From a virus: a DNA stretch of 35,927 nt. Made by a program: the position numbers and the translations under genes. The stretch spans positions 1 to 35,927 of IMG/VR virus record IMGVR_UViG_3300047678_000799, one strand, 5' to 3'. Under the pieces are notes generated by a model. The model saw only the letters and a list, made by a program, of their open reading frames with translations, ran no database searches and was not told the origin of the DNA. Shown in pieces: positions 1 to 35,927 of the stretch (position 1 is its first letter; each line of letters starts with the position of its first letter).

Positions 1-384
1 CTACAGAGCGACAACCGTGTCGGTCAGAATCCGGGCATACAATGAGCCGTAGTCGCCACGGACATGTTTGATGTCCGCAGCAAACTGCCGACCCTTGAGC
101 GAGTCGAGCGTGGCGGGATCGAACTCGGTGTCGTCCTCGGTCAGCAGGCCGAGACGAACGAGCATTTCGAGGCCGAATAGCTGTGACGTTTCTGTCTGCC
201 CGGCGTGCGGGACGTAAAAGAAGACGTTCACTCGCTTGCGAGCATCGTCGCCATCAACAACCTCAAAAGTCACTTTTACTTGAGCGCCGGAGACCGCGGT
301 CTCCTTTACGATCAAGTTATGCACCCGCTCCGCAGGCAATCTGTTCATGGCCTTCTTGACGAGGCCTTTTGCAAACGTAGTCAT
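1..384 (-). CDS. DUF669-like phage protein (putative)
   Basis: The 127-residue protein has an all-beta-looking pattern: an N-terminal basic stretch, a VTFEVVDG strand followed by RVNVFFYV, a leucine-rich turn (LEMLVRLG), and a C-terminal KGRQFAADIKH strand ending in a YARIL motif. This order resembles the DUF669 family, which is found beside recombination and ssDNA-handling genes in phages. The resemblance is by eye only. The ATG at 384 is preceded by a strong AGGAAAGGTGG ribosome site, which fixes the start. It is the last gene of the leftward group visible here, and the stop codon touches the window edge. If the family call is right, replication or recombination genes probably continue to the left. 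Confidence 0.6.
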   Translation of the reverse strand: MTTFAKGLVKKAMNRLPAERVHNLIVKETAVSGAQVKVTFEVVDGDDARKRVNVFFYVPHAGQTETSQLFGLEMLVRLGLLTEDDTEFDPATLDSLKGRQFAADIKHVRGDYGSLYARILTDTVVAL

Positions 385-468
385 CTAAACCACCTTTCCT
401 AAAAAGAAAAATTAAAACCTTCGAAAGCAAAATGTGGCGCGGGCACGTTGCCCGCGCCACGAAACCGA

Positions 469-906
469 CTAGGCCGTAACGATGCTCGGCAGCTTCAACT
501 TGGCCGCCGCGGCAAAGTCAGCCACGGTTGCAAAACCGTGCCGACCAAGCAGTGCATCGAGACGGCCTTGCTTGCGGGCTGCGACCGCGACCAACAACAA
601 GTTCTCGGCGCAGGCCGCGAACTGATGGCCGTGCCGATGAAGGCCAAGGCCGATGCCATGACCGCCGACACCGTTACCAAGCGCGGTGCCGACCGCGTTG
701 GTGCTTTTGTAAGCACCGGCCAGCGCAGGCACACCAGCTACAACGTCCCGCGGCGACGGCGACCGTCCCGCGAGAAACTCACCAACTAAAAAGTCTTCGG
801 CATGGGCGATGATGTCGGCGGTTGAAAAACCGGGACCTTCACCGCTCCCACTCCGGACTTTGCTGCCTCGCGGAACGTCCGCGAGAACATCAAACTCTTC
901 GTCCAT
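469..906 (-). CDS. hypothetical protein, 145 aa
   Basis: No family is recognised. The protein begins MDEEFDVLADVPRG and has a Gly/His-rich middle (GGHGIGLGLHRHGHQ), an alanine-rich helix and an amphipathic C-terminus. The start at 906 is chosen over an upstream in-frame extension because CAGGAGGTGG lies immediately before it and the extension reads as non-coding. A small AGGAAA-CCA-TTTCCT hairpin (931-945) lies in its leader. It is followed downstream by the DUF669-like gene and belongs to the same leftward group. Confidence 0.6.
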   Translation of the reverse strand: MDEEFDVLADVPRGSKVRSGSGEGPGFSTADIIAHAEDFLVGEFLAGRSPSPRDVVAGVPALAGAYKSTNAVGTALGNGVGGHGIGLGLHRHGHQFAACAENLLLVAVAARKQGRLDALLGRHGFATVADFAAAAKLKLPSIVTA

Positions 907-1191
907 CTTTCCACCTCCTGAATAAAGGGAAGGAAACCATTTCCTCCGTATGAGGTGAGTGAATACGTCGGTACCCCCTCGCGGCGCGCTTGGCGTGAGC
1001 GTCACCCCTAGGGCCAGAGAGGGTGGAAATCGCCGCAAGTCCCGATTGGGCAGCGAGATAAAAAATCTGGCATTTCTCACGGGGAGGGGTCGAGACGACG
1101 AGGGTCCCCGGGGGTACCCCAGATACGACAAGGGCCGCGGGGAGGAGGCCACCCCGCGGCCCGTCGCCGTGCAGATCACCATCAACATCAT
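907..1191. other. intergenic stretch with G/C-rich hairpins
   Basis: About 285 bases without a convincing gene. It holds the leader of the 145-aa gene and, at its left end of transcription, a perfect 11-bp inverted repeat, GGGCCGCGGGG (1132-1142) and CCCCGCGGCCC (1152-1162). The loop is 9 bases and the downstream T-tract on the minus strand is poor. It sits just after the truncated DUF5131 remnant, so it may be a weak terminator or an mRNA-stabilising hairpin. Confidence 0.45.
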
Positions 1192-1644
1192 TTACGCCAA
1201 CACTGCAGACTCCAACGCCAAGCGCTCCTGCCGCGACGGCACCGACCGAAAAGGCTGCACAGGCATTTCGTCGAACGTGCGACCCCTCAACAGACGACCT
1301 GCCCGCTTCTTATGAAACCCACCCCACTGCTTAAAAAAGAACGGTACCCCCGCACGACGGCAATCAGACTGCACCGCGAGAACCCAATCCTCCTCCAGAG
1401 GACGCGACCCTGGACCTGACTCACCACCAACGATGACCCAATCAATCCCCTTTAGATCAAGGGGAGCAACATCCTCGATCAACGGCTCGACCGACAAGAA
1501 CCGCATCGCCACTTCCGTCTCTTGCAGATGCTTCACCCGCGGCAGGCCGTATTTCCGATCTTCAACAGACACACCCCACCAGATATGCGACTCCCGCGCC
1601 GCGAACGACAACTTGCCGCTGAAGCCGATATTGAAGACACGTTC
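1192..1644 (-). pseudogene. truncated DUF5131 (phage Gp37/Gp68 family) remnant
   Basis: The readable frame matches the C-terminal half of the Gp37/Gp68 (DUF5131) family: WWGVSVEDRK, then MRFLSVEPL, then WVIVGGESGPGSRPL, then FFFKQWGG and GRTFDEMP. These blocks occur in this order in complete family members of roughly 240 residues. The N-terminal Cys-containing half (usually IEWTxxTWNP and CxxCYA) is missing. An in-frame TGA lies at 1645-1647 and no ATG is available; the only possible start is TTG at 1611. Family members are linked to radical-SAM-like Cys motifs, so a protein lacking them is probably inactive. This is most simply a decayed gene. Confidence 0.7.
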
Positions 1645-1866
1645 TCAAATACGCACGCACAATGCGGCGTTCATCGAATCGATAGAGACGGCAGAATGCC
1701 GAACAACCCCGGCTGTCTCTGAGACAGAGAGGGAGGGGGGACCACTCCCTCGCAGAAGCTCGCACCCTAAAAACAGGCTCCGCGCGCTGTGCGCCCTATG
1801 ATTCCAGGCACACAGTAAAAACCTAGGAAATAGACAGGCTCACTAGACACTTGGCCTTGATACGAC

Positions 1867-1899
1867 GACGGCCTCAAGGAGCTATCTCCCGAGGCCGTC
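1867..1899. terminator. hairpin after the RHH-like gene
   Basis: GACGGCCTC (1867-1875) pairs perfectly with GAGGCCGTC (1891-1899). An inner GGAG/CTCC stem with a CTAT loop extends the hairpin. It lies 17 bases beyond the stop codon of the leftward RHH-like gene. The T-tract is short (TTT on the plus strand), so it could be a terminator or a 3' protective hairpin. Confidence 0.5.
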
Positions 1900-1915
1900 T
1901 TTGCGTTCTCAGGTT

Positions 1916-2305
1916 TTAGCGGGCCTTCCGAGGCGTCTTCCGTTTCGAGGCCGACGAAGGGCTCGTGGAAGCGTGCCGTCGCAGGCATAGTTCAAGCAAC
2001 CGACTTGCGGGGATGCCCGTCACCTTGGACGCAACCTTGAGAGCGTCGAGGCTCTGATCTGACATCGGCAACCTCGCAGGACCACGGGCATCCTTGGGAG
2101 TCTCCCCTAGTACGGCGAACAACTCCTGTCGGATGATCGGCAACTGATCGTCAACAGCAGCCTGCAACCAAGCAGCCTGGGTCACGCCTTGCTTAGTACG
2201 AGCACGAGCAGCAGCAAGGCGGTCAGACTTCGGGAGCCTGTAAACGCGGAAGGTCTCGCTCGACTTCGGGGCCTTGTTTGTCTTCTTGGTGGTGGTCTTC
2301 ATCAT
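1916..2305 (-). CDS. possible tandem ribbon-helix-helix DNA-binding protein
   Basis: The 129-residue protein has a Lys/Thr-rich N-terminus and then two segments that each look like a ribbon-helix-helix unit. The first is FRVYRLPKSDRLAAARARTK with VTQAAWLQAAVDDQL. The second is ARLPMSDQSLDALKVASKVT with IPASRLLELCLRRH. Each has a short strand, a helix, a turn and a second helix. The C-terminal tail is basic. ATG at 2305 or 2302 (MMK) is preferred because AAGGA lies 7 bases upstream. RHH proteins usually repress phage or plasmid genes. No operator is proven, and the fold call is by pattern only. Confidence 0.55.
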   Translation of the reverse strand: MMKTTTKKTNKAPKSSETFRVYRLPKSDRLAAARARTKQGVTQAAWLQAAVDDQLPIIRQELFAVLGETPKDARGPARLPMSDQSLDALKVASKVTGIPASRLLELCLRRHASTSPSSASKRKTPRKAR

Positions 2306-2343
2306 CTTGTCCTTGTGAGTGGTGGTTGAAAGGGAAAAGCTGC

Positions 2344-2694
2344 TCAAGACTGATCGCGAATCGCAGCAGCAACTGACTCGTCCATCTTCAAGACCGGCTG
2401 ACCATCGGGACGTACGCCGACAACCATCAAGAACCCGAAGCCGATGCTGAAAAGCGTCTCGTCCAGGATCGCGTGGCCTTCCGTGGATTTCTCAATCGCT
2501 TCGGCCTGGGCAGGTAACAGTTCGTACCAAGCTCGGGAGTGATCCTCACGCCACGCAGCGACGATCATGGTTCGGACTTCCGGATCAACCAGATCGAGGT
2601 ACGGCCCGTGCTTCTCAGTGAGGTAGTTCAATAGCTCATCCTCCGAGTTGAAGGTGCGAGCCTTGACGTAAGGACTTTCGTAATTGTGAAACAT
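2344..2694 (-). CDS. hypothetical protein, 116 aa
   Basis: No family is recognised. It is an acidic, mixed alpha/beta protein with aromatic-rich stretches (AWREDHSRAWYELLP) and a hydrophobic beta segment, FSIGFGFLMVVGV, followed by RPDGQPVL. The start at 2694 has only a weak purine stretch (GAAAGA) upstream. A perfect 8-bp inverted repeat (GATCGAAT/ATTCGATC) lies between it and the preceding gene. It sits in a run of short leftward genes after the tail module. Confidence 0.55.
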   Translation of the reverse strand: MFHNYESPYVKARTFNSEDELLNYLTEKHGPYLDLVDPEVRTMIVAAWREDHSRAWYELLPAQAEAIEKSTEGHAILDETLFSIGFGFLMVVGVRPDGQPVLKMDESVAAAIRDQS

Positions 2695-2713
2695 ATGGGT
2701 CTTTCGTGTTAGT

Positions 2714-2739
2714 GATCGAATCCAGGGGACTATTCGATC
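2714..2739. promoter_or_regulatory. leader inverted repeat GATCGAAT/ATTCGATC
   Basis: A perfect 8-bp inverted repeat, GATCGAAT (2714-2721) and ATTCGATC (2732-2739), separated by 10 bases. It overlaps the stop codon of the upstream gene and precedes the ATG at 2694. It could be an operator, an mRNA hairpin or a weak attenuator. Confidence 0.4.
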
Positions 2740-2957
2740 GTGATGATGCTTACGTGATCGCGATCGTTAGTGCAGACGATCAAAAAGATTGGGCCAGCAA
2801 AGAATGAAGTCTCGACTTCCCAGGCATCGGGCTCGTCGCCGACCGCAAGGCACAAAGCCTTGTTGATTTCGTGGGCGTCGCGGCAGTCAGCCGGTAGCGG
2901 CAATTCCCACGAGCCCCAGTCGTTGTTCAAGTCATCGAAGGTTTCGATGGTCAACAT
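2730..2957 (-). CDS. hypothetical protein, 75 aa
   Basis: A small acidic protein beginning MLTIETFDDLNNDWGSWELP. It contains ADCRDAHEINKALCLAVGDE and a hydrophobic strand, FFAGPIFLIVCTND. No family is recognised. The ATG at 2957 has CGGAG about 7 bases upstream, which decides against an 11-codon longer reading. It starts only a few bases beyond the stop of the DUF6876-like gene, so the two are probably co-translated. Confidence 0.6.
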   Translation of the reverse strand: MLTIETFDDLNNDWGSWELPLPADCRDAHEINKALCLAVGDEPDAWEVETSFFAGPIFLIVCTNDRDHVSIITIE

Positions 2958-2959
2958 AC

Positions 2960-3313
2960 TTAGTGCTCCGAGGGAAGAAGAACGATCCAACCCTCGACGT
3001 AGACCTTCAGGCTAGGCAGCGGAAAATCGGTGTACTCGATCTTCTGCTCGATCACCGGCTTCATGCCCGAATCCTCTCGACACATGAGCACTGCCGAGTT
3101 CTCGGTGACGGTCAGTTCCCAAAGCTGAAAGTCGAGCAGTCGTGGATTGCTGCGGATGACTTTGGAAGTCTGGTAGCTGGCGATGGCGTCGATGAGCCAG
3201 TACGCCCCAGCTTGTTCTGCGAGGTACTGCATGCCCTCGGTGTAGTGCATGCCGGTGAAGTGCTTGTAGATGACTTCACCACCGGTGAACTGTTGCAGGT
3301 CTTGCTCGAGCAT
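2960..3313 (-). CDS. DUF6876 family protein
   Basis: The 117 residues follow the DUF6876 pattern: FTGGEVIYKH, then YTEGMQYLAEQAGAYWLIDA, IASYQ, FQLWELTVTENSAVLMCRED, IEYTDFPLPSLKVYVEG and a terminal VLLPSEH. The order and length match the family as I know it; its function is unknown. It is frequent in mobile elements and phages of many bacteria. The ATG at 3313 is chosen over a TTG at 3325 because GGAG lies 7 bases upstream. It is the first gene of the small-gene run after the last tail gene. Confidence 0.75.
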   Translation of the reverse strand: MLEQDLQQFTGGEVIYKHFTGMHYTEGMQYLAEQAGAYWLIDAIASYQTSKVIRSNPRLLDFQLWELTVTENSAVLMCREDSGMKPVIEQKIEYTDFPLPSLKVYVEGWIVLLPSEH

Positions 3314-3410
3314 CGTGATCTCCAATCGAGGTGACGAAAAAACCCCGATTAAAAATCAGCGATATGGTCCCCAACAATTTGTGCAGGCGTCCATTGCCTG
3401 CCCGGGTGGA

Positions 3411-4535
3411 TCAGCGCTTCCGAGGCGGAGGATTCACAGGAACCATCCGAGGTTGCTGACCGCAACACGGCTGCCCAGGCAACGACCGAGGACGAGGAAC
3501 GTCCAAAGCAAGAGCGCGCATCAACTCGCAAGCCTCAAGCGCCGTGCCGCCACTAAACGAACACGTCGCCGTGCCCCCGTACCCATAACCCACGTTTCGA
3601 CCGCCCCAGAAATGCAAACCGTAGATGCCCGGCGAGAGCATGATCGAAGTCGTGCCAGAAAAGCCGCCAGTACCATCCGACCAAATTAACGCCCCGCCCT
3701 CCAAGATCAGCGAAGCAACCTGATTAACGCAGACCGGGAAGACATTCGCGCCAGCGCTCACAATCTCCCACTCCCCATGACCATCGCTCGTAGCCGTCAC
3801 CGTGATCTCAACGGTCGTGCAGGTTTCCACCCGGAACCAAATGAAGCCATCAGCCACGGGGAATCCACCCGAGTCCGTGAGTTCTTCGGGAGGAATGACG
3901 AGCGTCGCCGATTCGAGAGAACCACTTGGGTACGTGCAACGATCACAAGGCTCATCGAAGTTCGGCTGCCAACCGTAATTGCTCGTGTCCCCACCGACTG
4001 CCGGCCACGAAACCTGACCGAACGCATCGCCACCGCACGGCGAATAAGGATCGCAAGCACAACTCGGTAACGTACAGTCAGCGGTCACGCGGAAGAACGA
4101 ATAGGTAACGACCGTCCCCTCAGGAGCACGGAACGCAGCATAAGTCCCTGGGGGTGGCTCATCCCCGGAAGCAACACAGCCAACGCTCGTGCGATAACTC
4201 GGCCCAAGCTCCTCATCCACGACACGCCCCAAGACCATCGAGCCGCCGCCTTCATTAGTCCACGGCCCGGGACCAACAGAGAGCGACCAGTTACCACACT
4301 GCGAAAGCTCGGTAATCGAACCCCGCACCAAGACCGAAAGCTCCACACCACCAGTCCCATCGCTACCGCAGAAGATCACGCCAACCACCGTCTCGCCATC
4401 CTCGGCATCATGCGTCAACGATAGACCGACTTCGCGGGAGCCATCGGCCACCGGGATAACGAACTGCCCAGACTCGCCGACCGTGACGGTCCCACTAGCG
4501 ATCTCGCAGGAGCAGCAGCAAAAAGGTGCGACCAT
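3411..4535 (-). CDS. cysteine-rich phage structural or host-interaction protein
   Basis: A 374-residue, Gly/Ser/Thr- and Cys-rich protein. It has a CCCSC cluster near residue 6-10, paired CxC motifs in the middle (CDPYSPCGGD, CDRCTYPSG) and a CCG near the C-terminus. Beta-strand patterns dominate (TVVTYSFFRVTAD, TVEITVTAT), followed by a proline/arginine-rich tail. No family is recognised. It is the last gene of the tail/fibre block, which suggests a distal virion protein such as a fibre tip or receptor-binding component. The start at 4535 overlaps the preceding stop region and AGGG lies 7 bases upstream. Confidence 0.6.
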   Translation of the reverse strand: MVAPFCCCSCEIASGTVTVGESGQFVIPVADGSREVGLSLTHDAEDGETVVGVIFCGSDGTGGVELSVLVRGSITELSQCGNWSLSVGPGPWTNEGGGSMVLGRVVDEELGPSYRTSVGCVASGDEPPPGTYAAFRAPEGTVVTYSFFRVTADCTLPSCACDPYSPCGGDAFGQVSWPAVGGDTSNYGWQPNFDEPCDRCTYPSGSLESATLVIPPEELTDSGGFPVADGFIWFRVETCTTVEITVTATSDGHGEWEIVSAGANVFPVCVNQVASLILEGGALIWSDGTGGFSGTTSIMLSPGIYGLHFWGGRNVGYGYGGTATCSFSGGTALEACELMRALALDVPRPRSLPGQPCCGQQPRMVPVNPPPRKR

Positions 4536-4538
4536 GAA

Positions 4539-5222
4539 TCAGCCCTGCGTTGAAGGACAAGGACCGAGAACCTTCCAGCGACCGTTGACGAAGATCAGGT
4601 AGACTTCGGCACCGACGCCGTAGCCTTGGGATTCCGTAACGATCCAATCGCAGAAGCAATCAATCTCGTCCTCCCCTTCGCTGAGAGACGCCGTGTCATC
4701 GAAGGGGGAACCATAACCCCACAACTTGAACTTGCCTTTACCGCTCGCGGGATCTGAACTCGATCGCTTCACGCGCTGTGTGAGCTTGCCAGTGATGATC
4801 TGAGGCTCATGCTGCCGAACGAGCACCAGCTTCGCGGGCTCTGATTCCTCGTCCTCGGACGCTTCAGGTTTCCCAAGGACAATGAATCCCGGGTAGCCAG
4901 GTTTTAGTCCCCACTCATTCTTGACCGCTCCGCACTCGAGCCGTGGTTTGATGTCGTCAACCGAGCCCACCCACAACGCGAAGTCATGTAGGCCCATCGT
5001 GCAGTTGCCGTAGCCCTTCGCCTTCACCGCCTGCGGACCGTTGATGTAGAAGAATCTCGAAATGGACGAATCCGGTTTCTCTAACTGCAGCACCGCCTGA
5101 CCACCGGCATACTTCACCACCTCGTCCCCGGACTTTTTAAGCTGCATCACAGCAAAGCCCGGGATGGTCTCCTCCGTTGAGTTCTGGAAGGGGATGTTGT
5201 TGGGGGCTGCTTCGACGATCAC
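4539..5222 (-). CDS. tail-region structural protein (unknown)
   Basis: A 227-residue protein with beta-rich segments: GFAVMQLKK, RFFYINGPQAVKAKGYGNC, and a C-terminal EVYLIFVNGRWKVLGPCP. Such a pattern suits an oligomeric virion protein, but no family is recognised. It starts with GTG at 5222, overlapping the TGA of the upstream hub-like gene (GTGA), which implies coupled translation. It is followed closely by the Cys-rich protein. Confidence 0.6.
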   Translation of the reverse strand: MIVEAAPNNIPFQNSTEETIPGFAVMQLKKSGDEVVKYAGGQAVLQLEKPDSSISRFFYINGPQAVKAKGYGNCTMGLHDFALWVGSVDDIKPRLECGAVKNEWGLKPGYPGFIVLGKPEASEDEESEPAKLVLVRQHEPQIITGKLTQRVKRSSSDPASGKGKFKLWGYGSPFDDTASLSEGEDEIDCFCDWIVTESQGYGVGAEVYLIFVNGRWKVLGPCPSTQG

Positions 5223-7000
5223 CTGTCACCCCCAAGCAGCTTCGAAGCACGCCAATCATTCCGCATCGCCGACACGTCCTCGAACAGCCGAGATTCCTTG
5301 TAACTCCACGTCTTCCGGCCATGGCCCGATTCGTTGTTCCGAGAAGCCTGCGTCGTGGTCGCCCCCAGGTCGATCTTGAAAGTCACCTGCATGATTGCGC
5401 CGTCAGGATCGACCTTCTGAAGCCCCGCATAGCTGATCGCCTGCGGATTTGTGAGTTGATACTCGCGAACCAGCCCCGCGATGTAGTAGTCAGCCTGGGT
5501 TTGGGCTTCGGACTCGTTGTCCTCCAAGGACTCGAATTCGTAGTCTTCGCTCTCGGTGTACTTCGCGGTCTTCTTCAGTTCGATGTCGTCACGCTTCACC
5601 GACCGGGGCTTGGTGTTTAATGGTTCGGGGTTGTCGATCCCGTGCTCCTCGCGAACCGGGGCACGTGTTTCCTTGTCGAGCAGAGAGAACGCTGTCCGCA
5701 GAATGAGCCTTGCAGGGGCCAAGGTCTGGGTAAGTGTTCCCCCCTCGGTCTTCGACTTACGCTCGAACACATATTCATTGAAGGACACGATGCCGCGCTT
5801 CAGGTCGAGAGAGTGGCCTTCGGCATAGATCATCTTCTCGCTCTCGTTGGTGTTGTCGTCGTCCTTGTCGTGAACTAGTGGGAGCAGCTTGTCGGTCGAG
5901 TTCTTGAAGTTTGAGGTGCGTGCATCCAGCGTGCTCCAAATCCCAAAGACTTCGTTCTCCCGTCGCTTGTCGTTCCCCTCTTCGTCCGTTGTCGTATCTA
6001 GCTGCTCATCCTCAAGTACCAACTGCTCGATGCTCGTAACCTCAATCTCGTCGATCGTGCAGTCGGTGATCTCCTCTTCCCCGTTATCGCCCTTGATCTT
6101 CCAAATCTGGTACATGCGAAAGACCGTGCTCCTCGCAAGCTGCCGAGCACGCTTCTTGGGAGGACCATCCGATTCATCGGTGGTCTCCCCCTCATCCTTG
6201 ATGTTGTTGAACTGCGGAAGATCGATCGTGCCCCAGCCGCCATCGTCGGCGTCCGGGTCGGGAGCATAGCTCAGTTCCTCGATCGGCTTGATGCTTCCGT
6301 CGCGATCCTTGCCGACAGCACGCAGCAAGAAGTCGTACTGATACATCGTCGGCGCGTAACGCACCTGCAAACGATCCGGCAACTCGGGAGGGTTAATCGT
6401 GATGCTATTGTCGAGAACAACCGGAAGGTCGGGCAGCATTTCGCCTTCGCCGACCGGGAGAATGGCAACCGAGTTGTCGAGCTTGAGCACGACGTGGCAG
6501 CCGAACAGGTCGCACAACTCGGCCAAGGATTGCGCAGGGACAGCGACGTCCCAGTTCACCTCAGGGCGTGCATCGTCGGGCACCTTGGACACGTCGAAGT
6601 TCTCCTCGCCCATCGCCTCAAGGCAGAGCTTGCAGAGTTCTTGCGGCGACTTCTCGGTGCCCTCCTTGATCTTGGTCGTGTTGTTCTTCGTCTCGCGGAG
6701 GTTGTAGTGACCGCTGATCTCTCCCCAGGCCCATTTCCAACGTCTGTCGAAAATCTCGATCTGCCAGATGCGACCACCGCTGCCACGCTGCAAGCTCCCC
6801 TGATCCACCTTGCAATCAGGCCACTCGATCTCGGCGTCGGCGTACTCGAACCGCATCGTGCCGTAAGGCTGGATGTCGTCCTCTTGCGGGAGCATTTCGA
6901 CGATGAACTTGCCCGGCGTGATGCCGTGCGAGAGGGTGTAGCTGCAACTTCGCGGCTGGTTGATGCCCGGGAAGAAGAACATGCCTTGAGGATCAGCCAT
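5219..7000 (-). CDS. putative tail hub / central baseplate protein
   Basis: The 593-residue protein lies two genes beyond the tape measure and distal tail genes, where siphophages encode the tail hub. The N-terminal third has FFPGINQP, then RFEYADAEIEWPDCKVD and a WQIEIFDRRWKW block. A middle segment has SLAELCDLFGCHVVLKLDN followed by VAILPVGEGEMLP, a layout often seen in hub-like proteins that handle domain pairing. The C-terminal part is charged and helical, ending in a FKIDLGATTTQ region. The ATG at 7000 follows AGGTGGCCTA and overlaps the upstream TAA by one base. The role is inferred from position and by-eye pattern. Confidence 0.55.
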   Translation of the reverse strand: MADPQGMFFFPGINQPRSCSYTLSHGITPGKFIVEMLPQEDDIQPYGTMRFEYADAEIEWPDCKVDQGSLQRGSGGRIWQIEIFDRRWKWAWGEISGHYNLRETKNNTTKIKEGTEKSPQELCKLCLEAMGEENFDVSKVPDDARPEVNWDVAVPAQSLAELCDLFGCHVVLKLDNSVAILPVGEGEMLPDLPVVLDNSITINPPELPDRLQVRYAPTMYQYDFLLRAVGKDRDGSIKPIEELSYAPDPDADDGGWGTIDLPQFNNIKDEGETTDESDGPPKKRARQLARSTVFRMYQIWKIKGDNGEEEITDCTIDEIEVTSIEQLVLEDEQLDTTTDEEGNDKRRENEVFGIWSTLDARTSNFKNSTDKLLPLVHDKDDDNTNESEKMIYAEGHSLDLKRGIVSFNEYVFERKSKTEGGTLTQTLAPARLILRTAFSLLDKETRAPVREEHGIDNPEPLNTKPRSVKRDDIELKKTAKYTESEDYEFESLEDNESEAQTQADYYIAGLVREYQLTNPQAISYAGLQKVDPDGAIMQVTFKIDLGATTTQASRNNESGHGRKTWSYKESRLFEDVSAMRNDWRASKLLGGDR

Positions 7001-8226
7001 TAGGCCACCTCATACTCATGGTCAAAGCCCACGTTGACCTTCACGTCGGAAAGCGTGCAGCCCACCGTCTTGAAATCGGGCGTGGCGACTCCGAACGGAT
7101 CATTGAGCGCCGCCCCCGGCGAAAGCTGAACCGGGGAGCTCACGGTCTTGGGCCGCATGTCCTGCGAGAAGTCGAGCTTGGCACTTGCACCGATAAAGAT
7201 CGAAGTCGCACCTAAGGCGCCGGTTGAATTCCAGTAGCATGTGCCGCCGAAATTATTGAGCGTGGGCACTGCGGCAGCACCGCTGACCGTGAGTGAGCCA
7301 TCGGTCTTGGTGATGGATGTCACGTCGCTGCTGATCTCAGCCGTGCCGCCGCTCTGCCCAAAGCCGAGTAGCGTGATGCCTGAGCCTACGCGCAGATTCA
7401 CGTCGCCAGCGATGTTGGTGGTGTAGCCCACGTGGATCGCAACTTGGCCTGTGTCGCCTGGATAAATCCCAACACCCACTTGCCCCTTGCGAACTTCGAG
7501 CGTGTTGGAGGCATGATTCCCCTTCCACTGGAAGGCGGGGAGCGTACGATCGCTGTTCGCACCCGTGGCCTGTACCATGATCGCGGCTGAGTTCGTGCCG
7601 GTGTCGAGACGCAAGCGCGGGGAACCAGTCCCCAGGCCATAACCGATCAGCACCGACGCCGCCGAGATCCGCAGAACCTTGTCCCGGTACTCGCTATAGC
7701 TGCCAGTGAAGTTGGGCAGGCCGATGCTGCCGGTGAAGCTGGCGGCGATGTTGAGCGAAGCCAGAGTGACGGTGTGCTGGTCAAGGCCGTAGAGGATGTC
7801 CACGGCGCTGTTCTCGATGTAAACGTCATCAGCGTTCACAGGAACTACACCCGTGTCCCAGTTTTCGGGTACATCCCAATAGTTGGGGCCAGTGGCCTCG
7901 GTGGTGACCGAGAGTGTGGCATCGGCAGCAGTCGAGGCGATGGCGACACTGACTTCGAAGGGCTTGCCCGCTGTCGCGCCAGTAATAAGGACAGATTCGC
8001 CGCTCGCCTTCGCGGTGGCTTCCCGGAACTCGGCAATGCTGCTGGCGTTCCAGGCCGTGGCAATCGCTGAAGCAATCGTCGTTAGAACTGTGGAAGCTGC
8101 GACAACGACCAAGGTCTTGCCGTTGATCGTGAACTCGATGGAGTCCCCCTCGGTCCAGTCGCCGATAAGTTCGAGCGTGTAGACCTTTGCGATCGCTTGT
8201 GCGTTTCCCAACCATCTGACTGCCAT
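7000..8226 (-). CDS. beta-helix-like tail or tailspike protein
   Basis: A 408-residue protein. Residues about 14-115 look like a beta-sandwich module (GDSIEFTINGKTLVVVA, GESVLITGATAGKPFEVSV). After this comes a WDTGVVPVNADDVYIEN motif and a long region of short repeating strands (SLNIAASFTGSIGL, LRISAASVLIGYGLG, VQVAIHVGY-like) typical of parallel beta-helices in adhesins and tailspikes. The C-terminus ends in DVKVNVGFDHEYEV. AGAGGTGAT lies before the ATG at 8226. Its position next to the hub suggests a virion-associated protein. No catalytic motif was seen. Confidence 0.55.
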   Translation of the reverse strand: MAVRWLGNAQAIAKVYTLELIGDWTEGDSIEFTINGKTLVVVAASTVLTTIASAIATAWNASSIAEFREATAKASGESVLITGATAGKPFEVSVAIASTAADATLSVTTEATGPNYWDVPENWDTGVVPVNADDVYIENSAVDILYGLDQHTVTLASLNIAASFTGSIGLPNFTGSYSEYRDKVLRISAASVLIGYGLGTGSPRLRLDTGTNSAAIMVQATGANSDRTLPAFQWKGNHASNTLEVRKGQVGVGIYPGDTGQVAIHVGYTTNIAGDVNLRVGSGITLLGFGQSGGTAEISSDVTSITKTDGSLTVSGAAAVPTLNNFGGTCYWNSTGALGATSIFIGASAKLDFSQDMRPKTVSSPVQLSPGAALNDPFGVATPDFKTVGCTLSDVKVNVGFDHEYEVA

Positions 8227-8235
8227 GTATCACCT

Positions 8236-8976
8236 CTATGCTGGACGCAGAGTCGGGAAGACCGGACTCGGGTCGTAAGTAATCTCCATCACGTAATTCC
8301 AGGAAACCGTGAACCCGGTATCCCAGGCATTGCTTCCCGAGCCCGTCCGTTTCGGCGAGCCACGTTGCACGCTCGATTGCTCCCAATGCACGGCCTGCGG
8401 GAACAACGGAGCGGGTTCGAAGGGCGCGCCCAGGTAGCCCACCGCCGAACCAGACTGAGTAACTTTCACCGTCGTAGCCTGGGTGATTTGCTGACGTACC
8501 GGAGGCCCGTTCAGGACTTCCAGGTAAATCCACCGCCCCTGACCATTCCCCTGGATGCTCACCGTCTCCTGAAAATCGAGAAGGCCCGCCCCGAGGTCAC
8601 TGCTGGGGAAGACCGCTTCGAGCGTGATGCCGTAGCTCAGGCAGTTGGCCCACTGGCCCCCGTTGAACTCGGGGAAGGAGGGTTTACGAACGATGCGGAC
8701 GCCGCCGATTGCATCCGCACTTCGGAGGGAGCGGACGATTCCGTCGTTGTCATCGAGCAGATAGGCGTCTTGGCCGTGGTAGGTGTAAGCGTTCTCAAGC
8801 GCCTGGGCGAAAGGCACGATGGATTCTGCATTCTCGGGCAGAATGAGTTGGCCGGTAATGTCCCAGGTGTGGCGTACTCCGATCTCAATCCCACTGGGGG
8901 AGAATTCGGGCTGTTTGCTGAAGGCAATGCCGCACTCGTTCAGGTTGTGTGGATAGGGGCCGTAGAGAAGTCTCAT
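8236..8976 (-). CDS. distal tail-like protein (putative)
   Basis: The 246-residue protein directly follows the tape measure gene, overlapping it by four bases (ATGA). In siphophages this position usually holds the distal tail protein. It starts MRLLYGPYPHNLNECGIAFS and shows a strand-rich pattern (WDITGQLILPEN, ANCLSYGITLEAVFP). It ends with WNYVMEITYDP, as would fit a tail ring protein. No sequence-level family is recognised, so the call rests on order and fold pattern. Confidence 0.5.
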   Translation of the reverse strand: MRLLYGPYPHNLNECGIAFSKQPEFSPSGIEIGVRHTWDITGQLILPENAESIVPFAQALENAYTYHGQDAYLLDDNDGIVRSLRSADAIGGVRIVRKPSFPEFNGGQWANCLSYGITLEAVFPSSDLGAGLLDFQETVSIQGNGQGRWIYLEVLNGPPVRQQITQATTVKVTQSGSAVGYLGAPFEPAPLFPQAVHWEQSSVQRGSPKRTGSGSNAWDTGFTVSWNYVMEITYDPSPVFPTLRPA

Positions 8977-10664
8977 TGTGCGAAGGCCCTCACGTTTGGC
9001 GCTTGGTCGGCAGACTGCTTCATCTTTTCGAGCAGTCGCACAATCAGGTCATCGAAGGCCGCGCTGACTTCGTCGAAGGCCTTCTCCTTCTGCTTGACGA
9101 GCTCCTGCTTTTTGTCCACGAAGGTCTGATCGTCGGTCTGCTCGTCGGCAAGCTGTTCCTGATCCTCGTGCTCACCAGCCGCAAGAACCTTCGAAGCCGA
9201 GTAGCCCTCGGACTGGTGATGCTGCTGCACTTTCTTGGCGAACTTGGAATCGAGGTTCCCGAGCTTCTCAAGGTCTTGCTGGGAGACCGAACTGAAATCG
9301 CCTGAGGCATCGATCTTGCGGCGCTCTTCAAGGAGTCGCGCTCGTTCGATCGGGTCCATCTTGCCGATCTGTTCCGAGGCATTCCAAATGCGGCCCTCGG
9401 CCCCGGCTCTTGCCTGCTTGGTCAGATCAAGCTGTTGCTTGGCAGCGTCGAGCGATTCCTTCGCTGCATTGAGTTGAATTTCGGCGCTGTTCTTCTCAAG
9501 GTCATTGATCTTCTTGGCAGTCTCTTCCTGCTGTTGCCATATCCGTGCACGGGATACGTCGGTGGCGTAGGCGTCATTACCTAGTTCCTCGATCGTCTGA
9601 TAGGCCTTTTTCTGCTCTTCGAGGATGGCCGCGTTACTGGCCAAGGCCTTGTCATCACCCGAGAGCCCTTTACCCGCTTTGAGTCCTGCGATACGACCCG
9701 ACGTGTCGGCACTGTTTGTTGCCTCGTCAAGGTACGTGTTCGTGCGGCGCAAATCCTGGTCGTGAGCGGCCTGGGCTCTGGCTTGTCCTTCGGCAACTCG
9801 CTGTGCTTGCTTGTTAGCAGCCGCTTCCGCCGCATCGGCCTGTTCGTTCGCATAGGTGCTGCCGTCGAGCTTGCCCCGGATGTACTGGCCACCCTTGAAT
9901 CCCGCATAGGCAGTACCAGCCACGAGAGCGACCTTAAGGCCAAGAGGCGAAGAGGCAAGAGCCCCACCGATGCCTCCGACAGCGCCACCGACACCGCCCC
10001 CGCCCTTCGCCCCGCCTGTAGCACTGCTCAAAGCTTGAGTTGCGGCTACGGCGACATTGGCGGCAGCAGCAGCCTTCGCAGCAGCGGTGTACGCTTGCCA
10101 GGCCTTAACGCCGCCATCAATGATGGCCCACGTTCCCTTGATGGCATCCATTCCCGCCTGGAACTTGGCGAGACTCTTCATGGCCTTCTCGACTGATTCC
10201 TCTTCGGCGACTCCGAAGAGAACTGCAGCCCGGGCAATATGGCCGATCCCAGTCGCCACCTGCTCGAAGCTCGATTTCAACTGTGCATGCGAGGCCTTGA
10301 TCGTGGCAGCGCTTTGCTTAGCTACCTTCTCCTGGTCTGCGAAGGCTTTCTTACGGGCTTTCTCTTCGGCGTCGAGCGACTTCATGACCGAAGCGAAGTC
10401 GGCCTTTCGCATCTTCTCGGATTCTTTGAAGAGGATGTCTTCGGCCTTGAGCGTGTCGTCGACCTTCTTCTTGGTTTCGGCGACGGAGTCCTTCGCGGCC
10501 TTGGCCGTGATCTCGACCTGCTTGGCTGCGGCCTTGGTGTGTTCCTTCAGAACCGCCTGATACGGCACCACCATCTGCTGTTGAAAGTCGCTAAGGACCG
10601 CGCGGTTACGCGGATCGTTGGCGACTAGCAGCGTGTAAAGCACGTCATGGGATTCTGACATCAT
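8973..10664 (-). CDS. tail tape measure protein
   Basis: About 563 residues. Residues 30-140 are a long Lys/Glu/Ala coiled coil. Residues about 195-260 are a Gly/Ala-rich hydrophobic stretch (GGGGVGGAVGGIGGALA and VALVAGTAYAG). Residues about 265-530 return to charged helix. This layout, and its position directly after the frameshifted chaperone genes, identify the tape measure that sets tail length. It is short for the family, so the tail should be short. The two tandem ATG codons at 10664 and 10661 follow GGAGGGAA; the second has better spacing. The gene overlaps the chaperone extension stop by about four bases. Confidence 0.8.
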   Translation of the reverse strand: MMSESHDVLYTLLVANDPRNRAVLSDFQQQMVVPYQAVLKEHTKAAAKQVEITAKAAKDSVAETKKKVDDTLKAEDILFKESEKMRKADFASVMKSLDAEEKARKKAFADQEKVAKQSAATIKASHAQLKSSFEQVATGIGHIARAAVLFGVAEEESVEKAMKSLAKFQAGMDAIKGTWAIIDGGVKAWQAYTAAAKAAAAANVAVAATQALSSATGGAKGGGGVGGAVGGIGGALASSPLGLKVALVAGTAYAGFKGGQYIRGKLDGSTYANEQADAAEAAANKQAQRVAEGQARAQAAHDQDLRRTNTYLDEATNSADTSGRIAGLKAGKGLSGDDKALASNAAILEEQKKAYQTIEELGNDAYATDVSRARIWQQQEETAKKINDLEKNSAEIQLNAAKESLDAAKQQLDLTKQARAGAEGRIWNASEQIGKMDPIERARLLEERRKIDASGDFSSVSQQDLEKLGNLDSKFAKKVQQHHQSEGYSASKVLAAGEHEDQEQLADEQTDDQTFVDKKQELVKQKEKAFDEVSAAFDDLIVRLLEKMKQSADQAPNVRAFAQ

Positions 10665-11481
10665 TTCCCTCCGCCGTAGATTTGGCAGAGGGTGGTCACT
10701 AGCTCGGACTGTTGGTATCGAGATACCAGCCGCTCGATGATCCCCAGGTGCTGGCGAAGGATGGAATCCCTACGCCACGAGGTCGGGAGAGTCCCGGCTT
10801 TGGATTCGTAGTAGAGTTGGAGCGCCCGACGAATCCGGGGGAGATCACGTTCCAGTCCCCGGGATTCTTCAGGGCTTTTCTTGGGGCACGAGCCGCAGGG
10901 CGTCGGCATGCCTATCGGTCGCCGAACGGGCTTGCCGCCACGCTCCAAGACCTTGCCGTCGTTATGCTGCCACTTCTGGCAGAACGAACATGAGAGCCGA
11001 GCAATTGCGGGGTGCTGCAAGAGGAGCAGCACACCCTTCGTCAGTTTCCCAAGCGTTCCTGCTCGGCGACTTCGCCGACCGATTGGCCAGTCTGTTCGGC
11101 TTCGAATTCGTAATCGGCAAGTTCTTGCTTCTTGTCATCAGCCCAAAGTGGATCGAGATCACTCGGCTCGTCACCCATGACGATTGCGTTAAGGCGGTCG
11201 TGCAGAGCGCTGCGGACACCGGCAAGCGACCGACCTGCAGGAGGGACTTTATTCCCATCCTTGTCGGTTAAATCCCAAGACTCGATCCGCTTGGCAACGA
11301 AGTCCTGCGTGAACTTCAGACGCGCTTCGGGCTTGAGCTTGTTGTACGCGGTGGCCCAAGCGACGTTGTCGGCCTTGACCACAGGTCGGTAAACAAACCG
11401 AAGTCCCGCGTGGAGGCCGGGGACTGGTGCGATGTACGCTGGTTCGCTGTAACCGTCGATGATGTAGTTGCTCTGGTTCAT
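10661..11481 (-). CDS. tail assembly chaperone GT (product of -1 frameshift)
   Basis: This is the extended product expected when ribosomes slip at GGGAAAC (11044-11050). The first 146 codons are those of the shorter chaperone. Reading then continues in the -1 frame from 11044, with no stop, to TGA at 10661, giving about 273 residues. The extension (T part) reads LTKGVLLLLQHPAIARLSC and has two CxxC pairs (CSFC, CGSC), then a helical C-terminus. In lambda-type phages the GT protein binds the tape measure and recruits the tail tube subunit, and the tape measure gene follows here. The T frame has no good ATG of its own (only GTG at 11032), which supports frameshifting. Confidence 0.75.
11009..11036 (-). 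promoter_or_regulatory. frameshift-stimulating hairpin
   Basis: On the minus strand TGCTGC pairs perfectly with GCAGCA around a 7-base TCCTCTT loop. The stem is extended by G-C pairs (GGG and CCC) around one bulge. It begins 7 bases after the GGGAAAC heptamer, which is the usual spacing for a stimulatory structure. It lies inside the T-part coding frame. Confidence 0.75.
11041..11481 (-). CDS. tail assembly chaperone G
   Basis: A 146-residue helical protein. Its sequence includes a PGLHAGLRFVYRPVV strand, AWATAYNKLKPEARLKF, and an acidic C-terminus (DLDPLWADDKKQELADYEFE). It sits between the tail tube and tape measure genes, the standard place for the lambda gpG-like chaperone. The last codons are TTG GGA AAC TGA, so the slippery heptamer GGGAAAC lies directly before the stop. 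GGAG is 9 bases before the ATG at 11481, but that GGAG is inside a CTCCGG/CCGGAG stem and the ATG is inside an outer GGTTCA/TGAACC stem. Translation may therefore be dampened. Confidence 0.75.
   Translation of the reverse strand: MNQSNYIIDGYSEPAYIAPVPGLHAGLRFVYRPVVKADNVAWATAYNKLKPEARLKFTQDFVAKRIESWDLTDKDGNKVPPAGRSLAGVRSALHDRLNAIVMGDEPSDLDPLWADDKKQELADYEFEAEQTGQSVGEVAEQERLGN
11044..11050 (-). promoter_or_regulatory. -1 ribosomal slippery heptamer GGGAAAC
   Basis: In the reading frame of the chaperone the sequence is G GGA AAC, which matches the X XXY YYZ rule, and the next codon is the TGA stop. Lambda uses GGGAAAG at the same functional place. The -1 frame stays open for 127 further codons. 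Confidence 0.85.
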
Positions 11482-11524
11482 GTCATGCTTCTCCGGTGAT
11501 TGTTGTCCGGAGTAAGTTTGAACC
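11475..11524. promoter_or_regulatory. nested leader hairpin of the G gene
   Basis: Outer arms GGTTCA (11475-11480) and TGAACC (11519-11524) enclose inner arms CTCCGG (11491-11496) and CCGGAG (11507-11512). On the minus strand the inner 3' arm carries the GGAG ribosome site and the outer 3' arm covers the ATG. Folding would hide the start of the chaperone gene. Confidence 0.5.
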
Positions 11525-11534
11525 GCGAGCGGAA

Positions 11535-12410
11535 CTACGGCGTCGAATCCAGAGTGGTGATTAGCTCACGAGTGATCGTGCCGCCGCTGATCGTCGCACG
11601 AGCGGTACCCTGCAAAGGTAGCATCAATTCAGTCTTCCCCTGAACCGTGAGGGCCTGCTGGGGATATTGCAACGCGGCGAATGCGAACGTCAGAACGTAT
11701 CCACCTGCGGTCAGAACCAAGGTGGTCGGATCTCCTGCGATGGCGATGTCGTACAAGTCGGTGTTGCCGAAGTACGGGACCGAGGCATTGAACGTAATCA
11801 GACGATCTTGGGGGACGATCCTAGTAGCAGTTGTTGAGTTGTAGAACTCGACGGCAAGCTGGTTGTCGATCGTGAGTGACCACTCCTTGACGCTGCGAGC
11901 AACGCTCAAGATCGTGAGCACGCTATCGGTGAACAACAGAGGCTCGGTGCCCTGATAAGTCACCCCCGTAAGCGATCCAGCGTTGGCCGGGGTCTCAGTC
12001 TTGCCGACCACTTCAAGGGCCAGCTTCATTTCCGTGCCCTCAGACGCTGAAAACGTCGCCTTATTGACCATACAGCCGTCGTAGGCCATGACCTTCTCAG
12101 TCTTGTCCACGGTGACGTATCGGCTCGGCAGGGTCTCGGCCAAGGCGTAGGTGTTGCCGCTTGCAACTGCACCAAGAATCCACGGCAGCAGTGCGGCCAG
12201 TTCTTCCGGGCTCGGGGACATGTCGATTGGCCCACCGATGCTCTCATTACCCTTTCGAGTTCGAGCAGCCATGTGCGACCGAGTCCCGCGAATGCCGGTA
12301 GCATCGATGTGCTGCACCGTCTTGGCGACGCCGCACGAGTTGAACTCGAAGCCTGTGGTTGGACCACTACCCGCCCCTATCGCCAGTTGACTAGCAAAAC
12401 CTTGGCCCAT
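11535..12410 (-). CDS. major tail tube protein (putative)
   Basis: The 291-residue protein begins MGQGFASQLAIGAGSGPTTG and is strand-rich throughout (KLALEVVGKTET, WSLTIDNQLAVEFYN, YVLTFAFAALQYPQQAL). It ends in TARATISGGTITRELITTL. Length, composition and its place just before the tail chaperones and after the tail terminator match tail tube proteins of siphophages. There is no contractile sheath gene in the window, so the tail is taken as non-contractile. GAGGGTGAT precedes the ATG at 12410, and the upstream stop is one base away. Confidence 0.65.
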   Translation of the reverse strand: MGQGFASQLAIGAGSGPTTGFEFNSCGVAKTVQHIDATGIRGTRSHMAARTRKGNESIGGPIDMSPSPEELAALLPWILGAVASGNTYALAETLPSRYVTVDKTEKVMAYDGCMVNKATFSASEGTEMKLALEVVGKTETPANAGSLTGVTYQGTEPLLFTDSVLTILSVARSVKEWSLTIDNQLAVEFYNSTTATRIVPQDRLITFNASVPYFGNTDLYDIAIAGDPTTLVLTAGGYVLTFAFAALQYPQQALTVQGKTELMLPLQGTARATISGGTITRELITTLDSTP

Positions 12411-12411
12411 A

Positions 12412-12942
12412 TCACCCTCGCCGTTCTCTCGAAATGAATCTCAGTAAAGTCGCGGAAGCCCAAAAATTCTCAACGAACAACTCGGGAATTCCGATCAGGG
12501 CGGGTTCCACTTGGCACCGCAGAATCTCGGCAACGCCAGCAAGGCGCTGATTTCTGAAGGCCCGATGAACCCGTTCTCTCCAACGTAGATTTCGTTGGAG
12601 ATCAACCTCCAAATCCTGGTTGTCGGCAGCGACGAACAGAACATGGACCGGGAATCCGACGTCATCGCGCCGATTGGTCCCCTCTAACCAGTTCATCGTT
12701 TCCAGACCGAACGGAGAGAGGATCACCCCAGGCAACGCGAGATCACGATTCTGAAACTCCCGAGCCCACGGGAACTTTCGGACGACGATCGAGTCGTCAG
12801 TAATCCCGGGAAGGTGTAGGGAGCGAATCTTGTTGCGGACTGCGATCAGGACGCGGTAGTGGACTGGGGGGAGTTCGCCGGTTCCGCCCCATGAGGCGAA
12901 CGTACCGCTAGCGAACGTTCCGCATGAGAAGGTCTGAAGCAT
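12412..12942 (-). CDS. putative tail terminator / minor tail protein
   Basis: A 176-residue protein with a repeated CGTFASGTFASWGG-like N-terminus. It then has YRVLIAVRNKIRSLHLPGI, VVRKFPWARE, a central FPVHVLFVAADNQD strand and a basic RWRERVHRAFRNQR helix. This is the length and the mixed layout of tail terminator proteins, which cap the tail tube. It lies directly before the tail tube gene. The start overlaps the upstream TAA by one base. The functional assignment is inferred from gene order. Confidence 0.5.
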   Translation of the reverse strand: MLQTFSCGTFASGTFASWGGTGELPPVHYRVLIAVRNKIRSLHLPGITDDSIVVRKFPWAREFQNRDLALPGVILSPFGLETMNWLEGTNRRDDVGFPVHVLFVAADNQDLEVDLQRNLRWRERVHRAFRNQRLAGVAEILRCQVEPALIGIPELFVENFWASATLLRFISRERRG

Positions 12943-13682
12943 TAGCTGTAGCCCACGCTTGTGCGATTGTTGGACTCATCCACTTCGACCGTGACGCAGT
13001 CTTCGCCCGCGAAGTCTTTGAACACTTCGGTGCCGGTTCCAGCGCCGCTGACAACGCCAGCGGTAGTTGCCCCGATGATTCGCAAGGCCTCGGCGGGAGT
13101 CTTCCCAGCGATGGCACCTGCACGGTTCAGCAAGGCATCGGCATTTTGATTGGCAGTCGGGATCGTGAGATTAGTTCCAGCCGTGAGCACGCGAGTGGCG
13201 TAAGCCCAGACATCGGCCACGAGAGTGCCGAAGCCGGTTAAGGTGCGAGTGCCGACTGCCCAAACGGCAGCAGGGACTGCGCTGACGAGGGAAGCCACCG
13301 TGGCCAACTGCGTGTCGAGGTTCGCCGACGCAAGGCCGACAGCAGTGCGAACTCCCGCAGCATCGAGCGTGCTAGTGGGGATGACTTCCGCCCCACCCCA
13401 CACATAGATCTCTTGGCCTGCGATGGTCTTGTTGCCTTGGTCCGCGTCGTGAATGCGGATCATCACCGCACCAGCGTCGCCCAGGTTGCCACCGTTCGCA
13501 CCGTTGTAACTGCCGGCATTCTCTGCGCTCAATTCAGTGAGGCTGAAATACTGGTGGTTGTAAGTCGGCGACGCTTCCCAGGCGTGGCTGTCCTCGCTCC
13601 AGAATTTGCCATCGGAGAAACGCTGCAAGGTCGCTCGCAGGTTTTTGCCGGTCGCACCGATGTAATTGACTTGTAGTGGCAT
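12942..13682 (-). CDS. phage structural protein with internal VWA-TR-LT repeats
   Basis: The 246-residue protein has an N-terminal beta region (VNYIGATGKNLRATLQRFSD, YFSLTELSAENAGSY, VMIRIHDAD). After this it has a helical alanine-rich region with two copies of a short motif, AVWAVGTRTLT (about 139-149) and DVWAYATRVLT (about 157-167), then NQNADALLNRAG. Similar VWA..TR.LT repeats occur in fibre or head-tail associated proteins of environmental phages, but I cannot assign a role. It lies between the collagen-like fibre and the tail terminator genes. A GGGG stretch lies before the ATG at 13682. Confidence 0.55.
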   Translation of the reverse strand: MPLQVNYIGATGKNLRATLQRFSDGKFWSEDSHAWEASPTYNHQYFSLTELSAENAGSYNGANGGNLGDAGAVMIRIHDADQGNKTIAGQEIYVWGGAEVIPTSTLDAAGVRTAVGLASANLDTQLATVASLVSAVPAAVWAVGTRTLTGFGTLVADVWAYATRVLTAGTNLTIPTANQNADALLNRAGAIAGKTPAEALRIIGATTAGVVSGAGTGTEVFKDFAGEDCVTVEVDESNNRTSVGYS

Positions 13683-13685
13683 GTT

Positions 13686-15074
13686 TTACCCCGCACTTAT
13701 CTTGAGCGTGCCGCTGTCGCTCCAAACGGCACCGGCAATGCTCGGGTTGCTGGTAGGGATGTCAGCAAAAACGATCGTTCCCATAACCTTTAGCGAGCCG
13801 GTCGGCGTCCCTGTTAGGTCGCCCGCCTCAATTGAGCCGACAAGCAGGCGGGTCTTTGTGAATGTATCGCTATCGGCTTTCAAATAAATCTGTTGGCCGG
13901 TAACGATGCTGATGTTCGTGTCGTCGCTTGCCTGGATACTCGTCTCGTCGTCAAGCGTGATCGAATGAGCACGCAAGTTGTAGAATTGCGGCGAGCTAGC
14001 CGTATCTAAATCCTGCGGCAGTGTATCGCCGTCCGCTCCGGGTGGCCCCTCGGCCCCGTCGTCGCCTTTTCTGGCGATTAGTGCCCAGTGTCCGGTATGG
14101 TCGGGCGGATTTTCATTTGTGTTATCAGTCCCATCCGTCATTAAATAAGAGCTACCGTCTACGCTTACAGCGTCCCACTGGTGATACGTTGTTTCGTTAT
14201 CCCAAGTGCCGAGCCAATTGACTGTCGGCCCTGGTGCTCCGTCTTGTCCGTCCGCTCCGGGGTCGCCCTGGTCGCCTTTATCGCCCGGTGGTCCGCCTGG
14301 GTCGCCGGTATCGCCCTTATCTCCCTGATCGCCTTTTTCGCCCTGGTCGCCCTGTGGTCCGGGGTCGCCTTTGCTCGAAAGTAATGCCCATTTATCAAGG
14401 TTGCTCGCAGGCATATCGTCATGCGAGCTAGACACGTAGAGATAGTAAGAGCTACCGTCTATCGTAACGGCGTCGAATTCAGCGTAGGTAGTGTCACTAT
14501 TCCAGTCGCCGGTCCAATGGAGAGTAGGGCCGGGAGTGCCACTCACGTCAGTAAACGATAAAGTACCGCTACCGTTCGTTGTTAATGCTTGCCCGTTCGA
14601 GCCGTCGCTCGTCGGTAAGACAAAGCTATTGACTGTACCTGCGGAGGTATCAAGGTTTTGACCGCCGCCTAAGCTAATCGTGCTACTGCCGTCCGTTGTG
14701 ATCGCCCCATTGTTGATGTTGACGCCGCCGCCATTAGCTTGGATTAGCGGGTTGCCGTTATCGGCAATAGGGTGCCCGTTGCAATTCAGGTCGAGTTGTA
14801 AAAGTATCGTGCCGCCTTGCTCGCCGCCTAGCACTACTCGCCCCGTGCCGTCCGGGTTAATCGTTATGTCAGCGCCCCCCGTGCTAACGAGACTCTTACT
14901 AGAGCAATCCAAGTCGTCTTGAAAAACGATGGGGCCGGAGTTGCCGCCGAGAGCCGCAACGCCTGCGAGACTATGTCCCTGGCAATCTAAATCGCCGCCG
15001 AGTGCAGGGCTTGTGTCGTCGGACACGCGAGAGAACGCGTCCGAACCACCGCCAGACTGATTGATGACCGCCAT
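13686..15074 (-). CDS. collagen-like tail fibre with two carbohydrate-binding-like modules
   Basis: A 462-residue protein. Residues 1-175 are repeated short beta units with DLDCxxxxL patterns (DLDCQGHSL, DLDCSSKSL, DLNCNGHPI). Residues about 182-235 and 282-335 are two related modules, each with W-x-G-x-W, TTY, DAV and DGSSY. They resemble chitin- and carbohydrate-binding folds of the CBM5/12 type. Between them, residues 236-282 are about 16 collagen Gly-X-Y triplets (GDPGPQGDQGEKGDQ), and a shorter run follows at 336-350. The C-terminus (VLVGSIEAGDLTGTP region) looks like a fibre tip. Its codons use more T and A at third positions than its neighbours, suggesting separate origin. It sits unusually early, inside the head-tail region. 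Confidence 0.75.
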   Translation of the reverse strand: MAVINQSGGGSDAFSRVSDDTSPALGGDLDCQGHSLAGVAALGGNSGPIVFQDDLDCSSKSLVSTGGADITINPDGTGRVVLGGEQGGTILLQLDLNCNGHPIADNGNPLIQANGGGVNINNGAITTDGSSTISLGGGQNLDTSAGTVNSFVLPTSDGSNGQALTTNGSGTLSFTDVSGTPGPTLHWTGDWNSDTTYAEFDAVTIDGSSYYLYVSSSHDDMPASNLDKWALLSSKGDPGPQGDQGEKGDQGDKGDTGDPGGPPGDKGDQGDPGADGQDGAPGPTVNWLGTWDNETTYHQWDAVSVDGSSYLMTDGTDNTNENPPDHTGHWALIARKGDDGAEGPPGADGDTLPQDLDTASSPQFYNLRAHSITLDDETSIQASDDTNISIVTGQQIYLKADSDTFTKTRLLVGSIEAGDLTGTPTGSLKVMGTIVFADIPTSNPSIAGAVWSDSGTLKISAG

Positions 15075-15523
15075 TACTTCGCTCCAAAAATCTTCGGCAG
15101 CATCTTGCGACCGATGATCCCGGCCAGATGCTTGAGCGTCTCAACTGAGGCACCCAAGTAACTTCTCCTCGGGATGTTCTTCAGAGCGTAGCCATACTGG
15201 TGCACCCCCGCGTACGGGATCGCCGCCTTGCTGACACCCAGGGACAGTGACCGCTCCCCAATCTTGTCCACATGCCCCGCCCCCGAACCCGTCGCCGCAT
15301 TCATCAACACCAACGACAACCTCAACAGCGGATGCTTCTTGTTGTCCTTCCTCGGAGGCCAAGCTGTGCCATCAGGCGATGATGCCGACGCAAAGTTCCG
15401 AGCCACGTTCTCAATCAGCGGCAACCGACAATCAGCCAACGCCTCATTCGCAGACGAATGCTCGAGCCGATCACCCACCGACTTCACATGCGCCGCAAAC
15501 TCCTCAATAGGAATGGTCCCCAT
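15074..15523 (-). CDS. tail completion / virion morphogenesis protein (Mu gpG / P2 gpS type)
   Basis: The 149-residue protein has DRLEHSSANEALADCRLPLIENVARNF, a WPPRKDNKK stretch, and a LRLSLVLMNAATG segment. It ends with IPYAGVHQYGYALKNIPRRSYLGAS, the typical 'ngt.YA.iHQfG...iPaR.fLG' block of the phage virion morphogenesis family. That motif and length are clear. These proteins complete the tail-head joint. The gene overlaps both neighbours by one base. Confidence 0.75.
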   Translation of the reverse strand: MGTIPIEEFAAHVKSVGDRLEHSSANEALADCRLPLIENVARNFASASSPDGTAWPPRKDNKKHPLLRLSLVLMNAATGSGAGHVDKIGERSLSLGVSKAAIPYAGVHQYGYALKNIPRRSYLGASVETLKHLAGIIGRKMLPKIFGAK

Positions 15524-15855
15524 CAGGTAGGCGCCGCCTTATTGCACGCAGCAACGTAACGAGTCCCCCAGCACACAAGATCGAAGCTAAGAATCTTCCA
15601 CGCAGTCGAAGATGCATCCGTAATCCGGTCCCCATCACGTGGCACAAAGCCACCGAGGCCAGCAACGGGCAAACTGAAGCTGCGAGTCTGTGCCTCAAAA
15701 CCGATTTGCCCGCCAACCAACTGCATCTGAGCTTTCGAGAGCTTGCAGGCGGTGGTCCCCGGGACTGTTTGCGAGATGTTGCCACGCGAGATCGTCACGG
15801 TTTCCGTCCCCTCGAAGATGTCGGCGTCGTCAGCGATGTCATCGATGAAGCTCAT
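15523..15855 (-). CDS. head-tail connector (putative)
   Basis: A 110-residue protein of small beta strands (TETVTISRGNISQTV, TRSFSLPVAGLGGFVPRDGDRI, AWKILSFDLVCWGTRYVAAC) without membrane segments. Head-tail adaptor proteins have such size and pattern. It overlaps the upstream gene (ATGA) and the downstream one (TGA overlap), between the capsid and tail-completion genes. The role rests on gene order. Confidence 0.55.
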   Translation of the reverse strand: MSFIDDIADDADIFEGTETVTISRGNISQTVPGTTACKLSKAQMQLVGGQIGFEAQTRSFSLPVAGLGGFVPRDGDRITDASSTAWKILSFDLVCWGTRYVAACNKAAPT

Positions 15856-16151
15856 TCGTTGTTGCTCCCGACGTAGGGGCTGCGGCCTTGGTCGTCACGC
15901 CAGGTTGTGGGGTAGGTGACGGCAGCAGGCGGGACGTTGACGGTGTTGGCTCGACGGATGCGCGTCTCGACGCTCTCAAGGTCAACGAACAAGCCCGCTC
16001 GATACTCGTTCCAGTTGACAGTTCTTCCGGCGTCGTCGGTGTACGTCGGTTTCCGGTTCTCGTAGGCCTCTGTGATCGCTGCGAGAATCGCAGTGCGAAT
16101 CGCGATTAGACTCTCGACGCTGTCGCCGTAGAGGTTTTGAGGTGCGCTCAT
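15852..16151 (-). CDS. small head-tail joining protein, gpW-like (putative)
   Basis: A 99-residue protein: an N-terminal helix (SVESLIAIRTAILAAITEAYENR), a beta turn (PTYTDDAGRTVNWNEYRAGL) and a second helix (LESVETRIRRAN). Its size and helix-hairpin-helix layout are like gpW-type adaptors. It is the first gene after the capsid gene's 3' hairpins. AGGA lies 8 bases before the ATG at 16151. The family match is not certain. Confidence 0.5.
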   Translation of the reverse strand: MSAPQNLYGDSVESLIAIRTAILAAITEAYENRKPTYTDDAGRTVNWNEYRAGLFVDLESVETRIRRANTVNVPPAAVTYPTTWRDDQGRSPYVGSNNE

Positions 16152-16175
16152 GTTTTTCGTCCTTTACCTATGCAA

Positions 16176-16201
16176 ACGGCCCCGGGGTGAACCGGGGCCG
16201 T
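16176..16201. terminator. capsid 3' hairpin (attenuator)
   Basis: ACGGCCCCGG (16176-16185) and CCGGGGCCGT (16192-16201) form a perfect 10-bp stem with a 6-base loop. On the minus strand only a short TTT follows. It lies between the major capsid gene and the downstream head-tail genes, so partial termination would favour capsid mRNA. Confidence 0.6.
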
Positions 16202-16216
16202 CGCAACAACCACAGA

Positions 16217-16232
16217 CTCCCTCAGGAGGGAG
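16217..16232. other. second hairpin after the capsid gene
   Basis: CTCCCT and AGGGAG arms with a CAGG loop form a perfect 6-bp hairpin seven bases beyond the capsid stop codon. It may protect the 3' end of the capsid mRNA together with the larger hairpin. Confidence 0.5.
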
Positions 16233-16238
16233 AATCAA

Positions 16239-17261
16239 TTAGCCACTAACCGCCGTGAACAAGAATGCAGCAGCCGGAGCCGTAGCCTGAACGTCGATGT
16301 CGTCAGTCACGCGCCCACGAACCTTACGATTCCAAGTATCCGTAATGGTCTCCACCGTCATGTTCTCGCGCTCAAAGATCGTGATCGTGCTGAACGACGG
16401 AACACCGTAGCTCCCCACAAGCTGCTTTGGAGCACCGACCAATGCCGCAGAAGTAGCACCCAGCACGTAATCCTTGCTCTGAGTTCCACCCTTCTTGCCT
16501 GAGTTCCGCACGGTCTTCTCAATGACCAGCTTCACCCCGTACAGATACTCGGGAAGACCGTAGGCTTTGTTGCGACCTTGCAAGGTGCTTAAAGCGTCGG
16601 GAGACCCCTTCACGTAGTTGCGAATCTCATCAGTCTTGGCCATCAAGGTTGCTAGGCGAGGATTGATGACCAACGCTAGTTGATCGATGCTGACCACACC
16701 ACCGGTAGCAATTTCGACGGCAATAACGCCAGCTTGGAGGCCGCGCTGAATATAGGGGGCATCATTGGTCCCAACGTCCCACTTGCCACCACCTACTGCG
16801 GTAGCCGTGCCTTTGTTGGCAGTGTCGTAGAGGCTTGCATCCGTCAGAATGCTGACAGCCTTCTGAGTACGACGGGTCATAGCCCTCTGAGCGGCAATGC
16901 GAGCATGAGAGGCAACCACATCCCAATCGGCCTCATCCACTGCCTTGCTGCCAAGGCTGAAGCTGAAGGCTCGACGCTCAGTGCCGAACTTCTGGAAGTT
17001 GAAGTTGGCTCGACCATCTTCCCCTGTTGGGGCGTCGTCACCGTCTGCCCAGACGAACTCTGCACCGTCGTCACTGAGGCGACTGGCCATGTCGGTGTCG
17101 ATCTTCAAGTACAAGTCGACGGATTTGTCTACGGGCACTATTTCGCAATACTGATTGATCGCGAAGTCATTCGGGTTGCGAGAGAACTCGATCTGGATCG
17201 AATTGCTTGCGTCGTATGAAGCGACATGGGTGTTTGGTGCACCACCTGGGTAAGCAGCCAT
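16239..17261 (-). CDS. major capsid protein (HK97-fold, GpE-like)
   Basis: The 340-residue protein has the gene context and features of a major head protein. The N-terminal region is flexible (SIQIEFSRNPNDF). An extended-loop-like region (FVWADGDDAPTGEDGR) is followed by FNFQKFGTERRAFSFSLG, and a long helix has ARIAAQRAMTRRTQKAVSIL. A NPRLATLMAKTDEIRNYVK block and a strand-rich C-terminus with RVTDDIDVQATAP follow. It lies after the decoration gene and before the connectors. GGAG is 10 bases before the ATG at 17261. No prohead-cleavage site is certain, but a separate protease/scaffold gene exists upstream. Confidence 0.75.
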   Translation of the reverse strand: MAAYPGGAPNTHVASYDASNSIQIEFSRNPNDFAINQYCEIVPVDKSVDLYLKIDTDMASRLSDDGAEFVWADGDDAPTGEDGRANFNFQKFGTERRAFSFSLGSKAVDEADWDVVASHARIAAQRAMTRRTQKAVSILTDASLYDTANKGTATAVGGGKWDVGTNDAPYIQRGLQAGVIAVEIATGGVVSIDQLALVINPRLATLMAKTDEIRNYVKGSPDALSTLQGRNKAYGLPEYLYGVKLVIEKTVRNSGKKGGTQSKDYVLGATSAALVGAPKQLVGSYGVPSFSTITIFERENMTVETITDTWNRKVRGRVTDDIDVQATAPAAAFLFTAVSG

Positions 17262-17320
17262 CTTATTTCAACTCCAAGACTTTCTTTGTTGTTCTATTAT
17301 TAGTCGGAAGCAATCGGTGC

Positions 17321-17707
17321 TTACGAGCCCTTCATCACCAGCACTTGCACGCGAATCCACTCACCGCTCGCTCCACTCTCCAACGCCATAGCGCCAGTGG
17401 AATCCACACCAGTCACGTCAGCCGCAATGCCCTTCCCATTCAGGTCAGGCTTCAGCAACGCGCCGTAAGCCACATCCTCCCCGAGTTCGAGCAAGCAATA
17501 CTCGCCCTGACCAAAGGTGCGAATCGGCTGACCAGAACTTGCGGCCAGACCACTAGCTCCCGGGATCGGGGCGTCGTGCTGACCATCAGTGGCGATGGCA
17601 ATCGGCAGATCACCCAGGGTGCTCTGGCTTACCTTGTTCGATCCTGAGATCGAGACAAAGCGAGCAGGGTTGATGTCGCCGTTCGCTAGGAAGTTGGGAT
17701 TGGACAT
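17321..17707 (-). CDS. capsid decoration-like protein
   Basis: A 128-residue, beta-rich protein (ARFVSISGSNKVSQST, IRTFGQGEYCLLELG, AYGALLKPDLNGKGIA, EWIRVQVLVMKG) located between the protease/scaffold and capsid genes. That is the usual place of head decoration proteins such as lambda gpD-like or DUF2190-type proteins. CGGAG is 9 bases before the ATG at 17707. The call is by order, size and strand pattern. Confidence 0.6.
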   Translation of the reverse strand: MSNPNFLANGDINPARFVSISGSNKVSQSTLGDLPIAIATDGQHDAPIPGASGLAASSGQPIRTFGQGEYCLLELGEDVAYGALLKPDLNGKGIAADVTGVDSTGAMALESGASGEWIRVQVLVMKGS

Positions 17708-17764
17708 TGGTTCTTATCTCCGACAAATTGATTCTGTTTTGTGCGTGTTGACCTTGGCGACCGC

Positions 17765-18883
17765 TTAGACCTTGGTAAGCGCTTCCTTGTAGGAGCACTT
17801 GTGGGCCAAAGCGTAAGCCTTGGCAGCTTCACCCTTGGCCTTCTTGCCTTCTGCTGACTTGTCGGTCGGCATCGCAAGAGCAACGGGGCTAATCGGGGAA
17901 GCGCCACGAGGACTGCGAGAGTAGCGCGTCTTGATCTTGCCGACGTGCTTCTCGAATCGGTCGTCGCTCATGTCCTCGACGTAATCGAGTTCCTCAACCA
18001 GGTCGAAGGAGTACCCTTCATAGGCGAGTTGCTTGAGAGAGGCCTCGCGATCGCCGCGACGCAACTTGGTCTGAATTTCGGCAACCTCTTTGGCAAGCTT
18101 GGCGTTCTCACGCTCGGCCTTGGAGAGGTTCATGGCGAGTTGATCGCGCTCTAGGCGGATGGCGTCCTTTGCCTTCTTGCCCTTGCCCATCTTGGCCTTG
18201 TCGGCTGGGGCATCTTCGTCGCCGTTCTCGTTCTTGGTGGCGTCGTCGTCAGCAGGTTCATCATCCTGTGGCTGCTCGGCGTCGGCTTCCATCTTGGCCT
18301 TCAGGTACTTGCCCATTGGGCTAGATTCGAAGGCATCAAGAACGGCCTTCACTACGTCATCATTGTTCTGGGTATCGTCAGCCATTTGTTCCTCTGACAT
18401 CAGTTCGAAGCGTGTTGATCGCTTATCTCGTCTACTTCCATTTTTGCTGAGCAACCCCAACGCACGACGCGGGGTAGTCGCACCCAATAGCGCGATCGGA
18501 TCAACGATATCGTCCTCCCAAAGTTCAACGCTGCGTCGCGGATACTGCTTCTCAACGCCGTCGAACTTCGGATCGATCAAGAAGTCAACGAACAAGGCGG
18601 GACGCGGCTCGACTTCGCCAAGCGTGCCGAGTTGAAAGTTGATCGCGTATCCAACGATGGGCGGCTGCGCACTCTCTGGCAGAGCTTCGTCGGTATGCCC
18701 AAGGACGAGGGGCACGGCATCCAAGGTGTCAGAGAACCGCTTGTTTGCATTGGCGGCGATTCGCTGCAGGCGAGCTTCATCAACGGTCAACTCGTCGTCC
18801 TCGAACGTGTCGAGGATCGCTACGTGCTCGATGAGCTTGTAACCGTCGAACTTCTCATTGAACTTGGGCACGTGGGTGTTCAT
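17765..18883 (-). CDS. prohead protease with scaffold domain (Mu gpI-like)
   Basis: About 372 residues from the ATG at 18883. Residues 1-175 look like the Mu gpI / phage head-maturation protease type: VPLVLGHTDEALPE, PPIVGYAINFQLG, PALFVDFLIDPKF and KQYPRRSVELWEDD. Arg-Ser-containing blocks of this type carry the catalytic site in the family. Residues about 190-300 are acidic and Lys-rich coiled coil (ADDDATKNENGDED, AMNLSKAERENAKLAKE), suited to scaffolding. An ATG at 18919 would add twelve residues but reads as overlap with the upstream gene. A CGTAGCT/AGCTACG hairpin lies directly before 18883 and there is no ribosome site, so the start is not certain. Confidence 0.7.
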   Translation of the reverse strand: MNTHVPKFNEKFDGYKLIEHVAILDTFEDDELTVDEARLQRIAANANKRFSDTLDAVPLVLGHTDEALPESAQPPIVGYAINFQLGTLGEVEPRPALFVDFLIDPKFDGVEKQYPRRSVELWEDDIVDPIALLGATTPRRALGLLSKNGSRRDKRSTRFELMSEEQMADDTQNNDDVVKAVLDAFESSPMGKYLKAKMEADAEQPQDDEPADDDATKNENGDEDAPADKAKMGKGKKAKDAIRLERDQLAMNLSKAERENAKLAKEVAEIQTKLRRGDREASLKQLAYEGYSFDLVEELDYVEDMSDDRFEKHVGKIKTRYSRSPRGASPISPVALAMPTDKSAEGKKAKGEAAKAYALAHKCSYKEALTKV

Positions 18884-18885
18884 GT

Positions 18886-18902
18886 CGTAGCTTTGAGCTA
18901 CG
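18886..18902. promoter_or_regulatory. hairpin before the protease start
   Basis: CGTAGCT (18886-18892) and AGCTACG (18896-18902) form a perfect 7-bp stem with a 3-base loop. On the minus strand it ends two bases before the ATG at 18883. It overlaps the stop codon of the upstream minor head gene. Confidence 0.5.
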
Positions 18903-19527
18903 CATAGTCCAACCAGCATCGGCAGTGGGGATGGGCCGGGGGACCATCAGGCACGAACAGCGACCAGTACACCCGATCCTTGCCATCCAAATGACGACAC
19001 TCAGCACAAACCCCATCAGCTTCTGTGCGCCAGACCGCATCACCGCCAGAAATACCAGCCGCACCAAGACCCACGGCAGCAGCAGCCTCACCCTTCGTAA
19101 TCGCCCGCGTAGTCTCCGTAATCCCGACGCCGATAGCCCGGCTGCTGCCGAACAGCATCATCAGCAAGGCAGCCAAAGCAGCCTTATCAAGCTGCCGATT
19201 CTTCGCTATCTCAACCTGCTCCCTAGTCTTGGCAGTCAACTCAGCAGCAATCTTGGAAGCCTGCTCCTGAGCCCAAGCATCGGCCTGTCGATGAAGATCA
19301 CCGATGGAGACGGGCTGCTCCTTAGCGAGACCGAGTTGTAGGCCAGCTTGGACGAAGGTAGAGGCGAGTCGCGGGGCTAGGACTTGCTGAGTTCTCTGCT
19401 CGAACACGTCCCAGGGAGGATCATTGTCGGGATGGTGCAGTAACCATTCTTGTTGCTGTTGGAGGAGCAGCAAGATCGCAGCAGCGATCGCATCCTCGTG
19501 CTGGGATCGGTCGGCGAACTCGGGCAT
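18898..19527 (-). CDS. minor head morphogenesis protein (Mu gpF / SPP1 gp7 type)
   Basis: The 209-residue protein has an N-terminal helical part (AIAAAILLLLQQQQEWLLHH, STFVQAGLQLGLA). Its C-terminal domain has W-R-T-E-A-D-G, C174 and C177, then H201-C202 and C204 in HPHCRC, the clear signature of the SPP1 gp7-like minor head family. These proteins sit inside the head next to the portal, and the portal gene is directly upstream with a one-base overlap (19527). It is shorter than many family members. Confidence 0.8.
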   Translation of the reverse strand: MPEFADRSQHEDAIAAAILLLLQQQQEWLLHHPDNDPPWDVFEQRTQQVLAPRLASTFVQAGLQLGLAKEQPVSIGDLHRQADAWAQEQASKIAAELTAKTREQVEIAKNRQLDKAALAALLMMLFGSSRAIGVGITETTRAITKGEAAAAVGLGAAGISGGDAVWRTEADGVCAECRHLDGKDRVYWSLFVPDGPPAHPHCRCWLDYA

Positions 19528-20966
19528 TAGCGGCGGTCCTTCCAGCTTGCCGCTAGCCGCTTAACTCGCTCCTGGTGCTGTAGGGAGAACTGTGTCGGTT
19601 GAACCTCTTGCGGTTTCCTGAGACCAGTTAAGCCACGGAGTTCGTCTTCATCGACCCGGATACCCATCCCTGCCAACTTCTCGGCAGCTTCAAGTAACTC
19701 TTTGACGTTCGGCGAGTCGATCTCGAACTGGAATTTCAATTGGCAGTTGTCAGGCCAGTGTGGGTAGTAGGCGCGGTTATAGGCAACGAGAGGCTGCACT
19801 AACTGTTTCGTGAAGGTCTCCGCCAGATTGATGGCGTCCCCTCTGATGATCTGGTCTTTGGTGTCGGCGTGCAGATCGGCTACGCCGCTACCCAATCCGG
19901 TAGACGCTGTGTCAGACGAGAGCGATTGCCCGATGATGTATCGCCGGATGTGCGACTCAAAGTAGTTCTCAAGGATCGAACGCATGTCGTCGATCCCGCG
20001 ACCGTTGACTTCAAAGTGTTCGAAGCCCGCGCCCTGCTCGTCCTTTCCCATTGGACGACCGATAAGCAGAGCGGTGTTGTTCGCTTGGGCCTCGGCAAGA
20101 GCCTTTACCTTCGTAAATGAGTCGGGATCACCTTCGACGTAATAGAAGATCGAAAGCCCTGAGCCCCACCTTTGCAAAAGGTCCATGCACCAGCCCAACG
20201 CCTGGTTCTTGAGCTTCCAAGCCCAATAGACCCGATCCCTTATGCCCGTTCCGAAGATCATGCCCGCCTTCTGATAATCTTCGAAGGCAGCGTCAAGCCT
20301 CTGATGCTCGTGGACGACGTAGAACTTCCGCATCCAATCATCCATGAACAGGACGCGACCCTCGCGGGTCATCTCGATCTTGTCGCGGTACTGCTCAACC
20401 GATGGATCGGTGTAGCCCACCCGCAAGCCCAGACGACCACCAACGGCGTAGACGATCTTGTCACCAGCGATGGGATACCAATCACTAATCTCTAACGATT
20501 GCTGGCCGTCATCAGTCACCGTGAAGGAGAACGTGTTCGAGATCGCTGAGCGACCCCAGAAGGTTCCCCAGAGCAACGCCTTCTTATAGGACAAGAAATC
20601 TGGCAGACGGTCGATGATCTTTCCAACGTCCGTAGCGAACTGTGCCTGCTGCTGGTCGAACTTGTCTTCGGGCTCAAGGTGATGCTTGAGGAGGGACACG
20701 CCGTCGATGCGTTCCTGCAACGGACCGAGGATGCTGAGGTCCCTCTCCATTGCTTCGGCGTCTCGACGACTGGCACGGACGGCCTCGTCGGGGTTGTAGT
20801 ACACCCGGGCACCGCTGGCCGCTCGGAGTGATGCCGAGAACAACGCGGTGTGGTCGATGATGGGTTGCCCACTATTAGGTGCGGGCTGCGTGAGCTTGGC
20901 GAGCTTGCGTTTTTGGTGGCTGGCTCGCTGGGCTGCGAGTTGCTTGTCGCGATCGGCGTAGGGCAT
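19527..20966 (-). CDS. portal protein (DUF935 / Mu gp29-like)
   Basis: The 479-residue protein has the portal layout. An N-terminal region holds AEAMERDLSILGPLQERIDG. A core has KKALLWGTFWGRSAISNTF, DWYPIAGDKIVY and DDWMRKFYVVHEH. A long ALAEAQANNTALLIGRPMGK region follows, then SDTASTGLGSGVADLHADTK, close to the DUF935 block that ends in the wing. The C-terminus has LVAYNRAYYPHW and a clip-like helix. It forms the dodecameric ring that carries DNA in and joins the tail. The first 25 residues are basic and resemble the N-terminus of the neighbouring HNH-like protein, which is odd for a portal. GAGGA follows a GTTCAA hairpin just before the ATG at 20966. Confidence 0.8.
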   Translation of the reverse strand: MPYADRDKQLAAQRASHQKRKLAKLTQPAPNSGQPIIDHTALFSASLRAASGARVYYNPDEAVRASRRDAEAMERDLSILGPLQERIDGVSLLKHHLEPEDKFDQQQAQFATDVGKIIDRLPDFLSYKKALLWGTFWGRSAISNTFSFTVTDDGQQSLEISDWYPIAGDKIVYAVGGRLGLRVGYTDPSVEQYRDKIEMTREGRVLFMDDWMRKFYVVHEHQRLDAAFEDYQKAGMIFGTGIRDRVYWAWKLKNQALGWCMDLLQRWGSGLSIFYYVEGDPDSFTKVKALAEAQANNTALLIGRPMGKDEQGAGFEHFEVNGRGIDDMRSILENYFESHIRRYIIGQSLSSDTASTGLGSGVADLHADTKDQIIRGDAINLAETFTKQLVQPLVAYNRAYYPHWPDNCQLKFQFEIDSPNVKELLEAAEKLAGMGIRVDEDELRGLTGLRKPQEVQPTQFSLQHQERVKRLAASWKDRR

Positions 20967-20977
20967 GAGGTTCCTCA

Positions 20978-21006
20978 GTTCAAAGCTGGACGACGTAGCT
21001 TTGAAC
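20978..21006. promoter_or_regulatory. leader hairpin of the portal gene (GTTCAA arms)
   Basis: GTTCAAAGCT (20978-20987) and AGCTTTGAAC (20997-21006) form a perfect 10-bp inverted repeat with a 9-base loop. On the minus strand it ends just before the GAGGA ribosome site of the portal gene. Confidence 0.6.
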
Positions 21007-21017
21007 CGCTGAACCAG

Positions 21018-21341
21018 TTACTGCTGTGCAATACCTCTCTTGCGAGCGCAGTTGCTGCAGAAAAGATCGCAACCCGCTAACGCCGCATCGACTCGCTCCA
21101 AGGACCAACAGGCGTTAACCATTGGACTTTCACGCAACACCGCGCTTACTAAACCGCGATGGTAAAAATCGAGCGTCGCCGGGTCAGACTCACCACAAGA
21201 TGAACACCCACCGCTCTGCTTCTTGCTGCTCAAATGATCCCTAACAGCTTTACGACGCTTTCGGGTTCTCGCCATGTAGTCGGTCTTGCGCCTCTGATAC
21301 GCGGCTCGCTGCATCGCGTGTTGACGATCTTTATCTCGCAT
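21018..21341 (-). CDS. HNH-like zinc-binding protein
   Basis: A 107-residue basic protein. An N-terminal helix (RDKDRQHAMQRAAYQRRK) is followed by Arg/Lys-rich sequence, C46-x-x-C49, DFYHRG (58-63), SLERVDAALAGCD and C95-x-x-C98. This is the pattern of small phage HNH-type zinc-binding proteins that often lie near terminase and portal genes and can be needed for packaging. The usual catalytic His pair is not clear, so activity is uncertain. The ATG at 21341 has TAGGAG upstream, which decides against a longer start. Confidence 0.65.
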   Translation of the reverse strand: MRDKDRQHAMQRAAYQRRKTDYMARTRKRRKAVRDHLSSKKQSGGCSSCGESDPATLDFYHRGLVSAVLRESPMVNACWSLERVDAALAGCDLFCSNCARKRGIAQQ

Positions 21342-21352
21342 GGTCGCTCCTA

Positions 21353-21382
21353 AGTTCAAAACTGCTGACCTAGTTTTGAACT
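21353..21382. promoter_or_regulatory. leader hairpin of the HNH-like gene (GTTCAA arms)
   Basis: AGTTCAAAACT (21353-21363) and AGTTTTGAACT (21372-21382) form a perfect 11-bp inverted repeat with an 8-base loop. On the minus strand it is followed immediately by TAGGAG and the ATG at 21341. Its arms resemble those of the portal leader. Confidence 0.65.
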
Positions 21383-21386
21383 CGAA

Positions 21387-22919
21387 TTACCGAGCGAACA
21401 GCGATCTCGTCGGCAACTCGATCCTCAACGACGAATCCGAGGATCGCACATCCCACGCAGGCTCGGGAGTTGAGAACAAGGACCGCACGACCGGCTGCAC
21501 CGGTGTCACGATGGGATGATCCCCACCACCCGGTGCCCTATTCCTCGCCTGCACTGCCAAACAAAATGCAACCGCACGATCATCATGCTGACCACTCGGT
21601 GCCGAAAGGTTAGACACCTCGATACTCCCAAGCTCGCCGAACGTGCTGAAGTCATGCAGCACGCAATCCTTCGTCTGCAACACCTCGACAACTCCTACGT
21701 ACAACGCCGCCTTCCCAGGGCTGTTCGTCAGATAGCCAGATTTCCCATCCCTGCCACAAATGCGAATGAGCGACGAGTTATCCCGAAGCCAAAGCAGGAC
21801 TGCGTGCCCGTGGTTGTTGCGCTCGACGAGCACTCGAGCCTTGTTGAAGTAGCAGCCGATTTGATCTATGTAACCTGCGAAGGTCGAGGGCTCGGCCTTG
21901 ATCGCAAACGACGCCACCTCTTCGCCGCTGTCGCAGTCCAAGATTTCAAGGGCTGAATTGTCACCACTCGCGCCACCTTCTGCCACGTCGGCACCGATCA
22001 CGTAACGCCTGCCAGGTTCCGGCAGAGCGAACACCTTGAGCCCGGGAATCACAGGGATGGTCGGGTCGTCGAGTGGTTTCTGATCGACGTAGCAGTCCGC
22101 TAGGAAAATCCCGGGGACTCTCTTGTCCTGAGTTCGGGCAGCCAGAGCTTCAGCCTCTGTTGCAGCGTACTGCTCGTGGAGGTCATCGAGTGCGCCAGTT
22201 CGGGAGAGGGAATCCTTACGCTGATCTTCGTACCAAGCAGCGTCACGATCGGGCCGAGCATCCCACGGAAGGAACACCGGCGTATAGCTGTTCTCCCCAC
22301 GTTTCGAAGCCCCGTAGATTCTCTTGAATGGGCTATCGGGCCTCGATTTATCAGGGCGCGAAAGCAGAATCAGCTTGTTGCCCGGTGCGTCGATCGTGGG
22401 CTTCACGCTCCGAAGTTGCTTGTCGAGATCGGGAACCAGGTCCGCCTCGTCGATGATCGCGATGGACGCCGAGTAGGAGTCACCAGTCCCCGTAGGGAAG
22501 GCCTTCACCCAGGAACCATTCGACAGCCGCAACTCGTGATCGTTGGACTTCAAGACCTTCGTGGTCCTCATCCATTCCGGCAGTCGCTTGTACATTTCGA
22601 GCAAGCGATCCTTGAGCAGACTTGTGGCTTCGTCGTCCCTACGGCTGAACAACAGCACCGACGAGTTCGGCTGGAACAGCAAAGTCCACAGGGCATAACC
22701 CAGGACAAGCCACGAGAGCCCAAGCTGCCGAGCTTTCAAGATGATCGTCAGCTTCGACTCGTGGATCGTAGCGAGCGTCGATTCCTGCTTGGGCCACAGA
22801 TCAAAGGGAATCCATTCCTTCGCTGCGGGATCTTCGACGAAGCAGTACGTGCGGATGAAATAGGCCACACTCTTCCGACACTTCGCCACCTCGACCTGAA
22901 GCTGCTTACGATCCACCAC
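21387..22919 (-). CDS. terL: terminase large subunit
   Basis: About 510 residues. The ATPase has a Walker-A-like KARQLGLSW near residue 62-70 (GTG-start numbering), an adenine-binding WPKQ region, and Walker B IAIIDEAD near 155. The nuclease domain begins YVIGADVAEGGASGDNS, with an acidic metal-binding residue, and ends with a conserved HDDRAVAFCLAVQ block. These are diagnostic of the phage packaging motor. The GTG at 22919 or 22916 follows GGGAG; the upstream ORF part is overlap with the small subunit. It overlaps the small terminase subunit gene by about 14 bases. Confidence 0.9.
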   Translation of the reverse strand: MVDRKQLQVEVAKCRKSVAYFIRTYCFVEDPAAKEWIPFDLWPKQESTLATIHESKLTIILKARQLGLSWLVLGYALWTLLFQPNSSVLLFSRRDDEATSLLKDRLLEMYKRLPEWMRTTKVLKSNDHELRLSNGSWVKAFPTGTGDSYSASIAIIDEADLVPDLDKQLRSVKPTIDAPGNKLILLSRPDKSRPDSPFKRIYGASKRGENSYTPVFLPWDARPDRDAAWYEDQRKDSLSRTGALDDLHEQYAATEAEALAARTQDKRVPGIFLADCYVDQKPLDDPTIPVIPGLKVFALPEPGRRYVIGADVAEGGASGDNSALEILDCDSGEEVASFAIKAEPSTFAGYIDQIGCYFNKARVLVERNNHGHAVLLWLRDNSSLIRICGRDGKSGYLTNSPGKAALYVGVVEVLQTKDCVLHDFSTFGELGSIEVSNLSAPSGQHDDRAVAFCLAVQARNRAPGGGDHPIVTPVQPVVRSLFSTPEPAWDVRSSDSSLRIELPTRSLFAR

Positions 22920-23325
22920 GCAACTCCCGGTCAGCCTGCTGCTGAGCCGCAATCGCCCCCTGCAAATCGAAGTTCACCTGAACCCCAACCTGGTTCTGCG
23001 GCGTGCTCGGTGCAGCGAGCCCCATCAACTTATCGATCTGAGCCTGAGCCCGGATCTTGTCACGGTCGGTAGCATCGGGCCGAAGGATGATGGAGCGATA
23101 GAAGACGAGGGACTGAACCCGCATTTCGTCTTTGTCGCTAGCGCTTAGACCCTCTTGCATGAGGGCGTAGGCTTTGGTGATGTATCGCTCGATGTTGCGA
23201 GCGGACATGTCCCCGTACTGTAGGCGGAATGCGGCTTTGATTTCGCTTTTGGTTCGGGCTTTGGGGATTAGGCGGGTTATGAAGTTGAGCCGCTCGTGGA
23301 TTTCGTCCTTGGTCGGTTGCGCCAT
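22906..23325 (-). CDS. terS: terminase small subunit
   Basis: The 139-residue protein has an N-terminal helix-turn-helix-like region (HERLNFITRLIPKARTKSEIKAAFRLQYGDMSAR is its core region at about 10-43). Then come the helices YITKAYALMQEGL and DKIRAQAQIDKLMGLAAP, and an oligomerisation-like tail. The position directly upstream of the large subunit gives the call. The ATG at 23325 has a G-rich stretch upstream. The gene overlaps the large subunit start. Confidence 0.75.
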   Translation of the reverse strand: MAQPTKDEIHERLNFITRLIPKARTKSEIKAAFRLQYGDMSARNIERYITKAYALMQEGLSASDKDEMRVQSLVFYRSIILRPDATDRDKIRAQAQIDKLMGLAAPSTPQNQVGVQVNFDLQGAIAAQQQADRELRGGS

Positions 23326-23328
23326 GAT

Positions 23329-23445
23329 CTAGCCCCCATTCCCGAGGCAGAACATGGCTAGAACGCTGACGAGGACCGACGAATCGGCTATCGCGTCGAA
23401 CCGCAGCAATAGGTGAGCAGCACGCTCACGCAGAATGTCCAACAT
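23329..23445 (-). CDS. small hypothetical protein, 38 aa
   Basis: A short ORF, MLDILRERAAHLLLRFDAIA followed by a hydrophobic end (SSVLVSVLAMFCLGN). The ATG at 23445 has a GGGAG 9 bases upstream within a small CCCGGG hairpin. It leads the late operon and stops 3 bases before the small terminase gene. There is no family. Its size makes the coding call uncertain. Confidence 0.4.
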   Translation of the reverse strand: MLDILRERAAHLLLRFDAIADSSVLVSVLAMFCLGNGG

Positions 23446-23543
23446 CACAAAGACTCCCGGGATTTCCCGAGTAGCTTTGCGAGACGAACTACAGCACCCG
23501 CTGCCTTGCTGATTTTTCACCAGGGTTCAGCTACGCTGACGGC

Positions 23544-24257
23544 ATGCAAGACCGCTACGCATGCGACATCGGCGATTACGGCAAGTACGCCCTCCTGCGG
23601 CAACTCTGCCAAGGCTTCCGCCTTGGCATCGCGTGGTACCGAGTCCCCAACGAAGCCCACAACAACGACGGCAGGCACACCGCTTACCTGCAGCAACCTC
23701 AGGCCCACAACCACGACCCTGAGCTCCACAACGCCCTAGCCAAGATCGTGCAAGGCGGAAGAACCATCGAACGCATCGAACAGTCCGGAGTCCTGCCCTC
23801 AGGCACCGTCTACCACCACGAACCACTCACCTACACCGACATCCCGATCCCAGATCGCCCAGCACACCGGCAGGCCTGGTTCAACGATTGCCAACAGAAA
23901 CTCGCCGCAACCGACATCATCTTCTGCGACCCAGACAACGGCCTTGAGTGCAAAACGCAACGGCACGAACTCAAAGGCCCCAAGTACGTCTACCTCGACG
24001 ACCTCGCATACCTCAACCAAGACAAGCGATCACTCATCGTCTACCACCACCTCGGACGCATAGGCACCATCCAGGAGCAGGTCGCAAGCTGGTCGCGACG
24101 ACTCAGCGGCACGCTCGGGCTCACGTGCTACAGCCTGCTCTACCGCAAAGGCTCGTGCCGCGCGTACTTCGTGTTGGCGACCGAAAATCACAAGGCCGTC
24201 CTGCAAGATCGCATCGAACGGCTAGCCAAGACCTGGGACTGGTTCGAATTGGTCTAG
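23544..24257 (+). CDS. conserved protein with DPDNGLE motif
   Basis: A 237-residue protein beginning MQDRYACDIGDYGKYALLRQ. It has WYRVPNEAHNNDG, a central DIIFCDPDNGLECKT block, KYVYLDDLAYL and LIVYHHLGR. This pattern matches a conserved family of unknown function found in many bacteria. The DPDNG block and the strand-helix alternation look like a Rossmann-type enzyme; a methyltransferase relation is only a guess. It is the only rightward gene in this part, lying between the terminase end and the recombinase group, as an inserted cargo gene would. The leader has a TCAGC/GCTGA hairpin and no clear ribosome site. Confidence 0.65.
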   Translation: MQDRYACDIGDYGKYALLRQLCQGFRLGIAWYRVPNEAHNNDGRHTAYLQQPQAHNHDPELHNALAKIVQGGRTIERIEQSGVLPSGTVYHHEPLTYTDIPIPDRPAHRQAWFNDCQQKLAATDIIFCDPDNGLECKTQRHELKGPKYVYLDDLAYLNQDKRSLIVYHHLGRIGTIQEQVASWSRRLSGTLGLTCYSLLYRKGSCRAYFVLATENHKAVLQDRIERLAKTWDWFELV

Positions 24258-24550
24258 CCCGACGTTACAGCGAACAAGCAAGCCTGCAACCACAACTCCT
24301 CGGCCTTGTTCAGGGTCGGACCCGCTACGTCACCACCAATCTCGCAGACCTCGTTCCACCCGATGTCACCGCCACGAAGCTCGGCCTTCTTGGTCTTGCG
24401 GTTGAACGTGAAGACCCACTGCTCGCCGTGCTCGTTCTCGAAGTAGCCGATGTACGTGTCCTTGTCGTCGGCGATGATGGGCGGATCACCGCACGAGCCC
24501 GAGTGGTGATTGCTGATCTTGAGAAGCGGCTCGGGCATGGGAGGGTTCAC
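24254..24550 (-). CDS. conserved hypothetical protein, 98 aa
   Basis: A small protein with DPPIIADDKDTYIGYFENEH, GEQWVFTFNRKTKKAEL, RGGDIGW and LNKAEELWLQACLFAV. This looks like a compact alpha/beta domain. No function is known. Start GTG at 24550 overlaps the TGA of the upstream 65-aa gene (GTGA), so it is probably translated by coupling; an ATG at 24538 without a ribosome site is the alternative. It converges with the rightward gene, overlapping it by four bases. Confidence 0.6.
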   Translation of the reverse strand: MNPPMPEPLLKISNHHSGSCGDPPIIADDKDTYIGYFENEHGEQWVFTFNRKTKKAELRGGDIGWNEVCEIGGDVAGPTLNKAEELWLQACLFAVTSG

Positions 24551-24744
24551 TTAGCTTGGGTCTTGCCGTTTTCTTCCATGTAGGCGGCGAACTTGGTCAA
24601 CGACACTCCGTACCACACTTTCGCGTTGGATGGTGCCCAGAGCACACCGCTCGGCTTGACGCGGATGTGACCTACAACCTTCTGATCTGCGTTCACGATC
24701 TCGAAGTCTTCGTACTTCCGTGGCTTGAAGTTGTTGACAGACAT
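24547..24744 (-). CDS. hypothetical protein, 65 aa
   Basis: A small basic protein: MSVNNFKPRKYEDFEIVNAD, then VGHIRVKPSGVLWAP, KVWYGVSLTKFAAYM and a short Lys-rich end. It may be a small beta/alpha domain; no family is recognised. GAGGTG lies before the ATG at 24744. A CCGAG-TT-CTCGG palindrome (24757-24768) lies upstream and may be an operator. Confidence 0.6.
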   Translation of the reverse strand: MSVNNFKPRKYEDFEIVNADQKVVGHIRVKPSGVLWAPSNAKVWYGVSLTKFAAYMEENGKTQAK

Positions 24745-24756
24745 AGGGCACCTCTA

Positions 24757-24768
24757 CCGAGTTCTCGG
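24757..24768. promoter_or_regulatory. palindrome CCGAGTTCTCGG
   Basis: CCGAG (24757-24761) and CTCGG (24764-24768) with a two-base centre. It is 13 bases before the ATG of the 65-aa gene, so it may act as a repressor site. Confidence 0.35.
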
Positions 24769-24778
24769 ATCGATCACT

Positions 24779-25465
24779 CTAAGCCAACACGAGGGCGCGG
24801 TCCAGCACTCGCCCAACCTGCACGTGATTCCAAGGCTTGCCGTTCCTAGTTTCGTGGCCTGTGGAGTTCAAGTGCCGAGCGATCCCGTTATTCGATTCCC
24901 CACCGGCTTTCAGCGACAGCATGATGGGGACCAGATCAGCGTAGGCCTCGTCAGCCTTGGCACGATTCACGGCGATGCTTCGCTTTCGACCCTTGGCGCT
25001 CGCTTCTTTGGTCAGCAACTTGCACCGGGGATCATGCGTCCCGAGTTTCCCGCCACGAGCCTTGTAGGCCTTGAGAGCGTCCTTAGTTCGGATGCCGGTC
25101 TGCTCGGCTTCCCACTCGGCGACCACGGCCAAGATGCCGACGATCATCTTGTTGATGAACGGGCAATCACAGGCCACGATCTCGACATCGGTGTTGACCA
25201 GGGCGAGCAGGAACGCGGCATTGCGCGAGAGCCTGTCCCACTTCGCGATGAGCAGGCAGGACTTTGTGCGGCGAGCATGGGCTAGGGCTTTGGCGAGTTC
25301 GGGACGGTCGTTCTTGCGTCCGCTCTCAGCCTCCTGGTACGCGGCAAGGAGTTGGCCGTTCTTGGCGATGTAGGTGGTGACGGTGGCTTGTTGGGCTTCG
25401 AGGCCGAGTCCGGATTTGCGTTGTCTGTCGGTGCTGACTCGGTAGTAGGCGATGAATCGTTTCAT
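24779..25465 (-). CDS. serine recombinase (resolvase/invertase family)
   Basis: The 228-residue protein starts MKRFIAYYRVSTDRQ, with the catalytic serine at about residue 11. GLGLEAQ, ESGRKNDRPELAKAL and KWDRLSRN (about 75-82) complete the resolvase catalytic domain. A C-terminal helix-turn-helix-like part (NGIARHLNSTGHETRNGKPW) ends the protein. It lacks the long C-terminus of large serine integrases, so it is a resolvase-size enzyme. GGAG is 8 bases before the ATG at 25465. Its leader has a GTTCAA hairpin like the portal's. It may serve integration, excision or dimer resolution for this phage; partner sites are unknown. Confidence 0.85.
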   Translation of the reverse strand: MKRFIAYYRVSTDRQRKSGLGLEAQQATVTTYIAKNGQLLAAYQEAESGRKNDRPELAKALAHARRTKSCLLIAKWDRLSRNAAFLLALVNTDVEIVACDCPFINKMIVGILAVVAEWEAEQTGIRTKDALKAYKARGGKLGTHDPRCKLLTKEASAKGRKRSIAVNRAKADEAYADLVPIMLSLKAGGESNNGIARHLNSTGHETRNGKPWNHVQVGRVLDRALVLA

Positions 25466-25480
25466 GGGGTGGTCTCCATC

Positions 25481-25524
25481 AGTTGAACGTGAGTGAAGGC
25501 GGGTATCCCGACGCCTGTTCAACT
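25481..25524. promoter_or_regulatory. leader hairpin of the serine recombinase (TTGAAC arms)
   Basis: AGTTGAAC (25481-25488) and GTTCAACT (25517-25524) are perfect 8-bp arms. An inner AGGCG (25497-25501) and CGCCT (25512-25516) stem lies between them. On the minus strand the hairpin ends four bases before the GGAG of the recombinase gene. Confidence 0.55.
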
Positions 25525-25653
25525 CATTCGATCAGCCAGAAAAACCGTGCACAATTACTCCGCACCCCAGTACCGAGGGAGAGACACCGAGGCTGGGCCT
25601 GCTAAACTACGAGTGCTCCCGAACTAGTGACCAAGCTCGGGAGAGGTCACACG

Positions 25654-25687
25654 AACCCAGGCTGCCTCGCGGTAGTCTGGGTTTTTT
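25654..25687 (+). terminator. strong rho-independent terminator
   Basis: ACCCAG-GCTGCC pairs with GGTAGT-CTGGGT around a TCGC loop (25667-25670), giving about 12 bp with two G-U pairs, then T6 (25682-25687). It terminates rightward transcription, yet no rightward gene lies upstream, which suggests a short non-coding transcript. Confidence 0.75.
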
Positions 25688-25792
25688 CATGCGCCAACTC
25701 ACACGAACTCGGGAGCGGTGAGACGACCGAGATACCCTCCGGCCCACGACGCAGCCTCCCCTTGAACTTAGGAGTTGGTCAGCGGCTTCGAG

Positions 25793-25812
25793 CACTTTCA
25801 ATTTTGAAAGTG
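25793..25812. other. perfect hairpin CACTTTCA/TGAAAGTG
   Basis: An 8-bp perfect inverted repeat with an ATTT loop, inside the TCGGGAG region between the second and third motifs. Confidence 0.45.
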
Positions 25813-26714
25813 GTCACGACGGGCTCGGGAGAGGCTCGTGGTTTCGGGTGGAGGTTGGCGCGGTGCGCGCTCATTGGTACTTATCATCCCGCGAACTCGG
25901 GAGACCCAGGGCAGAGGGATGGAGATCAGGGGAGGCGCCGGATTCCCCGGCAGAGGGTTTGATCGCCAAAAAACCACCACTACCCCAGGGATCCCCACCC
26001 CCGGGTACGCGAGACACACTCCCAGGTCACGAAGCGATCTTGGGAGATTCGACGAGCTTGGAAGATTTTGGGAGAAGCAGGGAGGGTGGTGGGGACTGCC
26101 TTATTGCTCCGCGGGTATTACCAGCCAGCGGGCGAGCCATGTTCACTTTCACTTGCGAACGTGGTCAGGGGAGAAATCCAGATTTTTTAAGTGCGTGTCC
26201 CTGATGGACTTCGTGAGATTGCGGCTTTCAGTAACGGGCAAAATAGCCGCCAATCGAGCGACATTCTAATACAAGCGGTCGGGAGAGCAGAACTCATCGC
26301 ATAGATAAGGGCATGGGGATCAGATGCTGTGGTTTCTGTTCGAGCGGCGGTAGATCGGTTTTTCGTTAGCCATTTCTGAAGTGATTATTTGCGGGTCCGG
26401 TTAGGCAGGATTTCGTGAGGATGATTCTTGGATTTCGAGTCGAATCGGTTCGTTCTGGGCTGGGAGAGTTTTTGGTTTTCTTCCATTGTTTGGAAGCTAG
26501 TTGCTTGGGAATGGACCCATCCCTGGGCTCAGCTTTAGTTCGTGTTCAGGTTTCTATTCTTGTTGCGAGGTTTTGGATCATGGACGAGAGTCAGGCTGAT
26601 TGTTTGTTGGTTCGCGTGTCACGTGTTCTGGTCCGAGTTCCGCATAGGCAGCAGGGTTTTGCAGAAAGGGCTTTGTGGGTTTTGGCCGCGCTCACTGCTT
26701 TCGTCGTCTGGATG

Positions 26715-27560
26715 CTATACCGTTGACGTCGGCCTGTTCGTTATCAACAACTCGCGCTTCGGTTTGTTCGCCCCAGTTCGGCTGGTTAGCTCTCGGATCG
26801 TCCATTGATCTGCGGGGTAGAGCTCTCGAATAAGGGGATGGTCTCCGTAGCGGATGACGATCTTGGTTCGCTTGAACTTGGAGAGTCTTGCTGCCCAGTC
26901 TCGGTGGTGTTTCTCAGTGAAGCCGTGGCGATATGGGTCGCCGTCTTTTGGCCAGGGTGGGTCTGAGTAGACTCCGGTGCGTGGTTGGTCCTTAACGTGC
27001 TCAATGATTTCGAAGCAGTCTTTAGTCAGGAAGGTGCATCGTTCGCAGATTGTTCCCCAGGCTGCGAGGCTTCTGACGTTGTTTCGCCAGCGAGTAGCGG
27101 AGTCTCCTCCATTTGCGTCCCATCGGACTGAGAAGGGTGTTTTGAATTCGGTCTTGGTGCCGGATCTTCCGCTGCGTGCTTGCCAGGAGGTGATGAAGTA
27201 GGCTGCTGCCCATTCGACGTTGGGGGTCTTGGGCGCTTGTCCGTTTTCGATTTGTTGGCAGTAGTGTTGGGCATCTGCGAGGACTTGGGAGTGGTGTGGG
27301 GTGTGACGGAGTTGGTCGTGGAGTTGGTGTCGAAGGCGTTTATCTGAGACGACTGCTCCGAGGTTCATGACGTGGCAGTGCAGGTCGTTGGCGATGATGG
27401 TTCGTGCGGGGATGTGGACTAGGTCGGCGAGTCCTCCGGCGTTGGTGATGGTTACGTGGGTGCAGCCCTTGAACTCGTGGGCTAGGTGTGGGGCGAGGGT
27501 TCGGTTGGTTCCGTACCAGCTTGCGAGGGCGGTGATTCTCATGCCCTTAGGCTTGGGCAT
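26715..27560 (-). CDS. DNA adenine methylase (D12 class)
   Basis: A 281-residue protein. The N-terminal SWYGTNRTLAP block and NAGGLADLVHIPARTIIANDL resemble motif I and following segments of D12-class N6-adenine methyltransferases. The catalytic DPPW motif is at about residues 200-203 (VYSDPPW). An FITSWQARSGRSG segment lies between. The enzyme would transfer methyl from AdoMet to adenine in a short DNA site. It probably protects phage DNA from restriction or marks genes. No restriction partner is seen. The ATG at 27560 follows a GGGAG 12 bases upstream; the alternative start is at 27542. Confidence 0.75.
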   Translation of the reverse strand: MPKPKGMRITALASWYGTNRTLAPHLAHEFKGCTHVTITNAGGLADLVHIPARTIIANDLHCHVMNLGAVVSDKRLRHQLHDQLRHTPHHSQVLADAQHYCQQIENGQAPKTPNVEWAAAYFITSWQARSGRSGTKTEFKTPFSVRWDANGGDSATRWRNNVRSLAAWGTICERCTFLTKDCFEIIEHVKDQPRTGVYSDPPWPKDGDPYRHGFTEKHHRDWAARLSKFKRTKIVIRYGDHPLIRELYPADQWTIRELTSRTGANKPKRELLITNRPTSTV

Positions 27561-27564
27561 CGGT

Positions 27565-27867
27565 CTAGCAGTCTCCCTTTGGTAGCTTCTTCATCGCTTC
27601 GATTTCTGCTCGTAGCCGTTTGGCTTCACGCTGGTGTCTGTTCGCAATTTGCCCATGGGCCATGTAGGCAAGGTGCTCAGCCTCCGGTCCGACGCCCAAG
27701 TCGAGCACCACGGTCGTCGCTTCGAGGGGTTGCTTGCCCATTATTCCTTGGAACGCATACCGCTTGATCCTGAGCGGTTGTCCTTGGCTTGTGAGTTCTC
27801 GTCCGAGTTCGAGGATTTCGGCGAGCATGCGTTCGAGTTGTTTCAACGATTCTTCTGCTTCGTTCAT
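27565..27867 (-). CDS. hypothetical coiled-coil protein, 100 aa
   Basis: The N-terminus is a helix (EAEESLKQLERMLAEILELG), then QPLRIKRYAFQGIMGKQPLE, a strand (TTVVLDLGVG) and a C-terminal basic helix (NRHQREAKRLRAEIEAMKKL). No family is recognised. GGAG precedes the ATG at 27867, which overlaps the stop of the upstream gene. It stops four bases before the methylase start, so both may be one unit. Confidence 0.55.
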   Translation of the reverse strand: MNEAEESLKQLERMLAEILELGRELTSQGQPLRIKRYAFQGIMGKQPLEATTVVLDLGVGPEAEHLAYMAHGQIANRHQREAKRLRAEIEAMKKLPKGDC

Positions 27868-28187
27868 TTGTCTTCTCCGCTCGGTGGGTTGATAACTTCT
27901 GTTTCGCAGACTTGAAGGTCTTCGTCGGCCCCGAGTAGGAAGATTCTCTCCTCCGTCACGATCATCACGGGCTCGGCGCTTCGTTCACGGATCGCCTCAT
28001 GAATTCTCTGGACGATCGTGGCACCGTCGCTCCCAAGGTCTCCCGTGAAGAAAACGTGGTGGCCGATCTTGAACTCTTGTCTGCTGTCGTCGTCGAGCCA
28101 GGGGAGGTGGTCCCTGACAATCTCGTAGGCTCGGCCCCTGGTGCTTGAGGTGCGACTGTCGAGGAGGCTTGTTAGGTAGCAACTCAT
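27864..28187 (-). CDS. hypothetical protein, 107 aa
   Basis: A protein with MSCYLTSLLDSRTSS, AYEIVRDHLPWLDDDSRQEF, IGHHVFFTGDLGSDGATIV and a C-terminal strand (PVMIVTEERIFLLGADE). This looks like a small alpha/beta fold. The ORF extends further upstream in the same frame, but that part is low-complexity overlap with other genes, so the ATG at 28187 is used. It overlaps the small membrane protein gene by four bases (ATGA). Confidence 0.55.
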   Translation of the reverse strand: MSCYLTSLLDSRTSSTRGRAYEIVRDHLPWLDDDSRQEFKIGHHVFFTGDLGSDGATIVQRIHEAIRERSAEPVMIVTEERIFLLGADEDLQVCETEVINPPSGEDK

Positions 28188-28390
28188 TTGGGCCTGATTC
28201 CTTTCTTTATCATCTCGAAGTAGCGTTCGTGTTTGTCTAGCTGTTGCTGTTGTCTGCCGGTGTTGCGTTCGATCTTTTGCAGCGTTTCGTAAAGTCTGTG
28301 GAATGCGTAGTTGGCGATGAACCAGGTTGCGATGCTGCCGATGGTTGTTGCAGCTAGCGTGGCGATGAGCGTGGCGTAGATCGTGGACAT
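28184..28390 (-). CDS. small membrane protein with coiled coil (holin- or spanin-like?)
   Basis: A 68-residue protein: a hydrophobic N-terminal segment of about 20 residues (YATLIATLAATTIGSIATWF) and a following charged helix (RLYETLQKIERNTGRQQQQL). This would fit a one-pass membrane protein with a cytoplasmic or periplasmic coiled coil. Such proteins can be lysis or superinfection proteins, but no lysin is adjacent. The ATG at 28390 has no clear ribosome site and is preceded by AAAGCTACGGC, like the protease leader. Confidence 0.5.
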   Translation of the reverse strand: MSTIYATLIATLAATTIGSIATWFIANYAFHRLYETLQKIERNTGRQQQQLDKHERYFEMIKKGIRPK

Positions 28391-29049
28391 GCCGTAGCTT
28401 TAGCTGGGAAGTTTGTGCGGGCTTCGGGGCCTCGTAACTCGGTAACGAGGCGGTCGTAGACGCGGGCAGCTTCTTCGGCGCTATCGTGAACTCCGCCGTA
28501 GTGTCGCTGTCCCAGGTGCATGAATTCGACTCGCCACCTTGAGCCTGCCGTGCTGACTCCCTGGTAGCCCGACTCACTTCTGACTCCGTGGCGATTTTGG
28601 GCGTTGATGGACCAGTCGACTGCTCGCAGGTTTTTGCGGGTGCAGTTGAGTCGGTCTCCGTCGCGATGGTCTGCGGGTTCTTTTGGGTCTGTGAGGCCGA
28701 GCAGGTGACGGTGAAGGTAGATCGTCTTGCCGTCTTTGAGGGTGGCGAACGCATAGCCGCTCCTCAGGTTTCGTCTCCAGGCATAGCTAACTGTCAGCCA
28801 GTGGTCGTCTCGGTCGATGATTGCTGTCCCTCCACAGACCAAGGGGATGGTCATCACATTCGGTGACTGTCGGCGAATCCGTTGCAGGCGCTGGGTCAGG
28901 CATCCACAGGATTTGGTATGGCCGCTTCGCAGATGAGTGGAGAACACATCGATCGTTCGTCCGCATCGGCACTGGCACCTGAATTTGGGGTGTTTTGTCG
29001 TGCTTTCGACTTGCTCAATGATTTGTAACTCGAAGTAGTGGCGTCTCAT
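28354..29049 (-). CDS. HNH endonuclease with Cys-rich N-terminus and AP2 domain
   Basis: A 231-residue, three-part protein. Residues 25-50 are a Cys-rich unit (CQCRCG and later SCGC), seen in phage-borne HNH proteins. Residues about 85-150 carry the HNH core, HRHLLG then DHRDGDRLNCTRKNLR and INAQNRHG. Residues about 161-214 form an AP2/ERF-like DNA-binding domain (GYQGVSTAGSRWRVEFM, FGG-like region and AAEEAARVYDR). AP2-HNH proteins are homing endonucleases. The 3' end overlaps the downstream membrane gene by 37 bases, and the start is placed after AAGGA. Confidence 0.75.
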   Translation of the reverse strand: MRRHYFELQIIEQVESTTKHPKFRCQCRCGRTIDVFSTHLRSGHTKSCGCLTQRLQRIRRQSPNVMTIPLVCGGTAIIDRDDHWLTVSYAWRRNLRSGYAFATLKDGKTIYLHRHLLGLTDPKEPADHRDGDRLNCTRKNLRAVDWSINAQNRHGVRSESGYQGVSTAGSRWRVEFMHLGQRHYGGVHDSAEEAARVYDRLVTELRGPEARTNFPAKATACPRSTPRSSPR

Positions 29050-29514
29050 CTAGAGTTCCTTCACAAAGTAATAGGCGTCCGTGCGTCCGTAGTAGTTGTC
29101 GATGGTCTTTGTCGCTCGCAGGCCGTTGGCTTTTAGAAATAGCTGGGCTGCTAGGGCGTCCTCAGGCACGTAGGCTTCGAGGACGCTTATGGGGCACGAA
29201 CTGATTTGCACCTGTTGCATGAACCACGCGAGCATGCCGTCAGCTATTCCGTTCCTGCGATATCGCGGGGACACATGCAGGAGGGTGATGCGTCCTGTGG
29301 CTTCGACCTGTTCGACTGTGAGCAGGCCCAATGGCCTTTCGCCAGTGATGGCGATGATCGCGTAGGGGACGTAGTGACCACAGACCTCGTCGAGTTGTCG
29401 GTGAGGTACGGCTGCTTTTGCTTTGTCGATCAATCCGACGACTGCGGGGTTAGCGATGTCCTCGGCAGTTATCGTGCGGATTTCGAGCGGATGACGAAGC
29501 ACGGTTATTCTCAC
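29050..29514 (-). CDS. GNAT family N-acetyltransferase
   Basis: A 154-residue protein with the GNAT fold. Motif A is LLHVSPRYRRNGIADGML, with Arg-x-x-Gly-x-Ala at about 86-91 for acetyl-CoA binding. A PLGLLTVEQVEATGRITLL strand precedes it, and a C-terminal AAQLFLKANGLRATKTI follows, as in motif B. The substrate is unknown. The GTG at 29514 has GGAGG 8 bases upstream. The upstream in-frame ORF is antisense to another gene. The divergent 58-bp spacer contains a TTTGC/GCAAA repeat. Confidence 0.75.
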   Translation of the reverse strand: MRITVLRHPLEIRTITAEDIANPAVVGLIDKAKAAVPHRQLDEVCGHYVPYAIIAITGERPLGLLTVEQVEATGRITLLHVSPRYRRNGIADGMLAWFMQQVQISSCPISVLEAYVPEDALAAQLFLKANGLRATKTIDNYYGRTDAYYFVKEL

Positions 29515-29536
29515 GGTCAATTCCTCCGTAGATAGA

Positions 29537-29551
29537 TTTGCACGAAGCAAA
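29537..29551. promoter_or_regulatory. divergent-spacer inverted repeat TTTGC/GCAAA
   Basis: TTTGC (29537-29541) and GCAAA (29547-29551) with an ACGAA centre. It sits in the 58-bp gap between divergently transcribed genes, as expected for an operator controlling both. Confidence 0.45.
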
Positions 29552-29572
29552 TGTATTGATGGAGGACTAACG

Positions 29573-30238
29573 ATGATCTGCGCCAGATGCCACCAAGACC
29601 GCGAAATCGAACCAGGGCTCAAGCGATGTGCCAACTGCAGAAGGCAACGCAGCGAGTACCGCAAGCGACACCCAGAAGTCGGACGCAACCAAGCACGCAA
29701 ACTCCGCCTAAAAGACCCAGAAAAGGCGCGAGAGCGAGGCCGTCGATACCAGAAGAACCTCCGAATGCGAAAACCAGAAAAGGTTCGCGAGAAGGCGAAG
29801 GCACGCCGAGAACGGATAAGAGCCAACCCCGAACGCTACGCCAAGTATCTCGCCACTCAGAAGAAAGCCAGGCAAGATCGCAGAGACAGAATGCGAACCG
29901 AACGACCTGAAGAGTTTAAGAAACTGATCTATCGTCTGAATCAGCGCAACAAGAGGCGGGGCATTGCGAAGCGAGCCCGGCAGAATAATCCGGAGGAGTA
30001 TCGACGAGCCTGGACGATTCGCTTCAACGCTTGGGCTGCCAAGAATGAACCACGGCGAAAGCTGAGCCAGGAGTTGTCGAAGGCGATCAAGCGCGGAGAA
30101 ATGGTGCGCCCATCAACCTGCCCAGACTGCGGGGCAGGAGGAAGGATCATTGCCTACCTGGGCGTCGCGACTCTGGCGGAGGTGACGTTCCATTGTCGTG
30201 ATTGCCACACGAAGAAGGTGTGGCCACCGCCAGAGTGA
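29573..30238 (+). CDS. basic zinc-ribbon protein, HNH-related (two Cys clusters)
   Basis: A 221-residue, highly basic protein. The N-terminus has C3-x-x-C6 and C19-x-x-C22. The middle is a Lys/Arg-rich repeat of PEK-type units (DPEKARERGRR, KPEKVREKAKARRE, NPERYAKYL). The C-terminus has C183-x-x-C186 and C208-x-x-C211-H. Paired zinc ribbons with a basic middle suggest nucleic-acid binding. It may be a degenerate HNH relative. GGAGG precedes the ATG at 29573. A terminator follows its stop. Confidence 0.6.
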   Translation: MICARCHQDREIEPGLKRCANCRRQRSEYRKRHPEVGRNQARKLRLKDPEKARERGRRYQKNLRMRKPEKVREKAKARRERIRANPERYAKYLATQKKARQDRRDRMRTERPEEFKKLIYRLNQRNKRRGIAKRARQNNPEEYRRAWTIRFNAWAAKNEPRRKLSQELSKAIKRGEMVRPSTCPDCGAGGRIIAYLGVATLAEVTFHCRDCHTKKVWPPPE

Positions 30239-30265
30239 AAAAGTTGGGGGCCGTCCTTGGCCCCC
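30236..30265. terminator. bidirectional-type terminator
   Basis: GGGGGCC (30246-30252) and GGCCCCC (30259-30265) form a 7-bp stem with a GTCCTT loop. On the minus strand AACTTTTT follows, giving an intrinsic terminator for the leftward membrane gene. On the plus strand the stem lies just after the rightward gene's stop. Confidence 0.6.
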
Positions 30266-30281
30266 CCCCGGAGTCAGCCGA

Positions 30282-30533
30282 TCATGCAACGGCTGCCAAA
30301 CACTTCTTACATTTTTTAGCTCTAGGCGACACGACTGAATCACACTCTGTGCATCGCTTGCGAACGTCGCTCAACAAGAGAACGATTCCCCAGCCAAGAG
30401 GACCGAGGAGACAGCCGAGTATGGCCCCCAGTCCTGTGCGCCCACGGCAGAAGTAGCCGATCGCGCCACCAATGGCTGCCCAGATTTGTAGGACGGGGAC
30501 GATGACTTCGGCGTTGTCGTAAAACGTCTGCAT
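30282..30533 (-). CDS. two-pass membrane protein with zinc ribbon
   Basis: An 83-residue protein: two hydrophobic segments (about 9-28, AEVIVPVLQIWAAIGGAIGY, and about 34-54, GLGAILGCLLGPLGWGIVLLL) and a C-terminal zinc-ribbon-like C61-x-x-C64 and C75-x-x-C78. No family is recognised. The combination suggests a membrane-bound sensor or scaffold. GGAG lies 7 bases before the ATG at 30533. A longer ORF upstream is disregarded because its start lacks a ribosome site. Confidence 0.6.
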   Translation of the reverse strand: MQTFYDNAEVIVPVLQIWAAIGGAIGYFCRGRTGLGAILGCLLGPLGWGIVLLLSDVRKRCTECDSVVSPRAKKCKKCLAAVA

Positions 30534-30633
30534 GATCTGACTCCGTGGAAGAAGGGAACCGAAACCCTTCATCAGAATTTCGGGACGTTGGCAGTCGCAA
30601 TCTTGCGATCTGCAATCACGGCTTATCACGACA

Positions 30634-30861
30634 TCAGTTCACGCTGGGAACGCACGAGGCGAAGGGATCAGAGGAACCCACAATCCCCTGGATGGCTCGT
30701 AGCAAGTCGGAGTGCTTGGCCGCGTCCAGGTCGGCGAGTGCCCAACCGAGATCGTTATCGATCCGCTCGGCAGTGTCCTCATCCATTCCACCCTCCACGG
30801 CGTATCCGAGCAGCAGGCAGAAGATGTCGAGCACGCGGGCCTTGTCGTCGGTGTCGCTCAT
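30634..30861 (-). CDS. hypothetical protein, 75 aa
   Basis: An acidic, helical protein: MSDTDDKARVLDIFCLLLGY, EGGMDEDTAERIDNDLGWAL, then DLLRAIQGIVG. This might be a small adaptor or inhibitor; no family is recognised. GGAG lies 8 bases before the ATG at 30861, which decides against a 17-codon longer start. Confidence 0.55.
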   Translation of the reverse strand: MSDTDDKARVLDIFCLLLGYAVEGGMDEDTAERIDNDLGWALADLDAAKHSDLLRAIQGIVGSSDPFASCVPSVN

Positions 30862-31612
30862 GATTCGCTCTCCAGGGTCCGGCGGTCGTATCACTATCAA
30901 ATACGCCGACACCCCCTCGAACCTGCCAACGCCTCCGAGCTTCTCTCGGGCTTTTCTTTGGCCTTGGGAGTCGATGAAGGTTCTGGGCCGCGTCGAGGAT
31001 CAGGAGAAGCGTGACGGTGGCTTCCCGGTGACGGAAGAACCCAAGGACGCCGTGGAGATCATCAGACTTTGGGAGATTGTGTTCTCTTTGGTCTTTTGAT
31101 CTTGGGAGGGAGGGGAGGATTCTGGATTGGTTTTGGGATGGGGTAGCCCGCATTCCCACGGCAGAAAAACCATTTGAGGGTTTAACTGCTCGGGCGAATG
31201 CTTGTTGATTGGCTGGCTTCTTGATTCGGTTACACCAGTGTCACCGGACGACTCGCGGGTGACCACTTATACTGCGGCTGTTTTTAAATCTGCCGGGTGG
31301 ACCAAGACGTATGCGGGTTTGCTAGATCACTACTAGCCCGTTGCATGGAGCGACCTTCTTGCGAAGGGCGGACGCATTTCGTGTTGGTGCAACCTATGTG
31401 CGAGGTGATGAGCACACTCATTAACAGTGAACCTTTTGGGTCGGGCGAACAGATTCATTGCTTTCGCAACAAACTGTAAAGGTCACGGAGTCATAACCCG
31501 CTGCTTCATTTCTGACACAGACCAGCCATCATCCTCTCTTCTATATTTACTTTTGCTGGGCGGTTCGGAAGAGTTTGGGGGTTCGTGAGGAGTTGGTGGC
31601 GTATTCAAAGAT
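30862..31612. other. 750-bp stretch, no clear gene
   Basis: No convincing coding frame is seen on either strand. Long antisense frames exist but are shadows. One imperfect inverted repeat, GGTTACAC and GTGTCACC (about 31228-31245), is present, with a TATACT box at 31268-31273 lacking a matching -35. It may hold promoters or a decayed gene. Confidence 0.4.
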
Positions 31613-31948
31613 TTGGTAGTGGTGGGATTGGTGCTACGGCTTGCACCAGGCTCATTGTTTGATGGCCTCGGGAGAATTGCGGCTCTCGGGGCCATCAGCT
31701 TATACGGGGACAGACTGGTGGAGTTCCATCCAAAGGTTGAAGCGAAGTTGAGAGTCCTAGGGATTGGTGTCGGCGATAGAGTGATCTATGCCGCGCAGCT
31801 TTGTACTGTGACGGAGATCAGGCAAGCCAACTACGCCCCCAGATTCTGCGTGATGTTGCCGAGCGGGCAACTGAAGTGGCTCGGACCCACCAAGCTCTCG
31901 AAGGCCACGGAAGCCACTTCTCGCAATCGTCCTTGCCCTTCTCACTAA
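31613..31948 (+). CDS. hypothetical protein, SH3-like pattern (start uncertain)
   Basis: The frame is open from 31589. The C-terminal part reads LRVLGIGVGDRVIYAAQLCT, VTEIRQANYAPRFCVMLPSG and QLKWLGPTKL, which looks like a small barrel domain. The 5' part is less protein-like. There is no ATG and no strong ribosome site; TTG at 31613 or GTG at 31721 are possible starts. The tail is Ser/Pro-rich. It could be a real gene with a late start or a remnant. Confidence 0.35.
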   Translation: MVVVGLVLRLAPGSLFDGLGRIAALGAISLYGDRLVEFHPKVEAKLRVLGIGVGDRVIYAAQLCTVTEIRQANYAPRFCVMLPSGQLKWLGPTKLSKATEATSRNRPCPSH

Positions 31949-32103
31949 GTCTGAAGCTCAGAAGCCGCCCAAGATCACAAGTGCAAGGGAAGGGCTCGTG
32001 TCAATTCTCTGCCTACGAGGCAGTCCCCTCTGTTCCACAGGCGCTAAAGATTTTTCAAAAAAGTGGGGGAGGGGGCTTCTTGCGCAGCCGCTAAAACTTG
32101 CTA

Positions 32104-32137
32104 GGTTCGATCCTTGGAGACACAAAGGGATCGAACC
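32104..32137. promoter_or_regulatory. leader hairpin of the two-gene unit
   Basis: GGTTCGATCC (32104-32113) and GGATCGAACC (32128-32137) form a perfect 10-bp inverted repeat ending right before the GTG at 32138. The AAAGGGA ribosome site is partly inside the 3' arm, so folding could hide it. Confidence 0.6.
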
Positions 32138-32503
32138 GTGAACACAAATCGCATCGCTCGTAGTGGTGACGACGACGACGCCCAACAATCACTCAAGATG
32201 GCGTTCGAGCTTCGTTACGAGGACTACCGCTACACAGGCCCACGCCACCATGTCTGGCAACTTGAAGATGGCCTCTGGGCTATCGAGTTTTCGACGTTTG
32301 GCGAGCTTGAGTACGGCCTTCATTTGCTCGATGTACTTGACGCACTCTACGAGCTATACGTAACGGAGTACGGCTACGACCGCGAGGAGGCCCGATTCCT
32401 AATCATCGCATTCTTCGAGGGCGATGGGCATACTCTCGGTGAACTGGTGAACGCCAACTGGCAAGCCTGTTTTCCCGCTCATCTACATGACGAACGGGAG
32501 TGA
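32138..32503 (+). CDS. hypothetical protein, 121 aa (first gene of a pair)
   Basis: An acidic protein: MNTNRIARSGDDDDAQQSL, then KMAFELRYEDYRYTGPRHHV, WQLEDGLWAIEFSTFGELEY, ELYVTEYGYDREEARF and FLIIAFFEGDGHTLGELV. No family is recognised. The GTG at 32138 is preferred because AAAGGGA lies 7-8 bases upstream; a TTG at 32114 is the alternative. It overlaps or abuts the next gene at 32500-32506, so the two are probably one operon. The start lies inside a hairpin. Confidence 0.55.
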   Translation: MNTNRIARSGDDDDAQQSLKMAFELRYEDYRYTGPRHHVWQLEDGLWAIEFSTFGELEYGLHLLDVLDALYELYVTEYGYDREEARFLIIAFFEGDGHTLGELVNANWQACFPAHLHDERE

Positions 32504-32505
32504 CG

Positions 32506-32943
32506 ATGATTTGGCACTATACCTCAAAGCGACAGTTGCTAGACATCGTCACATCAAGCGAGATTCGACTCGCCACCATCGGCGTGCCAAATGGTGAACG
32601 ACCGGTAGCTTGGTTTTCGTCAAACCCAGTTTGGGAGAACACTGCCGGGCCGATGGCGATCGACTATGGTCGAATTATTCAGCTTGATCGGAAACGAATT
32701 CATGAGCGCTTTGGTCTCGGCAGGATCGGCGTCGCGGAGGAGACGGCACCGCACAATTGGGAGGCGTTCTGCCGCCTAAGTGGAGCGTCGAGGAAGACGA
32801 TCAATGGTCTTCGCAAAGGCGCGATTGAGATGGGTGGGCGTCCGTCCGAGTGGTTTGTTTCTTTTGAGGCTGTTCCGGCTGCCATGTGGCTTTCCGTTGA
32901 GTGGTGGGACGGTGTGGCGTGGGTGCCGCTGCTGCCGGCGTAG
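32506..32943 (+). CDS. hypothetical protein with WHYTS N-terminus, 145 aa (second gene of a pair)
   Basis: It begins MIWHYTSKRQLLDIVTSSEI, followed by RLATIGVPNGERPVAWFSSN, WENTAG, WEAFCRLSGASRKTI and EWFVSFEAVPAAMWLSVEWW. The HYTS-type start followed by a strand-helix-strand is reminiscent of DUF2971 and ADP-ribosyltransferase-fold toxins. The catalytic signature cannot be confirmed. The ATG at 32506 has GGGAG upstream; a GTG at 32500 overlapping the upstream TGA is the other option. It shares an operon with the acidic protein, a toxin-antitoxin-like layout, which is inference only. Confidence 0.55.
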   Translation: MIWHYTSKRQLLDIVTSSEIRLATIGVPNGERPVAWFSSNPVWENTAGPMAIDYGRIIQLDRKRIHERFGLGRIGVAEETAPHNWEAFCRLSGASRKTINGLRKGAIEMGGRPSEWFVSFEAVPAAMWLSVEWWDGVAWVPLLPA

Positions 32944-33078
32944 GCGTGGCCGCGCTGGACTTTGCTGACAGTGGCGAGCCGCTCTAGTCCTCGGAGCCGC
33001 CGAATGAGCCAAAGGTTCGGTGTGCGACAAGTGCTACAAGTGCGACAGCCGGGGCGAGAACCGCGGGAAAACCGACGC

Positions 33079-33128
33079 GGGGCTCGGGCTGGGCGGGGCT
33101 CGGGGCGGGACGGGGCTCGGGGCGGGAC
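33079..33128 (+). repeat. G-rich tandem repeat (17-bp unit)
   Basis: GGGGCTCGGGGCGGGAC is present twice in perfect tandem (33095-33111 and 33112-33128), with a partial degenerate copy before it (33079-33094). Four or more G-runs of 3-4 bases on the plus strand make a G-quadruplex possible. Confidence 0.6.
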
Positions 33129-33154
33129 GGGTTTTCTGTTGACGTTCGCAGGTA

Positions 33155-33170
33155 GTACCACATGTGGTAC
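33155..33170. repeat. perfect 16-bp palindrome
   Basis: GTACCACATGTGGTAC reads the same on both strands. It lies between the G-rich repeat and the first hairpin and could be a protein-binding site. Confidence 0.55.
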
Positions 33171-33218
33171 CACTTGTTGTCTTTGCGTGGCACGAGGTGG
33201 CACGGCGTGGCAATGAAG

Positions 33219-33254
33219 AAGGCCGCGACCCAGGTGTTCCCGAGTCGCGGCCTT
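33219..33254. terminator. strong hairpin, terminator for both sides
   Basis: AAGGCCGCGAC (33219-33229) and GTCGCGGCCTT (33244-33254) form an 11-bp perfect stem with a 14-base loop. It is followed on the minus strand by CTTC-rich DNA and on the plus strand by TGTGTGTTTT, so it may terminate tRNA-Leu (leftward) and the two-gene unit (rightward). Confidence 0.6.
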
Positions 33255-33263
33255 GTGTGTTTT

Positions 33264-33284
33264 GAGCCCGTAAAGAACGGGCTC
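33264..33284. terminator. second hairpin near tRNA-Leu
   Basis: GAGCCCGT (33264-33271) and ACGGGCTC (33277-33284) form an 8-bp perfect stem with an AAAGA loop, between the first hairpin and the tRNA 3' end. It may help 3' processing or termination of the tRNA transcript. Confidence 0.5.
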
Positions 33285-33326
33285 GTGTCGTTGTGTGGCA
33301 CGCTTTGGCATGGCGTGTCACTTGAG

Positions 33327-33409
33327 TACCGGAGGTGGGAGTCGAACCCACACGCCCTTTCGGACACAGGATTTTGAATCCAGCGCGTCTGCCATTCCGC
33401 CACTCCGGC
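33327..33409 (-). tRNA. tRNA-Leu (anticodon CAA)
   Basis: On the minus strand the sequence begins GCCGGAG and ends CTCCGGTA, forming the 7-bp acceptor stem with a G-U first pair and an A discriminator. The anticodon loop is TTCAAAA, giving CAA. The anticodon stem has one U-U mismatch (CTGGA/TCCTG). The T arm is GTGGG-TTCGACT-CCCAC. A long variable arm between the anticodon and T arms supports the Leu class. The 3' CCA is not encoded. The tRNA is 83 bases. tRNA genes are common phage attachment sites; the integrase gene lies on its 5' side. Confidence 0.9.
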
Positions 33410-33524
33410 TAAGTTGTTCTAAAGTAACGACTTGAATAGGGTGGTCAAGGGCCGAAAACCTCGTTTTGTCCGCGATTCTGTCCGCGTTTCGGTAAGAAAC
33501 GACACCCGTGGACGTAGTAATCCA

Positions 33525-34523
33525 ATGAGAAAACGAGAACCATTCTACAAACACAGTCACAAGGCGTATTACGTCGAGATCAACGGCCGTCAGATTCGGC
33601 TCGGCACCGAAGAGAAAGCCGCTTGGGACGAGTATCACCGTCTGATGGCGGGCAAGCAACCCGCAACCGATAAGACGCCGGCTCGCGACATCATCGACCA
33701 GTTTCTTCGGTGGACCGAACGACGGTCGGCACCCTTGACCGTTGCATGGTACACGCGCCACTTGACCCGCTTCAAGGCGTTCATCGGCGGCCTGACGGTC
33801 GGCGAACTCAGAAAGCATCATGTCACGCAATGGGTTGCCGACGAGTTCGAGTCGGATGCTTCGGCCAGCTACCTGAACGGCGCAATTCGGGCGGCCGTTC
33901 GCCCGTTCCTATGGGCGTTCGATGAAGAGATTATCGCGACGAATCCATTGCCCAAGGTGAAGCGGCCGACACCCGAGCCGCGCGAGAATTACACGACGCC
34001 AGAACAGTTCGCGAAAGCGCTGGCGTTGGTTTCTGCCGACGATCCATTTCGCGACCTACTCGAATTCTTGTGGCTGACCGGCGCACGGCCGCAAGAGGCA
34101 GTGATAATCGAAGCCTGCCAATGGGATCGCGAAGCCGGGACGGTCACCTTGCCCCGCAAGTCGAGCAAAGGGAAGAAATACAACCGAGTGATTTACCTGA
34201 ACCCGCACGCGGCAGGCATCATCGCTCGACTTGCCCTGAAACGTCCTGACGGGGCGTTGTTCCGAAACAAGGTTGACAACGCCTGGGGAAAGAACTCCCT
34301 AACCAGCAGATTCCGAGGGTTGCGGAAGCGTCTCGGCTTCCCCTTCCATGCCTACTTGCTTCGGCATGGTTGGGTCACACAGTCGCTTAAGAAAGGCGTC
34401 GATTCGGTGACGGTCGGCATTCTCGCCGGTCATCGCGACCCCAGCATGGTTGCCAAGGTCTACCAGCACCTTGCAAAAGATAACGCCTACTTGCACGAAA
34501 AGAATCGGCAAGCATCAGGCTGA
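33525..34523 (+). CDS. int: tyrosine recombinase / phage integrase
   Basis: A 332-residue protein from the ATG at 33525. Residues 1-60 are a small N-terminal DNA-binding part (KAYYVEINGRQIRLGT), followed by a SAM-like core-binding domain (about 62-150). The catalytic domain has R188 in WLTGARPQEA, K215 in SSKGKK, R280 in YLLRH, H303 in AGHRD and the nucleophile Y313 in VYQHL. The usual first His of the HxxR box is Tyr (Y277), a variant often seen in planctomycete-type integrases. A longer ORF from TTG at 33432 exists but looks like leader. It probably integrates an element next to tRNA-Leu. Confidence 0.85.
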   Translation: MRKREPFYKHSHKAYYVEINGRQIRLGTEEKAAWDEYHRLMAGKQPATDKTPARDIIDQFLRWTERRSAPLTVAWYTRHLTRFKAFIGGLTVGELRKHHVTQWVADEFESDASASYLNGAIRAAVRPFLWAFDEEIIATNPLPKVKRPTPEPRENYTTPEQFAKALALVSADDPFRDLLEFLWLTGARPQEAVIIEACQWDREAGTVTLPRKSSKGKKYNRVIYLNPHAAGIIARLALKRPDGALFRNKVDNAWGKNSLTSRFRGLRKRLGFPFHAYLLRHGWVTQSLKKGVDSVTVGILAGHRDPSMVAKVYQHLAKDNAYLHEKNRQASG

Positions 34524-34790
34524 ATGCCGCTTCGCGTTCTTTTGAAACGTTTCAAGATCGGCCGCGCTGATGCGAACAGCGCGGCCGTGTCGTTGATGGC
34601 GAAGGCGACCTTGACGGCATAGTTCGTAGGTTTTCGACAGCGACAAGTTGAGCGCCTTAGCGGCGTCGGCAACGGTCAACGAATCGTTGGCTGGATTCTG
34701 TTGCCCGATGTTCGCGGCCAACGTCAACAGCGCTGCGGCCGTGGCGTCGCCGGTCATCGAATAGAAGTGCTGGTAGGTTGTTTCAACCAT
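34515..34790 (-). CDS. excisionase-like helix-turn-helix protein
   Basis: A 91-residue protein whose C-terminal half (about 38-82: SLTVADAAKALNLSLSKTYE, then RQGRLRHQRHGRAVRISAAD) is a clear HTH_17 / MerR-like DNA-binding domain of the excisionase type. Such proteins bend DNA and steer the integrase toward excision. It is convergent with the integrase gene and overlaps its last bases, which fits an int-xis pair. The ATG at 34790 lies inside the upstream gene's end. The first 37 residues are of unknown role. Confidence 0.75.
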   Translation of the reverse strand: MVETTYQHFYSMTGDATAAALLTLAANIGQQNPANDSLTVADAAKALNLSLSKTYELCRQGRLRHQRHGRAVRISAADLETFQKNAKRHSA

Positions 34791-35127
34791 GAGTCGCGAC
34801 CAGTTCGTCAACGTGCCGGGCCAAGTAGAAGTTATTCGGCTCGAAACCATCGGCCCTAGCTCGGTCAAACCTGTCCATTACCGTAAACAAGTCCCCATCG
34901 GGGAAGGTTCGACACAACAGGGTGCGAGGTACATCCTTCGGTCCGATGTGCCGAAGCGTGATTAGGTCCACCTTGCGCACGGTATCAAACAAATTGAATT
35001 CTCGCACGATTTGATACTGTGACCCTGAGTTCAATTGGCACGCATAGCAGCAATGCACGCCGAGAATCGGGTGAACTACCGTCGTGCGCTTTGAACATCC
35101 GACGCATGGCTTTCGTGGCTTTTGCAT
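34783..35127 (-). CDS. zinc-binding protein of unknown function
   Basis: A 114-residue protein: MQKPRKPCVGCSKRTTV, then C26-C27-x-x-C30 completes a zinc-finger-like pattern with C8 and C11. Then come YQIVREFNLFDTVRKVDLIT and RTFPDGDLFTVMDRFDRARA. It could bind nucleic acid or a partner protein. AAGGT lies 6 bases before the ATG at 35127. It overlaps the excisionase start by 8 bases, so they are coupled. Confidence 0.6.
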   Translation of the reverse strand: MQKPRKPCVGCSKRTTVVHPILGVHCCYACQLNSGSQYQIVREFNLFDTVRKVDLITLRHIGPKDVPRTLLCRTFPDGDLFTVMDRFDRARADGFEPNNFYLARHVDELVATHG

Positions 35128-35461
35128 GATGACCTTAATATGGACCCGCCCGACGCTCATGGGCGGGCGTCGGGCGGGTTTCCATCGGGAGTATCAGACT
35201 TTGCGGCCGACGTGACCGCTTCACCGTTTACTACGTCTACCGGCCGAACGTCTTACCGAAAGCGCCATTGCACCTGCATTGACCACCGTTCGGGAGTCGC
35301 TGTATCTCTGTGCGCTGCAACGCGCTTCCTGACGTGCGCGTTAATTTAGTTCGTGAAATGGCGCTAAATGCTCGGCAACGCTGCGCGGAAACTGGACACG
35401 CAAGCGACTCGAAATAGGGTTGATATAGACGACGACGACTTCACACCCCGGAGCGACAACC
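35128..35461. other. divergent intergenic region with a 13-bp hairpin
   Basis: About 334 bases without a gene between the leftward zinc-protein operon and the rightward sigma-like gene. It holds the ACCCGCCCGACGC/GCGTCGGGCGGGT hairpin and probably promoters for both sides, though no consensus -35/-10 pair is clear. Confidence 0.5.
35144..35179. promoter_or_regulatory. perfect 13-bp inverted repeat
   Basis: ACCCGCCCGACGC (35144-35156) and GCGTCGGGCGGGT (35167-35179), loop 10 bases. It lies upstream of the zinc-protein ATG and may be an operator, a leader hairpin or a terminator. Confidence 0.55.
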
Positions 35462-35743
35462 ATGAGCGACGCCGAATTACTAGCCGCCTTCCAAGCTGGG
35501 GACACTGACGGAATGTATGATCGTTTCATGCCTTGGATGGTCGATGCTGCTTTGGATGCGGCCGATGGAAACGAACAAATAGCCGACTACCTAATCGAAG
35601 CCGTGTTCGCGGAATTGCGAGCGGCCGGGCCGCTGGATCAATCGCTAGTCAACTGGCTGAGTCCACGATTCGCATGGCGTTGCGTCGCGACAGGGCGCTA
35701 TCTGCGCATGAAAAAACCCCTGCCGTTCGCGGCAGGGGCTTAA
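35462..35743 (+). CDS. sigma-70 region 2-like small protein
   Basis: A 93-residue protein: MSDAELLAAFQAGDTDGMYD, DAALDAADGNEQIADYLIEA and VFAELRAAGPLDQ, then SLVNWLSPRFAWRCV. It follows the sigma-70 region 2 pattern of ECF factors (D-x-LLxAFxxGD, then x-A-D-x-xxEAVFxxL, then a WL..R.A segment), but there is no region 4. It might be a degenerate sigma fragment, an anti-sigma-type protein or unrelated. GGAG lies 8 bases before the ATG at 35462. The last codons overlap a terminator. Confidence 0.5.
   Translation: MSDAELLAAFQAGDTDGMYDRFMPWMVDAALDAADGNEQIADYLIEAVFAELRAAGPLDQSLVNWLSPRFAWRCVATGRYLRMKKPLPFAAGA
35711..35738. terminator. terminator overlapping the end of the sigma-like gene
   Basis: CCCCTGCCG (35717-35725) and CGGCAGGGG (35730-35738) form a 9-bp perfect stem with a TTCG loop. 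On the minus strand it is followed by T6 and so is an intrinsic terminator for the tape measure gene to its right. It lies inside the rightward gene's 3' end. Confidence 0.75.
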
Positions 35744-35750
35744 TCGTTTC

Positions 35751-35927
35751 CTAACGTCGCAAGCCGATGACGCCGCGCCGAGTCGCGCGGTTCAACGCAT
35801 CGGCGACCGCCTTGGCGGTCGCGGCATTCGTTGGGCCGCCCTGGACGTTAATCGAAACGTCGCCGGCAATGCCCGTGACGTTGCTAACGCTCGATTGACT
35901 TGCGGCCGGCGGCGTGCCTGCCCGTAT
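35751..35927 (-). CDS. C-terminus of a second tail tape measure protein (partial)
   Basis: Only the last 58 codons are visible. The residues include GIAGDVSINVQGGPTNAAT, then AKAVADALNRATRRGVIGL, a typical C-terminal end of phage tape measure proteins (INV, then a helix with an ALN-R pattern and a GVIGLR end). The gene enters from the right edge on the minus strand and stops just before a strong terminator. It shows a second phage tail module beside this window. Confidence 0.6.
   Translation of the reverse strand: MRAGTPPAASQSSVSNVTGIAGDVSINVQGGPTNAATAKAVADALNRATRRGVIGLRR

Follow-up and report, generated by a model that had tools for sequence, protein, structure and literature searches.

A very probable −1 programmed ribosomal frameshift in the tail-chaperone gene of a siphovirus with relatives in Planctomycetota genomes

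A −1 frameshift in the tail-chaperone gene is well known in tailed phages. The virus record IMGVR_UViG_3300047678_000799, whose positions 1 to 35,927 make up the 35,927-nucleotide stretch analyzed here (the window), contains two overlapping frames, G and T, between a tail tube gene and a long ORF. Judged from comparison of sequences, the window very probably uses −1 programmed ribosomal frameshifting in a siphovirus tail-chaperone gene. We observed the anatomy of the signal and found that relatives keep it and that both frames are conserved as coding sequence.

All parts of the signal lie on the minus strand of the window. The G gene (11041..11481), a predicted tail assembly chaperone by homology, predicted fold and position, starts at the ATG at 11481 and runs in the zero frame for 146 codons plus its stop, the TGA at 11043-11041. 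Its 3’ end is read CGC TTG GGA AAC TGA and thereby holds, near the end of G and in phase, a slippery heptamer of the X_XXY_YYZ type, G_GGA_AAC (11044..11050). Counted from the heptamer’s last base, the −1 frame is open for the 127 codons of T (10664..11044; stop TGA at 10663-10661) and encodes a conserved domain that has a homologue at each locus compared. Its stop and the ATG of the next ORF (8973-10664) share bases in an ATGA. The first-pass annotation, which gave no strand, had described GGGAAAC in the zero frame directly before a TGA, 127 open codons in the −1 frame reaching the tape measure start, and a GT product of 273 residues. The first two points were borne out at 11050-11044 and 10664-11044, respectively, and the predicted length also agrees with the ORFs (146+127 = 273).

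The heptamer itself is not rare, since GGGAAAC occurs four times in the window where 5.45 occurrences are expected. Its phase and position are more informative: an X_XXY_YYZ motif with AAA or TTT as YYY is in phase at 3 of 6248 codon pairs in the window’s structural genes, and the chance of an in-phase heptamer is approximately 0.0005 at exactly this codon pair and approximately 0.014 anywhere in the 30-codon overlap. The open −1 frame alone is weak evidence because several genes in the window have −1 frames longer than 127 codons.

Immediately upstream of G is the tail tube gene (11535..12410, minus strand; Pfam PF18906 Phage_tube_2, E 1.5e-22; PHROG 290). The downstream ORF (8973..10664, minus strand) had no Pfam match and is a probable tape measure gene, a positional assignment accompanied by its length and its helical, coiled-coil-like sequence. 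The G and T frames thus lie between a tube gene and a tape measure gene, the latter assigned by position only, and a PF18906 tube gene precedes G at every locus tested (the window, L184, L208, L209 and L217). At another relative, L188, T is directly followed by a gene (2158-3252, plus strand) whose protein is 30% identical to that of the window’s 5219-7000 gene, with no tape measure gene; this chaperone pair may belong to a different gene order or to a reduced element. Elsewhere in the structural region of the window, the translation of 13686-15074 (minus strand) has collagen-like Gly-X-Y stretches (GDKGDQGDPG...). The record also carries a serine recombinase/resolvase (24779-25522, minus strand; PF00239, E 4.9e-24) as well as a tyrosine integrase (33432-34523, plus strand; PHROG integrase, E 1.1e-45). 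The integrase adjoins a tRNA-Leu (CAA) gene (33326-33409, minus strand), an arrangement that suggests attachment at the tRNA, and the window showed no direct repeats 30 bases or longer.

Relatives of the locus were reached through the terminase, which led to virus contigs, and then through profiles of G and T. Scans of viral and genome contigs with single proteins (G, T, capsid and tail tube) found nothing, and neither G nor the tail tube protein had a tblastn match in a phage collection. One virus contig, G007 (read as L176), encodes a homologous tail tube protein and G; the window’s G (family alignment A6) and its T domain are each 35% identical to their L176 counterparts. A two-protein G profile matched 10 of 95 genomes belonging to the same family as a Gemmataceae MAG; one match was weak. 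The T profile matched 11 of the 102 genomes in the order and, in a draw of 392 genomes across the phylum, 19; several of these matches were weak or fragmentary. Altogether 24 further homologous loci were identified, 23 in Planctomycetota genomes and one on the virus contig, and by the company of these relatives the window’s own host would be a planctomycete.

Every one of the 24 other loci carries an in-phase shifty heptamer at the corresponding position. Across the 25 loci the motif is AAAAAAC in 13, GGGAAAC in eight, AAAAAAA in two, and GGGAAAG and GGGGGAA in one each, and the G stop codon follows zero to eight codons past it. In L176, TTGGGAAAC stands in the same phase and is followed by four codons and TAA. 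The junction of L183 (G037:C922) is G_GGG_GAA; GGGGGAA is the unusual ‘fivetwo’ motif from SEA-PHAGES genomes (PMC10885494). Wherever G is intact, T lies in its −1 frame, and at no examined locus are the two fused in one frame.

The copies L203, L193/L206, L220, L221 and L227 were classed as degenerate, unclear or truncated. L203 (G051:C346) and L193/L206 (G074:C1:5262730-5263385) have a disrupted G or T frame, owing either to decay or to a sequencing error. L203 was kept among the 25 loci for the heptamer and hairpin counts despite broken G and T frames, and the others were excluded. At L220 (G511:C1:7457098-7457352, minus strand) a T fragment lies in frame inside a 510-codon capsid-like ORF, perhaps a prophage remnant left by a deletion between the capsid and chaperone genes. 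The degenerate copies (L203, L206 and L220), together with the origin of the window in a single metagenomic virus record, could prompt the view that the signal arose by chance or has decayed in a degenerate prophage, and has no function. We give this view practically no weight, as neither frame of the window is interrupted, both are conserved, and 25 divergent loci keep the signal.

The heptamers also bear on how the frame might change. RNA polymerase, rather than the ribosome, could slip at the motif, and the AAAAAAC and AAAAAAA of the relatives do provide runs of six or seven A residues. The longest run in the window’s GGGAAAC is three, however, and a ribosomal shift fits the conserved hairpin, which has compensatory pairs and stands at ribosomal spacing. 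Polymerase slippage is left a negligible probability.

T could, alternatively, be translated on its own, either from its own start or by ribosomes that re-initiate once past the G stop, with the heptamer there by coincidence. The T frame of the window does offer a GTG (11032) 8 nt and a TTG (11020) 20 nt after the G stop, but no Shine-Dalgarno-like sequence lies at a usable distance before either codon. In seven of the 25 loci (one of them degenerate) there is no ATG, GTG or TTG between the heptamer and the first conserved cysteine of T, yet the T-frame residues LxxGVxLLLxxP, which precede the zinc-ribbon-like motif, are conserved. The conserved G-V codon pair of T lies 8 nt past the heptamer in all 25 loci. 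Because the possible starts lack a Shine-Dalgarno sequence in the window and are absent from the seven loci, T is best read as fused to G. An independent start would furthermore leave the in-phase shifty heptamers at every junction unexplained, and we consider it highly improbable.

Structure in the RNA downstream, at a suitable spacing, is a common but not universal part of such signals. In the window, a spacer of 7 nt (TGACGAA) separates the heptamer from a conserved, predicted stimulatory hairpin (11009..11036) of 10 bp with one bulged U and a 7-nt loop, formed by the strands GGG.UGUGCUGC and GCAGCACCCC (11036-11009). An earlier description of a hairpin seven bases after the heptamer, with a 6-bp core and extra G-C pairs, was right but modest. 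The hairpin has an energy of −17.5 kcal/mol and its 40-nt segment a z of −3.9; the overall energy of an 81-nt fold that includes the heptamer is ordinary (z −0.62). At other positions in the same two window genes, 4.8% give an equally strong hairpin. In most relatives a strong hairpin begins 4-9 nt after the heptamer, and at 16 of the 25 loci it ranks in the top 5% of positions in its own genes. L176 has a perfect 12-bp hairpin 7 nt past its heptamer in a sequence wholly different from that of the window.

The pairing itself shows signs of conservation. Compensatory changes occur at hairpin pairs 7-21, 9-19 and 10-18. In the 10-bp register, 12 selected sequences (A7) pair in 95% of cells with six pairs changed on both sides, values inflated and biased by selection as these rows were picked because they pair; in the unselected 25-row set (A8), 70.8% of cells are paired. 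In A7 and A8 alike, the covariation score was reached by none of 500 shuffles, and sliding the partner strand out of register lowered every main measure.

Could this hairpin be a by-product of coding constraint, with a heptamer that works without it? The outer stem, GGGGTG/CACCCC, coincides with the conserved G-V and H-P codons of T, and codons of the form GGN GTN ... CAY CCN are partly self-complementary. The hairpins of L188, L201 and L203 are, moreover, no better than background positions. Synonymous recoding of the downstream protein, which keeps the protein, nonetheless usually loses the hairpin: the window’s hairpin beats 198 of 200 recodings and is matched in strength by two, and in L176, L182, L200 and L212 none of 200 equals the native one. 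Against the mean of its own synonymous recodings, each of the 25 hairpins is the more stable (mean z −1.9 over loci that are not independent), and L176 and L182 have strong stems despite different registers. A by-product of coding is therefore unlikely, though it keeps more probability than polymerase slippage or an independent T start.

We also considered a possible stimulator upstream of the heptamer, a Shine-Dalgarno-like AGGA whose distance to the second base of the motif is 7 nt. A similar element is present in 20 of the 25 loci as compared to 21% at other positions. Synonymous redraws, however, give an expectation of 15.1 loci and reach 20 in 29 of 2000 runs, and the window’s own element arises in 61% of them. 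The element mostly reflects amino-acid composition, and we do not claim it as a stimulator.

The window’s G had no match in Pfam and none in PHROGs at E 0.01, and the best match of the G family to a curated chaperone was Phage_TAC_4 (E 0.046) in one of 10 members. No solved structure searched by sequence convincingly matches G. The structural model of G (pLDDT 88) aligned, among the rows listed, with 3klu (B. subtilis YqbN, Z 6.2), 5ir0 (V. cholerae ORF19, a protein of a PICI-like element, Z 5.3) and 2ob9 (the HK97 tail chaperone, Z 4.7), and Foldseek matched it to the Bacillus phage Gemini chaperone at E 3.6e-4. The modeled fold thus appears to resemble the HK97 and YqbN tail chaperones, a supportive likeness with Z below 8 and only 7-9% sequence identity to these two proteins. 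For T, neither Pfam nor PHROGs gave a match at useful E-values, the fold search with its model (pLDDT 84) gave no convincing match, and no solved structure matched by sequence. The T family alignment (A5) has four invariant cysteine columns, CxxC and PCxxC(P)K, followed by a long, helical C-terminal part; in the window the motif is CxxC...PxPCxxCPK and resembles a zinc ribbon. That T binds zinc is a guess from these cysteines.

From this evidence we infer the ribosomal shift itself, the ratio of G to G-T and a role in assembly. Most ribosomes would end at the TGA at 11043-11041 and release the 146-aa G. When the P site holds GGA and the A site AAC, a minority may re-pair on GGG and AAA while the hairpin 7 nt downstream would slow the ribosome. 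Ribosomes that shift would continue in the −1 frame and produce the 273-aa G-T. By analogy with lambda, the coat around the tape measure protein would consist of many copies of G and few of G-T; the T domain, which matches no known family or fold, may recruit tail-tube subunits. The rate of shifting could be low because G_GGA_AAC, like A_AAA_AAC, shifts with low efficiency in E. coli, although insertion elements probably use both (PMC4066793).

The closest well-known parallel is G/GT of lambda (G_GGA_AAG), which has the same order of tube, G, T and tape measure genes, a −1 shift near the end of G, and long and short chaperones. It differs in the final base of the heptamer (G, where the window has C), while the window’s heptamer stands directly before the G stop and its G and T lack a match among curated chaperone families. 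The lambda logic, proposed from the sequence at first pass, is supported by the homologous gene pairs, in-phase heptamers, covarying hairpin, tail-tube synteny and chaperone-like predicted fold of G. Burkholderia phage KL1 is similar in another way: its gp18/gp19 have GGGAAAC immediately before TGA, products of 142 and 264 aa (146 and 273 in the window) and a predicted downstream stem-loop (PMC3483164), but in KL1 one more gene separates T from the tape measure gene. The proteins were set against KL1 only through a search of the phage collection with the window’s G, which gave no match. GGGAAAC is likewise the chaperone shift site of Caulobacter phage Colossus (PMC3556154) and archaeal virus HCTV-1 (PMC5009743); these viruses have unrelated hosts and were compared with the window by heptamer alone. 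In a more distant phage (L005/G004, 44% terminase identity), a small gene ends GAA AAA AAA GAC TAA and is followed, as in the window, by an open −1 frame gene and a long ORF, but it has no detectable homology to G. GGGAAAC at this junction has thus already been reported (KL1, Colossus and HCTV-1), and the phenomenon is not new in kind. What is newer is the Planctomycetota-wide family, its covarying hairpin, a zinc-ribbon-like T family that is unlisted, and the near-uniform AAC second codon. In the literature we found no description of a tail-chaperone frameshift for phages of Planctomycetota hosts, nor in Gemmata prophages.

The A-site codon is AAC in 21 of the 25 loci, whereas the best heptamers in E. 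coli end in AAG (PMC4066793). Of the 23 host genomes, 20 carry tRNA-Lys(CUU) and 21 tRNA-Lys(UUU), as confirmed by ARAGORN. It has been suggested that the second lysine tRNA pairs tightly with AAG (reviewed in PMC5009743), and AAG would therefore be disfavored in these hosts. This idea is only a lead because, among 83 species having both lysine tRNAs, 46 have AAG motifs in their insertion elements (PMC4066793), and the genome with the sole AAG site among the 25 loci (L200, genome G055) itself carries tRNA-Lys(CUU). That the planctomycete siphovirus family has a chaperone frameshift tuned to a decoding pool unlike that of E. coli is doubtful at present. If true, the lysine and asparagine tRNAs of the host could be recognized from the slippery heptamers.

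For gene calling, these results are a correction: ordinary annotation gives two overlapping genes and misses the predicted 273-residue product. They also document the chaperone frameshift in Planctomycetota phages with a family alignment, a conserved hairpin and a T domain that is absent from Pfam and PHROGs. The recurrent AAC codon turns this family into a testable question of how host tRNA sets shape slippery sites.
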